DNA from: Hymenobacter sp. BT559
Lineage (GTDB): Bacteria; Bacteroidota; Bacteroidia; Cytophagales; Hymenobacteraceae
NCBI RefSeq assembly: GCF_017571525.1
Contig: NZ_JAGETY010000010.1
Span: 124,001-188,000, forward strand
Length of the DNA stretch: 64,000 bases
Direction of reading: 5' to 3'
The number at the start of each line of letters is the position of its first letter. The stretch's first letter is position 1. The position numbers were made by a program, and so were the translations under genes. The notes under the pieces are model-generated. The model had not been told where the DNA came from. It saw only the letters and a program-made list of their open reading frames with translations, and did no database searches. Shown here piece after piece: positions 1 to 64,000 of the stretch.

Positions 1-8
1 TTTAAAGT

Positions 9-134
9 TTGTCTCTCTGTCCTTGCGAGCGCAACAAAGTGAAGCGCGGCAATTTTTCCTTCACGCTAGGGTTATCGCCCAAACGAAAAGGAAGGATTGC
101 CGCGCTTCACTGCGTTGTGCGCGCAAGACAAATG
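9..134. repeat. Dispersed palindromic repeat, long form
   Basis: Two arms of about 45-50 bases face each other around a short centre. The left arm contains TCCTTGCGAGCGCAAC and GTGAAGCGCGGCAAT; the right arm contains GGATTGCCGCGCTTCAC and GCGCGCAAGACAAATG. The centre reads roughly CGCTAGGGTT..GCCCAAACG. The same architecture, including the CGCTAGGGT centre, recurs at 39211-39324, and reduced forms lie at 13694, 29162 and 61973. It abuts the stop codon of the amidohydrolase gene, so it may end that transcript. Confidence 0.85.
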
Positions 135-135
135 A

Positions 136-1794
136 TTATTTTCTGCCAAACACCTGCTTGCCGCCAATCCACGTCTGCTGCACAGGGGCATTGCGCAGCT
201 GCTCTTTGGGGGCAGTGAGCAGGTCCGTTTTCAGCACCACGAAGTCGGCCAGCATGCCGGGTTTGATTTGGCCTTTGCGCTTCTCCTCGAAGGCGGCGTG
301 GGCGGCCCAGGTGGTCATGCCGCGTAGGGCCTGCTCGCGGGTGAGGGCGTTGTTCATCTGGAAGCCGCCGCTAGGGTAGTTTTTGGCATCTTGCCGGGCC
401 ACCGCCGCGTGGTAGCCATAGAGCGGGTTAATGTCCTCGACCGGGAAATCGGACCCTAGCGCCACCTGGCCGTATTGCTTCAGCAAATCCTGGTAGGCGT
501 AGGCCGTTTGCAGGCGCTGGGGGCCTAGCCGCTCGCCAGCCCAATACATATCCGAAGTGGCGTGGGTGGGCTGCACCGAGGGCACAATGTGGTACTGGCC
601 GAACTTTGGAATGTCTTGCTTGCTCACCACCTGCGCGTGCTCGATGCGCCAGCGCCGGTCGGGCTGGCCACCCAGCGCAGCCCCGTAGATGTCGAGCAGC
701 AGCCGGTTGCTGGAGTCGCCGATGGCGTGGGTGTTCATCTGAAATTTCGTAGCCGCCAGCTCCTTGGCCAGTGCCCGGTAGTAGTCGGGGTGTTGGAGCA
801 GGAAGCCCTTTTCGGCCGGCCGGTCGGTATAGGGGGCTAGCAGAGAGGCGCCCCGCGAGCCCAGCGCGCCATCGGCGTATACTTTGAAGGACGAGATAGT
901 CAGATTATCGCTGAAAAATGGCCCTTTCGGCAGGTAATAGGCCTTATTCTCGGGCGTGGGGTTGAGCATGGCGTAGAGGCGCAGGTGCAGCTTGCCGGCC
1001 TTTTGCAGGCCGTCCATGCGGTCGATATCCTCTTTGTTGAGGCCAGCGTCGGCGAGGCTGGTGAGGCCCACGGCCAGGCAGTTTTGCTGGCCTTGCAGCA
1101 GGGCGGCTTCGGCCTCGGGGGCGCTGGGCTCGGGAATTTTGCCGGCTACCAGTTTCACCGCATTATCCACGAGCAGGCCGGTGAGGCGGCCCTGCGCGTC
1201 GCGCCCAATCACGCCGCCGCTGATGGGCGTGCGCGCCGTGACGCCCGCCAAGTCGAGGGCTTTCTGGTTGACCAGCGCCGCGTGGCCATCAACGCGGATG
1301 ATGAGCACCGGCACGTTCGGAAACAGCACGTCGAGCGTGTCTTTTGTAGGGAAGCGCTGGCCGGGCCAGTCGTTCTGGTCCCAGCCGCGGCCGGTGAGCC
1401 AGGCCGCGCCGGGTTGCTGCTGCCGGTGCTGCGTGAGGCGGCTCACCGTTTCGGCCCACGAGCTAGCCCCCACCAGGTTGGCCGAGCGCAGCCCTAGCGC
1501 ATAGCGGTAGAAGTGGCAGTGCGCATCATAAAACCCAGGATAGATAAACTGCCCGCCTGCATCCACCGTCTGCGCCGCCTGGTAGCGCCCCTGCAAGTCG
1601 GCCGTACTGCCCACTGCCACAAAGCGCCCCTCGCGCACGGCAAAAGCCTGCGCCTTGCTGAAAGCCGAGTCCACAGTATACACGGTAGCATTGGTTACCA
1701 GCAAGTCAACTGCCTCACGCCGAGGGTGACAGCTTGCTACCCCTAGCAATAGTACAAGTGAAAGGGCACTCCCGAGTTTATAAAATAAGCGCAT
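136..1794 (-). CDS. Amidohydrolase family lipoprotein (YtcJ-like)
   Basis: A metal-dependent hydrolase of the amidohydrolase superfamily, closest in type to the YtcJ / N-substituted formamide deformylase group (about 540-560 aa, like this 552-aa protein). The N-terminus is a lipoprotein signal with lipobox LLGVASC (Cys22), so it should be anchored in an envelope membrane. Visible metal-site motifs are DAHCHFY early in the TIM barrel, NTHAIGD and RIEHAQ in the middle, and LGSDFPVED near the C-terminus; the last Asp is the usual catalytic one. The beta-sandwich metal-dependent fold flanks the barrel (LLVTNATVYTVD at the start, GMLADFVVL near the end). The natural substrate cannot be told from sequence. 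It lies alone, between a palindromic repeat and the amn terminator. Confidence 0.9.
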   Translation of the reverse strand: MRLFYKLGSALSLVLLLGVASCHPRREAVDLLVTNATVYTVDSAFSKAQAFAVREGRFVAVGSTADLQGRYQAAQTVDAGGQFIYPGFYDAHCHFYRYALGLRSANLVGASSWAETVSRLTQHRQQQPGAAWLTGRGWDQNDWPGQRFPTKDTLDVLFPNVPVLIIRVDGHAALVNQKALDLAGVTARTPISGGVIGRDAQGRLTGLLVDNAVKLVAGKIPEPSAPEAEAALLQGQQNCLAVGLTSLADAGLNKEDIDRMDGLQKAGKLHLRLYAMLNPTPENKAYYLPKGPFFSDNLTISSFKVYADGALGSRGASLLAPYTDRPAEKGFLLQHPDYYRALAKELAATKFQMNTHAIGDSSNRLLLDIYGAALGGQPDRRWRIEHAQVVSKQDIPKFGQYHIVPSVQPTHATSDMYWAGERLGPQRLQTAYAYQDLLKQYGQVALGSDFPVEDINPLYGYHAAVARQDAKNYPSGGFQMNNALTREQALRGMTTWAAHAAFEEKRKGQIKPGMLADFVVLKTDLLTAPKEQLRNAPVQQTWIGGKQVFGRK

Positions 1795-1844
1795 GGTACA
1801 AAACGGTATGCAAAGTTCCGGCTAGAATATAGCAGACAAAACTA

Positions 1845-1870
1845 AGCCCGTTCTCACCAGAGAACGGGCT
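1845..1870 (-). terminator. Rho-independent terminator of amn
   Basis: A perfect 11-bp stem (AGCCCGTTCTC / GAGAACGGGCT) with loop ACCA. On the minus strand it is followed by TTAGTTTTG, so it ends transcripts arriving from the AMP nucleosidase gene. Confidence 0.75.
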
Positions 1871-1983
1871 AGCTCAATCATCTAAAAATAAATCTCATCG
1901 TGTAGTCAGCCTGCTTTAGCGGGCGTATCTGCGTAATCCGTTAAAGCCGTTTGAAACGAAGTTCAGCGTAGCTAGTCTGCGGG

Positions 1984-2754
1984 CTATTCGAATTTCATGT
2001 GCTTCACCGACTCGCCTGAATTTTTCAATTCGAGCAGCGAATCGATACCAATCAGGAGGTGCTGCTTTACAAAATTGGTGGTCACTTTCGAGTCCGACTC
2101 GGCTGTTTTCACACCCTCGGGCGTCATGGGGTTATCGCTCACCAGCAGCAGGGCGCCGTGCGGAATATCATTCATGAAGCCGCACACGAAAATTGTGGCC
2201 GTTTCCATGTCCACGGCCAGGGCGCGCACGCGCTTGAGGTAGTCCTTAAACTCCTGGTCGTGCTCCCACACCCGGCGGTTGGTGGTGTACACGGTGCCGG
2301 TGTAGTAGTCGAGCTCGTGCTTCTTAATCATCGACGACACAGCGCGCTGCAAGCGGAACGAGGGCAGCGCCGGAATTTCCTTGGGCAGGTAGTCATCGGA
2401 GGTACCATCGCCGCGAATGGCCGCGATGGGCAGCACCAGGTCGCCGAGCTTGGTTTTCTTCAGGCCCCCGCACTTGCCCAGGAAAAGTGCCGCCTTGGGC
2501 TTGATGGCCGAGAGCAAATCCATGACCGTGGCCGCCATCGGCGAGCCCATCCCGAAGTTGATGATGGTGATGCCATTGGCCGTGGCCGACTGCATGGGCT
2601 TGTCGGTGCCGCGCACCTCGGCCCCAAACTGCTCGGCAAACATGTACACGTAGTTGCTGAAGTTAGTGAGCAGGATGTACTGCCCGAACTCGTTCAGGGC
2701 CACGCCCGTGTAGCGCGGCAGCCAGTTGTTGACAATGTCTTCTTTAGTCTTCAT
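1984..2754 (-). CDS. amn: AMP nucleosidase
   Basis: Cleaves AMP to adenine and ribose 5-phosphate, helping to balance the adenylate pool; cytoplasmic. The 256-aa protein is the short Bacteroidota form, essentially the nucleoside phosphorylase-like catalytic domain without the extra N-terminal domain of the roughly 480-aa enterobacterial enzyme. Phosphorylase-family features are INFGMGSPMAA and LFLGKCGGL (purine/phosphate site region), the AIRGDGTSDDYLPKE segment, and AVDMETATIFVCGF carrying the Met-Glu pair that holds the ribose. Monocistronic, with its own terminator at 1845. Confidence 0.93.
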   Translation of the reverse strand: MKTKEDIVNNWLPRYTGVALNEFGQYILLTNFSNYVYMFAEQFGAEVRGTDKPMQSATANGITIINFGMGSPMAATVMDLLSAIKPKAALFLGKCGGLKKTKLGDLVLPIAAIRGDGTSDDYLPKEIPALPSFRLQRAVSSMIKKHELDYYTGTVYTTNRRVWEHDQEFKDYLKRVRALAVDMETATIFVCGFMNDIPHGALLLVSDNPMTPEGVKTAESDSKVTTNFVKQHLLIGIDSLLELKNSGESVKHMKFE

Positions 2755-2893
2755 AAGGTGTTCGTTAATGGTTGAGTAGTAAGGAATTATGGCCAGCGGT
2801 GCAAGTAGGCTAAACTAAAAAAGCCGCCTACCCGGTAGGGTACGGCGGCGCGGCGGGTAAGAAACCCAGGCGAAATGCGACAGCCAAAACCCG

Positions 2894-2901
2894 TACCTTT
2901 G
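2894..2901 (+). promoter_or_regulatory. Bacteroidota -7 promoter box TACCTTTG
   Basis: Exact TAnnTTTG match whose last base is seven bases before the ATG at 2908. Using the RNase P gene as ruler (RNA starts about six bases after the box), transcription would begin at 2907-2908, giving a leaderless mRNA. This argues against the upstream in-frame ATG at 2875. Confidence 0.65.
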
Positions 2902-2907
2902 GAGGTG

Positions 2908-3378
2908 ATGCAAGTGCTCGACCTGCCGCCTTTCGACCACAAAATTAGGCAAAATTTAGCAAACATCCCGGAAATCTGGGACGAGCTGCGCCGCAAGTAC
3001 GTGGTGCTGACCCCCGAAGAGTGGGTGCGGCAGCACGTGGCGCACTACCTCATGCGCCACCTGGGCTACCCGCGCGGCCTGCTGAGCCTGGAGCGCGGCC
3101 ACCGCTACAACCAGCGCCAGAAGCGCACCGACCTTGTGGCGCTAGGCCCCGCCGGCCGCCCCTTGCTGCTGGTAGAGTGCAAGCGCCCCACGGTAGCCAT
3201 TACGCCGGCCGTGGCCCAGCAGGCCGCCACCTACAACCAAACCATGCGGGCGCCGCTGCTGCTGCTCAGCAATGGCCTGGTACACTACTGCTGGCGCGTC
3301 GATTTTGAGCATGGTGTAAACGAGCGCCTGGCCGATATTCCGACCTATGCCGAGGCCAGCCAGCTGGCGGCTGGCTAG
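2908..3378 (+). CDS. HsdR N-terminal-type nuclease-fold protein, stand-alone
   Basis: A 156-aa protein corresponding to the N-terminal domain of type I restriction subunit R (HSDR_N_2 family), here without helicase, HsdM or HsdS. The PD-(D/E)XK-type core is visible as RTDLVAL followed by LLLVECKRP, giving Asp, Glu and Lys in the expected order; LTPEEWVRQH near residue 35 is typical of the family. Stand-alone copies are common in Bacteroidota genomes and their role is unsettled. I chose the ATG at 2908 (MQVLDLPPF...) because relatives begin that way and a -7 promoter box lies inside the longer reading frame. It ends eight bases before the convergent DUF4833 gene. Confidence 0.85.
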   Translation: MQVLDLPPFDHKIRQNLANIPEIWDELRRKYVVLTPEEWVRQHVAHYLMRHLGYPRGLLSLERGHRYNQRQKRTDLVALGPAGRPLLLVECKRPTVAITPAVAQQAATYNQTMRAPLLLLSNGLVHYCWRVDFEHGVNERLADIPTYAEASQLAAG

Positions 3379-3386
3379 CCCCGCTG

Positions 3387-3953
3387 CTACACGCTCAGGC
3401 GCGTAACCACCGGCGCGTGGGTCGTGGCATCCCAGCCCTTAAGCTCGATGTAGCGCACGTTGGGCACCCAAAATGTGCCACCCTCGATGCGCAGATACAC
3501 GCGGGTGAGTGCAATATACCGGCTGTTAACCACCGCGAACACGTGAAAGGCCCGGTCGAGGCCCGAGCGCATGAGGTAAAACGGCACCTTGTTATAGGCC
3601 GCAAACTTGAGCACGAACTTCTCAGGGCCTACCTTGTCGGCGCTCAGGCCGTAGGCGAACTTGCGCTGAATAAAATTCAGCTCCTTGCGCTGGCCCTGCT
3701 CATCATAGCGCAGCCAGAACACGTTTATTGGCTCATCGTCATCGACTTTACCGGCGTTGTTCACGTTGAGCTGGTAAATAACCGTATTCGTATTCGGGTC
3801 GCGCTGGAGGTAGAACAGCTGATTGGGCACCCCGGCCGGCACCGGAAAGCTGAGCATCGGCGGGCTGGCCTGCACCGGAGCCTTGGGCAGCGGTGGCGGG
3901 CCTGGCACACCCAAGGCCAACAGCAGGGTAAGCAAATAGGAAAAAACAGACAT
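3387..3953 (-). CDS. DUF4833 domain protein, exported
   Basis: A 188-aa protein with an N-terminal hydrophobic signal (FSYLLTLLLALGVPG) and a single globular domain beginning FPVPAGVPNQLFYLQRDPNT, which I recognise as DUF4833, a Bacteroidota family. Other conserved-looking pieces are INVFWLRYDEQG and the C-terminal VRYIELKGWD. It probably acts in the periplasm. Biochemical role unknown. It is convergent with the HsdR-N gene and shares no operon. Confidence 0.8.
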   Translation of the reverse strand: MSVFSYLLTLLLALGVPGPPPLPKAPVQASPPMLSFPVPAGVPNQLFYLQRDPNTNTVIYQLNVNNAGKVDDDEPINVFWLRYDEQGQRKELNFIQRKFAYGLSADKVGPEKFVLKFAAYNKVPFYLMRSGLDRAFHVFAVVNSRYIALTRVYLRIEGGTFWVPNVRYIELKGWDATTHAPVVTRLSV

Positions 3954-4361
3954 CGGTACTAAGAAAAATTAGCCAGCGCGCAGCCTCCACACTGGAGCTG
4001 GTGGGTGAACGAGGGCGCAGAAATGCAGCCATCGAGTGGGGCAGCGGATTTTGGCCAGCGCCACCCTAAGCGCTATCCTGCTCTTTAACTCAGCTAACCG
4101 GATAGGGTTGGAGATTGACCCCCGGATAGGCCTTTTATTGCGCACGCTCGATGGGCCCGATGTGCAGCAGCTATTGGCCGGAAGGGCTGCTGGCCGGGTT
4201 TGCGGCGCAAAGTGCCCTAGCAAGTCTCCAGCCCATCAGCCCGGGGCAGCCAGGTTCCCAGTTGCTACGCATTGGCTAGGGCGCGGTCGAGGTGTGTAGC
4301 TGCCACCTACGTGCACAGGCTTGCCCGTGGCGTGGCTGCTGTGGGCCGGCCACGCGCAGGC
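3954..4361. other. Intergenic stretch without a supported gene
   Basis: About 400 bases of mixed composition. An 87-codon frame on plus (4036-4299) and an 84-codon frame on minus (3969-4223) overlap each other, match nothing I recognise and lack promoter boxes. No hairpin terminator stands out. It could be upstream sequence of the DUF4833 gene plus decayed sequence. Confidence 0.5.
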
Positions 4362-4736
4362 CTAGGCACCGAGCTTGTAGATGCGCTCGAGTGGGCGCCA
4401 CTTTTCGGCGGCCGTGGCGCTGTCGCTGGTTTGCTGGTAGGTAGCCATCAGGGCTTCCCACTCGGCCTGGCGGGGCTTGGTGGCCAGCACTTGCATGGCC
4501 TGGTCGTGGTCGAAGTCGGGCACCGTGTCCATAATCATGAACGCCTGATTGCCATACAAGTATATCTCCATGTCTAGAATGCCGACTTCGCGCATGCCTT
4601 GTGCTATCTCGGGCCAGGCAGCGCCGGGAGCGTGCCGCTGGCGGTAGGTGGCTAGCAGCGCAGCGTCGGCCTGCAGGCTCAAGGTTTTGCAGTAGCGCTT
4701 GAAGGGGGTGGGGCGGGCATCCTCAGAATAGGCCAT
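4362..4736 (-). CDS. L-rhamnose mutarotase family protein
   Basis: A 124-aa protein of the RhaM / L-fucose mutarotase-like family (former DUF718), dimeric alpha-beta barrel enzymes interconverting the alpha and beta anomers of deoxy sugars. Diagnostic features are the repeated aromatic and acidic pattern in the middle (MREVGILDMEIYLYGNQAFMIMDT) and KWRPLERIYKL at the C-terminus. RhaM itself is about 104 aa; this form has a longer N-terminus, like the Bacteroidota relatives often called L-fucose mutarotase. No rhamnose or fucose genes lie next to it, so the sugar remains open. Confidence 0.8.
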   Translation of the reverse strand: MAYSEDARPTPFKRYCKTLSLQADAALLATYRQRHAPGAAWPEIAQGMREVGILDMEIYLYGNQAFMIMDTVPDFDHDQAMQVLATKPRQAEWEALMATYQQTSDSATAAEKWRPLERIYKLGA

Positions 4737-4870
4737 GGCGAAATGAAATAAGCAAAGCGGTAAGTAACAACAAATAGTGGGCAGAACCGCGAATTTTCCC
4801 AGGTTGCAAGCAGATACGTTGGCTAAGCCAGTGTATTCCGGTCAAGGTGGCTCGGTAAGCTGCACAAAAA

Positions 4871-4898
4871 AGCCCGCTGGATGTGTATCCAACGGGCT
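4871..4898 (-). terminator. Terminator downstream of ald
   Basis: Stem AGCCCGCTGGAT / ATCCAACGGGCT with one mismatch and loop GTGT. On the minus strand it runs into TTTTTTGTG, a good U-tract. Confidence 0.75.
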
Positions 4899-4907
4899 TT
4901 CACGGTG

Positions 4908-4933
4908 GCGCGGACTACAAAGTCCGCGCTACT
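4908..4933. repeat. GTAGCGCGGACT palindrome
   Basis: GCGCGGACT / AGTCCGCGC around ACAA, followed by TACT. It belongs to the same style of small palindrome as those at 24696 and 47948 and the arms at 35449 and 35667. All sit within a few bases of a gene's stop codon; here the ald stop is three bases away. Confidence 0.65.
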
Positions 4934-4936
4934 GCT

Positions 4937-6064
4937 TTATACGGCGGCGCCTTCCAGCACCGATTCTACGTCTACGAGGGGCAGGTTCCAGGCTTCGGCT
5001 ACGCCTTTGTAGACAACCTCGCCGTGCACCACGTTGAGGCCGAGGCGCAGGGCCTCGTCGCGGCGGCAGGCTTCCTGCCAGCCCAGGTTAGCCAGCTTCA
5101 CGGCGTAGGGCAGGGTGGCATTAGTGAGGGCCAGCGTGCTGGTATAGGGCACGGCGCCGGGCATGTTGGCCACGCAGTAGTGCACTACGTCGTCGATGAT
5201 GAAGGTCGGGTTTTCGTGGGTAGTCGGCTTGCAGGTTTCGATGCAGCCGCCCTGGTCCACGGCCACGTCCACGAGCACCGTGCCGGGGCGCATGGTCTTG
5301 AGCATGTCGCGGGTGATGAGGTGCGGGGCCTTAGCACCCGGAATCAGCACGGCGCCCACCACGAGGTCGGCAGTTTTGATGGCCTCGCGAATGTTGTACT
5401 CGTTCGAGTACTGTGTCACCACATTCTTCGGCATGAAGTCGTCGAGCTCGCGCAGGCGGTTCAGGTTGATATCCATGATGGTTACCTGCGCGCCGAGGCC
5501 GGCAGCCACCTTAGCGGCCTGCGTGCCCACGATGCCGGCACCCAGCACCAGCACGTGCGCGGGCTTCACACCGGGCACGCCCCCTAGCAGAATGCCGCGG
5601 CCTTTCAGCGGCTTCTCCAGGTACTTGGCGCCTTCCTGCGGGGCCATGCGGCCGGCCACCTCGCTCATCGGAATGAGCAGCGGCAGCGCGCGCGAGGGCA
5701 GCTCCACTGTCTCATACGCGAGGCAGATGGCCTTGCGCTCAATCATGGCGTGGGTCAGCTCTTCGCCGCTGGCGAAGTGGAAGTAGGTAAACAGCAGCTG
5801 GTTTTCCTTGATGAGCGGGTACTCTTCGGCAATTGGCTCCTTTACCTTGATAATCATCTCGGCCTGGCCGTATACCTCAGCAATGGTAGGCAGCATTTTA
5901 GCGCCCGCCTGCTCGTACTCAGCATCCGTAAAGCCCGAGCCTTCGCCGGCGCTCGCCTGCACCAGCAGCGAGTGGCCGTGTTTGCGCAGCTCAGCTACGC
6001 CGGCCGGGGTCAGGCCAACGCGATTTTCATTATTCTTAATTTCCTTCGGAACACCGATAATCAT
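4937..6064 (-). CDS. ald: Alanine dehydrogenase
   Basis: Reversible NAD-dependent oxidative deamination of L-alanine to pyruvate and ammonia; cytoplasmic hexamer in known members. The 375-aa length is normal. It opens MIIGVPKEIKNNENRVG, the family signature. The substrate-site Lys lies in MIIKVKEP near residue 75 and His in LFTYFHFASGEEL near 97. The Rossmann segment is VLVLGAGIVGTQAAKVAAG near residue 170. DVAVDQGGCIET carries the catalytic Asp, and VANMPGAVPYTST is conserved. A near-consensus -7 box (TATCTTTA, minus strand, 6105-6112) lies about 40 bases upstream. Monocistronic. Confidence 0.96.
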   Translation of the reverse strand: MIIGVPKEIKNNENRVGLTPAGVAELRKHGHSLLVQASAGEGSGFTDAEYEQAGAKMLPTIAEVYGQAEMIIKVKEPIAEEYPLIKENQLLFTYFHFASGEELTHAMIERKAICLAYETVELPSRALPLLIPMSEVAGRMAPQEGAKYLEKPLKGRGILLGGVPGVKPAHVLVLGAGIVGTQAAKVAAGLGAQVTIMDINLNRLRELDDFMPKNVVTQYSNEYNIREAIKTADLVVGAVLIPGAKAPHLITRDMLKTMRPGTVLVDVAVDQGGCIETCKPTTHENPTFIIDDVVHYCVANMPGAVPYTSTLALTNATLPYAVKLANLGWQEACRRDEALRLGLNVVHGEVVYKGVAEAWNLPLVDVESVLEGAAV

Positions 6065-6140
6065 GGGGCAGGGGAGGGGAAGTGGGTAGGGAGAAAACGT
6101 GCCGTAAAGATACAGGTGCGGCTACGCTGCCAGCCGGATT

Positions 6141-6656
6141 TTAGTTCGCCAGGCGCAGCAGACCCTGCACATCGAGCGGGTGGGTATACATGGTCAGCTT
6201 GCCATCGGGCGTGGTGGGCCACTCTTCGCGCGGGCGGTCCCAGTATAGCTCCAGGCCGTTGCCATCGGGGTCGTCGAGGTAAATGGCCTCGCTCACGCCG
6301 TGGTCGGAGGCCCCGCGCAGCGGGTAGCCGGCTTGCAGCAGCCGCTTCACCACGGCCGCTAGCCCCGCCCGGTCTTTATACAGGATGGCGGCGTGGTAAA
6401 GGCCGGCTACGCCCTCGCGCACGGCCGGCTTGCCGCCCTGGCTGTGCCAGGTATTGAGCCCGATGTGGTGGTGATAGCCGTCGGCCGATAGAAACGCCGC
6501 CGACCCCATATTCAGCATTACCTCAAAGCCTAGCAGGTCGCGGTAAAACGCCAGCGCCCGCTGCATGTCGGTGACTTGCAGGTGAATGTGGCCGATGCTG
6601 GTGCCGGCGGGCACCGTGTAAGGAGCAGCGCTAGGGGCAGAAGTTGTAGGATTCAT
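6141..6656 (-). CDS. VOC (glyoxalase/dioxygenase fold) family protein
   Basis: A 171-aa vicinal-oxygen-chelate protein. It has two beta-alpha-beta-beta-beta modules: the first begins SIGHIHLQVTDMQRALAFYRDLLGFEV with a metal-ligand His, the second carries LYHAAILYKDRAGLAAVVKRLL. The C-terminal GNGLELYWDRPREEW supplies the last Glu ligand and is typical of the CatE / 2,3-dihydroxybiphenyl dioxygenase-like group. At 171 aa it is roughly half of a full extradiol dioxygenase such as CatE, so a different reaction is likely. It lies between ald and the DUF1573 gene, same strand, about 75 bases upstream of ald with a separate promoter for ald in between. Confidence 0.85.
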   Translation of the reverse strand: MNPTTSAPSAAPYTVPAGTSIGHIHLQVTDMQRALAFYRDLLGFEVMLNMGSAAFLSADGYHHHIGLNTWHSQGGKPAVREGVAGLYHAAILYKDRAGLAAVVKRLLQAGYPLRGASDHGVSEAIYLDDPDGNGLELYWDRPREEWPTTPDGKLTMYTHPLDVQGLLRLAN

Positions 6657-6722
6657 GACAGGGAGAAGTAACGGTTATACGTGGAATAATGTACCTACAT
6701 TAATCAACAATAAAGCCAGAAA

Positions 6723-6749
6723 AAAGCCCTGCCGGTTTGGCAGAGCTTT
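6723..6749 (-). terminator. Terminator of the DUF1573 gene
   Basis: Stem AAAGC-C-CTGCC / GGCAG-A-GCTTT with a five-base loop. On the minus strand the stem continues into TTTTTCTGG. Confidence 0.7.
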
Positions 6750-6771
6750 ACGTTGATTTCGAATAGCTAGC

Positions 6772-7542
6772 CTACTTAAACGGCACCGACGAACTACTTT
6801 CCTTAACCAGGCTGGTGGGTGCCAGGTCTTTCACTACATTGGCTTTGAGCGTCAGCTTGGTATCGCCGTGCATGTCATTCGAGTCGAGCGTGACTACTTC
6901 GGTAGCTGGCCCAACGGCGCGCTGCGCGTATACCAGCTCAATCACGGCGCTCTGGCCGGGCTTGATGGGTGCCGGCGCCGAGCGGTAGCCCACGCAGTAG
7001 CACGGCGACGAAACAGTAGTCAGCACCAGGTCCTTAGGCCCGGTGTTGCGCACGCCAATGCGCGCCACCGACTGCTGGCCCGCCTCCACACGGCCAAAGT
7101 CGTAGCCCGGCCGCTCGAGCACCAGCCGCGGCGAGGCGGCAAGTTGCGCCGGCGTAAGCGTAGCCCGCAGCTCTTCTTTGGTCAGCACGCTGCCCTTGAG
7201 GCTGAGTACTTTGCTGGGCTCTGAGGCATTGCTCATTACGGTCACCGTCTTGGCAAACACGCCGGGGCGGCCGGCACTATTATACACGGCCTTGATAATG
7301 CCCGACTTGCCGGGCATTACCGGCGCCTTGGTCCACTCGGGGGTGGTGCAGCCGCAGCTAGCCTGTGCATTGGCAATGACGATAGGCTGATTACCGGTGT
7401 TTTTGAAGCGAAACTCATAAGTGGCCATCGTGCCCTCGGGCACCTTGCCAAAGTCGTGGTCGGTGCTCTCGAAGGTGAGCACGCCCTGGGCGCGAGCGGC
7501 CAGGGCCAGCACGCACAAAACAAGCGTAGAAAAGAGGCGCAT
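6772..7542 (-). CDS. DUF1573 domain protein, two modules, exported
   Basis: A 256-aa protein with a signal peptide (LVLCVLALAARAQG, cleavage near residue 19) and two immunoglobulin-like DUF1573 modules. The first (about 22-115) has the classic FESTDHDFGKVPEGTM start and the SCGCTTPEW cysteine motif. The second (about 143-245) has PGYDFGRVEAGQQ and a degenerate cysteine patch, SPCYCVGYR. DUF1573 proteins are extremely common exported proteins in Bacteroidota, with no fixed biochemical role. Single gene, divergent from the E1 gene. Confidence 0.9.
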   Translation of the reverse strand: MRLFSTLVLCVLALAARAQGVLTFESTDHDFGKVPEGTMATYEFRFKNTGNQPIVIANAQASCGCTTPEWTKAPVMPGKSGIIKAVYNSAGRPGVFAKTVTVMSNASEPSKVLSLKGSVLTKEELRATLTPAQLAASPRLVLERPGYDFGRVEAGQQSVARIGVRNTGPKDLVLTTVSSPCYCVGYRSAPAPIKPGQSAVIELVYAQRAVGPATEVVTLDSNDMHGDTKLTLKANVVKDLAPTSLVKESSSSVPFK

Positions 7543-7653
7543 AAGGAGAAGAATGCCAGGCGTAAGCCAGGCGAATGTGCTAGACTAACAATTACTTAAC
7601 CCTGGCTACCCGGGGCCATAGGCAAATATACGGCCGGCCCCCGGGCTATTTCG

Positions 7654-7661
7654 TAAATTTG
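7654..7661 (+). promoter_or_regulatory. -7 promoter box TAAATTTG of the E1 gene
   Basis: Exact TAnnTTTG match; predicted start of transcription near 7667, leaving a leader of about 40 bases before the ATG at 7708. Confidence 0.6.
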
Positions 7662-7707
7662 CAGCCCCGCACTTCCCCTTCCCACCCCCATTCCATTCGT
7701 TATTCTT

Positions 7708-10134
7708 ATGTCTGACGCGCTGCTAGCCCCGGCTGAAGCCCCGGTGCACCTGTCCCTTACCAAAGCTGAGCTGCTCGACGACTACCGCTTGGGTTGGGAG
7801 AGCCGCCACGCCTCGCTGGCCGGCCGCCGCGAGGTATTTATGGGCAAGGCCAAATTTGGCATTTTCGGCGACGGCAAAGAGCTACCCCAACTCGCCATGG
7901 CTAGGGCCTTCCAGAACGGTGATTTCCGCTCGGGCTACTACCGCGACCAAACCTTTATGGTGGCCATCGGCGAGCTTACCTGGCAGCAGTATTTTGCCCA
8001 GCTCTACGCCAACCCCGACCCCGAAGCCGACCCTAGCACCGCCGGCCGCGCCATGAACGGCCACTTCGGCACCCGCCTGCTCGACGATGATGGCAAGTTC
8101 AAGCCCCAGACTTCGACCAAGAACTCATCGGCCGACATCTCGCCCACCGGCGGCCAGATGCCGCGCCTGGTGGGGCTAGCCTACGCCAGCAAGCTCTACC
8201 GCCAAAACCCCGAGCTGCACCAGTTTACCGACTTTTCGGTGAATGGCAACGAGGTAGCCTTCGGCACCATCGGCAACGCCAGCACCTCGGAAGGGGTGTT
8301 CTTTGAGGCCATCAATGCGGCCGGCGTGCTCCAGGTGCCCATGCTGATGTCGGTGTGGGACGACCACTACGGCATATCGGTGCCGGCTGAGTATCAGACT
8401 ACCAAGCAGAGTATATCGGCTATCCTGGCGGGCTTTCAGCGCGAAGGCGAAGGCCAGGAGGGATTCGAGATTTTTGTGGTGCGCGGCTGGGACTACCCTA
8501 GCCTCGTAGATACGTACCAGCGCGCCACGGCCGTGTGCCGTGCGCAGCACGTGCCGGTGCTCATCCACGTCACGGAGGTGACCCAGCCGCAGGGCCACAG
8601 CACCAGCGGCTCGCACGAGCGCTACAAGCCCAAGGCCCGCCTAAGCTGGGAAGAGCAGCACGACTGCCTCACCAAGTTTCGCGACTACCTGCTCACCGAG
8701 GGCCTAGCCAGCGAAGACGAGCTGGCCCAGATTGAGAAAACGGCCGCTGCTACCATCAAGCAGGCGCGCACCACGGCGTGGTCGGCCTTCTTCGACCCCA
8801 TTCAGCAGGAGCGCGAAGAGGCGCTCGAAGTGCTCACTAAAATGGTGGCCGAGGCCGGCGAAGAAAGTGGGTTGGCCGAGCTGGTCAATGGCCTGAAAAC
8901 CAATGTGACGCCCATTCGGGCCGACATTGTACGGACCCTGCGCAAAGCCCTGCGCCTGGTGCGCGGCGCCAGGCCTAGCGCCGGCCGCCGCGCCGCCCAG
9001 CGCCTGCTCGAGCAGTGCGAAGCTGAAAACGCTGACCGCTACAACTCCTACCTCTTCAGCCAAAGCGACGAGGCAATTGGCAACATCGAGGAGGTACCCG
9101 TGCAATTTGCCCCCGACGCCCCCCTAGTGGATGGCCGCGAGGTGCTGCAAGCCTGCTTCACGGCCAACTTCGAGCGCGACCCGCGCATCTTCGCCATCGG
9201 CGAGGACGTGGGTCACATCGGCGATGTAAACCAGGCCTTTGCCGGCTTGCAGGAGAAATTTGGCGCGCTGCGCGTGACCGATACCGGCATCCGGGAGTGC
9301 ACCATTGTGGGGCAGGGGATAGGCGCCGCGCTGCGCGGCCTGCGGCCCATCACTGAAATACAATACCTTGACTACCTGCTCTATGCCATCCAGATTCTGA
9401 GCGACGACGTGGCCTGCCTGCAGTACCGCACCAAGGGTGGGCAGAAGGCCCCACTCATCGTGCGCACGCGTGGGCACCGGCTGGAGGGCATCTGGCACTC
9501 GGGCTCGCCCATTCAGATGATACTGGGGGCCATTCGGGGCATGCATCTGTGCGTGCCGCGCGACATGACCCAGGCAGCAGGCTTTTATAATACGCTGCTG
9601 CGCAGCGACGAGCCGGCCATCGTGATTGAGTGCCTCAACGGCTACCGCCTCAAGGAAAAGCTGCCGGCCAACATCGGCGAGTTTACGCTGCCGCTAGGCC
9701 GCCCCGAGGTGCTGCGCCAGGGCGAAGACCTCACTATCGTCACCTACGGCTCGATGTGCCGCATCGTCCTGGATGCCGCCAAGCAGCTAGCCGAGGTGGG
9801 TATTTCTGCAGAAGTAATTGATGTGCAGACGCTGCTGCCCTTCGATACCGACCAGCTCATTGCCGACAGCCTGCGCAAAACCGGCCGCGTCATCTTCGCC
9901 GATGAGGACGTGCCCGGCGGCGCCACAGCCTACATGATGCAGCAGGTGCTCGACGGCCAGCAGGCCTACCAGCTACTCGATTCGGCCCCGCGCTGCATCG
10001 CAGCCCAGGCCCACCGCCCGCCCTACGGCTCGGATGGCGACTATTTCTCGAAGCCCAACGCCGAAGACGTGTTCGACGCGGCCTACGAGCTGCTGCGCGA
10101 AACTGACCCGGCCAAGTTTCCGGCTATTTATTAA
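7708..10134 (+). CDS. 2-oxoacid dehydrogenase E1, alpha-beta fusion
   Basis: The thiamine-diphosphate-dependent decarboxylase (E1) of a 2-oxoacid dehydrogenase complex, most likely the branched-chain (2-oxoisovalerate) type, with both subunits fused in one 808-aa chain. Residues 1 to about 400 are the alpha half. Its ThDP motif reads GNASTSEG where most E1 proteins have GDGATSEG, a substitution I recall as usual for this Bacteroidota subfamily. Residues about 470-808 are the beta half: FAIGEDVGHIGDVNQAFAGL, RVTDTGIREC and the C-terminal transketolase domain ending VIFADEDVPGGATAYM. No E2 or E3 gene is adjacent, so partners must be encoded elsewhere. All three CCT codons found in this gene are followed by AGC (see findings). 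Confidence 0.93.
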   Translation: MSDALLAPAEAPVHLSLTKAELLDDYRLGWESRHASLAGRREVFMGKAKFGIFGDGKELPQLAMARAFQNGDFRSGYYRDQTFMVAIGELTWQQYFAQLYANPDPEADPSTAGRAMNGHFGTRLLDDDGKFKPQTSTKNSSADISPTGGQMPRLVGLAYASKLYRQNPELHQFTDFSVNGNEVAFGTIGNASTSEGVFFEAINAAGVLQVPMLMSVWDDHYGISVPAEYQTTKQSISAILAGFQREGEGQEGFEIFVVRGWDYPSLVDTYQRATAVCRAQHVPVLIHVTEVTQPQGHSTSGSHERYKPKARLSWEEQHDCLTKFRDYLLTEGLASEDELAQIEKTAAATIKQARTTAWSAFFDPIQQEREEALEVLTKMVAEAGEESGLAELVNGLKTNVTPIRADIVRTLRKALRLVRGARPSAGRRAAQRLLEQCEAENADRYNSYLFSQSDEAIGNIEEVPVQFAPDAPLVDGREVLQACFTANFERDPRIFAIGEDVGHIGDVNQAFAGLQEKFGALRVTDTGIRECTIVGQGIGAALRGLRPITEIQYLDYLLYAIQILSDDVACLQYRTKGGQKAPLIVRTRGHRLEGIWHSGSPIQMILGAIRGMHLCVPRDMTQAAGFYNTLLRSDEPAIVIECLNGYRLKEKLPANIGEFTLPLGRPEVLRQGEDLTIVTYGSMCRIVLDAAKQLAEVGISAEVIDVQTLLPFDTDQLIADSLRKTGRVIFADEDVPGGATAYMMQQVLDGQQAYQLLDSAPRCIAAQAHRPPYGSDGDYFSKPNAEDVFDAAYELLRETDPAKFPAIY

Positions 10135-10180
10135 CGAAAAGCGTCCCCGCTGCTTGCCTGGCAGCGGGGACGCTTTTCGT
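10134..10180. terminator. Perfect 20-bp bidirectional terminator
   Basis: Arms ACGAAAAGCGTCCCCGCTGC and its exact complement enclose a seven-base loop. The A/T ends give a U-rich 3' side in both directions, serving the E1 gene and the convergent lipoprotein gene. Confidence 0.9.
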
Positions 10181-10202
10181 TAGGTAGCTGGCTAGTAAAG
10201 CC

Positions 10203-10781
10203 CTAGCGAGGTGTAATGTAGACGCTGCGCGTCGTGATGGTGTTGCTTACGTGCAGCGCGCGGTCGGCAATGGTGATTTCAAAGCGCACACTATCGCGGG
10301 GCTGAAAAATGTCGCCGAGGCCAAAGGCCAGGGGTGCGTAGGTAATAGTGCCTTTAATGGGCGCGGCCGTGTTGTCAGTGGTAGTAGTGGGGTGCGGAAA
10401 CGCACCGTTGTAAGCCCCGGGCGTAAGCAAGCCTTTCGACACCAGCGACTCGTACCGGCCAGTGGCGGTGTTGCGCACGAAGGGCTCGATAAAGAAGTTA
10501 TAATAAAACTTATTCGTGCCTTTTTGAAAGTCGAAGGGCGGGTTTTTGCGCTCGTCCGATGTCAGGCCCAGGTCACCGTCGCCATCCTGGTAGTTGATGG
10601 TCATGCGGATAGAGTCGAGCGGCTGGCCGCCCGCCTGCTTGGGCGGGATGCGAATAACCTGAATATTGTTGTAGCTGATGGACGGCGTAACGGGGTATTC
10701 CGGCGCCTTCAGGCACGAGCTGAGGCTGGCGGCCAGCAGGCCCAGGCTGCCAATAGAAAAAGCTAGTCGAAACGAAATCAT
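10203..10781 (-). CDS. Hypothetical lipoprotein
   Basis: A 192-aa secreted protein starting MISFRLAFSIGSLG, with lipobox LAASLSSC (Cys about 22). The body is beta-rich: DSIRMTINYQDGDGDLGL near residue 55 resembles the calcium- or fold-stabilising DGDGDLG pattern common in Bacteroidota exported lipoproteins. Toward the C-terminus PRDSVRFEITIADRALHVSNTI looks like an immunoglobulin-type strand pair. I do not recognise a named family. The longer in-frame start (10919) would bury the signal peptide and was rejected. Confidence 0.8.
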   Translation of the reverse strand: MISFRLAFSIGSLGLLAASLSSCLKAPEYPVTPSISYNNIQVIRIPPKQAGGQPLDSIRMTINYQDGDGDLGLTSDERKNPPFDFQKGTNKFYYNFFIEPFVRNTATGRYESLVSKGLLTPGAYNGAFPHPTTTTDNTAAPIKGTITYAPLAFGLGDIFQPRDSVRFEITIADRALHVSNTITTRSVYITPR

Positions 10782-10924
10782 ACGCAAACGCTGTAAAAGA
10801 ATGCCCGCCGCAGCCCATTTTGGCCCGTGTTTCCAACGTGCAGGCCCTTGGTTTGTTGTGCTGGCGTAAATGTAAGCAGCCGGCCAGCCCGGCTCGCTTT
10901 TGTGCCTAACCCTTGCCACCTGTT

Positions 10925-11938
10925 ATGAGTTTCCGCGCCACTTTTCTGGGTACTGATTACCAAACGCTCACCCACTTGCCCCCCAGCGCCTTCGAGGCGA
11001 TGGCCTTGCAACTGTTTCGCTATCAGGCAGCGCATTGCCCGCCCTACCACGCCTACCTGGCCAGCCTGGGGCGCGACCCGGCCAGCGTGCAGCGCATGGT
11101 GGACATCCCGTTTCTGCCCATCGAGTTCTTCAAGACCCACGACGTGCGCACCGACCCTAGCCAGTGGCAGCCGCAGGAAGTGTTCAGGAGCAGCGGCACC
11201 ACGCTGGCGCAGCGCAGCCGCCACCTCGTGCGCGACCCCGCCCTGTACCGGGCCAATGCCGCCGCCATCTTCGAGGCCGCCTACGGGCCGCTCACCAACT
11301 GGATTTTTCTGGCCCTACTGCCCTCTTACCTCGAGCAGGGCGAGTCGTCGCTGGTGGCCATGGTGGCCGATTTTGCTCAGCGCTCGGGCCAGAGCCAGGA
11401 AGCGTTTTTCCTGCGCGACCATGCCGGCCTGCTGCGGGCCCTAGCCGAGGCCAAAGCCCAGCGGGGCCGCCGCGTCATGCTGTTCGGCGTCACTTACGCC
11501 CTGCTCGACCTGGCCGCCGAGGTCGGCCCCGCGTCCGAGCTGCAAAACCTGACCGTGCTCGAAACCGGCGGCATGAAGGGCCGGCGCCGCGAGATGATTC
11601 GCGAAGAGCTGCACCAGGAATTGCAGGCAGCCTTCGGCCCCGCGCCCCTGCACTCTGAATATGGTATGACCGAGCTGCTGAGCCAAGCCTACTCGCCCGG
11701 CCACGGCCGTTTCTACAGCCCGCCGCAGCTACGGGTGCTGCTGCGCGACCCCGCCGACCCCTTCTCCATCGCCGAAAACCGGCCCGACGGCGCCATCAAC
11801 GTCATCGACCTGGCCAACGTAGACAGCTGTGCTTTCATCGAAACGAAGGACCTAGCACGCATGCACCCTGACGGCTCGTTTGAGGTGCTCGGGCGCATGG
11901 ACAATTCGGATATTCGCGGGTGCAGCCAGCTGGTGTAG
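10925..11938 (+). CDS. LuxE-like acyl-protein synthetase
   Basis: A 337-aa protein of the adenylate-forming superfamily, resembling LuxE (acyl-protein synthetase), which activates a fatty acid with ATP and holds it on a Cys. The AMP-binding core is visible: VFRSSGTTLAQRSRH (phosphate loop) near residue 80, ETGGMKGRRREM near 220, SEYGMTELLSQAY near 245, and the hinge-region GRMDNSDIRGCSQLV at the C-terminus. Cys333, five residues from the end, sits where LuxE has its acyl-accepting Cys, so it is a candidate acyl carrier residue (inference). No luxC, luxD or luciferase genes are near. The ATG at 10925 is preferred over a TTG four codons earlier. Bacteroidota carry related genes near surface-polysaccharide or lipid loci, but none is visible here. 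Confidence 0.8.
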   Translation: MSFRATFLGTDYQTLTHLPPSAFEAMALQLFRYQAAHCPPYHAYLASLGRDPASVQRMVDIPFLPIEFFKTHDVRTDPSQWQPQEVFRSSGTTLAQRSRHLVRDPALYRANAAAIFEAAYGPLTNWIFLALLPSYLEQGESSLVAMVADFAQRSGQSQEAFFLRDHAGLLRALAEAKAQRGRRVMLFGVTYALLDLAAEVGPASELQNLTVLETGGMKGRRREMIREELHQELQAAFGPAPLHSEYGMTELLSQAYSPGHGRFYSPPQLRVLLRDPADPFSIAENRPDGAINVIDLANVDSCAFIETKDLARMHPDGSFEVLGRMDNSDIRGCSQLV

Positions 11939-11980
11939 AAGAGGCAGTGTCCTGCTAAGAAATAAGCCCTTAAAAGAACT

Positions 11981-12430
11981 ATGCTAATGCGCTTGCTGAC
12001 CTTAGGTTCAGTGGTAATGATGCTAACTTTCCATCATGTGTCGGCGCAGAAGCTTGCTGCTAAGGCCACGCCAAAGCTCAGCGAGCGCGCTACCGTGTTA
12101 GAAGGTCGTTGCGCGGTGATTGTGCGGCCTGATAACAGAAAAATAGCTTTAATGAAAAAGCAAGGTTCGGAAGAAGATTACAATACAGTGGTAGCTGATA
12201 ACCAGTATTACATGGGCATTTCGCTGTATTTTTTAGACTCAGTCAAAGTAAGACAAATTGAAAAGCCCGCGCATGGAGTCATAATTTTTAAGAGTTCGAC
12301 TGGGCACTACTTTACAGTATCGCTTACCCCTTTCGATTGGGGAATAATCCTGTTCAATGGGCGAGCTAAACCAATAGAAGCAGATGTTACTGATATTGAG
12401 TCTAGTTATCGGGCTTATATGAAGAAATGA
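11981..12430 (+). CDS. Hypothetical secreted protein, lower GC
   Basis: A 149-aa protein with a signal peptide (LLTLGSVVMMLTFHHVSAQ, cleavage after VSA). The mature part has no motif I recognise; it looks beta-rich, with HGVIIFKSSTGHYFTVSL and FDWGIILFNG. The gene's base composition is clearly lower in G+C than its neighbours and its codons favour A and T at third positions, suggesting recent acquisition. It follows the LuxE-like gene by about 40 bases and could be co-transcribed; a bidirectional terminator follows. Confidence 0.7.
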   Translation: MLMRLLTLGSVVMMLTFHHVSAQKLAAKATPKLSERATVLEGRCAVIVRPDNRKIALMKKQGSEEDYNTVVADNQYYMGISLYFLDSVKVRQIEKPAHGVIIFKSSTGHYFTVSLTPFDWGIILFNGRAKPIEADVTDIESSYRAYMKK

Positions 12431-12446
12431 GTTGAGAATAAAACAA

Positions 12447-12481
12447 CCGCGCCAGCCTCATAACGAAGCTGGCGCGGCTGT
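12447..12481. terminator. Bidirectional terminator
   Basis: CCGCGCCAGC / GCTGGCGCGG stem with an 11-base loop, flanked by AAAACAA on the left and TGTTTAG on the right; sits between convergent genes. Confidence 0.7.
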
Positions 12482-12503
12482 TTAGCAAAGCGGCCCTAGC
12501 TGG

Positions 12504-13673
12504 CTATTTCCCCGCAAACGCCTTCGCATCAGCTTCTTCAATGGTCGCGTCGCTCATGATGACGAGGCGCTCGACCACGTTGCGCAGCTCGCGGATGTTG
12601 CCGCGCCAGTCGAGGCCTTGCAAGTATCGTAGGGCGCTAGCCGATATGTTCTTGGGCTTGTTGCCGTAGTCGGCCGCAATGTCTTGCAGGAATTTCTGTA
12701 CTAGGTCGGGAATGTCGTCGCGGCGGTCGTTTAGGGCCGGCACCTGGATAAGAATAACCGAGAGGCGATGGTAGAGGTCCTCGCGGAAGTTCTTGTCGGC
12801 GATTTCCTGCAGCAGGTCCTTATTGGTGGCGGCCAGCACGCGCACGTTCACCGAAATCTCTTTCTCACCGCCCACGCGGGTAATCTTGTTTTCCTGCAAA
12901 GCGCGCAGCACCTTGGCCTGGGCCGAGAGGCTCATATCGCCGATTTCATCCAGGAAAAGCGTGCCGCCGTCGGCCTGCTCAAACTTGCCGATGCGCTGTT
13001 TCACGGCCGAGGTAAACGAGCCTTTTTCGTGGCCGAAAAGCTCGCTTTCAATTAGCTCGGAAGGAATGGCCGCGCAGTTCACTTCCACTAGGGGGCCGTT
13101 GGCGCGGGGGCTGAGCTGGTGTAGCTGGCGCGCTACCATTTCCTTACCGGCGCCGTTGGGGCCGGTGATGAGCACGCGCGCATCGGTGGGGGCTACCTTC
13201 TCAATCGCCTTGCGCACGGCCCCTAGCGCGGCCGAGGTGCCAATCATCTCGGAGCCCTTGCCGGTGCTCACGGCCAGCTTTTTCTTGAGGGTTTTGGTTT
13301 CGGTCACGAGCTTGCTCTTATCCAGTGCATTACGCACGGTCACGAGCAGGCGGTTGAGGTCGGGCGGCTTGGGCAGGAAGTCGAAGGCGCCTTTTTTGGT
13401 GGCATCCACGGCGGTTTCGATGTTGCCGTGGGCCGAGACCATAATGAAGGCCGCGTCGGGGGCTAGCGTGCGGGCACGCTCCAGCACTTCGAGGCCATCC
13501 ATCTTGGGCATTTTCACGTCGCAGAGCACCACGTCGTACTTCTGCTGAATGAGCAGGTCGAGCCCCGCCGGGCCATCCTCGGCCTGGTCTACCTTGTAAT
13601 CCTCAAACTCCAGGATTTCCTTGAGCGTGTGGCGGATAGCTTTTTCGTCGTCGATGATGAGAATGCGAGGCAT
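12504..13673 (-). CDS. Sigma-54-type AAA+ response regulator lacking HTH
   Basis: A 389-aa response regulator of NtrC architecture. Residues 1-120 are the receiver, with acidic pair DD8-9, phospho-acceptor Asp52 in VLCDVKMPKMDG and Lys near 102. Residues about 145-375 are the AAA+ domain: Walker A GPNGAGKE, Walker B GGTLFLDEIGDM, and arginine-finger region NFREDLYHRLS. The sigma-54-contacting loop, GAFTGA in NtrC, is GSFTSA here, and the chain stops at ADAKAFAGK just after the AAA+ lid, with no Fis-type DNA-binding helix-turn-helix. I recall the same form across Bacteroidota, so it is a family trait and not truncation. The cognate kinase is not in the window. Its promoter region is occupied by a palindromic repeat. 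Confidence 0.92.
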   Translation of the reverse strand: MPRILIIDDEKAIRHTLKEILEFEDYKVDQAEDGPAGLDLLIQQKYDVVLCDVKMPKMDGLEVLERARTLAPDAAFIMVSAHGNIETAVDATKKGAFDFLPKPPDLNRLLVTVRNALDKSKLVTETKTLKKKLAVSTGKGSEMIGTSAALGAVRKAIEKVAPTDARVLITGPNGAGKEMVARQLHQLSPRANGPLVEVNCAAIPSELIESELFGHEKGSFTSAVKQRIGKFEQADGGTLFLDEIGDMSLSAQAKVLRALQENKITRVGGEKEISVNVRVLAATNKDLLQEIADKNFREDLYHRLSVILIQVPALNDRRDDIPDLVQKFLQDIAADYGNKPKNISASALRYLQGLDWRGNIRELRNVVERLVIMSDATIEEADAKAFAGK

Positions 13674-13693
13674 GAGGCGAGGAGTAGAATCAA

Positions 13694-13787
13694 ATTGTCA
13701 GTGCGAGCCTGCGAAGCAATTGCCCCCGAACGACATCCGAACGACTCGTTCTAGGGCGATTGCCGCGCTGCGCTCGCAATGACAAAC
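13694..13787. repeat. Dispersed palindromic repeat
   Basis: Outer arms TTGTCAGTGCGAGC and GCTCGCAATGACAA, inner GCAATTGCCC / GGGCGATTGC; same family as 9-134 and 39211-39324 but with a different centre. It separates the regulator gene from the 3' end of RNase P RNA. Confidence 0.8.
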
Positions 13788-13798
13788 GATTTTATATG

Positions 13799-13833
13799 AA
13801 AAAAAGCGGCTGCCTTCTCGCGAAAGCAGCCGC
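13799..13833 (-). terminator. RNase P RNA terminator
   Basis: On the minus strand, GCGGCTGC-T-TTC with a GCGA tetraloop, then GAA-G-GCAGCCGC, followed directly by TTTTTTTC. A strong intrinsic terminator about 10 bases after the mature 3' end of rnpB. Confidence 0.9.
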
Positions 13834-13842
13834 CGAAATTAC

Positions 13843-14333
13843 GCAATGAGCCGATAAGCCGGGTTCTGTCCACCCTACAGAGTTTCCCCTGGCGGTGGCC
13901 CCACCATTTATCTAGGCCCACGGTCGCCCGTGGGCTCCAGCGACCTACCCGCAAACCCGGGCGGGCCGCCCGGTGCCGCCGGCCCCGGAGGGGCTAGCGA
14001 CGTGTCTGCTTATTTGGTCTTGCAACCCCTGAGGTTTACCCAGCCGGCATGGTCACCCAGCCGCTGGTGCGCTCTTACCGCACCTTTTCACCCTTACCAA
14101 TGAGTGAATGGGCGAATGGGTAAAGGAGTGAATGAGGTGGTTTTGTCAAACTATTTACTCATTCACTCCTTCACTCATTCATCCATTGCCCAATGGCGGT
14201 TATTTTCTGTGGCACTGGCTGTCCTGGCCCGATTGGCCAGTCCTTCCCGTTAGGAAGCAGGGCGCCCTGCGTAGCCCGGACTTTCCTCCCCGCCCGCATT
14301 TGCGTTGGGCGCGGCGGTGGGGTGGCTCACTGC
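13843..14333 (-). ncRNA. rnpB: RNase P RNA, type A
   Basis: The catalytic RNA that matures tRNA 5' ends, about 490 nt. On the minus strand the 5' helix P1 (GCAGTGAGCC) pairs with the 3' end (GGCTCATTGC). Universal motifs appear in order: GAGGAAAGTCCGGGCTAC (P4 5' side), ACAGAAAATA, GGTAAGGGTGAAA, GGTGCGGTAAGAGCGCACC (P13/P14), and GACAGAACCCGGCTTATCGGC (P4 3' side). It is longer than the usual 350-400 nt because the P12 arm (14098-14188) is expanded by short repeats. The promoter box at 14339 and terminator at 13799 fit these ends. Confidence 0.96.
14098..14188 (-). repeat. Repeat-built extension of the RNase P P12 arm
   Basis: Left arm 14098-14136 and right arm 14158-14188 are imperfectly complementary and consist of short units such as GAATGAGTGAA and GAGTGAATGAG. 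They form a long AU-rich hairpin with a roughly 20-base loop exactly where P12 lies, between CCGCC and GGTAAGGGTG of the RNA. Confidence 0.85.
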
Positions 14334-14338
14334 ACCGG

Positions 14339-14346
14339 CAAAGGTA
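14339..14346 (-). promoter_or_regulatory. -7 promoter box TACCTTTG of rnpB
   Basis: Exact TAnnTTTG match. The P1 helix begins six bases after its last base, which fixes the box-to-start distance for this genome and serves as an internal ruler. Confidence 0.8.
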
Positions 14347-14351
14347 CGACG

Positions 14352-14702
14352 CTAGGGGGCAGCGGGCAGAAAATCGAGCCGCAGCGGGCTAAATGAGTCG
14401 AGCAGGACGCCCGCCTGGCGGGCTACCACGCCGTGCGGCACGTTGGGCGCAGCGTAGAAAGTGTCGCCGGCGCGCAGCACGCGCACCTCGTTGCCCACGG
14501 TCACCTCAAACTCGCCGCGTTCGACGTAGCTAATCTGGCTGTGCACATGCTGGTGCAGCGCGCCCACGGCGCCGGCCTCAAACTCGACTTTCACCAGCAT
14601 CAGGTCGTCGTTATATGCCACCAACGTGCGGCGCACGCCGGGGCCGGTTTCTTCCCAAGCGAGGCTAGCGGCGGGCTGGAAAGCAGGAGTGGAATGTGTC
14701 AT
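14352..14702 (-). CDS. Cupin domain protein
   Basis: A 116-aa single-domain cupin. Metal-binding motif 1 is seen as GALHQHVHSQISYVERGEFEV (His, His, Glu) and motif 2 as GDTFYAAPNVPHGV (His). Proteins like this occur near sugar metabolism genes and as small dioxygenase or sensor domains; nothing here fixes the ligand. It starts 14 bases after the phosphatase gene stop and is probably co-transcribed with it. The longer reading frame would overlap the phosphatase gene, so the ATG at 14702 is used. Confidence 0.85.
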   Translation of the reverse strand: MTHSTPAFQPAASLAWEETGPGVRRTLVAYNDDLMLVKVEFEAGAVGALHQHVHSQISYVERGEFEVTVGNEVRVLRAGDTFYAAPNVPHGVVARQAGVLLDSFSPLRLDFLPAAP

Positions 14703-14716
14703 AAAAAAAGTAAAAG

Positions 14717-15640
14717 CTAGGGCACCCACACCAGTTTATCGGCGCTGAGGGTTTGCTCGCCATCCCAGCGGTAGCCGATGAGCTGGCCGCCCCTAGCTAC
14801 GCTGTAGTCGAGGCACACGGCGTGGGGCTGCAAAATCTGGGGCGTGCCGCGCAGCCAGTAGTGGCCAAAAAATACGGGCGTCTCGTCCTGATAATAGCTC
14901 GGGTCGAGGTGTGAAAAATCGACAGGCTGCCCGCGCAGCTCGGCCAGGTCTTCGAGGTAGTAGTCGGCGTAGCTAGGGGCCGTGGCGGGGTTTTGCCACC
15001 AGCGCAGGCGCATGCGGCTGCGGCGGTGCCCGTCTTTATCGGCAAACGTGAGGCCGCCGGGCAGCTTGTCCTCGCGGCCCTTGAGCACGATTTCGGCGGC
15101 CGTAAACTCGGGGCTGCCGCGGCGGCTGGCACGCAGTAGAAAATCGCGGGTCAGGCGCAGGTCCGGCAGCTGTTGGCGTAGGTAGGCTAGCTGGCCGGGC
15201 TCCCAACAGGCGTGCACGGCGCGCAGGCCGGGCAGCTCCAGGGCCAGCGGCAGGGTCATAAACCACTCGAGGTAATCTAACCACTCAGCGAACAACTCGT
15301 GCGTACGAAACTCCTTGATAGTTTCGATATGCTGCAAAATGTGCTGCGGCTTATGGGGCCGCAGGTGGCCGCCATTCGGATGAAACTGCCAAAACGCCAA
15401 GGCATTGTACTCGTGGTTGCCCAGAATGGCCAGCGCCGCGCCGCCCTCCACCATGCCGCGCACCAGCTGCAAGGTTTCGCGGATTTTGGGACCACGGTCG
15501 ATGTAGTCGCCCAGGAAAATGACCTGCCGGCCGCTCGGGTGGCGCGGCACGCCCGCCGCGTCGGGCTGGTAGCCGAGGTGGGCTAGCAGGGCGCGCAGTT
15601 CGTCGGCATGGCCGTGAATGTCGCCGATGAGGTCGTACAT
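14717..15640 (-). CDS. Calcineurin-like metallophosphoesterase
   Basis: A 307-aa phosphoesterase. Metal-site motifs appear in order: LIGDIHGHADEL (Asp-x-His) at the N-terminus, IFLGDYIDRGP (Asp and Arg) near residue 45, and LAILGNHEYNAL (Asn-His-Glu) near 75; VHACWEPGQ and FFGHYWLRG (Gly-His) follow. This is the serine/threonine phosphatase / ApaH-PrpE arrangement. It may hydrolyse phosphoproteins or dinucleoside polyphosphates; the substrate is not decided by sequence. First gene of a probable two-gene unit with the cupin. Confidence 0.9.
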   Translation of the reverse strand: MYDLIGDIHGHADELRALLAHLGYQPDAAGVPRHPSGRQVIFLGDYIDRGPKIRETLQLVRGMVEGGAALAILGNHEYNALAFWQFHPNGGHLRPHKPQHILQHIETIKEFRTHELFAEWLDYLEWFMTLPLALELPGLRAVHACWEPGQLAYLRQQLPDLRLTRDFLLRASRRGSPEFTAAEIVLKGREDKLPGGLTFADKDGHRRSRMRLRWWQNPATAPSYADYYLEDLAELRGQPVDFSHLDPSYYQDETPVFFGHYWLRGTPQILQPHAVCLDYSVARGGQLIGYRWDGEQTLSADKLVWVP

Positions 15641-15783
15641 AAAAAATGGGTTAGAAGGGAAACATAGACAAGCAAAGCACGCGATGTGCTAGTAACTTTC
15701 CTGTCTATTACCTGCTTAATCAGATGCCGATGCTATAGGATAGCGCCGGCCTAAGTTGATGGCTATTACTAAAAAGTAGAGGT

Positions 15784-16809
15784 ATGGTATTCATTAGCTT
15801 GATGGGTTTCGTTGCCAGCTTAGTCCACCACCCCATGCAGGCAGCCCCCGCCACGGCCCACCCGCCGCAAAAGCTCTATCACCAAGCAGTGCCCTGGCTG
15901 GATACGGATGGGCAGCCCATCAACGCGCACGGCGCCGGCATCGTGGCGCATCAAAATGCCTACTATCTCTACGGTGAGCTGAAAGCAGGCAAAACGGAAC
16001 TGGTGCCGGGGCAGGGGTGGGAATGCTACCGGGTGCCGGCGGGTGGGGTAGCTTGCTACTCCTCGCACGACCTGCTGAACTGGCACAAGGAAGGCGTGGC
16101 GCTAGCCCCCAACACTACCGACCCGCACCACGACTTGCATGTGAGCAAGGTCATCGAGCGGCCCAAGGTTATCTACAACGACCGCACTAAGTTGTTTGTG
16201 ATGTGGCTGCACGTCGATTCGGAAACATATGGCTATTCGCAGGCCGGGGTGGCTACCAGCACGAGCCCTACGGGTCCTTTTCAGTACCAAGGCAGTGTGC
16301 AGCCCAATGGCCAGATGGTGCGCGACCTCACCCTTTTTAAAGACGATGACGGCCGCGCCTACCTGATTTTTGCTTCAGAGAGCAATGCGACCATGCACAT
16401 GGTGCTGCTCACCGACGACTACCTGGCGCCTACTACCCAGGAAAAGCAGATATTAGTCAACCAATCGCGCGAAGCGCCGGCCCTTTTCAAATACCGCGGC
16501 CTTTACTACCTGCTAACCTCGGGCTGTACGGGCTGGGCGCCCAATGCCGCCACCTACGCGGTAGCCAAAACCCCCCTGGGCGAGTGGAGGCAGCACGGTA
16601 ACCCCTGCGTGGGGCCTGGTGCTGCCTCCACCTTTGGAGGCCAGGGTACGTTTGTGCTGCCCGTGCCCGGCCACCCTAGCGAGTTCGTTTTCTTGACCGA
16701 CCGCTGGAACAAAACAGACTTAGAAGCGTCGCAGTATGCATGGCTGCGCCTGAAAATGGTGGGGAGGCGCCCCAGGATTTACGGGGCTAGCCAAGCGCAG
16801 CCACGCTAA
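15784..16809 (+). CDS. Glycoside hydrolase family 43 protein
   Basis: A 341-aa exported five-bladed beta-propeller glycosidase, closest to the GH43 subfamilies acting on galactans (exo-beta-1,3-galactanase-like). The blade-one motif AHGAGIVAHQNAYYLYGE replaces the usual D-with-surroundings pattern of xylosidases and is typical of this branch. ERPKVIYNDRTKLFVMWLH and the downstream REAPALFKYRGLYYLLTSG carry the acidic centre residues. A hydrophobic N-terminus (VFISLMGFVASLVHH) suggests export. Its stop codon is directly adjacent, with no spacer, to the stop of the convergent Smr gene. Confidence 0.85.
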   Translation: MVFISLMGFVASLVHHPMQAAPATAHPPQKLYHQAVPWLDTDGQPINAHGAGIVAHQNAYYLYGELKAGKTELVPGQGWECYRVPAGGVACYSSHDLLNWHKEGVALAPNTTDPHHDLHVSKVIERPKVIYNDRTKLFVMWLHVDSETYGYSQAGVATSTSPTGPFQYQGSVQPNGQMVRDLTLFKDDDGRAYLIFASESNATMHMVLLTDDYLAPTTQEKQILVNQSREAPALFKYRGLYYLLTSGCTGWAPNAATYAVAKTPLGEWRQHGNPCVGPGAASTFGGQGTFVLPVPGHPSEFVFLTDRWNKTDLEASQYAWLRLKMVGRRPRIYGASQAQPR

Positions 16810-18015
16810 CTACTTCAGACGCACCAGCGTAGCACCGTAGCCAAACTTCTCTTTCTGGGCCTCCTCAAAAAACTTAATGTCTTTGTTGCGGCTCAGCTGG
16901 CGGTGAATCTCCTTGCGCAGCGTGCCGTTGCCGGCGCCGTGGATGAAGATGATTTCATGCATGTTGGTGGCTAGGGCCCGGCTCAGCGCATCCTCGAAGG
17001 CATCGAGCTGCAGGCGCAGCAGGGCGGTATTGCTGAGGCCCTCGGCGCCTTCAGGGCGCAGCTTTTCGATATGCAAATCAAACTCGTGGGGTGGGGCCAC
17101 TAGGGCCGCCGCGGGCTTGGGCGGGGCGGGGGCAATGGCGGCGGGCACCGGCGCGGGCTTGTCGCCGGCCAGGGCCTGTTGTAGTGCCGAGGCCTGCTTA
17201 GAATCGAGGGCCGGGGCGGGGCTAGCGGCCGCTTCCAGCGCAGCTTCGGCCTGGGCCAGCTTCTCGGGATTGAGGGCGGGCGCCGGGCGCTCGTCGAGCT
17301 GAAACAGGTAAGCTTCTTTGCCGATAACCGGCGCCGGGCGGCGGCTCGTGTAAAAGGTGCTGGCCTTGAACGACTGGCGCTTGGTAAGCAGGCCGTAGGC
17401 CGTGTCGCTGTTCAGCTTAAAGCTTAGCAGCTGAAACACTACTGCGGGCCATTGCTCGAAATCTTTGAGGTGCAGGTGGGCTAGCGGGGCGCTGGCGGCC
17501 TTGGCCTTGAGCTGGCCGGTAGCCAGGGCGCGGTACTTGGTCTGGCGCTCTTCGCCGTAGGTAAACACCACCTCCGCCTCGGTATTATTGACTAAGTGCA
17601 GGGCGAGCAGCTCGGGGGCCTGGTGCACCAGCGCCAGGTACAGCCCTTTGGCGGCGGGTGGTGGGGGCGTGGGGGCAGCCGGGCGCGGCGGCATGGCCGC
17701 GCTGGGGCCGGCCGGCTGCGGGCGGCCAGAGGGGCTAGCGGTGGCTGCTGCCGGGGGGCTGCCGGGGCGCAGGGCCTTGGGCTGGCCGCCGGTGGGCTTG
17801 TTTTTCTTGCTGCCAGTAGCAGGGCGGGCGGGCTCGGGGGCAGGGCGACGGAAGGCCTGGCCTTCTTCAGCGGCAACGAGCACCAGCTCGCGGCGCAGCA
17901 CCGGAATGGTGAAGTCGTTGTCGATGGCTACTTCGACTAGCTCGCTGTCGAGCAGCCGCGTAACGATGCCTTCCTCGGTGCCCGTGAGCAGCCGTACTCT
18001 ATCTCCTACGTTCAT
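16810..18015 (-). CDS. DUF2027 and Smr domain protein
   Basis: A 401-aa Bacteroidota protein. Residues 1-50 are a small DUF2027-like barrel (MNVGDRVRLLTGTEEGIVTRL). A low-complexity Pro/Ala-rich stretch spans about 60-120, DUF2027 continues to about 240, a second Ala/Pro linker follows, and the C-terminal Smr domain starts at EFDLHIEKL with IIFIHGAGNGTLRKEIH near the end. Smr is the MutS2 C-terminal nuclease or nucleic-acid-binding domain; its canonical DLHG is DLHI here while HGxGxGxLR is kept. Role unsettled, possibly RNA quality control or recombination. A near-consensus -7 box (TACCTTTA, 18074-18081) lies upstream. Confidence 0.9.
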   Translation of the reverse strand: MNVGDRVRLLTGTEEGIVTRLLDSELVEVAIDNDFTIPVLRRELVLVAAEEGQAFRRPAPEPARPATGSKKNKPTGGQPKALRPGSPPAAATASPSGRPQPAGPSAAMPPRPAAPTPPPPAAKGLYLALVHQAPELLALHLVNNTEAEVVFTYGEERQTKYRALATGQLKAKAASAPLAHLHLKDFEQWPAVVFQLLSFKLNSDTAYGLLTKRQSFKASTFYTSRRPAPVIGKEAYLFQLDERPAPALNPEKLAQAEAALEAAASPAPALDSKQASALQQALAGDKPAPVPAAIAPAPPKPAAALVAPPHEFDLHIEKLRPEGAEGLSNTALLRLQLDAFEDALSRALATNMHEIIFIHGAGNGTLRKEIHRQLSRNKDIKFFEEAQKEKFGYGATLVRLK

Positions 18016-18276
18016 AAAAACTCAGCTAGTTGCGGGATGCTCCGCGTACCAGGGCAGTACGCGAAGCGCGCCGTAAAGGTAGGCCAGGCACTGAGGCAGG
18101 CCGAAAATAGCGCCCGGCCAGGCCCCATAAAGAGCGCAAACGTTTGCAGGTCAACCCGGTGAAATACGCGTGAAAGTGCCCGAAAAGGCCCGTAGCATGT
18201 CGTATCTTAGCTCGGGTACTGGCCTGCGGCGCTGACGCCCGGGCCCGGCGTACTTCTTTTTCCCACCCCATTTACT

Positions 18277-21159
18277 ATGATAAAACCTCAACTCCTGGGG
18301 CGTTTGGCACTGGCTATCTTGCTGCTGGTGGGCTGGGCCCCCGTGGCCTGGGCCCAATCGCCGGTGACGGTCAGCCCGTCGTATTTCACCGCCGATACGC
18401 CGCTCACTATCACCTACGATGCCACGCTGGGCGATGGCGGGCTAGCCAGCTACAACGGGGACGTTTACATCTGGACCGGCCTCATCACCGACAAAAGCAC
18501 CAGCAGCACAAACTGGCACTTTGTGGCGGGCACCAACTTCAACGCACCTACGGCGGCCGAGAAGATGACTTCGCTCGGCAACCACAAGTATAGCATTTCG
18601 CTCACGCCGCGTACATATTACCCTGGTTTTGCCACTTCCGGCGAGGTGCTGCAAAAGCTGGCGATGGTGTTTCGCGGCACGGGCGGCTCGCCGCAGGGCA
18701 AAGGCGTGGGCAGCACCGACATTCTGGTGGCGCCCGGCGTGCAGGCCAGCTTCACCAGCCCGGCTGTTTCTAACACCATAGTGCCCGCTGGCACCTCGGT
18801 GACTGTGGCGGGCACGGCCTCGGTGGCCGCCACGCTTACGCTCACGCTCAATGGCGCGCAGGTGGCGCAGCAAGCCAACGCCACCACGCTGTCGGCCAAT
18901 GTAACCATCACCCAGCAGGGGGTAAATACGCTGGTGCTCACCGCCGATGATGGCAAAACTACGTCTTCGGCCACCACGACTATTATCGTAGCGCCGGCCG
19001 TGACCACGGCCGCGTTGCCGGCGGGCGCCAACCCCGATGGCATTACCTACCTGCCCAATGGCACTTCGGTTATCCTGACCCTGACGGCGCCCCGCAAGAG
19101 CTTTGTGTATGTGATTGGCGAGTTCAACAACTGGCAGGCTGCCTCGGCCGGCCTCATGAACAAGACTGCTACCGTAGACTCGGACCCGGCCACCGGCCGC
19201 TGGTGGGTGCAGATAGACGGCCTGACGGCGGGCCAGGAATACGCGTATCAATTTCTGGTAGATGGCCAGCTGCGCGTGGCCGACCCGTATTGCGAGAAGG
19301 TGCTGGACCCGGACAACGACAAGTACATTCCGGCCGTCACTTATCCCAACCTCAAGCCGTATCCCACCGGCAGCACTACCGGCCTGGTATCGGTGCTGCA
19401 AACCAACCAGCCGGCCTATACCTGGACGGCCACCAGCTTTCAGCGCCCGGCCCGCACCAACATGGTGGTGTATGAGCTGCTGATGCGCGACTTTACGGCC
19501 CGCCACGACTACCAGACCCTCAAGGACACGCTTAGCTACATTCAGCGGCTAGGGGTCAACGTCATCGAGCTGATGCCCATCAATGAGTTTGACGGCAACG
19601 ACAACTGGGGCTACAGCCCGTGCTTTTACTTCGCCCCCGACAAGTACTACGGCACCAAAAATGCGCTGAAGGCGCTCATCGACGAGTGTCACCGCCGCGG
19701 CATTGCCGTGGTGCTCGATATGGTGCTCAACCACTCCACCGGTCAGAGCCCGATGGTGCAGCTCTACGGCAACGTATCGACCGGCCCCACGGCCGATAAC
19801 CCGTGGTTTAACACCTCGGCGCCGCACCCCTACAGCGTGTACAACGACCTGAACCACGAGAGTGCCTACACCCGGTACTTCTCGAAGAATGTCATCAAGT
19901 TCTGGCTCCAGGAATACCACATCGATGGCTACCGCTTCGACCTGGCCGGGGGCTTCAGCCAGGTGCCCAAAACGAACGATACCTACGCCAACTACGACCC
20001 GACGCGCGTGGCTATTTGGGAAGACTACTACAACGCCCAGATGGCGGCTAGCCCTGGCTCGTATCCCATTCTGGAGCACTTCCCCAACGGCGTGAGCGCC
20101 AGCAACCCCACCGACGAGGGCAAGGTGCTAAGCGACTATGGCCTGATGCTGTGGGGCAACATGAACCCCAACTACACCCAGGCCTCGATGGGCTACAGCA
20201 GCGGCTGGGACCTGAGCTACGGCTACTACGGCGACCAGGGCGGCCGCGGCTGGGGCAAGCCCAACTCGATAGCCTACATGGAAAGCCACGACGAGGAGCG
20301 GATGCAGTTCAAGAACAAGACCTACGGCAATACCAACGGCAGCTACTCGGTTAAAGACCCCGCCACTGGCCTCAAGCGCGACGAGCTGGCAGCAGTCCTG
20401 TTCTTTAGCCAGCCCGGCCCGCGCATGGTGTGGCAGTTTGGCGAGATTGGCTACGATTACAGCATCAATACCTGCTCGGACGGCACGACCATCGACCCCA
20501 ACTGCCGCACGGCCGCCAAGCCCATCCGGTGGGACTACCGCCAGGACGCCGGCCGCCGCCACCTCTACGCCATTTACAAGACCATGGCCCAGCTCAAGCA
20601 GCAGCCGGTCTTCAGCTCCTTTACCTCGTACACCCAGAACCTGAGTGGCGCTATCAAGTCCATCAGCATCTCAAGTGCTGACCTGAGCGTGGTGACGTAT
20701 GGCAACTTTGACGTGCAGGCGATTCCGACCACCATCACCTTCCCCAGCACGGGTACCTGGTACAACTACATCACGGGCGCTACCCTGAACGTGACCAGCA
20801 CGACGCTGGCCTTCACCTTGCAGCCCGGCGAGTATGCCGTGTACACGAGCAAGGCCCTGGGCACGCCCGTGCCACTGGCTGCCCGCGCCGCCCAGCAAAC
20901 GGCCGCCTTCCAGCTAAGCCTGGCGCCCAACCCGGCCGCCGGCACCACCACCATCCAGTACCAACTGCCCGCGGCGGCCACGGCCAGCATCGCGGTGCAA
21001 AACGTGCTCGGCCAAACCGTGCGCCAGCTAGCCCCTGCCCGCCAGGCGGCCGGTGCCCAGGCGCAGGTGCTGCCCCTGCAGGGCCTGGCGCCCGGTGTGT
21101 ACCTGGTGCGCCTGCAAGCCGGCGAGCTAACCCAGGCCACCCGCCTGCTGGTGCAGTAG
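18277..21159 (+). CDS. Secreted GH13 alpha-amylase family protein, T9SS substrate
   Basis: A 960-aa secreted alpha-glucan-active enzyme. Signal peptide 1-26 (cleavage after AWA). Residues about 27-250 are immunoglobulin-like modules, then a CBM48-type module (SFVYVIGEFNNWQ near 276). The GH13 barrel runs from about 390 to 760: region I VVLDMVLNHST (about 477), region II GYRFDLAGG with nucleophile Asp (about 550), region III PILEHF with catalytic Glu (about 597), region IV AYMESHDEERM (about 668). A C-terminal domain is followed by a type A T9SS sorting domain (LSLAPNPAAGTTTIQY to the end). It should be exported by the type IX system and anchored or released at the surface, digesting starch-like polymers. 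Confidence 0.94.
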   Translation: MIKPQLLGRLALAILLLVGWAPVAWAQSPVTVSPSYFTADTPLTITYDATLGDGGLASYNGDVYIWTGLITDKSTSSTNWHFVAGTNFNAPTAAEKMTSLGNHKYSISLTPRTYYPGFATSGEVLQKLAMVFRGTGGSPQGKGVGSTDILVAPGVQASFTSPAVSNTIVPAGTSVTVAGTASVAATLTLTLNGAQVAQQANATTLSANVTITQQGVNTLVLTADDGKTTSSATTTIIVAPAVTTAALPAGANPDGITYLPNGTSVILTLTAPRKSFVYVIGEFNNWQAASAGLMNKTATVDSDPATGRWWVQIDGLTAGQEYAYQFLVDGQLRVADPYCEKVLDPDNDKYIPAVTYPNLKPYPTGSTTGLVSVLQTNQPAYTWTATSFQRPARTNMVVYELLMRDFTARHDYQTLKDTLSYIQRLGVNVIELMPINEFDGNDNWGYSPCFYFAPDKYYGTKNALKALIDECHRRGIAVVLDMVLNHSTGQSPMVQLYGNVSTGPTADNPWFNTSAPHPYSVYNDLNHESAYTRYFSKNVIKFWLQEYHIDGYRFDLAGGFSQVPKTNDTYANYDPTRVAIWEDYYNAQMAASPGSYPILEHFPNGVSASNPTDEGKVLSDYGLMLWGNMNPNYTQASMGYSSGWDLSYGYYGDQGGRGWGKPNSIAYMESHDEERMQFKNKTYGNTNGSYSVKDPATGLKRDELAAVLFFSQPGPRMVWQFGEIGYDYSINTCSDGTTIDPNCRTAAKPIRWDYRQDAGRRHLYAIYKTMAQLKQQPVFSSFTSYTQNLSGAIKSISISSADLSVVTYGNFDVQAIPTTITFPSTGTWYNYITGATLNVTSTTLAFTLQPGEYAVYTSKALGTPVPLAARAAQQTAAFQLSLAPNPAAGTTTIQYQLPAAATASIAVQNVLGQTVRQLAPARQAAGAQAQVLPLQGLAPGVYLVRLQAGELTQATRLLVQ

Positions 21160-21172
21160 CACGCTGGCTAGC

Positions 21173-21218
21173 CCACAAAAAAGCCTCCGCTGCCAGTGCT
21201 GCGGAGGCTTTTTTGTGG
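21173..21218. terminator. Strong bidirectional terminator
   Basis: A perfect 18-bp stem (CCACAAAAAAGCCTCCGC and complement) with a ten-base loop, A-tract before and T-tract after. Ends both the GH13 gene and the convergent kinase gene. Confidence 0.9.
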
Positions 21219-21237
21219 AAAGCGCTAAAGCCTGGGG

Positions 21238-22089
21238 CTAGCGCGAATGCTCGTGGAAGCTCACCAGGTCGTCGATGGGTGAGCGAATGATTTTGCCTAC
21301 CTGCATGCCGTGGCTGTTGGCTACCTGCGTGAGGGCATCGCGGAAGTTATAGCCCACCGAGCCCACGCAGTTGAAGGTGAGGCTCTGGTAGTTGGGGTAA
21401 TGCAATACCAGGTTTTGGAAGAAGGCTTCGAACGCCTCTACCACAATCTGGCGGCAGTAGCTCACGTTGTTGTGGTCGTAGCAAAACTTGGCGAAGCTGG
21501 CCAGGAAGCGGTTGGGCAGCGGCTGGTTGTAGAGTCGGTCCAGGATGTCGTTGCGCGAGCCCAGGCTGTATTCCTCCTGCAAAGCCTCACTCAGGCCGTC
21601 GGGTAGCAAGCCGCGCAGGTGGTCGCGCAGCAAGCGCTTGCCCAGGAAGGAGCCGCTGCCCTCATCGCCCAGGAAGAACCCTAGCGAGTCGACGTTATAC
21701 GTGATATCCGTGCCGTCGTAGATGCACGAATTGGTGCCCGTGCCCAGAATGGCGGCAAAGCCCGGCTGGTGGCCTAGCAGCGCGCGGGCGGCGGCCAGTA
21801 GGTCTTCGGTAACCTCGACTTTGGTGGCGTTGGGAAACTGCTGGCGCAGGGCGGCGGCCACCACCTCGGCCTTGGTGGGGCTCGACACGCCGGCGCCGTA
21901 GAAATAAACCTCGCGCACGGCCGCGTGGGGCAGCGTATCGGGCAGGTTTTTTTCGAGCGAGGCACTAATGTCCTGCGTGTCTACAAAGTCGGGGTTGTAC
22001 CCTTCAGTGTTGAAGTACACGCGCTGGCCCGCGTCGGAGAGCTGGCACCAGCTGGTTTTGGTCGAGCCGCCGTCGGCAATAAGTATCAT
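21238..22089 (-). CDS. BadF/BadG-type sugar kinase (N-acetylglucosamine kinase-like)
   Basis: A 283-aa ASKHA-fold ATPase of the BadF/BadG/BcrA/BcrD family, the group containing N-acetylglucosamine kinases. It starts MILIADGGSTKTSWCQL (phosphate 1 motif), with FAAILGTGTNSCIYDG (phosphate 2) near residue 113 and GFFLGDEGSGSFLGKRLL near 137, the last typical of GlcNAc kinases in Bacteroidota. It would phosphorylate an amino sugar recycled from peptidoglycan or taken up. The region upstream (22104-22204) holds an imperfect inverted repeat in its leader. Confidence 0.9.
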   Translation of the reverse strand: MILIADGGSTKTSWCQLSDAGQRVYFNTEGYNPDFVDTQDISASLEKNLPDTLPHAAVREVYFYGAGVSSPTKAEVVAAALRQQFPNATKVEVTEDLLAAARALLGHQPGFAAILGTGTNSCIYDGTDITYNVDSLGFFLGDEGSGSFLGKRLLRDHLRGLLPDGLSEALQEEYSLGSRNDILDRLYNQPLPNRFLASFAKFCYDHNNVSYCRQIVVEAFEAFFQNLVLHYPNYQSLTFNCVGSVGYNFRDALTQVANSHGMQVGKIIRSPIDDLVSFHEHSR

Positions 22090-22103
22090 AAAGGGGTTGG
22101 TAA

Positions 22104-22204
22104 TTGGTTGTTGGGTGCTGGCTTTGGACTTTTGGCTACAGGGCAGGACTTTTACTGGCTGGGTTCAAACCGCCAAAAACCAAAAACTGATAACCGACAA
22201 CCAA
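22104..22204. repeat. Imperfect inverted repeat of TTGGTTGTTGG type
   Basis: TTGGTTGTTGGGTGC on the left and ACTGATAACCGACAACCAA on the right frame about 60 bases; arms are only partly complementary. Probably another dispersed palindrome, in the 5' region of the kinase gene. Confidence 0.45.
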
Positions 22205-22251
22205 AGCGAGGAGCGAAGCCGCGAAAATAGCGCCCACCGGCTAAGCCCGGG

Positions 22252-23754
22252 CTAGTGGCCGGCCGCATTTACTACCGGCTGGGCCACCGCGGCGTGTTGG
22301 GGCGAGGGCAACAGGTCAATCCAGCCGTCTTCACTTACCACAATAGCCAGGCAGGGGTAGGGCGAGGAGCTGGTATAGCGCACGGCCGAGTTGTAGCGCG
22401 CGCCACGGCTGCTGTCGCCTTTTTCGGTGGCCTGCCCGTCCAGAATAACCCCAATGGCATAGCACACGCCGCTTGGCTCAATCATTACTGCGCCATCAAT
22501 GGAGGTGGCTTGGCGCAGCACGGGCGGCGTCATGGGCCGGGGCACCACCCGGAAGCACTGGCGGCGCAGGCGCTCGGCCTCGGGCTTGGCGCCGGCCGTG
22601 ATGCACAGCATGGTGCCATGGCTCTGATTAGAAGCTTCCAGGGCCAGCTCCCAGAGGTAAGCCACCCCGGCATCGTCAATATCGGGAAAGACCTGCCGGA
22701 TAACGCGGTCAAAATTATCGGCCTGCACCTTGCCCTGCGGCAGGCGCGGCGTGTTGCTCACCACCCGCATAAGCGTGTGGCCAGCATGGCGCAATTCCCA
22801 GCCATAGTGGTTGGTAAAGTGCACCGTGGCCAGGGGCTCATACTGCGGCGCATTTTCGGGCACGAGGTGGCCTAGCCCAAATACGTGCGCCGCATCCGAC
22901 ACCAGGCCCGTCGAGCCTTCGGTGAGCTCCAGCAGCTTGCGGATGGAGCGGTGGTCGCGCAGCGGCACGGGTGTTTCGAGAGTCAGCACCGGCACAATGG
23001 CCGCGTGCTGGCGGCGGCCCAGCAGCATGGTGCCGCGGCCCTCGTCGCCTTCGTGGCGCAGGGCGGCCACGCCCAGGCAGGCATCGTACAGGCCGTGGGC
23101 GTTGCCGGGGCTCACGCGCAGCATGAGGCGGCGGCCGGCACCGCGCAGCACCTCATTGTAGTCGCGGTCGAGCACTGGCTGCTCGTTGTCGGCGGTGTCG
23201 GCTTCGCGCAGGGCGCGGGTACATTCGTGCAAAAACTCCAGCACCGCCGCGTGGGGCAGCGAGCAGGTCCGGTTGGGCCCCGGCTTGCCGGGCAGCGTGT
23301 AGTAAGAATTGTAGGTGTCGGCGGCCAGCTGAAGCACGACTACTACCAGGTAGCCATTGAGACTGAGCGGCGTAGAGCAAAAGCAGCGGCGATTCTCCCC
23401 GCGCCGGGCTACTATGCTCTGCAGTACCTGGTCGGTGGCCTTGCACACCAGTTCGTACCAGTGCTGCTTTTCGATGCGGTCGTGGTCCTGCGGGTGCAGG
23501 TGGTACACATTGTCGCGCGGGCTCAGGTCGCTGGCCTCAAAAGAAGCAGCCAGCGTCTTGATGCCTGCAAACTCGGCTGGGCTGTAGCGCAGGCTGGTGG
23601 GCTCTACCACCACGCTTTGCGGGTCGTCCTCTTCGCGGCCCTGGGCGAGGCCTAGCAAGAAAACCTCAGGCCGCAGATTGCGGTCGAGCAAATTGAAAGT
23701 ACCTTCGGCAAATAGCTGAGCCGAAACGCGAAACAAGCTTTGGTGTTCCCACAT
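22252..23754 (-). CDS. DisA_N (diadenylate cyclase-like) protein with large N-terminal region
   Basis: A 500-aa protein whose last 130 residues match the DisA_N/DAC fold: HGTMLCITAGA near 380 (first strand), SIDGAVMIEPSG with the DGA motif at 420-422, then SSRGARYNSAVRYT at 449-461 and CLAIVVSEDGWIDLL at 468-482. In DisA and CdaA the second motif is GTRHR; here it is GARYN, so the first Arg is kept but His and the second Arg are replaced. Residues 1 to about 370 are an unfamiliar region, possibly a sensor, with no membrane segment, unlike CdaA, and no DisA linker or HhH domain. It may make c-di-AMP, bind a nucleotide, or be inactive. The ATG at 23754 is chosen; the longer frame adds a low-complexity tail. 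Divergent from a small membrane protein gene. Confidence 0.8.
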   Translation of the reverse strand: MWEHQSLFRVSAQLFAEGTFNLLDRNLRPEVFLLGLAQGREEDDPQSVVVEPTSLRYSPAEFAGIKTLAASFEASDLSPRDNVYHLHPQDHDRIEKQHWYELVCKATDQVLQSIVARRGENRRCFCSTPLSLNGYLVVVVLQLAADTYNSYYTLPGKPGPNRTCSLPHAAVLEFLHECTRALREADTADNEQPVLDRDYNEVLRGAGRRLMLRVSPGNAHGLYDACLGVAALRHEGDEGRGTMLLGRRQHAAIVPVLTLETPVPLRDHRSIRKLLELTEGSTGLVSDAAHVFGLGHLVPENAPQYEPLATVHFTNHYGWELRHAGHTLMRVVSNTPRLPQGKVQADNFDRVIRQVFPDIDDAGVAYLWELALEASNQSHGTMLCITAGAKPEAERLRRQCFRVVPRPMTPPVLRQATSIDGAVMIEPSGVCYAIGVILDGQATEKGDSSRGARYNSAVRYTSSSPYPCLAIVVSEDGWIDLLPSPQHAAVAQPVVNAAGH

Positions 23755-23962
23755 AGGTGGCAGTCGGGGGCGATGGGGCGATGGTCGCCAGGGCCGGGAA
23801 GGGCTGCCCACGCATCCGCAAGCAGCACTGGCTAGCCAGCCATACGTAAAAGTCCACTTAATAGCTGCGTAACAGCCAGCAAAGCTGCTACATTTTCGCA
23901 ACTTCATCGTAACTTCGGGTTGCAGCCACGGGCGTTTTCCCTACCATCCAGCACCCTAGCCT

Positions 23963-24220
23963 ATGCTCTTCGTCGACATGCTTTTTGTGATGGTGGTGGG
24001 CCTGTCGTTCATCCCCATTATGACCGGGTACTGCGCCTCCTCCCGCGGGCGCTCGTTCTGGCTATGGTTTGCGCTGGGTTGGCTCCTGCCCATCATATCC
24101 TTCCTACTGCTGTTCGCCCTGATAGCGCGCGATGAGCTAGACCCCGGCCGCCAGCTGCTGCGCGAGGCCCGGCAGATTTTAAAGGAAGCCGAACAGAAAG
24201 CGGTGGAAAAAAATGGTTAA
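23963..24220 (+). CDS. Small two-TM membrane protein
   Basis: An 85-aa protein with two hydrophobic segments (LFVMVVGLSFIPIMTG and WLWFALGWLLPIISFLLLFALIA) and a charged C-terminal helix (ELDPGRQLLREARQILKEAEQ) likely cytoplasmic and coiled-coil-like. No family recognised. It is divergent from the DisA_N gene with about 208 bases between, so a functional link is only suggested. Its last codons and TAA lie inside a palindromic repeat. Confidence 0.65.
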   Translation: MLFVDMLFVMVVGLSFIPIMTGYCASSRGRSFWLWFALGWLLPIISFLLLFALIARDELDPGRQLLREARQILKEAEQKAVEKNG

Positions 24221-24276
24221 TTTACTAATGGTCAATGGTTAATATTGTTCAATAATCCCTGACGACATTAACCATT
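24212..24276. repeat. AATGGTTAAT palindrome between convergent genes
   Basis: AATGGTTAAT at the left and ATTAACCATT at the right, with a further internal copy AATGGTTAATATTG. The left arm supplies the final Asn-Gly codons and the TAA of the small membrane protein gene; the right arm overlaps the TAA of the DUF3140 gene on the other strand. Confidence 0.75.
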
Positions 24277-24631
24277 ACTTCTTCAGCGGGTCGTGGCCCC
24301 AGTTCATGAGCGAGTAGCGCCAGCGCGAGGTTTCGATGTCCTTTTTATCGTGCGGGCCCTGGGCCGAGTGGCGGCTCACGTAGCTGTGCACTTTGTGCAT
24401 GTGAGCCTCGTCTGCGGGCGTGAGGTCGGCCTTTTTCTTGTGTAAAATCTCGATAATGCGCTCGCCCGAGTGGTGGCCGATGCTTTCGCCATCGCCGCTA
24501 GCCTGGCCCACCGACTTCGATTCGTCGGTTTTGAGCCACTTCTCTAGCTCGCCGGCCGTCATGTTCACGTCGTGCTTAAAAGAGGTATAGATGTCGTCGT
24601 TCTTACTATCGGAAGCGTGGGCGGTTGCCAT
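24275..24631 (-). CDS. DUF3140 protein
   Basis: A 118-aa soluble, strongly charged protein of the DUF3140 family: FKHDVNMTAGELEKWLKTDESKSVG at 18-43, then HHSGERIIEILHKKKADLT and MHKVHSYVSRHSAQGP. DUF3140 proteins are proposed DNA-binding or stress-related proteins; no activity is established to my knowledge. Single gene. Nothing in its surroundings hints at a job. Confidence 0.85.
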   Translation of the reverse strand: MATAHASDSKNDDIYTSFKHDVNMTAGELEKWLKTDESKSVGQASGDGESIGHHSGERIIEILHKKKADLTPADEAHMHKVHSYVSRHSAQGPHDKKDIETSRWRYSLMNWGHDPLKK

Positions 24632-24695
24632 AAGAAAGCATTGCTAAGTTTGAGAGTAACAGGCTTACTATAAGCTGCCCAGCTTGGTTGCCCGG

Positions 24696-24727
24696 CAGTA
24701 GCGCGAAGCAGAAGCTTCGCGCTACTG
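24696..24727. repeat. CAGTAGCGCGAAGC palindrome
   Basis: A perfect 14-bp stem (CAGTAGCGCGAAGC and complement) with loop AGAA, one base from the stop codon of the flavoprotein gene. A reverse-oriented copy with loop TTCT lies at 47948. Confidence 0.8.
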
Positions 24728-24728
24728 T

Positions 24729-25958
24729 TTATTTCTGCGCTAGCCACTGCTGCACGCCCGTCGCTACCCAGGCGCCGGTGCTGAAGCAGCCTTGCAGCAG
24801 GTAGCCGCCCGTGGGGGCTTCCCAGTCCAGCATTTCGCCCGCCACGAAGGTGCCGGGCCGGCGGTGCAGCATCAGGCGCGCATCTACTTCGGCCAGCGGC
24901 ACGCCGCCCGCCGATGAGATGGCCTCGGCCAGCGGGCGCAGCCCGGTTACCGGAATCGGCAAGGCCGCGAGGCTAGGCCCCAGGTCGGGTGCCGGGCCGG
25001 CCAGCTCGCGCAGCAGCGTGGGCACCGGCGGCTTCAGGCTAAGGGCGCTGGCCAAAAAAGCCGGCAGCGAGGTGTCCGGCCGCCGCTGCGCCACGCGCCG
25101 CGCCAGCTCGGCGGGGGCCAGGTCGGGCTTCAGATTCAGGAGTAGGCTAGCGGAGTGGCCGGCCGCCAGCGCCGCCCGCAGTTGGGGCGTGAGGGCGTAC
25201 ACCGGCGTGCCCTCCAGGCCATAGTCGGTGAGCATAATCTCGCCGCGCACGGTGTGGCCGCCGCAGCTGAGGGCGATGTTTTTGAGCGGCGCCCGGCCCA
25301 CCTTCTCCTTGAAGAAAGGTGACCAGGCCACCTCGGCGCCACAGTTGGCGGGCTGCCAGGGATGGCAGCGCACGCCCACCGCTTCGAGCAGGGGTACCCA
25401 GCCGCCATCGGAGCCGGTTTGGGGCCAGCTGGCGCCGCCCAGGGCTAGCACGGTAGCGGCCGGCTCCAGGATAAATTCTTCGCCCAGGGCCTCGTTCAGC
25501 AAGCGTAGGCCGGTATTTTCGGCAAAGCCTAGCCAGCGATGGCGGGTGCTTAGCTCCACACCCAGCTCGGCCAGGCGGCGCAGCCAGGCACGCAGCAGGT
25601 CGGCGGGCTTGTGCTGGCTCTCGGGGAAGACGCGCCCGCTGGTGCCCACAAACGTGGCAATGCCCAGCCCGGCGGCCCAGCGGCGCAGGTCGGTGGGGGA
25701 GAAGTGGGCCAGCAGCTGCTCAAACAAGGGGCTAGCCGTGCCGTAGCGCCCGGCAAACGCGGCAGGGTCTTCGCCATTGGTGAGGTTGAAGCCGCCGTGG
25801 CCGGCCACCAGAAACTTGCGCCCCACGGTGGCTTTCTGCTCGAAAATACGCACGCGGCAGCCGGCCTCGGCCAGGCGCTGGGCGGCCAGCAGGCCGGCAG
25901 GCCCGCCCCCGATGATGGCCACCAGTGGGGCAGTTGAAGTAGGAGAATCAGGCTTCAC
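24729..25958 (-). CDS. HI0933/BaiN-like flavoprotein (TIGR03862 type)
   Basis: A 409-aa FAD-dependent oxidoreductase. The N-terminal dinucleotide motif is VAIIGGGPAGLLAAQRLAEAG with the acidic end FEQK; GRKFLVAGHGGFNLTN near 48 is the family signature. LALGGASWPQTGSDG lies near residue 170, and the C-terminus closes the FAD site with GTFVAGEMLDWEAPTGGYLLQG. Members include BaiN-type and uncharacterised reductases. The start is GTG; a -7 box TAAATTTG ends only four bases upstream, so the mRNA is predicted leaderless. Divergent from the antiporter gene. Confidence 0.9.
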   Translation of the reverse strand: MKPDSPTSTAPLVAIIGGGPAGLLAAQRLAEAGCRVRIFEQKATVGRKFLVAGHGGFNLTNGEDPAAFAGRYGTASPLFEQLLAHFSPTDLRRWAAGLGIATFVGTSGRVFPESQHKPADLLRAWLRRLAELGVELSTRHRWLGFAENTGLRLLNEALGEEFILEPAATVLALGGASWPQTGSDGGWVPLLEAVGVRCHPWQPANCGAEVAWSPFFKEKVGRAPLKNIALSCGGHTVRGEIMLTDYGLEGTPVYALTPQLRAALAAGHSASLLLNLKPDLAPAELARRVAQRRPDTSLPAFLASALSLKPPVPTLLRELAGPAPDLGPSLAALPIPVTGLRPLAEAISSAGGVPLAEVDARLMLHRRPGTFVAGEMLDWEAPTGGYLLQGCFSTGAWVATGVQQWLAQK

Positions 25959-25962
25959 ACGC

Positions 25963-25970
25963 CAAATTTA
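25963..25970 (-). promoter_or_regulatory. -7 promoter box TAAATTTG of the flavoprotein gene
   Basis: Exact match on the minus strand; last base is five bases before the first base of the GTG start, implying a leaderless transcript if the rnpB spacing holds, or a start slightly downstream. Confidence 0.55.
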
Positions 25971-26020
25971 CCCTGGCTGCCCCGGCAACGGCCACGCAAG
26001 CCCGACCGTACCCTAGCCAC

Positions 26021-27223
26021 ATGACTTCTTATGGCATTCTGATTGGCCTGAGCCTGGCCGTTATCCTTTCCTACCTCTTCAACCTGGCTTCGCGGGCTAC
26101 GCGGGTGCCGTCGGTGCTGCTGCTTTTGCTCACTGGCATCGGGCTGCGGCAGTGGGCCGACTACCACGACTACAGCTTGCAGGTACCCAAAACGGTGCTC
26201 GAAATATTCGGCATTATCGGCCTGATAATGATAGTGTTGGAAGGCGCGCTCGACCTGCGCCTGAGCCGCGACAAGGTGCCGCTCATCCGGCGCTCGTTCT
26301 TCGCGGCGGCACTCATGCTGGTGGCACAGGCCGCGACTATCGGCGGGCTGCTGCACCTGTGGCTAGGGGCTAGCTGGCAAACCTGCCTGCTCAATGCCGT
26401 GCCGCTGGTGGTTATCAGCAGCGCCATCGCTATTCCGAGCGTAGCCAACCTGACGGGCGAAAAGCAGGAGTTTATCGTGTACGAAAGCACGTTTTCTGAC
26501 ATCCTGGGCATCATGCTCTTCAACTTCGTTGACCAGGAAGATTTTTACCAGGGCCAGGGCTTGCTCACGTTTGGGCGCGGCGTGGTGCTGATAATTCTGG
26601 TAGCCATTGCGAGCACCGTGCTGCTGAGCTTCTTGTTGGGGCGCCTGCGCGAGCACGTCAAGTTTTTCCTGCTTTTCGCTTTTTTGATTCTCATTTATAG
26701 CCTAGCCAAGCAGCTGCACCTGTCGTCGCTGCTGCTGGTACTGGCTTTTGGCCTGGCCGTTAATAATGCCGACCTGCTGCTGGGCTGGCTGCGGCTGCGC
26801 ACCGGCTGGCGCAGCTTCACCGCCGAAGACCTCGCACCCGACCTGCACCAGCTCAAGAATATCACCGCCGAGTCGGCGTTTCTTATCCGCACGTTTTTCT
26901 TTTTGCTGTTCGGCTATTCCATCACCCTGGCTAGCCTCATCAGCTGGCAGCTGGTGGGCCAGGGCCTGCTGATAGTGGCCGTGCTCACCGGGCTGCGCTA
27001 CTTGTACCTGCGCTACGTGGCCCGCACCGACCTGCTGCCCGAGCTGTTTATCGCGCCCAAAGGCCTTATCACGGTGCTGCTTTTCTATAGTATTCCGGCC
27101 CAGCACGTGCTCGGCGACGTGAGCGAGAATATCCTGTTTGTGGTCATTCTGCTCACCAGCCTGCTCATGATGGTAGGGCTGATAATCAGCCACCAGCAGC
27201 AGACGGAGGCCATTGAGTTTTGA
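26021..27223 (+). CDS. Cation:proton antiporter (CPA family)
   Basis: A 400-aa polytopic inner-membrane protein with about 11-13 hydrophobic segments and no C-terminal Trk/RCK domain. LLLLLTGIGLRQWAD early on and EIFGIIGLIMIVLEGALDLRL near residue 65 are typical of Na+/H+ exchangers. VPLVVISSAIAIPSVANL near 130 and YESTFSDILGIMLFNFV near 157 hold the ion-binding Asp region. It would exchange Na+ or K+ for protons. Convergent with the CLC gene; a palindromic repeat lies between the two stops. Confidence 0.85.
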   Translation: MTSYGILIGLSLAVILSYLFNLASRATRVPSVLLLLLTGIGLRQWADYHDYSLQVPKTVLEIFGIIGLIMIVLEGALDLRLSRDKVPLIRRSFFAAALMLVAQAATIGGLLHLWLGASWQTCLLNAVPLVVISSAIAIPSVANLTGEKQEFIVYESTFSDILGIMLFNFVDQEDFYQGQGLLTFGRGVVLIILVAIASTVLLSFLLGRLREHVKFFLLFAFLILIYSLAKQLHLSSLLLVLAFGLAVNNADLLLGWLRLRTGWRSFTAEDLAPDLHQLKNITAESAFLIRTFFFLLFGYSITLASLISWQLVGQGLLIVAVLTGLRYLYLRYVARTDLLPELFIAPKGLITVLLFYSIPAQHVLGDVSENILFVVILLTSLLMMVGLIISHQQQTEAIEF

Positions 27224-27232
27224 CGTGGCCGT

Positions 27233-27352
27233 GTAGAGACGCATCTTTGCGTCTCCTCATCTGCGCGGCTAGGGCAGGCGTGCCTCGACTCAGCGCAGTA
27301 GCGTTTGCACGGCGGCATCGTTCAACGAGGAGACGCAAGGATGCGTCTCTAC
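27233..27352. repeat. GTAGAGACGCA double palindrome
   Basis: Arms 27233-27258 and 27327-27352 are complementary at 25 of 26 positions, and each arm is itself a small palindrome (GAGACGCA / TGCGTCTC). The right arm contains the TAG stop codon of the CLC gene. The 68-base centre has no gene. Confidence 0.85.
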
Positions 27353-29139
27353 GCCTGCCCTTCCTCTATCAGCTCGCGCCGATACCTGGCCAGGATAGCC
27401 GACTTTACAATGAAGCCCAGGTAGTTACCTTCATCGTCGCACACGGGCAGAGCGGTGCTGTCGGTACGCTCCAACACATCGAGGCAATGCTCGACACTGT
27501 CGGTGGCATGAATAATGGCCACCGGCTTTTGCATCAATTCGCTGAGCTTGGTGGTGGTGTAGTGGGCTCCGTCGAAGAGCGTGTCGCGCACCATGTCGAG
27601 GCTGATGATGCCGCGCAGCTGACCACTTTTGCCTACTACCGGAAACACGTTGCGGTGGGCGTGCCGAAACACATCGACTAGCTCGCCGAGCGTGGCGCTG
27701 GGCCGCAGGGCCAGAAAATCAGTATCGAGCAGCCGGTGCAGGTCGAGGCGCGAAAGCAGGTCGCGGTCGCGGTTGGCGTACACGTCCACGCCCTTGAGGG
27801 TGAGCTTGCGGGTGTAGACCGAGTAGGGCTCGAAGTGCTTGGTAATGAGGTATGAAAAGCTCGTGACGAACATCAGCGGTACAAACAGCGCGTAGCCGCC
27901 CGTGATTTCGGCAATCAAAAAGATGGCCGTGAGCGGCGCGTGCACCACACCCGCCAGCACGCCGGCCATGCCCAGCACCACAAAATGCACCTCCGGAATA
28001 GCCACTAGCCCCGTCATATTCACCAAGCGGGCAAAGAGGAAGCCGCCCAGCGCCCCCGCCACCAGCGACGAGCCAAACATGCCCCCGTTGCCGCCCGCGC
28101 CCACCGTAATGCTGGTAGCCACCACCTTCATCATCATCGTGAAAAAAACGAGAATGAGCAGCAGCCACACGTTGTTGTCTCCATACACCGAAAACAAGCT
28201 GTCGTCGGTGAGCGCCTGGGCGTTGCCGGCCAGCAGCTTCTCTACCACCGTGCTGTAGCCCTCGCCATAGAGCGGCGGAAACAGAAAGATGAGCGCCCCC
28301 AGCGCCGTGCCCCCTAGCAGCACTTTCTGCCAGCGCAGCCCGGGCCAGCGCTCCCAGAAATGGTCAAACCAGTGGTAGGTCCGAATCATATACACCGAGA
28401 GCAGCGCCGTGAGCAGCCCGAGCACCAAATAAAACGGCACCGTATTCACCACCCACGAGTTGGTAATGAGCGCAAACGGCTGGCCCGCGTACAGGGCCTT
28501 CGACACCACCGTGGCCGTGGCCGACGAAATGAGCAGCGGAATAAAATACTGCGCCGGCAACTCCATCAAAATCGCCTCGACCGCAAACAGCACCCCCGCG
28601 ATGGGCGCATTAAAAATGGCCGCTATGCCCGCCGCCGCGCCGCAGCCCGTGAGCAGACGCCGCCGCCGTCGGCCCGCCCGCAGCACCCTGGCCGCATTGG
28701 AGCCAATGGCCGAGCCCGTCACCGAAATCGGGGCCTCGGTACCGGCCGAGCCGCCAAACGACACCGTGAGAAAAGCCGTGATGAGCTGCGAATATAGCTT
28801 GGAGCGCGGCACAATGGCATTTTCGCGGGCCGTGTTGTAGATAATGGGGCCGATGCCCCGGCCCAGGTTGCCGTGCAGCAAGTACTTGGTAACGAGCACC
28901 GTGAGCGTGATGCCGATAATTGGGTAAATCGAGAGAGCAAATACCCGGTTGGGCTCCGTCACGGCCTGGGCCAGCCGGTTTTGCTGCCAGTGCACGGCCG
29001 TTTTGAGGGCCACCGCCGCTAGCCCCGCCAACACGCCCACCAGCCCCGCCAGCCACACCACGTACACCCGCTCGCTCACATGGCGCAAGCGCCACAGCAG
29101 GAAGGGGTTAAGCAGGCGATGAACGAGGCTCTTCTGCAT
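27349..29139 (-). CDS. CLC chloride channel/transporter with CBS pair
   Basis: A 596-aa membrane protein. Residues about 20-430 are the CLC pore: GNLGRGIGPII stands where the first selectivity motif lies, GGSAGTEAPISVTGS carries the gating Glu (E148 of ClC-ec1), and GAGGNGGMFGSSLVAG matches GxFxP. GGYALFVPL supplies the selectivity-filter Tyr. The internal proton-pathway Glu (E203 of ClC-ec1) appears replaced by Ala in GVLFAVEAILMEL, pointing toward channel or uncoupled behaviour. Two CBS domains follow (about 460-590). The start at 29139 (MQKSLVHRLL) avoids an unlikely upstream extension. Confidence 0.92.
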   Translation of the reverse strand: MQKSLVHRLLNPFLLWRLRHVSERVYVVWLAGLVGVLAGLAAVALKTAVHWQQNRLAQAVTEPNRVFALSIYPIIGITLTVLVTKYLLHGNLGRGIGPIIYNTARENAIVPRSKLYSQLITAFLTVSFGGSAGTEAPISVTGSAIGSNAARVLRAGRRRRRLLTGCGAAAGIAAIFNAPIAGVLFAVEAILMELPAQYFIPLLISSATATVVSKALYAGQPFALITNSWVVNTVPFYLVLGLLTALLSVYMIRTYHWFDHFWERWPGLRWQKVLLGGTALGALIFLFPPLYGEGYSTVVEKLLAGNAQALTDDSLFSVYGDNNVWLLLILVFFTMMMKVVATSITVGAGGNGGMFGSSLVAGALGGFLFARLVNMTGLVAIPEVHFVVLGMAGVLAGVVHAPLTAIFLIAEITGGYALFVPLMFVTSFSYLITKHFEPYSVYTRKLTLKGVDVYANRDRDLLSRLDLHRLLDTDFLALRPSATLGELVDVFRHAHRNVFPVVGKSGQLRGIISLDMVRDTLFDGAHYTTTKLSELMQKPVAIIHATDSVEHCLDVLERTDSTALPVCDDEGNYLGFIVKSAILARYRRELIEEGQA

Positions 29140-29161
29140 AATTACTCTAGCGCTACACCCT

Positions 29162-29204
29162 AATCGTTTGTCATTGCTTCGCAAGCTCGCAATGACAAAC
29201 GATT
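29162..29204. repeat. Short-form palindromic repeat
   Basis: A perfect 16-bp stem (AATCGTTTGTCATTGC and complement) with an 11-base loop TTCGCAAGCTC; same family as 9-134. Lies between the AddB-like gene end and the CLC start. Confidence 0.85.
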
Positions 29205-29233
29205 TCTTTACCTAATACGGCCTTGCAAAAACC

Positions 29234-32230
29234 TTACCGTGCGCAGATGCCGCGGTAGGGGCAGTACTCGCACTTGGCCAGGTCGTCGGTTTTGCGGATG
29301 GGCTCGGCCGGGTCGAGCATGCGCCGGGCCAGCCGCGCTATTAACTCGGCGCTCGCCTTCAAAAAGTTGCTTTCGCCAGTGCCTTCAGTAATAAAATCGA
29401 GCGGCGCCGACAGCAGGCCCTCGTCGATTTTGCGCAGACTCATAATGGCCGCTTCCGAGCCGGGCGGCGCCGGGTTCAACTCGTCGCTTTCGAGCATGAA
29501 GCGGTAGAGCCAGAGCTGGCGCACCTTGTCGGCGCCGCTGCTCGACTCGGCCAGCAGGCGCTCCACGGTGTCGGCGGTACTAAGCGGTTTTTGGGTGCCG
29601 CGCAGGTTCAGCTCGCGGCGCTCCACTAGCCCCGTTTTATAATCGACTACGCGGCGGCGGCCGTCGGGCAGCGCGTCGATGCGGTCGGCGCGGCCGAAAA
29701 TGCGCACCGCCAGGGGCTCAGCCTGGCCCGGCAGGTCGGCAAAGACGGTGGCCGCCATGGGCGTTTCCTGGGCCGTAATGCGCAGCGGCAGCACGCCCGG
29801 CTGGCCCGGCAAGCTTTCCAGGTACTTGCGGATGAGGCGCACGGCCACCTGCCCCAGCACATGGTTGAGGCCGTCGTCGGAGCGCGCCTGGCGGTCTTTT
29901 TCTTCCTGGCGCAGCTGGCGCTGCACCTCGGCCGGCACCTTTTTCAGCAGCTCGGGCAGGTCGGCGGCGGTGAGGTCGCGGGTTGAGAGCTCGAAGGGCT
30001 TGAGCAGGTGCTCGAGCGCGTCGTGCACCACCGTGCCAAAGCCGTCGGCACCCAGCGCCTCTTCCACTTCCTCATTCTCCTGAAAGCGGGCTAGCCGCGA
30101 AAAATAGAACTTAAGCGTGCAGGCCAGGTATTCGTTGAGGGCCGAGGGCGAGAGGCCGCGCTCGAGCACGCCGCGCAGGCCGGCCAGCATGGCGTCGTCT
30201 TTGGCCAGCACGAGGTCATTGAGCAGCTCATCGCCACTCGGGACCGTTAGCCCGGCGGGCACTTCTACCGTCTTGTCTTCCAGCACTAAGGCTGGGTTTT
30301 GGGCGGCCAAATCAAACTCGAGCTGCCGTAAAAACCGGCTGCGCTCGCCGGTGCGCACGCCCTCGGCGCCGGGCAGCACGTGCACCAGGTCTACGCGGCC
30401 GGCGCGCTGCAAGAGCCGCCAGAAGTTGTAGGCTGTGTTGGCCTCGGCGTCGGCGTAGGTAGGCAGCTTGTACTCGGCCAGCACATCGTACGGAAACAGC
30501 GACTGCTGGCGCTTGGGCGCGGGCAGGGTGTTCTCGTTGCAGCTCAAGATAATGACGTGGTCAAAATCGAGGGCGCGGGTTTCGAGCAAACCCATTATCT
30601 GCACCTGGGCTAGCGGCTCGCCGGCAAAAGGCAGGCGCGTGCGCCGCATCTGGTCGTACAAAAAGCGCCGGAACGAGCGCACGCTCAGTCGCTGCTCGCG
30701 GCAGTCGAAGGCCGTGTCGAGCTGCCGGATGAGCGTGTAAAACAGGTATAAATATTCGGCTTCGATGGCCGTGTGGTCGTGCTCATATACGCGCTTGAGC
30801 AAGTCAATCAGCGTGTAGCAAGCCCCGATGATATTATCGCAGTTATCCCAGGTCTTAAACAGCGCCTCGATGAGCGGGTGGCCGTGCCCTAGCCGTAGCA
30901 GCTCGGTGGCCGGCAGCAGCACCATATGCTTTTTGACAATCTCCTGGCAAATGGTATCGAGCAGCTTGTGGTACTGCGGCTCATCGGGCTGCGCATCCTG
31001 CCACTGCTGGTAGCGCCGCAAAAAGGGGTGCGCCAGCAGCTTGCTCACGGCCAGGTGGTGGTACTTGGGCACACCGTAGTCGCGCCCCGGCTCCCCTTCG
31101 CGAATGCCCGTGAGGTGCACCTCAAACAGCAAATCGACCAAATTGAACAAGGCCGTGCTCTGGAAGCTCAGGCCCATGGTCACGTTGAAATCGGGCACCA
31201 GCTCGGCGGGCGGCAGGCCGTGCAGCACGGGCAGCAGCAGGGTTTCGTCGGGCAGCACCACGGCCACCGTGGCGTCGGGGTTGCGCTGGCGGGCTTCGGC
31301 CAGCAGCTGGCCGGCCAGCTTGCCCTGCATGCTGGCATTGGCCACCCCTAGCAGGCGCACGTGGTGCGGCCGGCTGCGCAGATGGTCCTGGTAGGTGAAA
31401 GTATCGAGCGGCAAATCCCACTTGCCCCAGTAGCGGCGCAGGGCCTGGCCGGCACGGTTGGGCGAGTCTTTTTCGAGGTAAAACGGGTCGCCGTCGAAGT
31501 ACAAATCCGCCCGGCCCACGCGGCGCAGCAGGTCGATAAACGTTTCTTCAGCCTTGCTCAAGCCCCCCAGCCCCACAAATACGTGGCGCGCCGGCAGGGG
31601 CTTCTTCACATCGGCCAGCTCGCGGCGCAGGCCCTGCACGGCCCGGCGGTAGGCTAGCCCCGGGTAAGACAGGTGCTCTTTCTTAAGCAGCGCCTTAAAC
31701 CGCAGGTACACCTTGTGCAGCTGCCCCCAGAAGCCGAAGTAGCGGTCGAGACCAGTGGTTTTTTTCTCGGGGTCGAGCTGCCAGCGCTCCAGCGCCTTGG
31801 CCTCGGCCAGGTATTCGAAGATGGACTTGGTATCGGCCAGGTGCTGGTCGAGGGTCGAAAAGTCTTGCAGCAGCAGCCCGCCCCAGCCCACAAAGTGGTC
31901 GAACTGCAAGTCGGGGTCGATGTGCTTGAAGATATCGAACAGCAAGAGCTGCAAGGCAATAGGCTCTTCAATCTGCACACCCGCCCGCTCTACCATGTAG
32001 TCTTCCATGGCCGCGATGCGCGGCGCCCACAGCGCCTGGCCGTCGGGCGTGGCCAGGGCCAGTTCGTTTTTGAGATACACCACCGCGCGGCGCGTGGGCA
32101 CAATGACGACCAGCTCGGAGAGCGCGTCTACATCGTGGCTGGCCAGCAGCTCCTGGGCCACCTGGGCCAGAAAGGAGCGCGTGGCCGCCGGGGCCGCCAC
32201 CGGCGCGGCCAGGGTAGGGGAGGGCAGCAT
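29234..32230 (-). CDS. addB: AddB-like PD-(D/E)XK nuclease/helicase-fold subunit
   Basis: A 998-aa protein resembling the B subunit of AddAB, which processes double-strand breaks for recombination with AddA and responds to Chi-like sites. The N-terminal region has the degenerate helicase fold (VVIVPTRRAVVYLKNEL). The C-terminal nuclease has RRRVVDYKTGLVE (Asp-Tyr-Lys) and the four-Cys iron-sulphur staple: one Cys in LNEYLACTLKFYF and three in CEYCPYRGIC (C-x2-C-x5-C) at the C-terminus, the AddB arrangement. AddA is not in the window. Start 32230 is chosen because a -7 box ends seven bases upstream, predicting a nearly leaderless mRNA. Confidence 0.88.
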   Translation of the reverse strand: MLPSPTLAAPVAAPAATRSFLAQVAQELLASHDVDALSELVVIVPTRRAVVYLKNELALATPDGQALWAPRIAAMEDYMVERAGVQIEEPIALQLLLFDIFKHIDPDLQFDHFVGWGGLLLQDFSTLDQHLADTKSIFEYLAEAKALERWQLDPEKKTTGLDRYFGFWGQLHKVYLRFKALLKKEHLSYPGLAYRRAVQGLRRELADVKKPLPARHVFVGLGGLSKAEETFIDLLRRVGRADLYFDGDPFYLEKDSPNRAGQALRRYWGKWDLPLDTFTYQDHLRSRPHHVRLLGVANASMQGKLAGQLLAEARQRNPDATVAVVLPDETLLLPVLHGLPPAELVPDFNVTMGLSFQSTALFNLVDLLFEVHLTGIREGEPGRDYGVPKYHHLAVSKLLAHPFLRRYQQWQDAQPDEPQYHKLLDTICQEIVKKHMVLLPATELLRLGHGHPLIEALFKTWDNCDNIIGACYTLIDLLKRVYEHDHTAIEAEYLYLFYTLIRQLDTAFDCREQRLSVRSFRRFLYDQMRRTRLPFAGEPLAQVQIMGLLETRALDFDHVIILSCNENTLPAPKRQQSLFPYDVLAEYKLPTYADAEANTAYNFWRLLQRAGRVDLVHVLPGAEGVRTGERSRFLRQLEFDLAAQNPALVLEDKTVEVPAGLTVPSGDELLNDLVLAKDDAMLAGLRGVLERGLSPSALNEYLACTLKFYFSRLARFQENEEVEEALGADGFGTVVHDALEHLLKPFELSTRDLTAADLPELLKKVPAEVQRQLRQEEKDRQARSDDGLNHVLGQVAVRLIRKYLESLPGQPGVLPLRITAQETPMAATVFADLPGQAEPLAVRIFGRADRIDALPDGRRRVVDYKTGLVERRELNLRGTQKPLSTADTVERLLAESSSGADKVRQLWLYRFMLESDELNPAPPGSEAAIMSLRKIDEGLLSAPLDFITEGTGESNFLKASAELIARLARRMLDPAEPIRKTDDLAKCEYCPYRGICAR

Positions 32231-32236
32231 ACTACC

Positions 32237-32244
32237 CAAAGATA
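32237..32244 (-). promoter_or_regulatory. -7 promoter box TATCTTTG of the AddB-like gene
   Basis: Exact match on the minus strand; ATG begins seven bases after its last base, so a one-base leader is predicted. Confidence 0.6.
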
Positions 32245-32458
32245 CGCCCGCCGCCCCGGGCTGCACTCAAAAAGCGGGCTGGTGCATTCGATAAGCCAGC
32301 CCGGCCATTCGCATGAAATACTAGGGGCAATGCCGCGTTTACCGGACATTTGAAGCGGTCATCGGGCTAGCCACGCCCTGACGGACGGCAACAACCTTGC
32401 TTTTCCCGTATGGCTGGCTCGCTGTTGCTATCTCATCCTTCCCCTTCTAGTTCTTGCT

Positions 32459-32653
32459 ATGAAACGTGTTTCTTCTTCCACGCTGCGCAACACCTGGGCC
32501 GAGCCCCAGCTGATGAGCAGCGGGTGCGCAGGCTGTTGGGCTGCTGGCTACTGTGCCGCTTGCCTGCCCCTCAGCCTGCAAGCCCCGGCCGCCTGTCCGC
32601 TCAATACCTGCCCTGGTGCCCAGCGCCCGGTCAGTGATACGGCGCGGTACTAG
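32459..32653 (+). CDS. Candidate Cys-rich small protein
   Basis: A 64-codon frame inside a 560-base gap. The peptide has six Cys: C23-x2-C26-x5-C32-x2-C35, then C46 and C51, in a Gly/Ala-rich context (GCAGCWAAGYCAACL), followed by a Pro-rich tail. Two CxxC pairs could bind zinc or an iron-sulphur cluster, or the peptide could be a precursor that gets modified. Support: a plus-strand intrinsic terminator begins 22 bases after its stop and nothing else upstream on that strand needs one. A second frame (32410-32637) overlaps it, so the coding frame is uncertain, and a small RNA is an alternative. Confidence 0.4.
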   Translation: MKRVSSSTLRNTWAEPQLMSSGCAGCWAAGYCAACLPLSLQAPAACPLNTCPGAQRPVSDTARY

Positions 32654-32674
32654 CCAGGCTGCCTAGTTAGGAAA

Positions 32675-32713
32675 GCCGTCGGGCTGCGCAGGGCGCGGCG
32701 CGGCGGCTTTTTT
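32675..32713 (+). terminator. Intrinsic terminator of the small gene
   Basis: Fifteen-bp GC-rich stem (GCCGTCGGGCTGCGC / GCGCGGCGCGGCGGC, one mismatch, two wobble pairs), loop AGG, then TTTTTTGCG. Plus-strand orientation. Confidence 0.75.
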
Positions 32714-32789
32714 GCGTTTGGAGCCCTAGCGAAAATGCGCGCCGACCCGGCCGCCCGGTAACTTCACGGCCCGAACTGGTTTGCTACTT

Positions 32790-35450
32790 ATGCCTCTTTC
32801 GTTACGCGCTGCCGCCCGCCTCTGCCTGGCGTTGCTCACGGCTCACTATTCACTGCTCACTGCCCGAGCTCAAGCCCCCAAAACCTACACCTCCTCGGAG
32901 ATTCTGCTAGGCCTCAAAAAGCTTAATGTGGTGGGCTCGGTGATGTACATCGCCGCCCACCCCGACGACGAAAATACCCGCCTGCTAGCCTACTTCGCCA
33001 ACGGCCGCCAGCTCGAAACCAGCTACTTCAGCTGCACCCGCGGCGATGGTGGCCAGGACCTTATCGGCCCCGAATTGCGTGAGCAGCTGGGCGTCATTCG
33101 CACTCAGGAACTGCTGGCGGCGCGGCGCATCGACGGCGCGCACCAGTATTTCTCGCGCGCCAATGACTTCGGCTTCAGCAAGACCTCGGCCGAAACCTTC
33201 ACCATCTGGGACAAGGAACAGGTGCTGGCCGACATGGTGTGGGTGATTCGCCAGCGGCGGCCCGATGTGCTCATCACCCGCTTCCCGCCCGATGCCCGCG
33301 CCGGCCACGGCCACCACCAGGCCAGCGCCATCCTGGCCGCCGAAGCCTTCGACGCCGCCGGCGACCCCAAGCGCTTCCCCGAGCAGCTCAAGTACGTGCA
33401 GGTGTGGCAGCCCAAGCGCCTGTACTGGAACACCGGCAGCTTCTTTGTGAAGCCCGGCGAGAAGATGGACGGCTACCTCACCCTCGACGCCGGGGGCTAC
33501 AACCCGCTGCTAGGCCAGAGCTACGGCGAAATCGCGGCCCGCTCGCGCTCGCAGCACCGCAGTCAGGGCTTCGGCGCGGCAGCCCAGCGCGGCGAGGCCA
33601 TCGAGTACTTCCAGTTCGTGAAAGGCACGCCCGCCAAAACCGATTTATTCGAAGGCATCGACCAGACGTGGAGCCGCGTGCCGGGCGGCGCGGCCATCGG
33701 CAAAATGGTGGACGAGGTGATTCGGAGGTATGATGCGAGCAACCCTAGCGCCAGCGTGGCGGGGTTGCTGAAGGTGCGAGAATCAGTGAATACGACGCTT
33801 CAGAAAGCATTTAATACTTATTCAAGCAGAGAGATTCCGAACATCGAGTTTCTAAACGAAGCGCAAGCAGAATTGATAGGAGCACATTTTTGGCTTTTGA
33901 CTAAAAGCAATCAATTAGGCGACTTGCTTAAGGCTAGTTTAGGGCTTCACATTGAAGCAGTTGCTAGCGAGCCGACAATTGCAGTTGGACAAGTAGTATC
34001 TATCAATTCGGCGGCCCTCAATCCATGCGATGTGTCTGTGCAGTGGACTTACCAGCTAGATAAATCAGAAGTTGGCAGGAGTATCAATGTATTGCCAAAG
34101 GGCAAGATTAAGTCAAATTTGATAAAGCTTGAAGTTACACCGACTACTAGTATTTCGCAGCCTTATTGGCTTACAGGGCCAAGTTCGATTGGCATGTATA
34201 GAATAGACCCTAAGGGTATAAATACCCTGGACGGGTTTGGCTTCAAGGTTCACAACTGGGTTCCACAAAGCCTAATCGGTAAGCCAGAGAATCCTAGCAG
34301 CATCAGTGTCTGGAATCAGATTCAAATAATTGTGCCCGGTATTAATAAGCCACAGGAACTTGAATTTGAAACTCCTGTCCAATACAAGCACACCGACCCC
34401 GTGCTCGGCGAGCTGTACCAACCCCTAGCCATCGTGCCGCCGGTGATGGTGAATATCCCCGCCGCCCGCGCCTACGTCTTTGCCGACCAGCAGCCCAAGC
34501 AAGTGCCCGTAACGCTGCGCGCCGGCCAGCCCGGGGTAGCCGGGTCGCTGGCCTTGCAGGTGCCTAGCGGCTGGCAGGCCGAGCCCGCCACCGTCGCCTT
34601 CACCCTCAAAAACAAGGACGACGAGCAAACCGTCAACTTCACCCTGCGCCCGCTAGCCGGCGCGGCCGAGGGCAAGGCCGAGCTGCGCGCCGTGGCCACC
34701 GTGGGCAATGAGAAATACAGCCGCGGCATCCAGCAGATAGTGTACCCGCACATTCCGACCCAGACGCTGTTCCCCGAGGCCACCGCGCCGCTCGTGAAGC
34801 TGAACGTGGCGCGCGGCCACACCAAAAACATAGGCTACCTCATGGGTGCCGGCGACGAGGTGCCCGAGGCCCTGCGCCAACTCGGCTACACCGTGAGCCT
34901 GCTCGACCCCGCCACCGACCTCACCGCCGAGCGGCTAGCCCGCTACGACGCCGTGGTGCTCGGCGTGCGCGCCTACAACGTGCTCGACCGCCTCAAAACC
35001 CAGCAGCCCCAGTTGCTCAAATACGTCGAAAACGGCGGCACTATGCTCGTGCAGTACGTGGTGAACCGCGGCACCGTGCTGCCCGAAATCGGCCCGTACC
35101 CCCTCACCCTCAGCGCCGACCGCGTGACGGTCGAGAACACACCCGTCACGTTTTTGACCCCTGGCGCGCCGGTGCTGAATGCGCCCAACAAGCTCACGCC
35201 GGCCGACTTTGCCACCGGCTGGGTGCAGGAGCAGGGTCTGTATTATCCTTCGGCTTGGGATACTCATTATCAGCCGGTTATCGCTAGCCACGACCCCGGT
35301 GAAACCGATAAGCAGAGCGCCATCCTGGTGGCGCCCTACGGCAAGGGGCGCTACATCTACACCGGCTTGTCGCTGTTTCGGGAGCTGCCGGCCGGCGTGC
35401 CGGGCGCCTTCCGCATTCTGGCCAACTTGGTCGAGTCGGGCGGCAAGTAG
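32790..35450 (+). CDS. PIG-L family deacetylase, large exported form
   Basis: An 886-aa exported protein. Signal peptide to about residue 35 (ends TARAQA). Residues about 40-300 are the PIG-L/LmbE deacetylase with zinc motif AAHPDDEN and the later GHGHHQAS His pair; members remove acetyl groups from N-acetylglucosaminyl compounds. The C-terminal third contains an immunoglobulin-like region and a ThuA/glutamine-amidotransferase-like domain (LRQLGYTVSLLDP, YDAVVLGVRAYN, YVENGGTMLVQY). Bases 33770-34380 (residues about 328-530) are strikingly A+T-rich against both flanks although the frame stays open. The TAG stop is the first part of a palindromic repeat. Confidence 0.88.
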   Translation: MPLSLRAAARLCLALLTAHYSLLTARAQAPKTYTSSEILLGLKKLNVVGSVMYIAAHPDDENTRLLAYFANGRQLETSYFSCTRGDGGQDLIGPELREQLGVIRTQELLAARRIDGAHQYFSRANDFGFSKTSAETFTIWDKEQVLADMVWVIRQRRPDVLITRFPPDARAGHGHHQASAILAAEAFDAAGDPKRFPEQLKYVQVWQPKRLYWNTGSFFVKPGEKMDGYLTLDAGGYNPLLGQSYGEIAARSRSQHRSQGFGAAAQRGEAIEYFQFVKGTPAKTDLFEGIDQTWSRVPGGAAIGKMVDEVIRRYDASNPSASVAGLLKVRESVNTTLQKAFNTYSSREIPNIEFLNEAQAELIGAHFWLLTKSNQLGDLLKASLGLHIEAVASEPTIAVGQVVSINSAALNPCDVSVQWTYQLDKSEVGRSINVLPKGKIKSNLIKLEVTPTTSISQPYWLTGPSSIGMYRIDPKGINTLDGFGFKVHNWVPQSLIGKPENPSSISVWNQIQIIVPGINKPQELEFETPVQYKHTDPVLGELYQPLAIVPPVMVNIPAARAYVFADQQPKQVPVTLRAGQPGVAGSLALQVPSGWQAEPATVAFTLKNKDDEQTVNFTLRPLAGAAEGKAELRAVATVGNEKYSRGIQQIVYPHIPTQTLFPEATAPLVKLNVARGHTKNIGYLMGAGDEVPEALRQLGYTVSLLDPATDLTAERLARYDAVVLGVRAYNVLDRLKTQQPQLLKYVENGGTMLVQYVVNRGTVLPEIGPYPLTLSADRVTVENTPVTFLTPGAPVLNAPNKLTPADFATGWVQEQGLYYPSAWDTHYQPVIASHDPGETDKQSAILVAPYGKGRYIYTGLSLFRELPAGVPGAFRILANLVESGGK

Positions 35451-35722
35451 CGCGGACTTTTAGACCACGAGTGAGGACTCTCCCGGCGGGACCTCACCCC
35501 CGGCCCCGGTTCGCTTGATGCGCGAGACCTTGAGGAGAAGGTAGCCACGGCGGCACGTTTATTCATTCGTTTTCTTAGGCTAGCCTTCTAACTTGCGAGC
35601 CGTTTGCCCAAAGGGCGAACGGCTCGCTTTTTATATCTAGAAAGACCTTCTCTGTAAAGTCCGCGCCGCCGTGGCTCCCCTCTCCCCAAGGAGAGGGGCC
35701 GGGGGTGAGGTCCCGCCGGGAG
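35449..35722. repeat. Nested inverted repeats
   Basis: Outer arms GTAGCGCGGACTTT (from 35447) and AAAGTCCGCGC (35657-35667). Within and beyond them is a second pair: CTCCCGGCGGGACCTCACCC (from 35479) against GGTGAGGTCCCGCCGGGAG (to 35722), plus GTAGCCACGGCGGC against GCCGCCGTGGC. Together they form interlocking palindromes filling the gap between the deacetylase and aspartate kinase genes. Confidence 0.75.
35595..35632 (+). terminator. Terminator inside the repeat region
   Basis: GCGAGCCGTTTGCCC / GGGCGAACGGCTCGC stem with one wobble, three-base loop, followed by TTTTTAT. It can end the deacetylase transcript before the lysC start. Confidence 0.85.
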
Positions 35723-35735
35723 GGCGACACCAGAC

Positions 35736-37112
35736 ATGCTTACAGTAGAAAAAATAGGCGGCACCTCCATGACCGCCTTCGCCGATGTTCTCCAGAACAT
35801 CATCTTTCACGGCCGCCAGGGCCAGGAATTGTACAACCGCATTTTTGTGGTGTCGGCCTATGCCAACGTGACCAACTGGCTGCTGGAGAATAAGAAAACC
35901 GGCGCGCCCGGCGTGTATCACCGCATCACCGAGCACCAGGAGTTTCGGGCCGCGCTGCAAGAAGTAGCCGCCAAGCTCAAGGAGCTAAACACGCACTACG
36001 CCCCGCTAGGCCTCGACCTGGCCGTGGCCGATGCCTTCATTCAGCAGCGCATCGACCAGGCCCAGGCTTACCTGGAAAGCCTCGTGAATGTGCTGGCCTC
36101 GGGCTATGTCAACAGCGCCAACATCTTGCAGGCCGCCCGCGAAATCCTGGCCAGCATCGGCGAGGCGCACTCGGCCTTCAACTCGGTCAACATCTTGCAA
36201 AACAAGGGTTTGAACGCCACCCTCATCGACCTCAGCGGCTTCGACGACGCGCAGCCGCTCACCATCGACGAGCGCATTCAGCAGGCATTTGCGGGCATCG
36301 ATTTTGCCAATACCATCTGCGTGGCCACCGGCTATACCAAGGGCACCGAGGGCATTATGCGCGAGTTTGACCGCGGCTATTCGGAGGTGACGTTCAGTAA
36401 GATAGCCGTGGCCGTGCGGCCGCAGGAGGCTATTATTCACAAGGAATACCACCTCTGCTCGGCCGACCCCAACCTGGTAGGCCTGGACAACTGCCGCCCC
36501 GTCGGCTTCACCAACTACGACGTGGCCGACCAGCTCGCCGACGTAGGCATGGAGGCCATTCACCCCAAAGCCTCGAAGCCGTTGGAAATCAACGCCATCG
36601 ACCTGCGCATCAAGAACACCTTCGAGCCCGAGCACCCCGGCACGCTCATCACCCGCGACTACGTGTCGCCCGAGAAGCACATCGAAGTCATTACCGGCAC
36701 CGATAAAGTGGTAATAATCGACATCTACGACCCCCTGATGGTGGGCGCCGCCGGCTTCGATTTGCACCTCATGCAGGCGTTTTTCGATTTCGGCGTCAGC
36801 TACATTTTCAAGGCCACGAGCGCCAATAGTATCTCGCTCGTCATCTGGCAGAAAGACCTGAAGCCCGAGCTGGTGGCCGCGCTCGAAAAGAAGTACGAAA
36901 AAGTGACCATCGAAAACGTCTCGCTGGTCTGCCTCATCGGTTCCAACATCGACCAGCCCGGCCTGCTGGCCCACGCTGCCCGTGCACTGGCCGAGGCGGG
37001 CATTAATATTCGCAGCGCGGGCTTTGCGCTGCGCAAGGTCAACATTCAGTTTATCCTGGCGCGCGAGGACTACAAAGGGGCCATTATTGCCCTGAACAAG
37101 GCGCTGGGGTAG
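35736..37112 (+). CDS. lysC: Aspartate kinase
   Basis: Phosphorylates L-aspartate to start lysine, threonine, methionine and diaminopimelate synthesis; cytoplasmic. The 458-aa chain begins MLTVEKIGGTSMTAF, carrying the K-x-GGTS substrate motif. VATGYTKGTEGIMREFDRGYSEVTF is the nucleotide and aspartate site, with the usual FxGRGGSD-like segment replaced by TKGTEG..RGYSE. Two ACT domains follow, the last seen in SLVCLIGSNIDQPGLLAHAARAL. The VEKIGGTSM opening resembles the aspartokinase class also found in ectoine clusters; no ectoine genes are present, so it is probably a general enzyme of this class. Confidence 0.9.
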   Translation: MLTVEKIGGTSMTAFADVLQNIIFHGRQGQELYNRIFVVSAYANVTNWLLENKKTGAPGVYHRITEHQEFRAALQEVAAKLKELNTHYAPLGLDLAVADAFIQQRIDQAQAYLESLVNVLASGYVNSANILQAAREILASIGEAHSAFNSVNILQNKGLNATLIDLSGFDDAQPLTIDERIQQAFAGIDFANTICVATGYTKGTEGIMREFDRGYSEVTFSKIAVAVRPQEAIIHKEYHLCSADPNLVGLDNCRPVGFTNYDVADQLADVGMEAIHPKASKPLEINAIDLRIKNTFEPEHPGTLITRDYVSPEKHIEVITGTDKVVIIDIYDPLMVGAAGFDLHLMQAFFDFGVSYIFKATSANSISLVIWQKDLKPELVAALEKKYEKVTIENVSLVCLIGSNIDQPGLLAHAARALAEAGINIRSAGFALRKVNIQFILAREDYKGAIIALNKALG

Positions 37113-37229
37113 GGGCGTAACGTTGGCCCGCCCCGCCCGGTACTGGCCCTAAAATTCGGAGCGTCATGCGGAAGGCAGTGAAGTACGACGTTCTTTTGTG
37201 AGGTGCCCATCGGCTATTCAGCTTATCCT

Positions 37230-39206
37230 ATGAAAAAAATGCTTCCCGCCGCCGTCCTGCTCACGCTCGGCCTAGCCCCAGGTGCCCGCGCCCAGTCGCT
37301 GGTGTTGCCGCCCGACACGCAGCGCGTGAGCGTGGAGCAGTTTCGGGCCCGGTTCGTGGCTGATACCGCGTACACCCGCGCGCACTACGTGAAGACGGAG
37401 TACGACATTCCGATGCGCGACGGGGCCAAGCTGCACACCGTGGTGTACGCGCCCCGCGATGCCGGCCGCGGGAGCTACCCCATTCTGTTGAACCGCACGC
37501 CCTACTCGGCGGGGCCGTACGGGCCGGACCACTACCGCCTGCGCGTGAATCCTAACGGGTTTTTGCTGCGCGAGGGCTACATCTTCGCCATCCAGGACGT
37601 GCGGGGGCGCTACCTTTCCGAAGGCACGTTTGAGGACGTGCGCCCGCAGCTGGCCGGTAAGGCCGGCAAAACGGCCATCGACGAAAGCACCGACACCTTC
37701 GACACCATCGAGTACCTGCTCAAAAAAGGCCCAAAAAACAACGGCCGCGTGGGCCAGCTAGGCATTTCGTACCCGGGCTTTTATACCACCGTGGGCCTGC
37801 TCAGCCGCCACCCGGCGCTGAAGGCCAGCAGCCCGCAGGCCCCGGTCACAGACTGGTTTTGGGACGATGACCACCACAACGGCGCATATTTCCTGACCGG
37901 CGCAATGGGCTTCTGGAACAATTTCGGCCAGCCCCGCCCGCAGCCGACGGCCCATTACCCCGATGGCCCGCAGATGAAAACGCCCGACGGCTACGCTTTC
38001 TACCAGCAGCTCGGCCCGCTCAAAAATATCAACGAGCAGTATTTCCACGGCCAGTACAAGCACTGGAACGACATCGTGGCGCACCCCAACTACGACGCCT
38101 TTTGGCAGGCTCGCAACCCGCGCCCGCACCTGCACGGCCTCAAAGCCGCGGTGTTGGTAGTGGGTGGGTTTAATGATGCGGAGGACCTGTTTGGCACCCT
38201 CAATACCTACCAGACCATCGAAAAGCAAAACCCCGGCCTTAGCAACCGCTTCGTGATGGGGCCGTGGGTGCACGGCGGCTGGAGCGGCAGCCCCGGCGAA
38301 ATGGTGGGCAACGTGGCCTACGGCCCCTCGCCCTCGCTCTGGTATCAGCAAAATATTGAAGCGCCATTCTTCAAATCATATCTGAAAGACGTCCAGCCCG
38401 GCGCGGCCATTGCCAGCCTGCCCGAAGCTACTGTCTTTGAGGGCGGTACCAACCGCTGGCGCACCTTCGACGCCTGGCCACCCAAGCAGGCGCAGGCCAA
38501 AACGCTGTATTTCCGGCAAGCCGGCGGCCTCAGCTTCAGCCCGCCCACCACTGGCGCCAACGAGCGTCGCCGGGCCGACGTCAACTTCGAGTTCGACCAG
38601 TTCGTGAGCGACCCGGCCCATCCCGTGCCCTACACCGAGGCCACGGCCCCGAGTATGACCCGCGAGTACATGACCGACGACCAGCGCTTTGCCAGCCGCC
38701 GCCCCGATGTGCTCACCTACCAGACCGCGCCCCTGGAGGAAGATATGACCCTAGCCGGCCCCATTCAGGCGCTGCTGCAAGTGGCCACTACCGGCACCGA
38801 TGCCGACTGGGTCGTGAAAATCATCGACGTGTACCCCGACGACACGCCCGACAATCCGCGCACCGCGCCCGGCGTGCACCTCGGCGGCTACCAGCAAATG
38901 GTGCGCTCGGAGGTGATGCGGGGCCGCTTCCGCGACAGTTTCAGCCAGCCCAAGGCCTTTGTAGCCAATGAGGTAACGGCCGTGCCCTTCACCGTGCAAG
39001 ACGTGCTGCACACCTTCCGCAAGGGCCACCGCCTCATGGTACAGGTGCAAAGCACCTGGTTTCCGCTCGTCGACCTCAACCCACAGACCTACGTGCCCAA
39101 CATCTACGAGGCGAGCGAAACGGACTTTAAAGCGCAGACGCACAAGCTCTACCACAACCCTGGCCACGCCTCTCAACTGGTCGTAAAGGTGCTGCCCCCT
39201 CAATAG
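37230..39206 (+). CDS. CocE/NonD family hydrolase (X-Pro dipeptidyl peptidase-like)
   Basis: A 658-aa exported serine hydrolase of the CocE / alpha-amino acid ester hydrolase group. Signal peptide to about residue 22 (PGARAQS). The alpha/beta hydrolase domain spans about 50-350: oxyanion Tyr region LNRTPYSAGPYG, AIQDVRGRYLSEG, nucleophile Ser in LGISYPGFYT near 185, acidic residue in VGGFNDAEDLFG, and catalytic His in GPWVHGGW. A C-terminal jelly-roll (PATLVG-like beta domain, about 400-650) completes the fold. Substrates could be peptides or esters. The ATG at 37230 fits the signal peptide; the frame extends nine codons farther upstream. Confidence 0.9.
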   Translation: MKKMLPAAVLLTLGLAPGARAQSLVLPPDTQRVSVEQFRARFVADTAYTRAHYVKTEYDIPMRDGAKLHTVVYAPRDAGRGSYPILLNRTPYSAGPYGPDHYRLRVNPNGFLLREGYIFAIQDVRGRYLSEGTFEDVRPQLAGKAGKTAIDESTDTFDTIEYLLKKGPKNNGRVGQLGISYPGFYTTVGLLSRHPALKASSPQAPVTDWFWDDDHHNGAYFLTGAMGFWNNFGQPRPQPTAHYPDGPQMKTPDGYAFYQQLGPLKNINEQYFHGQYKHWNDIVAHPNYDAFWQARNPRPHLHGLKAAVLVVGGFNDAEDLFGTLNTYQTIEKQNPGLSNRFVMGPWVHGGWSGSPGEMVGNVAYGPSPSLWYQQNIEAPFFKSYLKDVQPGAAIASLPEATVFEGGTNRWRTFDAWPPKQAQAKTLYFRQAGGLSFSPPTTGANERRRADVNFEFDQFVSDPAHPVPYTEATAPSMTREYMTDDQRFASRRPDVLTYQTAPLEEDMTLAGPIQALLQVATTGTDADWVVKIIDVYPDDTPDNPRTAPGVHLGGYQQMVRSEVMRGRFRDSFSQPKAFVANEVTAVPFTVQDVLHTFRKGHRLMVQVQSTWFPLVDLNPQTYVPNIYEASETDFKAQTHKLYHNPGHASQLVVKVLPPQ

Positions 39207-39210
39207 CCAT

Positions 39211-39324
39211 TTGTCCTTGCGCGCAACGAAGTGAAGCGCGGCAATCTTTCCTTGTCGCTAGGGTGCTGTCCCAACGATTAAGGAAAGATTGCCGCGCTTC
39301 ACTTCGCTGCGCTCGCAATGACAG
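39211..39324. repeat. Dispersed palindromic repeat, long form
   Basis: Second long copy of the 9-134 element: left arm TTGTCCTTGCGCGCAACG and GTGAAGCGCGGCAATC, centre CGCTAGGGTGCTGTCCCAACG, right arm GATTGCCGCGCTTCACTTC and GCTCGCAATGACA. It fills the space between two convergent genes, starting five bases after one stop and ending seven bases from the other. Confidence 0.9.
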
Positions 39325-39330
39325 AAGTTT

Positions 39331-40221
39331 TTATTTGCCGCCTTTCTTCGCCTCAGCCACCAGCTCGTCGTTCAGTTTAACGTAGTCGGTGTTGGGCGGC
39401 GTCGCAGCTAGGGCCAGCTTTTTAGACCGCTCGGCGGCAGCGATGGCACCTTTGTAATCCTTCATTTTCAGGCGGATTTTGGCCTCCGTGTTCACGTTCC
39501 AGAACTTAGGGTCGGTGGCGTTGGCCTTCTGAATCCAGGCTAGGGCCTGCTTTAGGTCCTTGTTGTTGTCGTAGTAATACACGGCGGCGCCGGCCAGGTC
39601 ATTGGCCGTCGGGCTGGCGTTTTTGACAACCTTCTCGTCAATCTGGGCCATCACCTTCGCGTCTACGTCGCTGGTGATTTTAAACTTGGCGCCGGTGTTT
39701 TCCCACTCCAGGTCCACGTTGGCGGTGGCAGGCGTGAGGTCGGCAAAGTTGATGGTGAATGTCTCCACTTTATTTGCCAGCTTGTAGGGCTTAACGGTGA
39801 AGCGGGCCACATCCTGGTCGTCCTTGAAGCCATCTACATCAGCACCTTGCTTCAGGCTTTTATTGAGCACTACCGTCCACTCATTGGCTGTGGGGATGGT
39901 ATAAATGCCGTATTCGCCGGCCGGTACCTTTTTACCTTCTACTAGCACATCATCCGAAAACTTGATGCTGGTGGTGGCATTGGCACCGGTGCGCCAGCGC
40001 TTGCCATCGGCTAACACTGCTTTGTCGCCGCCAAAAACGGTGCGGCCCTTGGCGCTAGGCCGGTAGTAGGTGATGGTTACATCAGTAAGGCCCACGCGCT
40101 GGGTTACAGTGCTTTTGGGGCTAGCCTGCGGTGTCGAAATCTGCGCCTGGGCGGCGGGGGCGGCTAGCAGGGTTGTGGTCAATACCACAGCGGTGCCGAA
40201 GTGGGCAGCAAAGTTTTTCAT
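39331..40221 (-). CDS. DUF2911 domain protein, exported
   Basis: A 296-aa exported protein. Signal peptide ends near LAAPAAQAQ. The DUF2911 domain spans about 25-170: ISTPQASPKSTVTQRVGLTDVTITYYRPSAKGR, then RTGANATTSIKFSDDV and KVPAGEYGIYTIPTANEWTVVLNK. The C-terminal part (about 195-290) is helical with TPR-like repeats (AAVYYYDNNKDLKQALAWIQKA). Widespread in Bacteroidota, function unknown, probably periplasmic. Start at 40221; the upstream extension overlaps a palindrome. Confidence 0.88.
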   Translation of the reverse strand: MKNFAAHFGTAVVLTTTLLAAPAAQAQISTPQASPKSTVTQRVGLTDVTITYYRPSAKGRTVFGGDKAVLADGKRWRTGANATTSIKFSDDVLVEGKKVPAGEYGIYTIPTANEWTVVLNKSLKQGADVDGFKDDQDVARFTVKPYKLANKVETFTINFADLTPATANVDLEWENTGAKFKITSDVDAKVMAQIDEKVVKNASPTANDLAGAAVYYYDNNKDLKQALAWIQKANATDPKFWNVNTEAKIRLKMKDYKGAIAAAERSKKLALAATPPNTDYVKLNDELVAEAKKGGK

Positions 40222-40267
40222 ATCAAATAAACGGGAAAAAGCGGCATGTACTTGCCGGCCCAAAAAT

Positions 40268-40299
40268 AGCGCAGCCCGCCGGGTGCGGCGGGCTGCGCT
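40268..40299 (-). terminator. Terminator of serS
   Basis: Perfect 13-bp stem AGCGCAGCCCGCC and complement, loop GGGTGC. On the minus strand it runs into TATTTTTGGG. Confidence 0.75.
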
Positions 40300-40321
40300 A
40301 GGGGAGGGGGTAGAGCCGCGG

Positions 40322-41596
40322 CTACCCAATAATATCAAACCCGCAGTAGCTGTGCAGCACCTCGGGCAGCCGGACGCCCTCGGGCGTCTGGTTGTTTTCG
40401 AGCAGCGCGGCCACGATGCGCGGCAGGGCCAGCGCCGAGCCGTTGAGGGTGTGCAGTAACTGCGTCTTACCGCCCTCGGCCTTGTAGCGGCACTTGAGGC
40501 GGTTGGCCTGGAAAGCCTCGAAATTGCTCACCGACGATACTTCCAGCCAGCGGCCCTGGGCGGCGCTCCATACTTCCAGGTCGTAGGTGAGGGCCGAGGT
40601 AAAGCCCATATCGCCACCGCACAGGCGCAGCACGCGGTAGGGCAGCTCCAGCAGCTGCAGCAGCTTCTCCACATGCGCCACCATCGTTTCGTGGGCGGCG
40701 TAGGAGTGCTCGGGCTGCGTAATCTGCACAATCTCTACCTTATCGAACTGATGCAGGCGGTTGAGGCCGCGCACATCGGCGCCCCACGAGCCAGCCTCGC
40801 GCCGGAAGCAGGGCGTGTAGCCGGTGTTGCGCACGGGCAGCTTGTCCACGGGAATAATTTCGTCGCGGTAGAGGTTGGTAATGGGCACCTCCGAAGTCGG
40901 AATCAGGTACAGGTTGTCCTGCGCGTCGTGGTACATCTGGCCTTCTTTATCAGGAAGTTGGCCGGTGCCGTAGCCGCTAGCCTCGTTCACCAGAATGGGC
41001 GGCTGCACTTCGGTATAGCCCGCGTCGCGCGCCTGGTCCAGGAAGAAATTGACCAGCGCTCGCTGCAAGCGGGCACCCTGGCCCTTATACACCGGGAAGC
41101 CCGCGCCTGTAATTTTGATACCGAGCTCAAAATCAATAATATCGTACTTCTTAATCAGCTCCCAGTGGGGGAGGGCGCCGGCAGCTAACGTCGGCTTGGT
41201 GCCGCCCTCGCGCACTACCTCGTTATCCTCGGCCGAGCGGCCAGCGGGCACGCTCTCGTGCGGCACGTTCGGAATTTTATACAGCAGCTGAGTCTGCTGC
41301 CTTTCGGTATCGGCCAGCTCGTCGGCGTGGGCCTTAATCTGCGTTTTGAGCTCGGCGGTGCGGATTTTCAGTGCCTCGGCGCCGGCTTTGTCGCCGCTTT
41401 TCATCAGGCCGCCAATCTGGCGGGCTAGCTCGTTGGCTTCGGCCTGGGCGGCGTCGTGCTGCGTTTGCAGGGCGCGGCGGCGCTGGTCGAGGTCGAGCAC
41501 GGCCTGCACATCGGCTTCGGCCGTTTTAAAATTACGTTTGGCAAGGCCGGCCAGCACCCGGGCGGTTTGCTCTTTAAGAACAGAAATTTGCAGCAT
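40322..41596 (-). CDS. serS: Seryl-tRNA synthetase
   Basis: Charges tRNA(Ser) and tRNA(Sec) with serine; cytoplasmic class II synthetase. The 424-aa length is normal. Residues about 25-105 form the long antiparallel coiled coil that grips the tRNA variable arm. Motif 2 is FRREAGSWGADVRGLNRLHQF and motif 3 is the NGSALALPRIVAALLENNQ region near the C-terminus. The start at 41596 (MLQISVLKEQ) is the usual N-terminus. A -7 box ends nine bases upstream, implying a three-base leader. Confidence 0.97.
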   Translation of the reverse strand: MLQISVLKEQTARVLAGLAKRNFKTAEADVQAVLDLDQRRRALQTQHDAAQAEANELARQIGGLMKSGDKAGAEALKIRTAELKTQIKAHADELADTERQQTQLLYKIPNVPHESVPAGRSAEDNEVVREGGTKPTLAAGALPHWELIKKYDIIDFELGIKITGAGFPVYKGQGARLQRALVNFFLDQARDAGYTEVQPPILVNEASGYGTGQLPDKEGQMYHDAQDNLYLIPTSEVPITNLYRDEIIPVDKLPVRNTGYTPCFRREAGSWGADVRGLNRLHQFDKVEIVQITQPEHSYAAHETMVAHVEKLLQLLELPYRVLRLCGGDMGFTSALTYDLEVWSAAQGRWLEVSSVSNFEAFQANRLKCRYKAEGGKTQLLHTLNGSALALPRIVAALLENNQTPEGVRLPEVLHSYCGFDIIG

Positions 41597-41604
41597 AATG
41601 CAGG

Positions 41605-41612
41605 CAAAGGTA
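41605..41612 (-). promoter_or_regulatory. -7 promoter box TACCTTTG of serS
   Basis: Exact minus-strand match; predicted transcript start about three bases before the ATG. Confidence 0.6.
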
Positions 41613-41625
41613 GTTTTTGGATAAT

Positions 41626-41705
41626 GACGAATGACTAATGCGGAGCGACTAATGTCGTTCGAGCTTAGTTGAGCAGCAGCAGTCATTCCGCATTAATCAT
41701 TCGTC
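41626..41705. repeat. GACGAATGACTAATGCGGA inverted repeat
   Basis: Left arm 41626-41644 and right arm 41687-41705 are complementary at 18 of 19 positions and enclose 42 bases. It sits just upstream of the serS promoter. Its AATGA-rich arms recall the repeat units in the RNase P P12 extension. Confidence 0.7.
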
Positions 41706-41739
41706 GCTAGCCCAAACCCATTGGCCATTTGCCCGTAAT

Positions 41740-42038
41740 GGCTTAATATTGCAGCAGCAAGCCGGCCTATGAGGCCGGCCGGGCCAGCCTACTAGGCTAG
41801 CCCGCTGCGTAGCTGGCTCAATCAGGTTGCTTTTGGTGGAGCTGCCGGCTGCCCTTCTCACACCTCACTCATTTCCTGCTTGTTGCCTGCCGCTTTGTTG
41901 GATGTGTGGCGCTTTGGCGCTTCGTGTTGTTGGTTTCCGGCCTTCGGGGCTGGTTTGGCCTCCTATGGCTAGCTAACTGGTCCTTTCCCTACGTGCACTG
42001 CGCTAGCCCCGTTCTGATTTCCCCTCCCTCCCTATAGT
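41740..42038 (+). promoter_or_regulatory. Structured, pyrimidine-rich leader upstream of rho
   Basis: About 300 bases without a gene, directly before the rho ATG. Several short GC hairpins are visible (GCCGGCC-TATGA-GGCCGGC at 41762-41780, GGCGCTTTGGCGC near 41909, CCGGCCTTCGGGGCTGG near 41938). Between them lies a C/U-rich, G-poor run (GCCCTTCTCACACCTCACTC near 41850) of the sort Rho binds. Autoregulation through this leader is an inference from other bacteria where rho is attenuated by its own product. Confidence 0.45.
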
Positions 42039-44303
42039 ATGTATACCCTCAATGAGCTGAAGGACCGGCTGCTGTCCGACCTCAAGGAAATTGCTGAGCA
42101 ACTGAATGTTGGCAATTTCAAACGCCTCAGCAAACAGGATTTGATTTACAAAATCCTCGACCAGCAGGCCATTATGCCCGCCGACCAGCTACCCGGCAAA
42201 AAGCCCGCTACCTCGGCCCCGGCCGCAACTCCCGAAGCCGCTGCCCCCGCTGCCGAGCCAGCAGCGGCCGTAGCTGAAGCGCCGGCTGCTCCTGCCCGCG
42301 GGGCGCGCGGTGGTACTGGCCGCCGCCGGCCGGCCGCTTCGGCTGTGGCCGAGCAACCCTTTACCGACGTGGCGGCGCCCGAAGCTACTCCTGCGCCGGC
42401 AGCTGAAAGCGTTGTGGAAGAAGAAATTACGCAGCCCACCCGCCTCGAGCGGGTAGAGGCCGATGAGCAGGCCGTAGCCAACGTATCGGTAGCTGCTGAA
42501 GAAGCCACCACGCCGCCCGCCGAAACCAACCCTACCCAGGAAACGCACTCGGCCGGCGAAAGCTCCCCGGTGCGCCGCGAGCGCCGCGAGCGCGTGGACC
42601 GGGCCGGCCGCCCGCTGCCCCGCCGCGAGCCCGGCCAAGCCAACGCGGCTAGCCCCGACCTCGACGGCGTAAGCACCGAGACCCCGGGCGTTGCCACTGC
42701 CGAAACGCCCTCCGTTACGACCGAAACGCCGGCCGATACAACCGCCGACCGCCGCGAGCCGCGCTTCGAGCGCGAGAACCGCGACGGCCGCGAGCCGCGC
42801 GAAAACCGCGATAACAACCAACGCCTGGGCCGCAACGACCTGCCGCGCAGCGAGTTTCGCGAAAACCGAGAGCCCCGTGAAGGCGGCAACAACCAGAATC
42901 AGAATCGCTATAACAACGACCAGCCCCGCGAGCCGCGCCCGATTAATGGCAACGGCGCCACCGACCAGCCCCGCCTGAGCCGCGAAGAGCGCTATGCGCA
43001 GCGCGAAGCCCAGCGCCAGCAACGCCGCGAAGAGCGCCAGCGCCAGGGCCTCGATGGCCAGCCGGCCGGCGAGCAAGGCGCTGCCCCTCAGCAAAATCAG
43101 CAAAATAACGGGGCTAGCCAGCCGACCGAAGGCCAGCGCCAGCCGCAACCGCAGCAACAGCAGCGCCCACCCCGCGCCCCCGAGCTCGACCTGGTAGTGC
43201 CCGGCTCGGGCACCATGGAACTGATGCCCGACGGCGGATACGGCTTCCTACGCTCGCCCTACTACAATTACCTGACCTCGCCCGACGACATTTACGTGTC
43301 GCCGCAGCAGGTGCGCCAGTTTGGCCTCAAGGCCGGCGACACAGTGAACTGCACCATGCGCCCGCCCCGCGAAAACGAGAAGTATTTCGCTCTGGTAAAC
43401 GTGGATAGCATTAATGGCCGCACGGTGGAAGAAGTTCGTGACCGCGTGCCGTTCAGCCACTTAACGCCGCTGTTTGCCGATGAGAAGCTCAAGCTCTCGA
43501 CCAAGCCCACGCAGGTGAGCACCCGGGTGCTCGACCTGTTTGCGCCCATCGGCAAGGGCCAGCGTGGCCTTATCGTGGCGCAGCCCAAAACCGGTAAAAC
43601 GGTACTGCTGCAGGAAATCGCCAATTCGATTTCGGAGAACCACCCCGAGGTCTATCTCATTATCCTGCTAATAGATGAGCGCCCCGAGGAAGTAACGGAC
43701 ATGGCCCGCTCGGTGAAAGCCGAGGTGCTGAGCTCGACCTTCGACGAGACGGCCGACCGCCACGTGAAAATCGCGGAGCTAGCCCTCGACAAGGCCCGTC
43801 GCCTTGTCGAGTGCGGCCACGACGTCGTGATTCTGCTCGACTCTATCACGCGCCTGGCGCGGGCCTACAACACGGTGCAGCCCAGCAGCTCGCGCATTCT
43901 CTCGGGTGGTATCGACGCCGGAGCCCTGCAAAAACCCAAGCGCTTCTTCGGCGCGGCCCGCAACATCGAAGGCCCTGGCTCGCTCACAATTATCGCCACG
44001 GCGCTTATCGAAACCGGCTCGAAGATGGACGAGGTAATCTTCGAAGAGTTCAAAGGCACCGGCAACATGGAATTGCAGCTTGACCGCAAGCTGGCTAATA
44101 AGCGCGTGTTCCCGGCCATCGACATTCCGGCCAGCGGCACCCGCCGCGAAGACCTACTGATGAGCCGCGACGAGTTGAGCCGCGTGTGGGTACTGCGCAA
44201 ATTCATGACCGATATGAGCGCTACCGAGGCTATGGAGTTCCTCAAAGACCGCATGAAGGGCACCCGCGATAACGAAGAATTCCTACTGGCTATGAACGGC
44301 TAG
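42039..44303 (+). CDS. rho: Transcription termination factor Rho, with long disordered insert
   Basis: Hexameric RNA-dependent ATPase that ends transcription. The 754-aa chain is far longer than the 420-aa E. coli protein. Residues 1-50 are the Rho N-terminal helix bundle ([21 protein letters not shown]). Residues about 55-385 are a low-complexity insert: an Ala/Pro/Glu-rich half, then an Arg/Asn/Glu/Gln-rich half with repeated RE, RD and NRxN patterns. The primary RNA-binding cold-shock domain begins near [24 protein letters not shown]. The ATPase core has P-loop [12 protein letters not shown], Walker [17 protein letters not shown], and intact Q/R loops. Bacteroides Rho has a comparable insert reported to drive phase separation. 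Confidence 0.96.
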
Positions 44304-44325
44304 CGAAGGCATAATCCTCATCAGT

Positions 44326-44380
44326 AACGGGCTGAACACTACCTTAGCAAGCGGGTGGGGTTTGGCCCGTTCTTTGTTTT
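44326..44380 (+). terminator. Weak hairpin after rho
   Basis: AACGGGC and GCCCGTT pair around a 32-base loop and are followed by CTTTGTTTT. The long loop makes it a weak candidate. Confidence 0.35.
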
Positions 44381-44392
44381 ATACATTTTCTG

Positions 44393-45112
44393 ATGGCTGC
44401 TGCACTTCCAATATCCGCCGAGCAAGAGGCTGAGCGCCTCCAGGCCTTAAAGCCGTACAAAGCACTTGAGCACCTGCACAATGAGGTATTTGAAGATATA
44501 GCCTATCTGACTGCCAGACTTTTTGCCGCACCAATAGCTCAGGTTTCGCTCGTCGATGCCGAGGAAGTAACCTACCCCGGCAACGTGGGCGACCCGAAGC
44601 TAGCCAGCCGGCTAGCCCGGCAGGATAGTATTTGTGCTGTGGCAGTGTACAAGCCGGGGGCAACGACCGTTTTTTCAAACTTGCGGGCAAATCCATGCAT
44701 CTGGATAAGTGAAGAAGCCCAAAAAGATTTTGCCTTTTATGCCAGCCATCCCCTCCAAACGGCCGGGGGCCAGCCCATAGGCTCGCTTTGCGTACTCGAC
44801 AAAAAGCCGCGCGAATTCACCGCCAATGAGCAGCTCATTTTGCAGCGCCTGGCCGGCATTGCCATGCATTTGCTCGACCTGGAGCTGGTAGCTGCCCCCG
44901 AGCAAGCCCCCGCCCTCTGGGATGCCATCAATGCCCGCATTCAGCTTTCGCTGCAGCGCATCGAAACCCTGACGGCCCTAGCGCGCTGGGAAGTATCGCC
45001 CGAAACAGCTACGGCGCAGGCTTATCAGGCGTCTATTCACGAAGAGCGCATGCTCATTGTGCAGGATATTGAGTATGAGGTATCGAACGCCTTTGCGCGG
45101 TTGCAACAGTAA
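44393..45112 (+). CDS. GAF domain protein
   Basis: A 239-aa soluble protein with one GAF domain at about 25-165: EDIAYLTARLFAAPIAQVSLVDAEEV, SICAVAVYKPGATTVF and FYASHPLQTAGGQPIGSLCVLDKKPREFT, the last being the standard end of this GAF class. A helical C-terminal region (about 175-239) follows, with no kinase, cyclase or DNA-binding domain. Likely a small-molecule or redox sensor that works with a partner. It starts 90 bases after rho; a weak hairpin between them leaves co-transcription open. Confidence 0.85.
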   Translation: MAAALPISAEQEAERLQALKPYKALEHLHNEVFEDIAYLTARLFAAPIAQVSLVDAEEVTYPGNVGDPKLASRLARQDSICAVAVYKPGATTVFSNLRANPCIWISEEAQKDFAFYASHPLQTAGGQPIGSLCVLDKKPREFTANEQLILQRLAGIAMHLLDLELVAAPEQAPALWDAINARIQLSLQRIETLTALARWEVSPETATAQAYQASIHEERMLIVQDIEYEVSNAFARLQQ

Positions 45113-45142
45113 CATCGGAGCGCCGCCTAGCTAGGTTACCAG

Positions 45143-46051
45143 TTAAGATGCTGCCCAGTAGCAAACCATAAAGAGCACGAATCGATAGGGAACCACAAGC
45201 GCGATAAAAAAGCTGAAGCCATACAGTAGGGCCTTGCCCCAGCGCAGCACCGCCGGTTGGCGCGGAAAAGCTCCCCCGAAAAAAGCTGCTACGTAAGCGA
45301 TGGTGAGTAGCAGCATGGTAGGGCCCACAATGCCATCATTGTTAAGCACAGCTAGCAGCGGGCTCCACAAACGCCCCGACAGGGAAAGCAGCGCCGCTAG
45401 GGCATAGAGCAGCAACAGGCCCGCAAACAAGTAGGTGCTCAGCATTATCCACTCGACAAAATAGCGCCGCTGCTGCCAAAACAACAGCCATAGGGGCCCG
45501 ACCATCAGGGGGATAAATAAGAAAACCAGGCTTTTAGAGTAAGTGTGGGCTAGCTGGTTGAAATGCTCGGTGTAAGTAGCCGCTAGGGTGCCCGTATGCT
45601 GAAGGTGGTGCTGCACCAAGCGGTTGGCTAGGGTGCTATAGCCATTCAGCGAATGCGTGTGACTTCCCAACCCCGTTTCGAACGGACTGAAATGCGACAC
45701 GCTGGCGAGCAGATAAAATAGCAGGTTGGTGATAAGAAATAACTGTACTGGTTGCGCGTGGCGCACCCGGCGGCCCTGTAGCCACTCGGCTGCCAGGAAG
45801 CCCGGCCGCCGCACCTGCCACCACAAGTCGCGTAGCACCCGCAGGTCGAAGTGGGTAAGGGTATCGACCGTATGTTCGAGAAAATGCTTGAGGGCATAAT
45901 CGTGGCGGTGCAGCGTTTTTTCGCCGCAGGCATGGCAATAAGCTCCGGCTAGCTGGGTATAGCAGCTGGCGCAGCTGGGTGCCGCCGCGGCCAAATCCAT
46001 TTCAGCAAAGCCTGGTATAGTAGCCAGGTCGGGGGTAGAGGTTGCAGCCAT
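45143..46051 (-). CDS. DUF3667 membrane protein
   Basis: A 302-aa protein of the DUF3667 family. The N-terminus carries a small zinc-ribbon-like motif (CASCYTQLAGAYCHACGEK, two CxxC pairs), then the family signature FLEHTVDTLTHFDLRVLRDLWWQVRRPGF. About four or five hydrophobic segments follow (LFLITNLLFYLL, LVFLFIPLMVGPLWLLF, TYLFAGLLLLYALAALL, FFIALVVPYRFVLFMV). Function unknown. Third gene of a possible minus-strand unit with UbiA and the methyltransferase (spacing 96 bases). The start at 46051 is preferred; the frame continues 14 codons upstream. Confidence 0.82.
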   Translation of the reverse strand: MAATSTPDLATIPGFAEMDLAAAAPSCASCYTQLAGAYCHACGEKTLHRHDYALKHFLEHTVDTLTHFDLRVLRDLWWQVRRPGFLAAEWLQGRRVRHAQPVQLFLITNLLFYLLASVSHFSPFETGLGSHTHSLNGYSTLANRLVQHHLQHTGTLAATYTEHFNQLAHTYSKSLVFLFIPLMVGPLWLLFWQQRRYFVEWIMLSTYLFAGLLLLYALAALLSLSGRLWSPLLAVLNNDGIVGPTMLLLTIAYVAAFFGGAFPRQPAVLRWGKALLYGFSFFIALVVPYRFVLFMVCYWAAS

Positions 46052-46147
46052 CGCAGTGCCAAGTAGGTAGGGTTGGCAAGTTAGGAAACCCAATTCAGTT
46101 CTCAGAACCCGGCTGCTGGTGCTGTAGATGACTCGAAGTTGCCTAAC

Positions 46148-47035
46148 TCAACCAAAGAGGTTGCCAAGTACCAGCATGGCAATAAACGCCGCGCTCAGGC
46201 ACACCGACGATACCTTGTTCATGCGCATAGTCCACTCAAAGTTGGCCAGCGCCGGGTCGTGCCAGGCCAGCCAGGCCCAGCGCGAAAACAGCGCTACCAC
46301 CGGCCCCGTAGCCACCAAAAAAATGAGCAAGGACCGTAGCTCACCCCGCTGCCAGTAGGTGAGGCCCATGAGCAGCGCGCCGGCCAGCAGCCCGCCCGCT
46401 GCAAACACAAACGTGCCCCGGATGCCCAGCCGCAGGCTCAGGGTGCGGTCACCGCGCCGCGCATCTTCCTGGTGCTGATAGATTTGGGTGAGTGGGTAGG
46501 AGCCGCACAAAAAGAGCGTGCTCACGAGGGCTAGCTGCAAATTGGTGGGCTCGAAAAGCTGCACCTGACTAGCCCCCACGCCCACCTGCGCCATCAAAAA
46601 AGTGAAGGCGCCCTGAAACACCACCACTACCGCCGTGCTCAGCAGCGGGTACTTTTTGAGCCGGATGCCCTCGTAGCTGTACGCCCGCGACACGAGGATA
46701 TACACCACCACCATTGCCGCAAAAACCCAATTTAGCAGCAGCGAGGCCACCAGCGCCAGCGTCTCAAACAGCCACACCAGGTGCAGCAGCTCGGGCGTGA
46801 CGGGCGGTGGCACCTTCAGCCCGCCGATACTGCCCTCGTCGCGGTCGTAATACGAGTTGTAGCCATTGGAGGCCGGGTACACCAGCAAATGCAGAATGGC
46901 AAACACGGCCGCCGCCCGGCCCCAGCTAAAGGGCTCGCGCAACGCGCTGAGCCCGAACCAGAACACGGGCATCAGAAATAAGGAGAACGGCAGGCGGAGC
47001 AGCGCGAATGCTCGGCGGTAGGCGGGCGGCAGCAT
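46148..47035 (-). CDS. UbiA family prenyltransferase
   Basis: A 295-aa integral membrane enzyme with about eight or nine hydrophobic helices. The first Asp-rich motif appears as NGYNSYYDRDEGSIGG near residue 58 and the second as YQHQEDARRGDRTL near 188, together binding Mg-diphosphate of a prenyl donor. UbiA proteins attach prenyl chains to aromatic rings or other acceptors (quinones, haem, chlorophyll, lipids). It starts 18 bases after the methyltransferase stop, so a prenyl transfer plus methylation pathway is plausible; the acceptor is unknown. A near-consensus -7 box (TACCTTCG) ends four bases before the ATG. Confidence 0.88.
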   Translation of the reverse strand: MLPPAYRRAFALLRLPFSLFLMPVFWFGLSALREPFSWGRAAAVFAILHLLVYPASNGYNSYYDRDEGSIGGLKVPPPVTPELLHLVWLFETLALVASLLLNWVFAAMVVVYILVSRAYSYEGIRLKKYPLLSTAVVVVFQGAFTFLMAQVGVGASQVQLFEPTNLQLALVSTLFLCGSYPLTQIYQHQEDARRGDRTLSLRLGIRGTFVFAAGGLLAGALLMGLTYWQRGELRSLLIFLVATGPVVALFSRWAWLAWHDPALANFEWTMRMNKVSSVCLSAAFIAMLVLGNLFG

Positions 47036-47053
47036 GGCGCGAAGGTAGGCAGG

Positions 47054-47851
47054 CTAGCTAGCAGGCACAGTGGGCCAGCCTACCAGGTACGTCACGCGTG
47101 GCCCCCACCAGTGGCGCAGCTGCCCGGCCTGCCAGTGGTAGCTTCCCGCTGGGTCGGCGCGCTGGGCCAGGGCTAGCAGCGCCTCGGGTGGGTACATGCG
47201 CAGAATGGATACCGAGCCATCCCACATAGTAGCCAGCGGAATGATGGGTAGCAAATACGTGAAAACCAATCGGCTAAGCCGAAGCGGCCGAAAAAACGGC
47301 GTGAGCAGCAGCTGCGCCACTGGTAGCACCGTGAGCGCCAGCCCGATTTCGAGCCAGCTTTTAGCCGCGCCCTCAAATACGCCTACGCCCTGCCCGCCAG
47401 CCACGGCATCGCGCAGCAAGGCCTCGGCCTGCGGCGGCGCAAAATGATGGAAGGCCGAAAAAATAACCCGAAAGCCCGCTAGCCCCGCCGGCACGGCCAG
47501 CGCATCGACGGGCGGCGCGTGGCCCTGAATAGCGCCGGCCGTGCGCCGCGCCACATCGGCCCAGGCGGCGGGCTGGGGGTAGAGGTCGGTGAGGGTGATG
47601 GTAGCGTCGGGCACACCCTGCGCGCGCAGGGCGGCCAGCACGGTTTCGGTGCCGCCTCCGGCGCCGGCGCCCAGCTCCAGCAGGTGCGTTTGGTGGGTGT
47701 GGCGCAGGGCCTGGGCTAGCAGCGGCGCCACCGGCCGGTAGGTGCCCAGCCACGAAATCATGAAGCGCAGATAGTCCATCATTCCGGCCCGGATGACGGC
47801 CGGAAACCACGGCAGGTCCTCAAACTCGAATACTTGTAGGCGCAGCTTCAC
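47054..47851 (-). CDS. Class I SAM-dependent methyltransferase-like protein
   Basis: A 265-aa protein. SAM-binding motif I is HLLELGAGAGGGTETVL near residue 60, the acidic post-I residue is in TITLTDLYPQP near 87, and FRVIFSAFHHFAPPQAEALLRDA is motif III-like. C-terminal hydrophobic stretches (LALTVLPVAQLLLTPFF, LVFTYLLPIIPLATMW) suggest membrane association. KLRLQVFEFEDLPWFP at the N-terminus is characteristic of a small Bacteroidota/Proteobacteria family. The GTG start at 47851 is chosen by that N-terminus. Head of a probable three-gene unit. Confidence 0.8.
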   Translation of the reverse strand: MKLRLQVFEFEDLPWFPAVIRAGMMDYLRFMISWLGTYRPVAPLLAQALRHTHQTHLLELGAGAGGGTETVLAALRAQGVPDATITLTDLYPQPAAWADVARRTAGAIQGHAPPVDALAVPAGLAGFRVIFSAFHHFAPPQAEALLRDAVAGGQGVGVFEGAAKSWLEIGLALTVLPVAQLLLTPFFRPLRLSRLVFTYLLPIIPLATMWDGSVSILRMYPPEALLALAQRADPAGSYHWQAGQLRHWWGPRVTYLVGWPTVPAS

Positions 47852-47907
47852 GGCTGGCAAGTACGGCAGAAACGGCGTGCGGGTAGAGGCTAGCCCCTAA
47901 AAAACGA

Positions 47908-47935
47908 TTGCCTGACTGCATGTGCAGTCAGGCAA
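47908..47935 (-). terminator. Terminator of the DUF4197 gene
   Basis: TTGCCTGACTGCA and its exact complement around TG; on the minus strand followed by TCGTTTTTTAG. A strong terminator. Confidence 0.85.
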
Positions 47936-47947
47936 GTGACTAAATGC

Positions 47948-47977
47948 AGTAGCGCGAAGCTTCTGCTTCGCGCTACT
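47948..47977. repeat. AGTAGCGCGAAGC palindrome
   Basis: A perfect 13-bp stem with loop TTCT, two bases from the DUF4197 stop codon. It is the reverse-oriented copy of the palindrome at 24696. Confidence 0.8.
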
Positions 47978-47979
47978 TT

Positions 47980-48744
47980 TTATTTCCCGCCGATGCCGAA
48001 CACCTTCTTCAGCAGCGAGGTGGTGCGGGCCACCGGGTTTTCTCGAATGTCGGCTTCCTCCTGCGCAATGAGCGTGAACAGCCCGTCGACGGCCTTGCCG
48101 GTGGCGTACTGGTTGAGGTCGGTTTGCACCGGCGTCACGAGCGGCAGCTTGTTATAAGCCGAGGTCAGGCTGGTGTAGTAGCGCGTGGCCTCTACTTTGT
48201 CGAGGCTCTGTTGCATGATGGGCATGAAGGCCGTGGTGAGCTGCGAGGTAGTGGTGCGCTTGAGGTACTGCGTGGCAGCATCCTTCTGGCCGGTGAGAAT
48301 ATTCCACACATCCGTGAACGTCAGCTGCTTGATAGCATTAATGAAAATCGGCTTGGCACTCTTGGCGGCGTCTTCGGCGCCGCGGTTCAACGACAGCTCA
48401 AACTTATCGACCTGGCTGCCCAGCCCGATGCTGCGCAACGTAGTAGCCGCCCGCTGCATATCGGGCGGGAAGGGAATGCGGATGAGCTTATTTAAGTAAA
48501 ATCCATCGGTTTGCGAAGCCTGGTCCGAGCCCTTCGAAATGCCCTGAATAAGTGCCTCCTTCAGGCCGTTGGCCGCCTCCGTATTGGTGAGGCCGCTTAC
48601 GGCAGTGGTAGTCGTCGTGGTGGTCGTAGTAGTGGTTTTGCTAGGCAGCTTGAAGCCGCCGATGCTGCTGGGTAGCTTAAACTGGGCGTGGGCAGGCAGC
48701 GCAAATGCAGCGACTAGCAACGCGGCAAGGGAGTAATTTTTCAT
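47980..48744 (-). CDS. DUF4197 protein, exported
   Basis: A 254-aa exported protein. Signal peptide ends ALPAHAQ (about residue 20). A tract of eleven consecutive Thr (48604-48636) links it to the DUF4197 domain, which starts at LTNTEAANGLKEALIQGISKG and continues through KLIRIPFPPDMQRAA and FTDVWNILTGQKDAATQYLKRTT. DUF4197 proteins are periplasmic helical proteins of unknown role found in many Gram-negative bacteria. Four Thr codons are mixed in the tract, so it is kept as protein sequence and is not a simple slipped repeat. Start at 48744. Confidence 0.88.
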   Translation of the reverse strand: MKNYSLAALLVAAFALPAHAQFKLPSSIGGFKLPSKTTTTTTTTTTTAVSGLTNTEAANGLKEALIQGISKGSDQASQTDGFYLNKLIRIPFPPDMQRAATTLRSIGLGSQVDKFELSLNRGAEDAAKSAKPIFINAIKQLTFTDVWNILTGQKDAATQYLKRTTTSQLTTAFMPIMQQSLDKVEATRYYTSLTSAYNKLPLVTPVQTDLNQYATGKAVDGLFTLIAQEEADIRENPVARTTSLLKKVFGIGGK

Positions 48745-48948
48745 GGCAAGCAAAGACAATAAAGAACTGGAAGGAGCAGGCGCCGCCGGAAAGTTCCGGC
48801 TCATTTGCCGCACCTAAGCCAAAGCCTGTGCCAGAAAAAGTGCCGCTTTCAGGCTTTGTTCAAAAAGCGCGTCGGCAAAATTGACCCGCTTATCGGGTTG
48901 AAAAGGGTATTGCTGTGCTTTTCGGGCCGGTTGGTAGATTACGTAAGC

Positions 48949-49512
48949 CTAGCCGCTCGTAGCGCTGGCAGCGCTGGGCACCGTAGGCAGCAACTGTAGG
49001 GCTGCCGCTAGCCGGCGTGTAGCTAGCCCCGTAGCTACCAACCACGGCAGATTAAGTAGGAAGAGCACTACTAACTGACGACTTATACTTTCCAGGCCGA
49101 ACTGATTGTAGGCAATAGGCCAGGGCGGAATGGCTAGTGCGGCTACTTGCAATAGGAATACAAGTAAAAACCTAGCTGTCAAAGACCTGCGTGTGCGGGT
49201 TTTGCGGATGGCCGCCGCTAGGAAAGGGTAGCGCAGGGCACTGCCCATGAGGGCAATACTAAATGCACCTAGAAAGAGCATGCCAGCAGTTTCGGCGTTG
49301 TCGGCTGCTACAGTAGCAAGGGCTTTACCAAGGTGGTTAGCGTAAAATGGCTCTTGCAACACCTGCGCCCTCTGCTGCCAGTACTGATAAAGCATAGAAG
49401 GGCCCGCGAAGCAACTCCAAATAGCCAGCCCTACCCACAGGTGCCAGTTAAAATGACGCCACAACAACGTAGCTAGGGGCCGCGACGAAGTTAATTTTTC
49501 GGACATAGCCAT
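48949..49512 (-). CDS. Hypothetical four-TM membrane protein
   Basis: A 187-aa protein with four hydrophobic segments (VGLAIWSCFAGPSMLY, GMLFLGAFSIALMGSALRYPFL, RFLLVFLLQVAALAI, LVVLFLLNLPWLVATGLA) and basic loops. No family recognised. It faces the next membrane protein gene divergently (about 72 bases), and its composition is slightly lower in G+C than its neighbours. Confidence 0.7.
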   Translation of the reverse strand: MAMSEKLTSSRPLATLLWRHFNWHLWVGLAIWSCFAGPSMLYQYWQQRAQVLQEPFYANHLGKALATVAADNAETAGMLFLGAFSIALMGSALRYPFLAAAIRKTRTRRSLTARFLLVFLLQVAALAIPPWPIAYNQFGLESISRQLVVLFLLNLPWLVATGLATRRLAAALQLLPTVPSAASATSG

Positions 49513-49550
49513 TTTTTCTTCATACAGACGAATAATTGGTAGCCATTCAT

Positions 49551-49558
49551 TAGCTTTG
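49551..49558 (+). promoter_or_regulatory. -7 promoter box TAGCTTTG
   Basis: Exact match; predicted start near 49564, about 20 bases before the ATG at 49585. It would drive the membrane protein/regulator pair. Confidence 0.6.
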
Positions 49559-49584
49559 CATCACAAAGTACTTCACCGCCCCGC

Positions 49585-50253
49585 ATGAAGCCCGCTGCCC
49601 AAGACCCGCTCGCCCAGCTTACCGAAATCCGCGCCATTATGGAGCGCAGCTCGCGCTTCCTTTCGCTCAGCGGGCTGAGCGGGGTGGGGGCGGGTGTGGT
49701 GGCGCTGGCCGGCACTGCCATTGGGCACTACTACTTGCAACAAGAGTACGGCGAACAAGGCTTCCGCCGGCTGTTTCAGACCTCGGAGGGCGAGCGGCTG
49801 GCGGCCTTGCCTTTCTTGTTGGGGCTAGCCATCGCCATGATAGTGGCGGCGCTGCTGGTAGCGGCGTTTTTCACGCTGCGGCGCACCCGGCGCGACGGCC
49901 TGCGCTCGATGTGGACTGCCCCGGCCCGGCGCCTGGCCCTGGCTTTGCTCATTCCGTTGGTGGCGGGCGGGTTGTTCAGCCTCAAACTCTTCGTGAGTGG
50001 TGCGCCCGAGCTGGTGGTGCCCAGCCTGCTGGTATTTTATGGGCTAGCCTTGCTCAACGGCAGCAAGTATACCCTGGATGAGGTGAAGTACTTGGGTATC
50101 ACGCTGGTAGTACTGGGGCTTGTGGGCCTGGTACTGCCCGGCTATGGCTTACTGCTCTTCGGGGCGGGCTTTGGCCTGGGTCACATCGGCTACGGCCTGC
50201 TGATGTATAATCGTTACGAACGCCCAACCGGGGCGAACTTTACCGCCTCGTGA
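49585..50253 (+). CDS. Membrane protein paired with a wHTH regulator
   Basis: A 222-aa protein with a cytoplasmic N-terminal helix (DPLAQLTEIRAIMERSSRF) followed by about six membrane segments, the first reading LSLSGLSGVGAGVVALAGTAIG. Similar membrane proteins occur directly upstream of small winged-helix regulators in many Bacteroidota. Its TGA overlaps the GTG of the regulator by four bases (GTGA), so the two are translationally coupled. A sensing or anti-regulator role is an inference. Confidence 0.78.
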   Translation: MKPAAQDPLAQLTEIRAIMERSSRFLSLSGLSGVGAGVVALAGTAIGHYYLQQEYGEQGFRRLFQTSEGERLAALPFLLGLAIAMIVAALLVAAFFTLRRTRRDGLRSMWTAPARRLALALLIPLVAGGLFSLKLFVSGAPELVVPSLLVFYGLALLNGSKYTLDEVKYLGITLVVLGLVGLVLPGYGLLLFGAGFGLGHIGYGLLMYNRYERPTGANFTAS

Positions 50254-50543
50254 AGTACGCCATCCACACTCTCAACAAAGCCTTCGACCACCGCGTGCGC
50301 CTCGGCGTGATGGCCGTGCTGCTGGCCAACGAGCAGGTGAGCTTCAACGACTTGAAGGAAAGCCTCGACCTCACCGACGGCAACCTGGCCAGCCACGTGG
50401 CGGCCCTCGAAAAAGCTGGCTACGTATTAGTAAACAAGCAGTTTATCGGCAAAAAGCCGAACACCACCTACCAAGCCACTGCCGAAGGCAAAGCCGCTTT
50501 CCAAGAGCACCTGGCGGCCCTCGAGAAGCTGCTGCGCGGCTAG
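50250..50543 (+). CDS. Winged-helix transcriptional regulator
   Basis: A 97-aa single-domain regulator of the MarR/ArsR-like winged-helix type (HTH_34). IHTLNKAFDHRVRLGVMAVLLANEQVSFNDLKESLDLTDGNLASHVAALEKAGYVLV covers helices 1-3, with the recognition helix at DGNLASHVAALEKAG; GKKPNTTYQATAEGKAAF forms the wing. GTG start, coupled to the preceding membrane protein. It may control its own unit and possibly the DUF4173 gene 81 bases downstream. Confidence 0.9.
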   Translation: MKYAIHTLNKAFDHRVRLGVMAVLLANEQVSFNDLKESLDLTDGNLASHVAALEKAGYVLVNKQFIGKKPNTTYQATAEGKAAFQEHLAALEKLLRG

Positions 50544-50624
50544 CCCAGCCTCATCTCCACTAAACAGCCGAGTCAATCGGCTTCTTTTTGCCACTTATAC
50601 TTTGAACAACAAAGTTCTTTTAAA

Positions 50625-52238
50625 ATGAACCTAACTGCTTTCTGGCCCGCGCGCGCTGTCGCTGATGCCTCACCCGCCTACCGTATTTCGGCCCGGCTGG
50701 CTAGCCTGCTGCTCGTGGCTACGGGCCTTAGCGACTACCTGTTCTGGCACGAGCTGGTGGGGTTTAACGGGCTGGTCTACATGGTGTTTCTGGTAGTGGC
50801 GCAGCTGTTAGTGCTACCGCGCTACGCGCCGGTGCGGCGCACGGCGGCCTTTTGGGTGGCCGTGGGTGGCTGCCTGGCTAGTGGGGGGCTAGTGGCCTGG
50901 TACGGCTCCGATGCAGCCGAGCTGGCGGCGCTGGCCTCGGGCCTGATGTTGGTGGGGGTCGTCAATCAGCCGCAGCTGCGGCTGGTGAGCTCGGCGGTGG
51001 GCACGGCCGTGGCGGGCATACTGCCCGCGGTGGCGCTGGTGCTGGGCAGCCTGCGCGTGCCCGAGGGGCTGGGCGGGCGGCTGCGGCGCGGCTGGTACTA
51101 CGGCCGCCTGCTGGGGTTGCCGCTGCTGGCGCTGGTGGTATTTCAGGTACTATTTACCTATGCCAACCCGCGCTATGCGGCGCTGAGTATGCAGCTATGG
51201 GATGCGCTGGGCGAGGGGCTAGCCCGGCTGCTAGAAGCCGTTTCGATACCGCACCTGCTGTTTCTACTGTTATGTGGGGTAGGGGCGGTGGGCACGCTGG
51301 TGGCGGTGCCCGTGCATTTTTTCCTCGACCACGAGTCGCGCTTCGGCGAGTTTGTGCGGCGGCAGCGCGATGGCGTGGCCTCGTTTGCGGTGCGGCGGCC
51401 CAATTTTTCATATTCCGACCGCGGTGCGCTAGCCCTGCGCAAGGAGTGGCTGGCGGCCGTGGCGAGCATTGGTCTGCTCAATGCCATGCTGCTAGTAGTG
51501 AACGTTGTGGACGTGCGCTGGCTGTGGTTTGGCTTTCGGGCGGCGCCGGGCTTCGACCTCACGCAGTTTGTGCATGAGGGCACCTACGTGCTGATTCTCA
51601 GTATCCTGCTGGCAGCGGGCATTATGCTGTGGTTTTTCCGGCGCAATCTCAATTTCTACAAGCCGGGCCTGCCGCTGCTGCGCTGGGGCGCCACGCTGTG
51701 GGTGCTGCAAAATGCAGTGCTGGCCGTGTCGGTAGGCCTGCGCAATTACTACTACATCGAGGCTACCGAGCTGGCGTACAAGCGCATTGGGGTGTATGGC
51801 TTCCTGCTGCTCACGCTGTTTGGGCTGGCCACGGTGCTGCTCAAAATCTGGCAGCGGCGCTCGGCCTTCAGCTTGGTGCGGCTCAACTCGTGGGCGGCCT
51901 ACGCGCTGCTGCTGGGGCTAGCGGCTGGCAACTGGGAAATCTGGATTGCGCGCTACAACCTGCAGCCTCGCTTCACGCGCCTCAACATCGGCTTTTTGCT
52001 CACCATGCCGCCGCGCGTGCTGCCGGTGCTGGCCGCCCGCGAGGGGCTCATCGACCAAGCCAAAGAGCTGGTGGAGGAAGGCGACGACGGCTATTTCCAC
52101 GCCACTACCCGCCAGGCGGCCCACAAGAAGCTGCACGCCCGGCTAGCCGAGTTTCGGGCCGAATACCCCGAGCGCCATTGGCAGAGCCGCACCGGCGCAA
52201 GCGAACAGGCTTATCAGCAGCTCACCAGCCATGACTAA
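50625..52238 (+). CDS. DUF4173/DUF4153 membrane protein
   Basis: A 537-aa polytopic protein with about 12 hydrophobic segments and a soluble C-terminal tail. The middle contains the family stretch SYSDRGALALRKEWLAAVASIGLLNAMLLVVNVVD and FVHEGTYVLILSILLAAGIMLWFFRRNLNF, typical of DUF4173. Some relatives neighbour two-component or surface systems, but its role is not known. A near-consensus -7 box (TATACTTTG) lies 35 bases upstream. Its stop overlaps the next start by eight bases, indicating co-translation. Confidence 0.85.
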   Translation: MNLTAFWPARAVADASPAYRISARLASLLLVATGLSDYLFWHELVGFNGLVYMVFLVVAQLLVLPRYAPVRRTAAFWVAVGGCLASGGLVAWYGSDAAELAALASGLMLVGVVNQPQLRLVSSAVGTAVAGILPAVALVLGSLRVPEGLGGRLRRGWYYGRLLGLPLLALVVFQVLFTYANPRYAALSMQLWDALGEGLARLLEAVSIPHLLFLLLCGVGAVGTLVAVPVHFFLDHESRFGEFVRRQRDGVASFAVRRPNFSYSDRGALALRKEWLAAVASIGLLNAMLLVVNVVDVRWLWFGFRAAPGFDLTQFVHEGTYVLILSILLAAGIMLWFFRRNLNFYKPGLPLLRWGATLWVLQNAVLAVSVGLRNYYYIEATELAYKRIGVYGFLLLTLFGLATVLLKIWQRRSAFSLVRLNSWAAYALLLGLAAGNWEIWIARYNLQPRFTRLNIGFLLTMPPRVLPVLAAREGLIDQAKELVEEGDDGYFHATTRQAAHKKLHARLAEFRAEYPERHWQSRTGASEQAYQQLTSHD

Positions 52239-52638
52239 TCCATTCCTCAAACCCCATTCCGTGGGCGAGTGGCTGCGCAGTAGCCTCTGCTGGACGGGTA
52301 CCTGCCTGGGCAGCTTGCTGCTGGGTTGGTTCGTGCTCCCTGCTGTGCTGCCAGTAGCCCTCGGCAACCTCATAATTTCCAATATGCCTCCGGGTGTTTT
52401 AGTGGCGCACGTGCTGATTTGGCGGCACGCCGTAATGGGTGGCCGGGCAATAATCCGGCACGACGAAGCGCACTACGACCTTTCGCTCACTCGGGTGGCG
52501 GCCCATCTGTGGCTGATTGTCCTCATGCTCTTTCAGTTGGCCTGCCTGTTGACGCCGATTATTCTGCTAGGGTTATTAGGATTCAGCATGTGGGGTGCGC
52601 CATCGTCTCCTCCCTCGGGTGAGCCATTTTTTGGTTGA
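52231..52638 (+). CDS. Small membrane protein, paralogue A
   Basis: A 135-aa protein with three hydrophobic segments. Its start MTNPFLKPHSVGEWLRSSLCWTG closely matches the start of the gene at 54221 (NPFRKPRSPGQWLLGSVCWT), and both share a central LIWRRA/LIWRHA element, so they are paralogues. Overlaps the DUF4173 gene and precedes the radical SAM gene by 17 bases. No family name known to me. Confidence 0.75.
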   Translation: MTNPFLKPHSVGEWLRSSLCWTGTCLGSLLLGWFVLPAVLPVALGNLIISNMPPGVLVAHVLIWRHAVMGGRAIIRHDEAHYDLSLTRVAAHLWLIVLMLFQLACLLTPIILLGLLGFSMWGAPSSPPSGEPFFG

Positions 52639-52655
52639 TTAGTAACTGAATAGCC

Positions 52656-54113
52656 ATGCGCGTCAAACTCATTTTGCCCGCCCTCACCGAGGCCACCAAC
52701 CCCTACTGGCGGCCCATCAAGTACTCGCTGTTTCCGCCGTTGGGGCTAGCCACGCTGGCCGCCTACCTGCCGCCCGATTGGGAAGTAGACATGCAGGACG
52801 AGCACGTCGAAAAGCTGCACCTGCACGATGCGCCCAACCTGGTTATTATCCAGGTCTACATCACCAATGCCTACCGCGCCTACGCCCTGGCCGACCACTA
52901 CCGCGCCCGCGGCGCCTACGTGTGCCTGGGTGGCCTGCACGTAACCAGCCTGCCCGACGAGGCCGCCCCGCACGCCGACAGCATTTTCCTGGGGCCAGGC
53001 GAAGAGACGTTTCCGCAGTTTCTGCACGATTTCCAGTTCGGGCGGCCCCGGCCGCGCTACGTGTCGGGGGCCGGACGCACGCTGGTGGGCGTGCCGCCCA
53101 TCCGGCGCGACCTCATCAAGCGCGAGCGCTACCTGGTGCCCAACTCGATAGTGGTGACGCGCGGCTGCCCGCATCACTGCGATTTCTGCTACAAAGATGC
53201 CTTCTTTGAAGGCGGCAAGTCGTTTTATACCCAAACCGTGGACGATGCCCTAGCGGAGATAAACCGGCTGCCGGGCCGCCACCTCTACTTTCTCGATGAC
53301 CATTTGCTGGGTAATGTGCGCTTTGCCGCTGGGCTCTTTGAAGGGATGCGCGGCATGGGCCGACTGTTTCAGGGTGCGGCTACGGTAGATAGCATTTTGC
53401 GCGATAATGGCCTGCTGGAAAAGGCCGCTAGGGCCGGTTTGCGCAGCTTATTCGTGGGCTTCGAAACGCTGAGCCCAGTCAACCTAAAGTCGAGCAACAA
53501 GCCCCAGAATCTGGGCCGCGACTACGCCGCGGCCATTCGGCGGCTGCACGACCTGGGCATTATGATAAACGGCAGCTTCGTGTTTGGGCTCGACGACGAC
53601 CGGCCCGACGTGTTTCGGCGCACCGTAGACTGGGCGGTGGAGCAAGGCATTACCACGGCCACCTTCCACATTGCCACGCCCTATCCCGGCACGGCGCTGT
53701 TCAAGCAGATGGAGGCCCAGGGCCGCCTGCTGCACCGCCGCTGGAATGAGTACGATACCCGCACCGTGGTGTGCCAGCCCGGTCCGCACCTCACCGCCCG
53801 CCAGCTCAAAAATGGCTACGACCAGGCATACCGCGACTTCTACTCCTGGACCAACATCACGAAGGCCAGTCGCGTGCACGACACCCTGCGCCACCAGCTT
53901 AAGCACTTCGCCTACGCCGGCGGCTGGAAAAAATTTGAGCCCCTCTGGAATTTCATGATAAAATTCCGCCACCTCGATGCCATGCGCCCGCTGCTCGAAG
54001 GCATCCTGAGCAAGGTGCGCGGCACCGACCCGCTCGCTAGCCCCGGCCCCTCGCCGCTAGCCCCCGGTACCGCCGCGCCCGAGTTGCTACTGAAACTACC
54101 GGTATTACAATAG
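52656..54113 (+). CDS. B12-binding radical SAM enzyme
   Basis: A 485-aa class B-type radical SAM enzyme. Residues 1-150 form a cobalamin-binding Rossmann domain (SLFPPLGLATLAAYLP, NLVIIQVYITNAYRAYAL, GAYVCLGGLHVTSLPDEA). The 4Fe-4S motif is RGCPHHCDFCYKD (C-x3-C-x2-C) near residue 170, followed by the barrel (YFLDDHLLGN, LFVGFETLSPVNL, GSFVFGLDDDRPD). The C-terminal 110 residues are helical (YDQAYRDFYSW). Enzymes of this kind methylate or rearrange unactivated carbons, or use B12 only for binding. Neighbours are a diiron protein and membrane proteins, hinting at lipid or cofactor modification. Confidence 0.9.
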   Translation: MRVKLILPALTEATNPYWRPIKYSLFPPLGLATLAAYLPPDWEVDMQDEHVEKLHLHDAPNLVIIQVYITNAYRAYALADHYRARGAYVCLGGLHVTSLPDEAAPHADSIFLGPGEETFPQFLHDFQFGRPRPRYVSGAGRTLVGVPPIRRDLIKRERYLVPNSIVVTRGCPHHCDFCYKDAFFEGGKSFYTQTVDDALAEINRLPGRHLYFLDDHLLGNVRFAAGLFEGMRGMGRLFQGAATVDSILRDNGLLEKAARAGLRSLFVGFETLSPVNLKSSNKPQNLGRDYAAAIRRLHDLGIMINGSFVFGLDDDRPDVFRRTVDWAVEQGITTATFHIATPYPGTALFKQMEAQGRLLHRRWNEYDTRTVVCQPGPHLTARQLKNGYDQAYRDFYSWTNITKASRVHDTLRHQLKHFAYAGGWKKFEPLWNFMIKFRHLDAMRPLLEGILSKVRGTDPLASPGPSPLAPGTAAPELLLKLPVLQ

Positions 54114-54129
54114 CCGCTTTTCCCCACCG

Positions 54130-54165
54130 GTCATGCTGAGCCTGCGAAGCGTCTCGCCCGCGCCG
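54130..54165. repeat. GTCATGCTGAGC-type half repeat
   Basis: GGTCATGCTGAGCCTGCGAA then GCGTCTCGCCCGCGC, a single arm of another dispersed family; a related fragment (GCGTCATGCGGAAGGCAGTG) occurs near 37161. No opposite arm seen. Confidence 0.4.
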
Positions 54166-54220
54166 CTCGGGCATTGTTCGCTAGCCTACTCAATCTGCCT
54201 TTCTGAGCTAACAAACTTTT

Positions 54221-54607
54221 ATGCGTAATCCTTTTAGAAAGCCGCGTTCACCGGGGCAATGGTTGCTGGGTAGCGTGTGCTGGACTTTACTATGTTTATT
54301 TCCCTCCTTACTAATCTATTTCCTATTGGTCGGAATATTTGGGAAAAGCGGCAATGCGAGTGACATTACTTATATGTTATTGGGCTGCATTTCTTTTTGG
54401 TCAATGCACTTATTGATTTGGAGGCGAGCAGTATATGCTAGTCCGAGCTGGTTAAAAAGCAATACTGCAAGCTCAGTAATTTTTAAATTAGCAGGTGCTA
54501 CTTGGTTGTTCTTATTAATTATTTTTCAATTGTTTATCTGTGTAATATTTATTGTATTTACTGAAATAGTAGCAAGTGCTTATTGGAAAGAGAAAATTAT
54601 TTGGTAA
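54221..54607 (+). CDS. Small membrane protein, paralogue B, low GC
   Basis: A 128-aa protein with three hydrophobic segments, paralogous to the product at 52231 through the shared N-terminus (NPFRKPRSPGQWLLGSVCWT) and the LLIWRRAVYAS element. In contrast to its paralogue it is strongly A+T-rich (by eye about 40% G+C). It precedes the diiron protein gene by 21 bases. Function unknown; differing composition suggests separate histories or a transferred copy. Confidence 0.75.
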   Translation: MRNPFRKPRSPGQWLLGSVCWTLLCLFPSLLIYFLLVGIFGKSGNASDITYMLLGCISFWSMHLLIWRRAVYASPSWLKSNTASSVIFKLAGATWLFLLIIFQLFICVIFIVFTEIVASAYWKEKIIW

Positions 54608-54628
54608 AACCTTTTTAATGCGATTCTC

Positions 54629-55432
54629 ATGACTTTCCACGACATCAAAACCTATTTTCAAACCAACCACGCCCGCTTTGCCGACCTCGCCTGGGACGAC
54701 CCGCACCAGCTAGGCCCCGCCGAGCTGCGCGCCGTGCGCACCTCCATCCAAACCTTTCAACGGGGCGAAGGCACCGGCGGCGACCACCTGACGGCCCTGG
54801 CCGAGCAGCTCGGCGATGCCGACTACGCGGCGGCCATGCGGCTTTTCATTCAGGAAGAAGAGGGCCACGCCGCCATGCTAGGGCAGTTTATGGACCGCCA
54901 GGGCATTGAGCGCCTGCAAACGCACTGGCTGCACGCTATTTTTCGGAAGCTGGGGCGGCCGCTGGGGCTGGTGCACATGGTGCGCGTCATTCTCACGGCC
55001 GAGGTAGTGGCCACCATCTACTACCGCGCCCTGTTTCGGGCCACGTATTCGGGGCTGTTGCAGCAGATTTGCCGGCGCATTTTGCTCGATGAGGAAATGC
55101 ACCTGGCATTCCACTGCGTGGCCGTAAGGCAGCTCTCGCCCCGGCGCAACTGGTTGAGCCGCTGGCTGTGGCGCCAGGCTTACCGCGGCCTGATGGCCGG
55201 CACGGCCCTGGTGGTGTATGGCACGTGCCGGCGCACCTTCCGGGCCGGGGGTTACGGGCTGCTAAGTTTTTGCACGGCCATTGCCGACGAGTACGCCCGC
55301 GTAGAGCAAATGCAGCGGCCCAACAGCCTCATTATGCTGCGCGGTGGGCTGCCGTCGGCAGCTGCCCCGGCTCAGCCGGGCCCGGCCGGCGCCTGGCAGT
55401 GGCCGGCGCCGCACCTGCGCGTGGCGCGCTAG
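54629..55432 (+). CDS. Ferritin-like diiron protein
   Basis: A 267-aa four-helix protein with a complete carboxylate diiron ligand set in order: Glu47 (FQRGEGTGG), Glu77-x2-His80 (FIQEEEGHAAML), Glu125 (LTAEVVATIYYRAL), Glu155-x2-His158 (ILLDEEMHLAFH). This matches ferritin-like oxidases and oxygenases; the hydrophobic or basic region after 170 (WLWRQAYRGLMAGTALVVYG) suggests membrane contact. Known relatives include hydroxylases and desaturase-like enzymes, but I cannot place this one. Same strand and 21 bases after the low-GC paralogue, about 500 bases after the radical SAM gene. Confidence 0.8.
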   Translation: MTFHDIKTYFQTNHARFADLAWDDPHQLGPAELRAVRTSIQTFQRGEGTGGDHLTALAEQLGDADYAAAMRLFIQEEEGHAAMLGQFMDRQGIERLQTHWLHAIFRKLGRPLGLVHMVRVILTAEVVATIYYRALFRATYSGLLQQICRRILLDEEMHLAFHCVAVRQLSPRRNWLSRWLWRQAYRGLMAGTALVVYGTCRRTFRAGGYGLLSFCTAIADEYARVEQMQRPNSLIMLRGGLPSAAAPAQPGPAGAWQWPAPHLRVAR

Positions 55433-55562
55433 GGCACCAGGGTGCCCCAACGGCTCGCCAAAGCTGGAGCTTGGGCCAGGGTAACGTGCCAAGAGTGACA
55501 GGATTACTTTGCGACGCAAGTTGTAGATTTCCGGTCCTTTCCACCCCGAAACCTGCTCTCTT

Positions 55563-55952
55563 ATGCCCCGGACCCTGCTGTTGGCTGTCCTGTTTGTTGC
55601 CATTGGGCTAGAGCTGGCCCTAGCGGCTGGCGCTTTTTATGCCCCCGCTTTTACGCTGGCCAAATTTGGGGTGCAGTATGGGCCAGCTACCCGGTTTTTA
55701 GCTTACCTCACTGGCTGGTTTCTACTGTTTGTGAGCCTGATGGCGCTGCTGGCCTTTGGGCGAGTGTGGCAGGGGCGGCCGGGCTACGCGGGCCTGTGCT
55801 ACCTGCTGGGCTGGTGGTGGATAGGCATTGGCGTAGGTATTTATATACAGTTCGGGCGACCCGAAAATCTATTACTCGATTCGCTGAAAGGCTTGCTACT
55901 CATAGGGCTTACCTGGCAATGTCAGGCCCGGCGTTTGGTAGTGCGGCGCTAA
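55563..55952 (+). CDS. Four-TM membrane protein
   Basis: A 129-aa protein with four hydrophobic segments (LLLAVLFVAIGLELALAAGAF, LAYLTGWFLLFVSLMALLAF, LCYLLGWWWIGIGVGIYI, LLLIGLTW). Arrangement resembles small DUF4345-like proteins but I cannot confirm the family. Follows the diiron gene by 130 bases, including a short GC hairpin near 55434. Confidence 0.65.
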   Translation: MPRTLLLAVLFVAIGLELALAAGAFYAPAFTLAKFGVQYGPATRFLAYLTGWFLLFVSLMALLAFGRVWQGRPGYAGLCYLLGWWWIGIGVGIYIQFGRPENLLLDSLKGLLLIGLTWQCQARRLVVRR

Positions 55953-55987
55953 CGCGTAACTTGCTGGTAGTTATTCCCGCTGCTGCT

Positions 55988-56434
55988 ATGCCCCGACCCA
56001 CTACGCCCCGTGCGCTGCCCAGGCCCAAGCGGCTTTCGGCCCTGGGCCGGGGGCTAGCCGCCGCGCAGCTGCTCAAAGAAACCCTCACCATTGTGCTGCT
56101 GGGGGTGCCGCTGCTGCTGGCCCAGCCGCTGCTGGTGCCGGCTGTGCTGCCGGGGCTGGTGCTCTACCTGTGCCACTGGGTAATAATGGCAGGCCGTATT
56201 CCGCGCCGGTCAGTTGCTCGTATCTGGTTTTTTACGCTGCTAGACGAACTGTGGGGCCTTGCGCTCTACCTGCACGCCTATGATGCGCCCACCGCCCGGC
56301 AGCTGCGCTACCTCAAGTGGAGCGTAGGGCTGGGGCTAGTCTTTACCCTAACAGCGCTGGCCGAAGTAGCCTACCGGCGCTACCGCGAGCGGCGTGGGCT
56401 GCGCCGGGCACTGCTAGGGGCGTCGCTGCGTTAG
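55988..56434 (+). CDS. Hypothetical membrane protein
   Basis: A 148-aa protein starting MPRPTTPRALPRPKRL, with three or four hydrophobic segments (TIVLLGVPLLLAQPLLVPAVLPGLVLYLCHWVIM in the middle, VGLGLVFTLTALAEVA near the end) and a basic C-terminal tail. The reading frame is open farther upstream to 55766, but that part overlaps the preceding gene. No family recognised. Confidence 0.55.
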   Translation: MPRPTTPRALPRPKRLSALGRGLAAAQLLKETLTIVLLGVPLLLAQPLLVPAVLPGLVLYLCHWVIMAGRIPRRSVARIWFFTLLDELWGLALYLHAYDAPTARQLRYLKWSVGLGLVFTLTALAEVAYRRYRERRGLRRALLGASLR

Positions 56435-56444
56435 GGCTGGCTGG

Positions 56445-56452
56445 TATCTTTG
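56445..56452 (+). promoter_or_regulatory. -7 promoter box TATCTTTG of the PBP gene
   Basis: Exact match; predicted start near 56458, about 20 bases before the ATG at 56480, which supports that ATG over the TTG at 56450. Confidence 0.65.
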
Positions 56453-56479
56453 CCGCTCCCCGCTCCTGACTTGCCGTTC

Positions 56480-58885
56480 ATGGCCGACGAAACTAATCTG
56501 CCTGCTGCCTCCGATGCATCGCCCACCCGCCCCACCAAAGGCCGCACCAAGCGGCCCGGTCGGGGCACCCGCCGCCTGGTACGCGTGGCCTGGACACTCT
56601 TCTTCATCGGCGTAGGCTTCTTTTTAGCTTATCCGCTGCTGGTACGCAGCAATTTCTTGTTCCTCTTTGGCAAATCGCCGAGCCTGGAGGAGTTGGAAAA
56701 TCCGAAGGTTGAGCAAGCCTCGCAGGTGTTTACCTCTGATGGTGTGCTCATCGGCCGCTACTTCCGTGAAAACCGCTCGCCGGTGCCGCTTAGTCAGATG
56801 TCGCCCTGGCTGGTTAAGGCGCTCATTGCTACCGAAGATGTGCGCTTTAAGGAGCACTCGGGGATTGATGCGCCTTCGTTGGTTGGCTCGGTGTATTATG
56901 GCCTGCGGGGCGATAAGCGCGGCGGCTCTACCATCAGCCAGCAGCTCGCCAAGAATTTGTACAAAACCCGTCGGGGTGAAAGCCGGGGTGCGCTAGGCCA
57001 TATTCCGGGCATCAGCACGGTAGTGGCCAAAACCAAAGAGTGGATAACGGCGGTGGAGCTGGAGCGCCGGTACACCAAAGACGAAATTCTGCGGATGTAC
57101 CTCAATACCGTTGAGTACGGCTCTAACGCCTTCGGTATCAAGGTGGCCGCCAAGACGTTTTTCAACACCACGCCCGATAGCCTCACGCCTATTCAGGCCG
57201 CCACGCTCATCGGGGTTTTGAACAACCCCACGGCATTCAACCCGAAGTTTCACCCGGCGGCCTCGCGCCGCCGCCGCAACGTGGTACTGCAGCGGCTAGG
57301 CCAGTCCGGCGCCCTGAAGCCCGCCGAAGTAGCTGCGCTGCAAGCTGAGCCCATTGTGCTTAACTATCAGATTGAAAAGCACATCGACGGGCCCGATACG
57401 TACTTCCGGGGGGCTATCAGCCAGACGGTGAACCGCTGGTGCGAAGCCCACGGCTACGATATGTACCGCGATGGCCTGCGCATCTACACCAGCATCGACT
57501 CGCGCATGCAGGACCATGCCGAGCAGGCCGTGCACCAGCGCATGAAGCAGCTGCAGCAGCAGTTCGACAACTTCTGGCGCAACAAGGGCCAGAACCCCTG
57601 GGTGGATGAGGAAGGCCACGAAATCCCGGACTTCATCGAAACCCAGATGAAGCGCACCCAGAGCTACCACAGCCTGGCTGCCCGCTACCAGGGCCGCCCC
57701 GCCAGCCTCGATTCGGCGCTGCATGCCAAGCGCCCGATGAAAGTGTTTACCTGGAAAAAGCAGGACGGCGATACCACCCTGGTGATGTCGCCGCTCGATT
57801 CGCTGGCCTACTACAAGCACTTTCTGCAGGCCGGTATGATGACCATGGACCCTTTTACGGGCTCCATCAAGGCCTGGGTGGGCGGGCTCGATTACCGCTT
57901 CTTCCAGTACGACCACGTGAAGCAGGGCAAGCGCCAGGCGGGCTCTACGTTCAAGCCCTTCGTGTACCTCACGGCCCTGGACAATGGCTACTCGCCCTGC
58001 GACCGTATTCGTGACGAGCGCGTGACCATCAACTACGTCGAAAACGGCAAGCCCATGCAGTGGCAGCCCGACAACGTGACCCGCGAATACACGGGCATGA
58101 ACATGACCCTGCGCTACGCCATGGCCCGCTCGGTAAACTCCGTCACGGCCCAGCTCACCGAAAAAGTAGGCTGGAATAAAGTGGCCGATTATGCCCATAA
58201 AGTAGGCATTACCAGCCCCTTGCTAGGGGTGCCCAGTATCGGGCTAGGGTCAGGTGGCGACGTGAGCGTGTACGAGATGGTAGATGCCTACTCCACGTTT
58301 ATGAACAACGGGTTCCGCTCCGAGCCGCGCATCATCACGCGCATCGAAGACCGCAACGGCAACGTCATCCAGCAGTTTGACCCCGTGCAGCGGCGCGCCA
58401 TCTCGCCCGAAACGGCCTGGCTGATGACCTACATGCTGCGCGGCGGCATAGAAGAGCCCGGCGGCACCTCGCAGGGCCTCTGGGACTTTCAGGACCTGTG
58501 GCGCAAAGACAACCAGATTGGCGGCAAAACCGGCACTACCTCTAACTACTCAGACGGCTGGTACATGGGCCTCACCAAGGACCTCGTGAGCGGCGTGTGG
58601 GTGGGTGGCGAAGACCGCAGCATCCACTTCTTCCGCTCGCAGCAGGGCGAGGGCGGCCGCATGGCCCTGCCCGTATTCGGCCGCTACATGGAGAGTATTT
58701 ACAAGGATAAGGCGCTAGGGTACGACTACGGTCCCTTCCCCAAGCCGCCCACCAAAATCAACCGCAAGTACGTGTGCTACACCGAGGAAGCCCCGCGCCG
58801 ACACCGCGGCGAGGCCATCGACACCCTAGCGGCGGATAATCTACTGGACCAGTTGAATAACGGGCGTCGGGATAGCGTGCGCTGA
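56480..58885 (+). CDS. Class A penicillin-binding protein (PBP1A type)
   Basis: An 801-aa bifunctional peptidoglycan synthase. One N-terminal membrane anchor (VAWTLFFIGVGFFLAYPLLV, about 38-57). The GT51 glycosyltransferase domain has ATEDVRFKEHSGID with catalytic Glu near 120 and GGSTISQQLAKNLYKTR. The transpeptidase domain has the nucleophile in AGSTFKPFVYL (S-x-x-K) near 490, SVNS near 552, and GGKTGTTSNYSDGWY near 688. It polymerises and crosslinks glycan in the periplasm. Length is standard for Bacteroidota PBP1A. A bidirectional terminator follows. Confidence 0.95.
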   Translation: MADETNLPAASDASPTRPTKGRTKRPGRGTRRLVRVAWTLFFIGVGFFLAYPLLVRSNFLFLFGKSPSLEELENPKVEQASQVFTSDGVLIGRYFRENRSPVPLSQMSPWLVKALIATEDVRFKEHSGIDAPSLVGSVYYGLRGDKRGGSTISQQLAKNLYKTRRGESRGALGHIPGISTVVAKTKEWITAVELERRYTKDEILRMYLNTVEYGSNAFGIKVAAKTFFNTTPDSLTPIQAATLIGVLNNPTAFNPKFHPAASRRRRNVVLQRLGQSGALKPAEVAALQAEPIVLNYQIEKHIDGPDTYFRGAISQTVNRWCEAHGYDMYRDGLRIYTSIDSRMQDHAEQAVHQRMKQLQQQFDNFWRNKGQNPWVDEEGHEIPDFIETQMKRTQSYHSLAARYQGRPASLDSALHAKRPMKVFTWKKQDGDTTLVMSPLDSLAYYKHFLQAGMMTMDPFTGSIKAWVGGLDYRFFQYDHVKQGKRQAGSTFKPFVYLTALDNGYSPCDRIRDERVTINYVENGKPMQWQPDNVTREYTGMNMTLRYAMARSVNSVTAQLTEKVGWNKVADYAHKVGITSPLLGVPSIGLGSGGDVSVYEMVDAYSTFMNNGFRSEPRIITRIEDRNGNVIQQFDPVQRRAISPETAWLMTYMLRGGIEEPGGTSQGLWDFQDLWRKDNQIGGKTGTTSNYSDGWYMGLTKDLVSGVWVGGEDRSIHFFRSQQGEGGRMALPVFGRYMESIYKDKALGYDYGPFPKPPTKINRKYVCYTEEAPRRHRGEAIDTLAADNLLDQLNNGRRDSVR

Positions 58886-58994
58886 AAAGAAGCACTCTGG
58901 CTATCTCGTTAAAATTAGTTGATGAGTCTTACGTTAGCCGTAGCTGCTTCGTCCGACGGCAAGCTCACTACCACGGAAAGTAGCAAAACATAAA

Positions 58995-59026
58995 CGCCCG
59001 GCCTGCACGCAAGTGCAGACCGGGCG
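58995..59026. terminator. Bidirectional terminator
   Basis: CGCCCGG-C-CTGCAC / GTGCAG-A-CCGGGCG stem with a GCAA loop; on plus followed by CTTTATTAT, on minus by TTTATGTTTTG. Shared by the PBP gene and the small lipoprotein gene. Confidence 0.75.
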
Positions 59027-59050
59027 CTTTATTATAAAACCAGCTAAAGT

Positions 59051-59197
59051 CTACTGGCGCTCTACCGAGGTAGCGGTGCTAGCCGTAACCGGCGCGGCAG
59101 CCGATTTGGCCGAGGTGTAGGCGGGGCAGGTCTGGCGGTTGCAGGCGCCGAGGCCGAGGGTAGCGGCCCCAATGGCGAGGATAAACAGCTTTTTCAT
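59051..59197 (-). CDS. Small lipoprotein (48 aa)
   Basis: A 48-aa exported peptide: MKKLFILAIGAATLGLGAC is a lipoprotein signal with lipobox LGAC (Cys19), leaving a mature peptide of 30 residues rich in Ala, Ser and Thr with one more Cys (NRQTCPAYTSAKS). Similar tiny lipoproteins containing a Cys-Pro-Ala-Tyr motif are frequent in Bacteroidota. An exact -7 box lies at 59233-59240 (leader about 30 bases) and a bidirectional terminator lies 25 bases after the stop, so it is a complete transcription unit. It may be abundant in the membrane; role unknown. Confidence 0.75.
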   Translation of the reverse strand: MKKLFILAIGAATLGLGACNRQTCPAYTSAKSAAAPVTASTATSVERQ

Positions 59198-59232
59198 AAA
59201 AGGTATTGATTGAGCGAGACGCGGTTAGATTT

Positions 59233-59240
59233 CAAAGATA
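59233..59240 (-). promoter_or_regulatory. -7 promoter box TATCTTTG of the small lipoprotein gene
   Basis: Exact minus-strand match, predicted start near 59227, about 30 bases before the ATG. Confidence 0.6.
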
Positions 59241-59329
59241 AAGGCTATGAGGCATAAACGTTTACGCCAGGGAAGAGTTTCTGAGAATAGTGCTTTTCTT
59301 CCTGCTTAACCTCCAAAAGCGCTCATTTA

Positions 59330-60745
59330 TTATTCAGCGTAGCCCAGAATTTTGAGCATGCTGCTAGCCTCTTGCTTAGGAGCGAAGACATAATCGGTAA
59401 GCGTACCATCCTTATCGCGGTCGAGGATGACGTGCTTGGGCGCCGGGATGAGGCAGTGCTTGATGCCGCCGTAGCCGCTCAGGCTCTCCTGATAAGCACC
59501 AGTGTGGAAGAAGCCCACGTAGATGGGCTGCGTGCTGGCCGGCTGGTTGCGCGGGGCCTGCAGCTGGGGCAGGAAGGTCTGGTAGATGTGCTTTTCGGAG
59601 TTGTAGTAATCCTGCGAGTCGCAGGTGAGGCCCCCTAGCTGGATTTTGCGGTAGGGGCGGTTCCAGCCATTGAGCGCCAGCATAATGAAGCGCTGGTTGA
59701 GGGCCCAGGTATCGGGCAGGTTGGTGATGAACGAGCCGTCAATCATGTACCACAACTCTTTGTCATTCTGGAGCTTTTCGTCCAGAATGGAGTAGATGGT
59801 GGCGCCACTTTCGCCCACCGTGAAGATGCCAAACTCAGTGAAGATGTTGGGCTCGGGCACGCCTTCCTCAGCGCAGATGCGCTGAATGGTGCGCAGGATT
59901 TCGGCAATCATGTACGGGTAGTCGTACTCGAGCTGAATCGAAGTCTGGATGGGCAGGCCGCCGCCGATGTCGATAGTTTGCAGCGTGGGGCAAACTTTGC
60001 GCAGCTCGCAGTACTTGTGAATGAAGCGCGACAGCTCCGACCAATAATATGACGTATCCTTGATGCCCGTGCTGATGAAATAATGCAGCATGGTGAGCTC
60101 AAAGCGCGGGTCGTCCTTGATTTTTTGCTCGTAGAGCGGCACCGCGTCGGCGTAGCGAATGCCCAGGCGCGAGGTGTAAAACTGGAAGCGCGGCTCCTCA
60201 TCGGAGGCTAGCCGCAGGCCCAGGTTGGTTTTGGTTTTGACGTGCGCATGGTAATAGTCGATTTCATTGGGCGAGTCGAGAATGGGTAGGCAATTCACAA
60301 AACCGTCGTTGATGAGGTCGGAGATTTCCTGCTTATACTCGGTTGTCTTAAACCCATTGCAAATGATGTACTTATCCTTGCCAAGCTTGCCCTGCTCGTA
60401 AAGCGAGCGGATGATGCTGATGTCAAACCACGACGAAGTTTCGAGGTGCACATCGTTTTTCAGGGCCTCGTCGAGCACGAAGCGGAAGTGCGACGATTTG
60501 GTGCAGTAGGCGTAAGAATACTTGCCGGTGTAGCCGGTCTGGGCAATGCCGTCGGCAAACCACTTTTTAGCCCGCTGAATCTGGGAGCTGATTTTAGGTA
60601 AATAAGTGAGGCGCAGCGGGGTGCCGTGCTTCTCGACCAGGGCCATCAGGTCGATGTCGTGAAAAAACAGCTCGTTTTCACGCACCTGAAAATCGGCATT
60701 CGGAAAATCGAAAGTTTGGGTAATGAGGTCCTGGTAAGTATCCAT
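59330..60745 (-). CDS. speA: Arginine decarboxylase
   Basis: Converts arginine to agmatine, the first step of putrescine and spermidine synthesis; PLP enzyme of the alanine racemase-fold (group IV) type. The 471-aa length fits the shorter Bacteroidota form, not the 650-aa enterobacterial SpeA. KYSYAYCTKSSHF near residue 75 carries the PLP-Lys segment, TIDIGGGLPIQTS near 265 the phosphate-binding Gly loop, and IYVGFFHTGAYQESLSGYGG near 418 the second active-site region. Its promoter box TACTTTTG lies at 60795. Divergent from the arginase/agmatinase gene. Confidence 0.92.
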   Translation of the reverse strand: MDTYQDLITQTFDFPNADFQVRENELFFHDIDLMALVEKHGTPLRLTYLPKISSQIQRAKKWFADGIAQTGYTGKYSYAYCTKSSHFRFVLDEALKNDVHLETSSWFDISIIRSLYEQGKLGKDKYIICNGFKTTEYKQEISDLINDGFVNCLPILDSPNEIDYYHAHVKTKTNLGLRLASDEEPRFQFYTSRLGIRYADAVPLYEQKIKDDPRFELTMLHYFISTGIKDTSYYWSELSRFIHKYCELRKVCPTLQTIDIGGGLPIQTSIQLEYDYPYMIAEILRTIQRICAEEGVPEPNIFTEFGIFTVGESGATIYSILDEKLQNDKELWYMIDGSFITNLPDTWALNQRFIMLALNGWNRPYRKIQLGGLTCDSQDYYNSEKHIYQTFLPQLQAPRNQPASTQPIYVGFFHTGAYQESLSGYGGIKHCLIPAPKHVILDRDKDGTLTDYVFAPKQEASSMLKILGYAE

Positions 60746-60794
60746 CGAAAGCGGAAAAACGGCGATAGTTTCCGACCTTTACGGGCCGGCGTAC

Positions 60795-60802
60795 CAAAAG
60801 TA
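60795..60802 (-). promoter_or_regulatory. -7 promoter box TACTTTTG of speA
   Basis: Exact minus-strand match; predicted leader of about 44 bases to the ATG at 60745. Confidence 0.55.
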
Positions 60803-60970
60803 CCGCCGGGGGCCGGAAACCTTCCGGCCACGCTTGCATCGGCCCCCGATGAAAGGAAGCGACATGGCTACGGCGCGCGGGCGCCGCAAGGCAGCGCTCG
60901 CTAGGGCCCCAACAGGGGCGCTAGCGGTACGATGCAGCGCCCCCATGTTCTTACTTTCTTTTCCCACCCG

Positions 60971-61948
60971 ATGAAACGTATCAAGCTAGTAGAAGTCCGC
61001 TCCGAACTGGGTGCTGGCACGCGCGGGGCTAGCCTGGGCATTGACGCCCTGCGCATTGCCTGCCTCAACAAGGGCTCCGATTACTTCCGGCGCTACAACT
61101 CGGTAGCCGTGCCCGACCTCAACCACGTGTTGTTTGAGAAAAACCACTTCCCGTTTGCCAAGCACATCGACGCCATTTATACGGTGCAAAAGGGCGTGGC
61201 CAGCGCCGTAGAGCAGACGCTGCGCTTTGGCGAGTTCCCGCTGGTGTTGAGCGGCGACCACAGCAGCGCCAACGCTACCATTGCCGGCATAAAGGCCGCG
61301 TACCCGCAGAAGACGCTGGGTGTTATCTGGATAGACGCGCACGCTGATATCCATTCGCCTTATACCACCCCTAGCGGCAATGTGCACGGCATGCCCCTAG
61401 CCGCCGCGCTGGGCGAAGACAACCTGCCCTGCCAGCGCCAGGCCCTCGACGCCGAAACCGAGTTTTTCTGGCGCCGCATGCAAAACCTGGCCGAGCCCGG
61501 CCCCAAGCTGCTTCCTGAGCACTTGGTATATGTGGCCGTGCGCGACACGGAGGAAGAGGAAGAAACCCTCATTGAACGGCTGGGCATCAAGTGGATAAAG
61601 CTGCCCGAAATCCAGGCTAAAGGCACGCGCCAGCTAGCCCGCGAAATTTATGAGCACCTGCGCTACTGCGACCTGGTCTACATTTCGTTTGATGTCGATA
61701 GCCTCGATTCGAGTTTCAGCAAGGGTACCGGCACGCCGGTGGAAGAAGGCCTCTTTCTCTCTGAAGGCGAAAACCTGTGCCAGGACCTGCTCGAAAACGA
61801 GCGCGTGGTATGCTTCGAGATGGGCGAAATCAACCCCACGCTCGACAACGAAAACACGATGGCAAAGAATGCCTTCAACATCCTGCAAAAAGCCACCGCC
61901 GCCATCGAGCGCCGCCTGCGGCTGGAGGAGGTGACGGGCCGCAGCTAG
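60971..61948 (+). CDS. Arginase/agmatinase family ureohydrolase
   Basis: A 325-aa ureohydrolase with a two-manganese active site. Visible motifs: LVLSGDHSSANATIAG (first metal His), VIWIDAHADIHSP (Asp-x-His-x-Asp), and YISFDVDSLDSSFSKGTGTP (Asp-x-Asp, with Ser where many members have Pro). The substrate could be arginine (giving ornithine and urea), agmatine (giving putrescine) or formiminoglutamate. The divergent speA gene makes agmatine, which favours arginase or agmatinase. Start ATG at 60971; the frame's earlier ATG would overlap the promoter region. Confidence 0.88.
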   Translation: MKRIKLVEVRSELGAGTRGASLGIDALRIACLNKGSDYFRRYNSVAVPDLNHVLFEKNHFPFAKHIDAIYTVQKGVASAVEQTLRFGEFPLVLSGDHSSANATIAGIKAAYPQKTLGVIWIDAHADIHSPYTTPSGNVHGMPLAAALGEDNLPCQRQALDAETEFFWRRMQNLAEPGPKLLPEHLVYVAVRDTEEEEETLIERLGIKWIKLPEIQAKGTRQLAREIYEHLRYCDLVYISFDVDSLDSSFSKGTGTPVEEGLFLSEGENLCQDLLENERVVCFEMGEINPTLDNENTMAKNAFNILQKATAAIERRLRLEEVTGRS

Positions 61949-61972
61949 CGGCCCTCAGATGTTATTACATCG

Positions 61973-62004
61973 TTGTCATTGCTTCTCTTTGCTCGCAATG
62001 ACAA
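61973..62004. repeat. Short-form palindromic repeat
   Basis: TTGTCATTGC / GCAATGACAA with a 12-base loop TTCTCTTTGCTC, 24 bases after the ureohydrolase stop; same family as 29162. Confidence 0.75.
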
Positions 62005-62032
62005 ATGGGGCTAGGTCAGCGCGCTGGCTTGG

Positions 62033-62236
62033 CTACTTAGTAAACTGGCTGATAAGCCTATACGCCCCAAGCGTGTAAGCAGCGGCCGAGGAGAAGTGGT
62101 TGCCGCCCTGAATGGGATGCACTTCGACTTGCATGGCATCGTAGGCATCCTGCGAGTTGAAGAAGGGTACGTAGCCGTCGGTGGCATGGAAGAGGGCTCG
62201 CGGTGGCGCTAGGGGCGGGTGCGCTCCTTTTCCAGG
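62033..62236 (-). pseudogene. Alpha/beta hydrolase C-terminal remnant
   Basis: A 67-codon open stretch with no usable start, closed upstream by an in-frame TAG at 62237-62239. The peptide reads like the last part of a secreted alpha/beta hydrolase or lipase: LFHATDGYVPFFNSQDAYDA carries the catalytic Asp context and VHPIQGGNHFSSAAAY the catalytic His. The sequence between 62240 and 62455 shows no continuation in the other two frames that I can defend. The rest of the gene has been deleted or rearranged. Confidence 0.65.
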
Positions 62237-62455
62237 CTAGAGCAGCCAGCAGCTCGACAAAAGAGGTACACCCGAGGGAAGGCAGAAAAACGAAGGAAAG
62301 GCACGCAAGAGCAGGCCCTAGCCAGTACAAGAATCCTGGGTCTAATGCCAGGCAGTGCCAGAGCCACTCCCACTACCCGGCCAGTTGGGTGCCGTACAAA
62401 AAACAACCGCCGCTGGTAGGCGGCGGCTGAAGCTTGCAGCAAACGGTAATGGAGG
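62237..62455. other. Non-coding junction upstream of the hydrolase remnant
   Basis: About 220 bases, ending in the terminator of the T9SS gene at 62407. Overlapping frames on both strands (for example 62219-62419 and 62209-62442) match nothing and look like noise. Confidence 0.5.
62407..62428 (-). terminator. Terminator of the T9SS type B gene
   Basis: CCGCCGCC and GGCGGCGG pair around a short TACCA-type loop; on the minus strand followed by GTTGTTTTTTG. Confidence 0.65.
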
Positions 62456-64000
62456 CTAGCGAATTATCTCGACCCAGCCCTTGAACGTGCGCCGGGTGCT
62501 GTTGGCATCGGCAAACTGCACTTCGGCCAGGTAGTAGTAGATGCCGCCGGGCACCAGGCCGCCGGTGGCATCGAGGCCAGTGGTGCTGCCCGTCCAGTTG
62601 ATGTAAGGGTCTTTATCGCCTTCGTATACCTTGCGGCCCCAGCGGTTGAAAATCTGGATGCGGGTGTGCAGCACCGTGCTGGAAGTTTTGGGGCGGAACA
62701 GGTCGTTTTTGCCGTCGCCGTTGGGCGTGAAGATGTTGGGCAAGAGGAAGAACGCACACTCATCCTGGCAGGCCGAGTTGCTGAGTGCGCTGCGCACGCC
62801 CTGGGCGCTCACGGCCTGCACCTGGTAGCAATAAGCCGATTTCAACAAAAAGCGGTCGGCGTAGTCGAGGCGCGTAGTCGAGTCGAGCACCACATAGCCG
62901 CCGGTTTGGGAGCTGCTGCGTAGGATGCGGTAGTAAGCGGCGGCCGTGCTGCACCCAGTGGGCGTGCTGCTCACGGTCCAGCGCAGGTTGTTCTGGTAGC
63001 GCTGGCTAGGGGCTGGGTAAGAAGGCAGCGCCGCGAGGCTGTCGCAGTTGGTGGGGTAGAGGCTGAGCACCGGCGTGCAGGGCACTGCTTGCAGCACGGT
63101 GCACGTGCGCTGGCTCTTATTCAAGAGGTTAAGTAAGAAGCTGGAGCCAGCATACTGGCCATTGGTTTGCACGTAGTAGCAGTATTGCTGGCCGGGCTGC
63201 AGCTTGGGGTCGGCATCAACGAAGGTGCCGCCGCTAGCCCCCGATGTAGCCGTGCCTACTTGGGCAAAAGTCGAACTGCCCGGGTCCTGGCGGTATATCA
63301 TCGTAGGCTGCTTGCTGTTATCCCAAGGCACGTTGTAGGCCCAGTTCACAGTAATGCGCTTGCTCAGCCCATCGGGCACGAGGCTGGTGCGCACGCTGGT
63401 AGCTGGCACGGCCGTTTCGGTAGTTTCGACCGGCGCGCCCGACGAGGCATCGGTGCTAAAAAACGTGAGCTGGTAAGTATACTGGTTGGCCGTGGTGTTC
63501 AGGCGCTGGTCCACAAAGGTGGTGTCGCTTAGGTTGGTGATAGTAGCAATGGGCGTAAAGGCCGACGAGCCCGCCACGGCCCGGCCGAGGCGGTAGCCAG
63601 CGGGCGTCCCAAACGTGCCGGTATTGGGGCGGGGCTTGGTCCACTTCACCAATATCTCGCCCAGGGTGGCGTCGGTGGCGGTCACGTCTACGTTGGTAAG
63701 CTGCGCCGAGCGACCGCTAAACGTCACGCACGTTTCTTCCGACACGATGCTAGCCCCACCTGCGGGCAGCGGAAACACGGCGTAAATGCGGTAGCAATAC
63801 GTTTTGCCCCTAGCCAGGCCGTTGCCATTATTATCGTCCGAAAAAGCGGTGGTGCCAGGCGCCACCGCGCCTATCTGCACGTAGCCCGAGCCTGCGGGCA
63901 GGCCCGTTTGGCAGGGGCCGGGCGTGAAGGGATACGGGCCTTCCTTGCGGAAAATGAGCAATTGGCTGGCATTCTGGCACGTGTATCGGTCCCAGGTCAG
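62456..64000 (-). CDS. T9SS type B sorted protein with fibronectin III modules (partial)
   Basis: The C-terminal 514 residues of a protein continuing past the window's right edge; no stop or start occurs before 64000. Several fibronectin type III-like modules repeat with a YCYRIYAV / YCYYVQTN / YCYQVQAV end-of-domain pattern. The last 95 residues are the gliding-motility-associated type B sorting domain: LPNIFTPNGDGKNDLFRP, IQIFNRWGRKVYEGD and GIYYYLAEVQF, ending RRTFKGWVEIIR. It should be exported by the type IX system and displayed at the surface, perhaps as an adhesin. Many Cys pairs suggest disulphide bonds. Confidence 0.9.
   Translation of the reverse strand: MTWDRYTCQNASQLLIFRKEGPYPFTPGPCQTGLPAGSGYVQIGAVAPGTTAFSDDNNGNGLARGKTYCYRIYAVFPLPAGGASIVSEETCVTFSGRSAQLTNVDVTATDATLGEILVKWTKPRPNTGTFGTPAGYRLGRAVAGSSAFTPIATITNLSDTTFVDQRLNTTANQYTYQLTFFSTDASSGAPVETTETAVPATSVRTSLVPDGLSKRITVNWAYNVPWDNSKQPTMIYRQDPGSSTFAQVGTATSGASGGTFVDADPKLQPGQQYCYYVQTNGQYAGSSFLLNLLNKSQRTCTVLQAVPCTPVLSLYPTNCDSLAALPSYPAPSQRYQNNLRWTVSSTPTGCSTAAAYYRILRSSSQTGGYVVLDSTTRLDYADRFLLKSAYCYQVQAVSAQGVRSALSNSACQDECAFFLLPNIFTPNGDGKNDLFRPKTSSTVLHTRIQIFNRWGRKVYEGDKDPYINWTGSTTGLDATGGLVPGGIYYYLAEVQFADANSTRRTFKGWVEIIR

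Follow-up and report, generated by a model that had tools for sequence, protein, structure and literature searches.

The window, a 64,000-nucleotide stretch of a Hymenobacter sp. BT559 contig (family Hymenobacteraceae), carries on its minus strand a gene for a protein with three consecutive Pfam domains, DACNG, DACNH and DAC (DisA_N), the last being the diadenylate cyclase domain. The genus has a second copy of this gene, paralog B, and the copy in the window is here called paralog A. Its domains and predicted active-site motifs are arranged as follows.

22252-23754, minus strand: coding sequence of the DACNG-DACNH-DAC protein (paralog A), 500 aa, from a start common to orthologs
23122-23754, minus strand: DACNG domain, residues 1-211 (Pfam PF21752, E 2.1e-64)
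22783-23097, minus strand: DACNH domain, residues 220-324 (Pfam PF21750, E 3.4e-29); probable pseudo-DAC by fold (fold search of residues 212-345)
22324-22635, minus strand: DAC (DisA_N) domain, residues 374-477 (Pfam PF02457, 35.6 bits against a cut-off of 27, E 7.5e-9; Foldseek)
22489-22497, minus strand: DGA motif, residues 420-422, with D420 and G421 invariant
22435-22446, minus strand: ILDG loop, residues 437-440, family-specific and adjoining the adenine-contact position of CdaA (profile and family alignment)
22384-22407, minus strand: RGARYNSA, residues 450-457, in place of GxRHRxA (profile and family alignment)
22327-22335, minus strand: SED, residues 474-476, in place of SEE at the metal ligand position (profile and family alignment)

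The start was placed at the ATG at 23754 (MWEHQ), which is used by most orthologs, and the open frame extends upstream to 23907. Re-reading the sequence reproduced the coordinates, strand, length and motifs recorded for this gene in an earlier note. The C-terminal domain, described there as DisA_N-type, passes the curated PF02457 cut-off and has a DAC fold, and no 19-residue window in the whole protein is hydrophobic enough for a transmembrane (TM) helix, as that note had supposed. Its statement that the N-terminus matches no domain is out of date, since Pfam places DACNG and DACNH there and the NCBIfam model DS2_3 (NF053872) aligns to residues 1-484 (E 1.5e-128, 430 bits, below the equivalog cut-off of 630). 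The identity and family assignment of the protein are firm, and it matches the DACNG-DACNH-DAC architecture (PF21752, PF21750, PF02457) exactly; DAC architectures were reportedly surveyed by Galperin in 2023. No PADLOC (2023) model matched paralog A, sequence and profile searches of PDB chains returned no relatives, and no phage record contained it.

Profile alignment with the CdaA family of the same genome placed IDGA on DGA, G451-A-R-Y-N455 on G-L-R-H-R and S474-E-D on SEE. Paralog A has the DGA motif of canonical diadenylate cyclases, but GARYNSA in place of GxRHRxA and VSED in place of (V/I)SEE; this agrees with the earlier report of DGA at 420-422 and of GARYN for GTRHR, and a canonical RHR at another site was looked for throughout the protein and is absent. 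Across 163 aligned homologs D420, G421, I437-L-D-G440, R450, G451, R453, N455, Y460, S474 and D476 are invariant and position 454 is occupied by Tyr or Phe and in one case by Leu (family pattern G-[AS]-R-[YFL]-N); 41 of these homologs (21 A, 20 B) were collected through the N-terminal DACNG model with no motif filter, about 36 further ones from Hymenobacteraceae through the same model but with a loose DGA...GxR filter at extraction, and the remaining 86 mostly through a peptide-pattern scan using parts of the motif, which biases the invariance counts. R-x-N is also kept in six plasmid homologs found by plain tblastn.

In CdaA of L. monocytogenes, Asp71 binds the ribose, the main chain of Leu88 binds adenine, Thr102, Arg103, His104 and Ser122 bind the phosphates, and Glu124 binds the metal (PMC7288161). 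Like CdaA, DisA and CdaM, paralog A combines the DAC fold with DGA, and in its family the ribose-binding Asp, the phosphate-binding Arg, the Ser and an acidic residue in the metal position are all retained; unlike them paralog A has RYN for RHR, so that His-Arg is replaced by aromatic-Asn, SED for SEE, and the ILDG loop, and it is devoid of TM or DNA-binding parts. Changing the whole RHR motif to AAA abolishes the activity of canonical DACs (PMC3328451, PMC4568413, PMC13022847), and we found in the literature no single His-to-Tyr or Arg-to-Asn change in these enzymes.

DS-2 is a validated anti-phage system with DS2_3 as its DAC (DefensePredictor, PMC13092281). Mutation of the predicted catalytic residues of the DAC, which are not named in the main text, abolishes DS-2 defence, and 15 of 30 DAC homologs adjoin CBASS (PMC13092281). 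The three-gene order of DS-2 was recovered in E. coli, where the genes are annotated as anti-phage phospholipase, nucleotidyltransferase and protein, lie beside a DncV CBASS, and include a DAC that carries SRGSRYNSGVRY; the same order was found on a Citrobacter plasmid and a related arrangement in Gluconobacter. DS2_3 scores were 804 bits for the Citrobacter protein, 645 for a Pedobacter protein, 438 for paralog B and 430 for paralog A. Because the Citrobacter protein exceeds the DS2_3 cut-off and the E. coli protein carries the sequence given above, RYN is the form present in a working defence family. With R453 and N455 invariant in 163 of 163 homologs and the E. coli DS-2-type protein also of the RYN form, the motif is, as the alignments read, the family signature of a distinct subclass and not that of a decayed copy. 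The altered RHR motif pointed out earlier is thus real, but not peculiar to paralog A.

The earlier note had left the choice between a cyclase that forms a distinct subclass and has a sensor of its own, and a regulator lacking catalysis. The cyclase half is now the better supported, through the invariant RYN, the retention of D420, R453, S474 and an acid at 476, and the need for the DAC of the family in DS-2, and we predict that paralog A is probably catalytic. Two of the three RHR residues differ in paralog A, which counts against an active cyclase, and the literature yielded no reported product of any DACNG-DACNH-DAC family member. According to the regulator half, which now appears rather unlikely, paralog A would be a catalytically dead DAC that serves in sensing or regulation, its ligand being ATP, c-di-AMP produced by the CdaA of the same genome, or another nucleotide. 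The replacement of the His104 and Arg105 equivalents, the change from SEE to SED, and the presence of a canonical CdaA with GLRHRAA and VSEET in the same genome are in keeping with such a role, but the replaced motif is invariant and not drifting, the ribose Asp, phosphate Arg, Ser and acid are kept, and DS-2 defence depends on the residues predicted to be catalytic in its DAC. We also consider it unlikely that paralog A is a cyclase with altered base choice, in which the ILDG loop admits a non-adenine base and the product is not c-di-AMP: D439-G440 is invariant and aligned directly after the residue corresponding to CdaA Leu88, and many relatives adjoin CD-NTases making other cyclic nucleotides, yet the profile alignment is weak in exactly this loop (hhalign E about 0.01).

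An AlphaFold2 model of paralog A built on 48 family sequences (pLDDT 88.5) contains the DisA_N fold. When the full model was compared with 350,542 PDB chains by Foldseek, the 44 leading matches were all DAC domains with a probability of 1.00, including CdaM (8ofj, 1.5e-4), DisA, CdaA and DacA, and the next match had an E-value of 0.48; residues 1-370 had no significant PDB match in this search, and a fold search of BFVD returned nothing significant. The DACNH sequence alignment shows, by eye, a DAC-like order of elements, with a GxGxLLL strand, an RKLLE helix and an ADxExIYGLG hairpin. A separate model of residues 212-345, a segment ending ahead of the DAC domain, reached a pLDDT of 89.1, and its five best PDB matches were all DAC domains, the first unrelated match having an E-value of 3.1. 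The DAC matches included CdaA 6hvm (E 0.021, probability 1.00, TM 0.58/0.51), 8c4j, CdaM 8ofj and DacM 7dfx, with modest E-values and a high rmsd (about 7).

Since DACNH folded alone matches only DAC structures, these models suggest that it is probably a degenerate pseudo-DAC standing in tandem with the RYN-type DAC. Neither profile comparison nor Pfam gave a signal between DACNH and DAC, and the likeness is thus structural only. Pfam goes no further than calling DACNG and DACNH probable sensors. A DAC-like fold for DACNH is a proposal of the present analysis, and the pseudo-DAC reading looks new against the databases and literature found. If true, it would suggest either a pseudo-dimer within the chain or an allosteric site for a nucleotide, and would give DACNH, so far only a 'probable sensor', a concrete mechanism.

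DACNG is present in 81 of 81 genomes of the window's genus, with two copies in all but two genomes, which have three. Among 296 genomes sampled over the phylum it was found only in that genus, and within the Hymenobacteraceae in three of six sampled genera. A tree built by a quick method resolved clade A, which holds the copy in the window and that of a single-copy genus, and clade B as sisters with support of 95. Database records named Hymenobacter cluster with, or are almost the same as, paralog-B proteins from the window's genus and its sister genus. Across 19 genomes, within-A and within-B distances co-vary (Mantel r 0.887, 0 of 5000 permutations as high); orthologs of paralog A are 85-95% identical with a dN/dS of about 0.08-0.18, and pairwise dN/dS overall ranges from 0.02 to 0.18 for A, from 0.04 to 0.18 for B and from 0.04 to 0.30 for the small two-TM gene beside A. 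Paralogs A and B are two ancient, vertically inherited core paralogs under purifying selection. At one paralog-A locus (L024, genome G064) a 420-aa frame was found from which no DAC motif was recovered, possibly through a frameshift or sequencing error.

No CD-NTase or patatin was detected in 41 loci of the family in Hymenobacteraceae, each of 18-20 kb, and SMODS, a CD-NTase model, had no match in the window's genome; a CD-NTase is present at 29 of 66 loci outside the window's genus and at 26 of 34 in the Pseudomonadota-type group. Paralog A shares with DS2_3 the same three domains in the same order, the RYN and ILDG signatures and an alignment over residues 1-484, but is only about 31% identical to the Citrobacter member, scores 430 bits against the required 630, has no adjoining phospholipase or CD-NTase, and is core and vertically inherited where DS-2 is sporadic. 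It also lacks a C-terminal extension of about 86 residues, the median number of residues after position 483 being 5 in A and 9 in B versus 86 in a mixed non-A/B set.

The surroundings of paralog A contain the following features.

23755-23962, no strand: divergent intergenic region, 208 bp, in which a TA-N2-CTTCGG-like core, conserved in part, lies upstream of the two-TM gene (19 orthologous regions aligned)
23963-24220, plus strand: 85-aa two-TM protein, constantly present as the divergently encoded neighbour of paralog A (two hydrophobic stretches; locus comparison)
24729-25958, minus strand: HI0933-like flavoprotein, with synteny retained at 18 of 20 other A loci
27349-29184, minus strand: ClC chloride channel carrying CBS domains; one lies close to paralog A at 16 of 20 other loci

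Of 20 other A loci, 18 have the two-TM gene in this place and orientation; the two that do not are those of the single-copy genus. Conservation of this divergent small membrane gene, which the earlier note had marked for checking, therefore holds at all 18 further A loci from the window's genus and its sister genus. By genome search the gene was strong in 51 of 51 sampled genomes of both A+B genera and was otherwise seen weakly, in two genomes. Its product has conserved TGYCA and GRSFWxWFxLG motifs, a P-x-x-SF helix and a charged C-terminal helix. Weaker relatives occur elsewhere in A/B genomes (e.g. G000:C28:252895-253020), some of them in tandem (e.g. G041:C22:134368-134830). In each of 19 other B loci, the gene directly before paralog B encodes a protein with two TonB_C domains, and a bestrophin gene lies near paralog B in 15 of 19. 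A core, CBASS-free branch with such fixed neighbours looks new against the databases and literature found.

A defence island at paralog A was ruled out, the neighbours being a NagK-like kinase, an alpha-amylase, the flavoprotein and the ClC channel. The alpha-amylase (18277-21159), a large secreted protein that has a Por_Secre_tail sorting domain of type IX secretion, is ordinary. A multi-TM neighbour at 26021-27223, taken by eye for a cation antiporter, has no Pfam match at 1e-5 and was not used as evidence. Canonical c-di-AMP controls ion balance, and for this reason the ClC channel near A and the bestrophin near B hint at ion or membrane physiology; the basis is gene order, which conserved synteny by itself could explain.

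The reading we favour, with a probability of roughly 60%, is that paralog A belongs to a defence-related subclass, is catalytically active as a nucleotide cyclase, and has been domesticated for membrane or ion physiology. It would be a soluble cyclic-nucleotide synthase, homologous to DS2_3, on a branch fixed in the chromosome of the window's genus and its close relatives. Two DAC domains would meet face to face, and a cyclic dinucleotide would be formed from two NTPs, most likely ATP; DACNG and the DAC-like DACNH may gate synthesis, either through a bound ligand or by packing against the active domain. To judge from gene order, the divergently encoded two-TM protein could be the membrane-side partner, as a receptor, anchor or regulator. 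The role would probably lie in membrane or ion homeostasis and not in phage defence, which is the weakest step of this proposal.

A wider formulation, which must be regarded as doubtful, would make RYN-type proteins in general tandem DAC-fold enzymes, with DACNH as pseudo-DAC and a divergent active DAC, that produce a signal distinct from c-di-AMP, serve immunity beside CD-NTases in many bacteria, and were domesticated in one genus as two core genes, one with the two-TM partner and the other with the TonB_C partner. That the pair is an anti-phage system of the genus itself, a cyclase with the two-TM protein as membrane-damaging effector, is quite improbable: small TM effectors do occur in known cyclic-nucleotide defence systems, the family is related to DS2_3, and relatives in other Bacteroidota adjoin nucleases or CBASS E1-E2/JAB genes, but paralog A is found in every genome at the same place under strong purifying selection, versus a close DS-2-type gene in only 18 of 5426 E. 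coli genomes, and the two genes are divergent, not operonic, among neighbours that are not defence genes. A recently decayed copy is ruled out by the invariant motif and a dN/dS of about 0.1.

DS-2 shows that a DAC can be essential for anti-phage defence. In the window's genus the same family, stripped of CBASS parts, is represented by two core genes with one constant neighbour each, which makes it possible to study the enzyme and its presumed membrane partner in isolation.

The window's genome encodes a fourth DAC-type protein (L185, G000:C28:346515-346772), which is missed by the Pfam DAC model; like paralog A it is soluble, with an N-terminal 'probable sensor' and a C-terminal DAC-like region with VDGA, but the N-terminal domain is a different one, DACNV, and RH is kept (GGTRHLAA) instead of RYN. 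In Pedobacter soli a NucC-like/DUF6602 nuclease gene (L136:6091-6921) immediately precedes a DAC that scores at the DS2_3 level; no CD-NTase was detected in the vicinity, and the pair is possibly a two-gene cyclase-nuclease system. In Chryseobacterium limigenitum a CBASS-like E1-E2/JAB operon contains a 147-aa ORF (L138:6063-6506) with a weak DAC match (E 0.009), and a DACNG-DAC gene lies just downstream of this ORF. One IMG/VR contig classed as viral (L169) carries the DAC together with a CD-NTase, which may reflect either spread of the system on prophages or misbinning. Finally, homologs are present in archaeal metagenome contigs (L121, L122 and L127; Methanoperedens, Methanosarcinaceae), and the upstream context in L121 includes an exonuclease VII large subunit.
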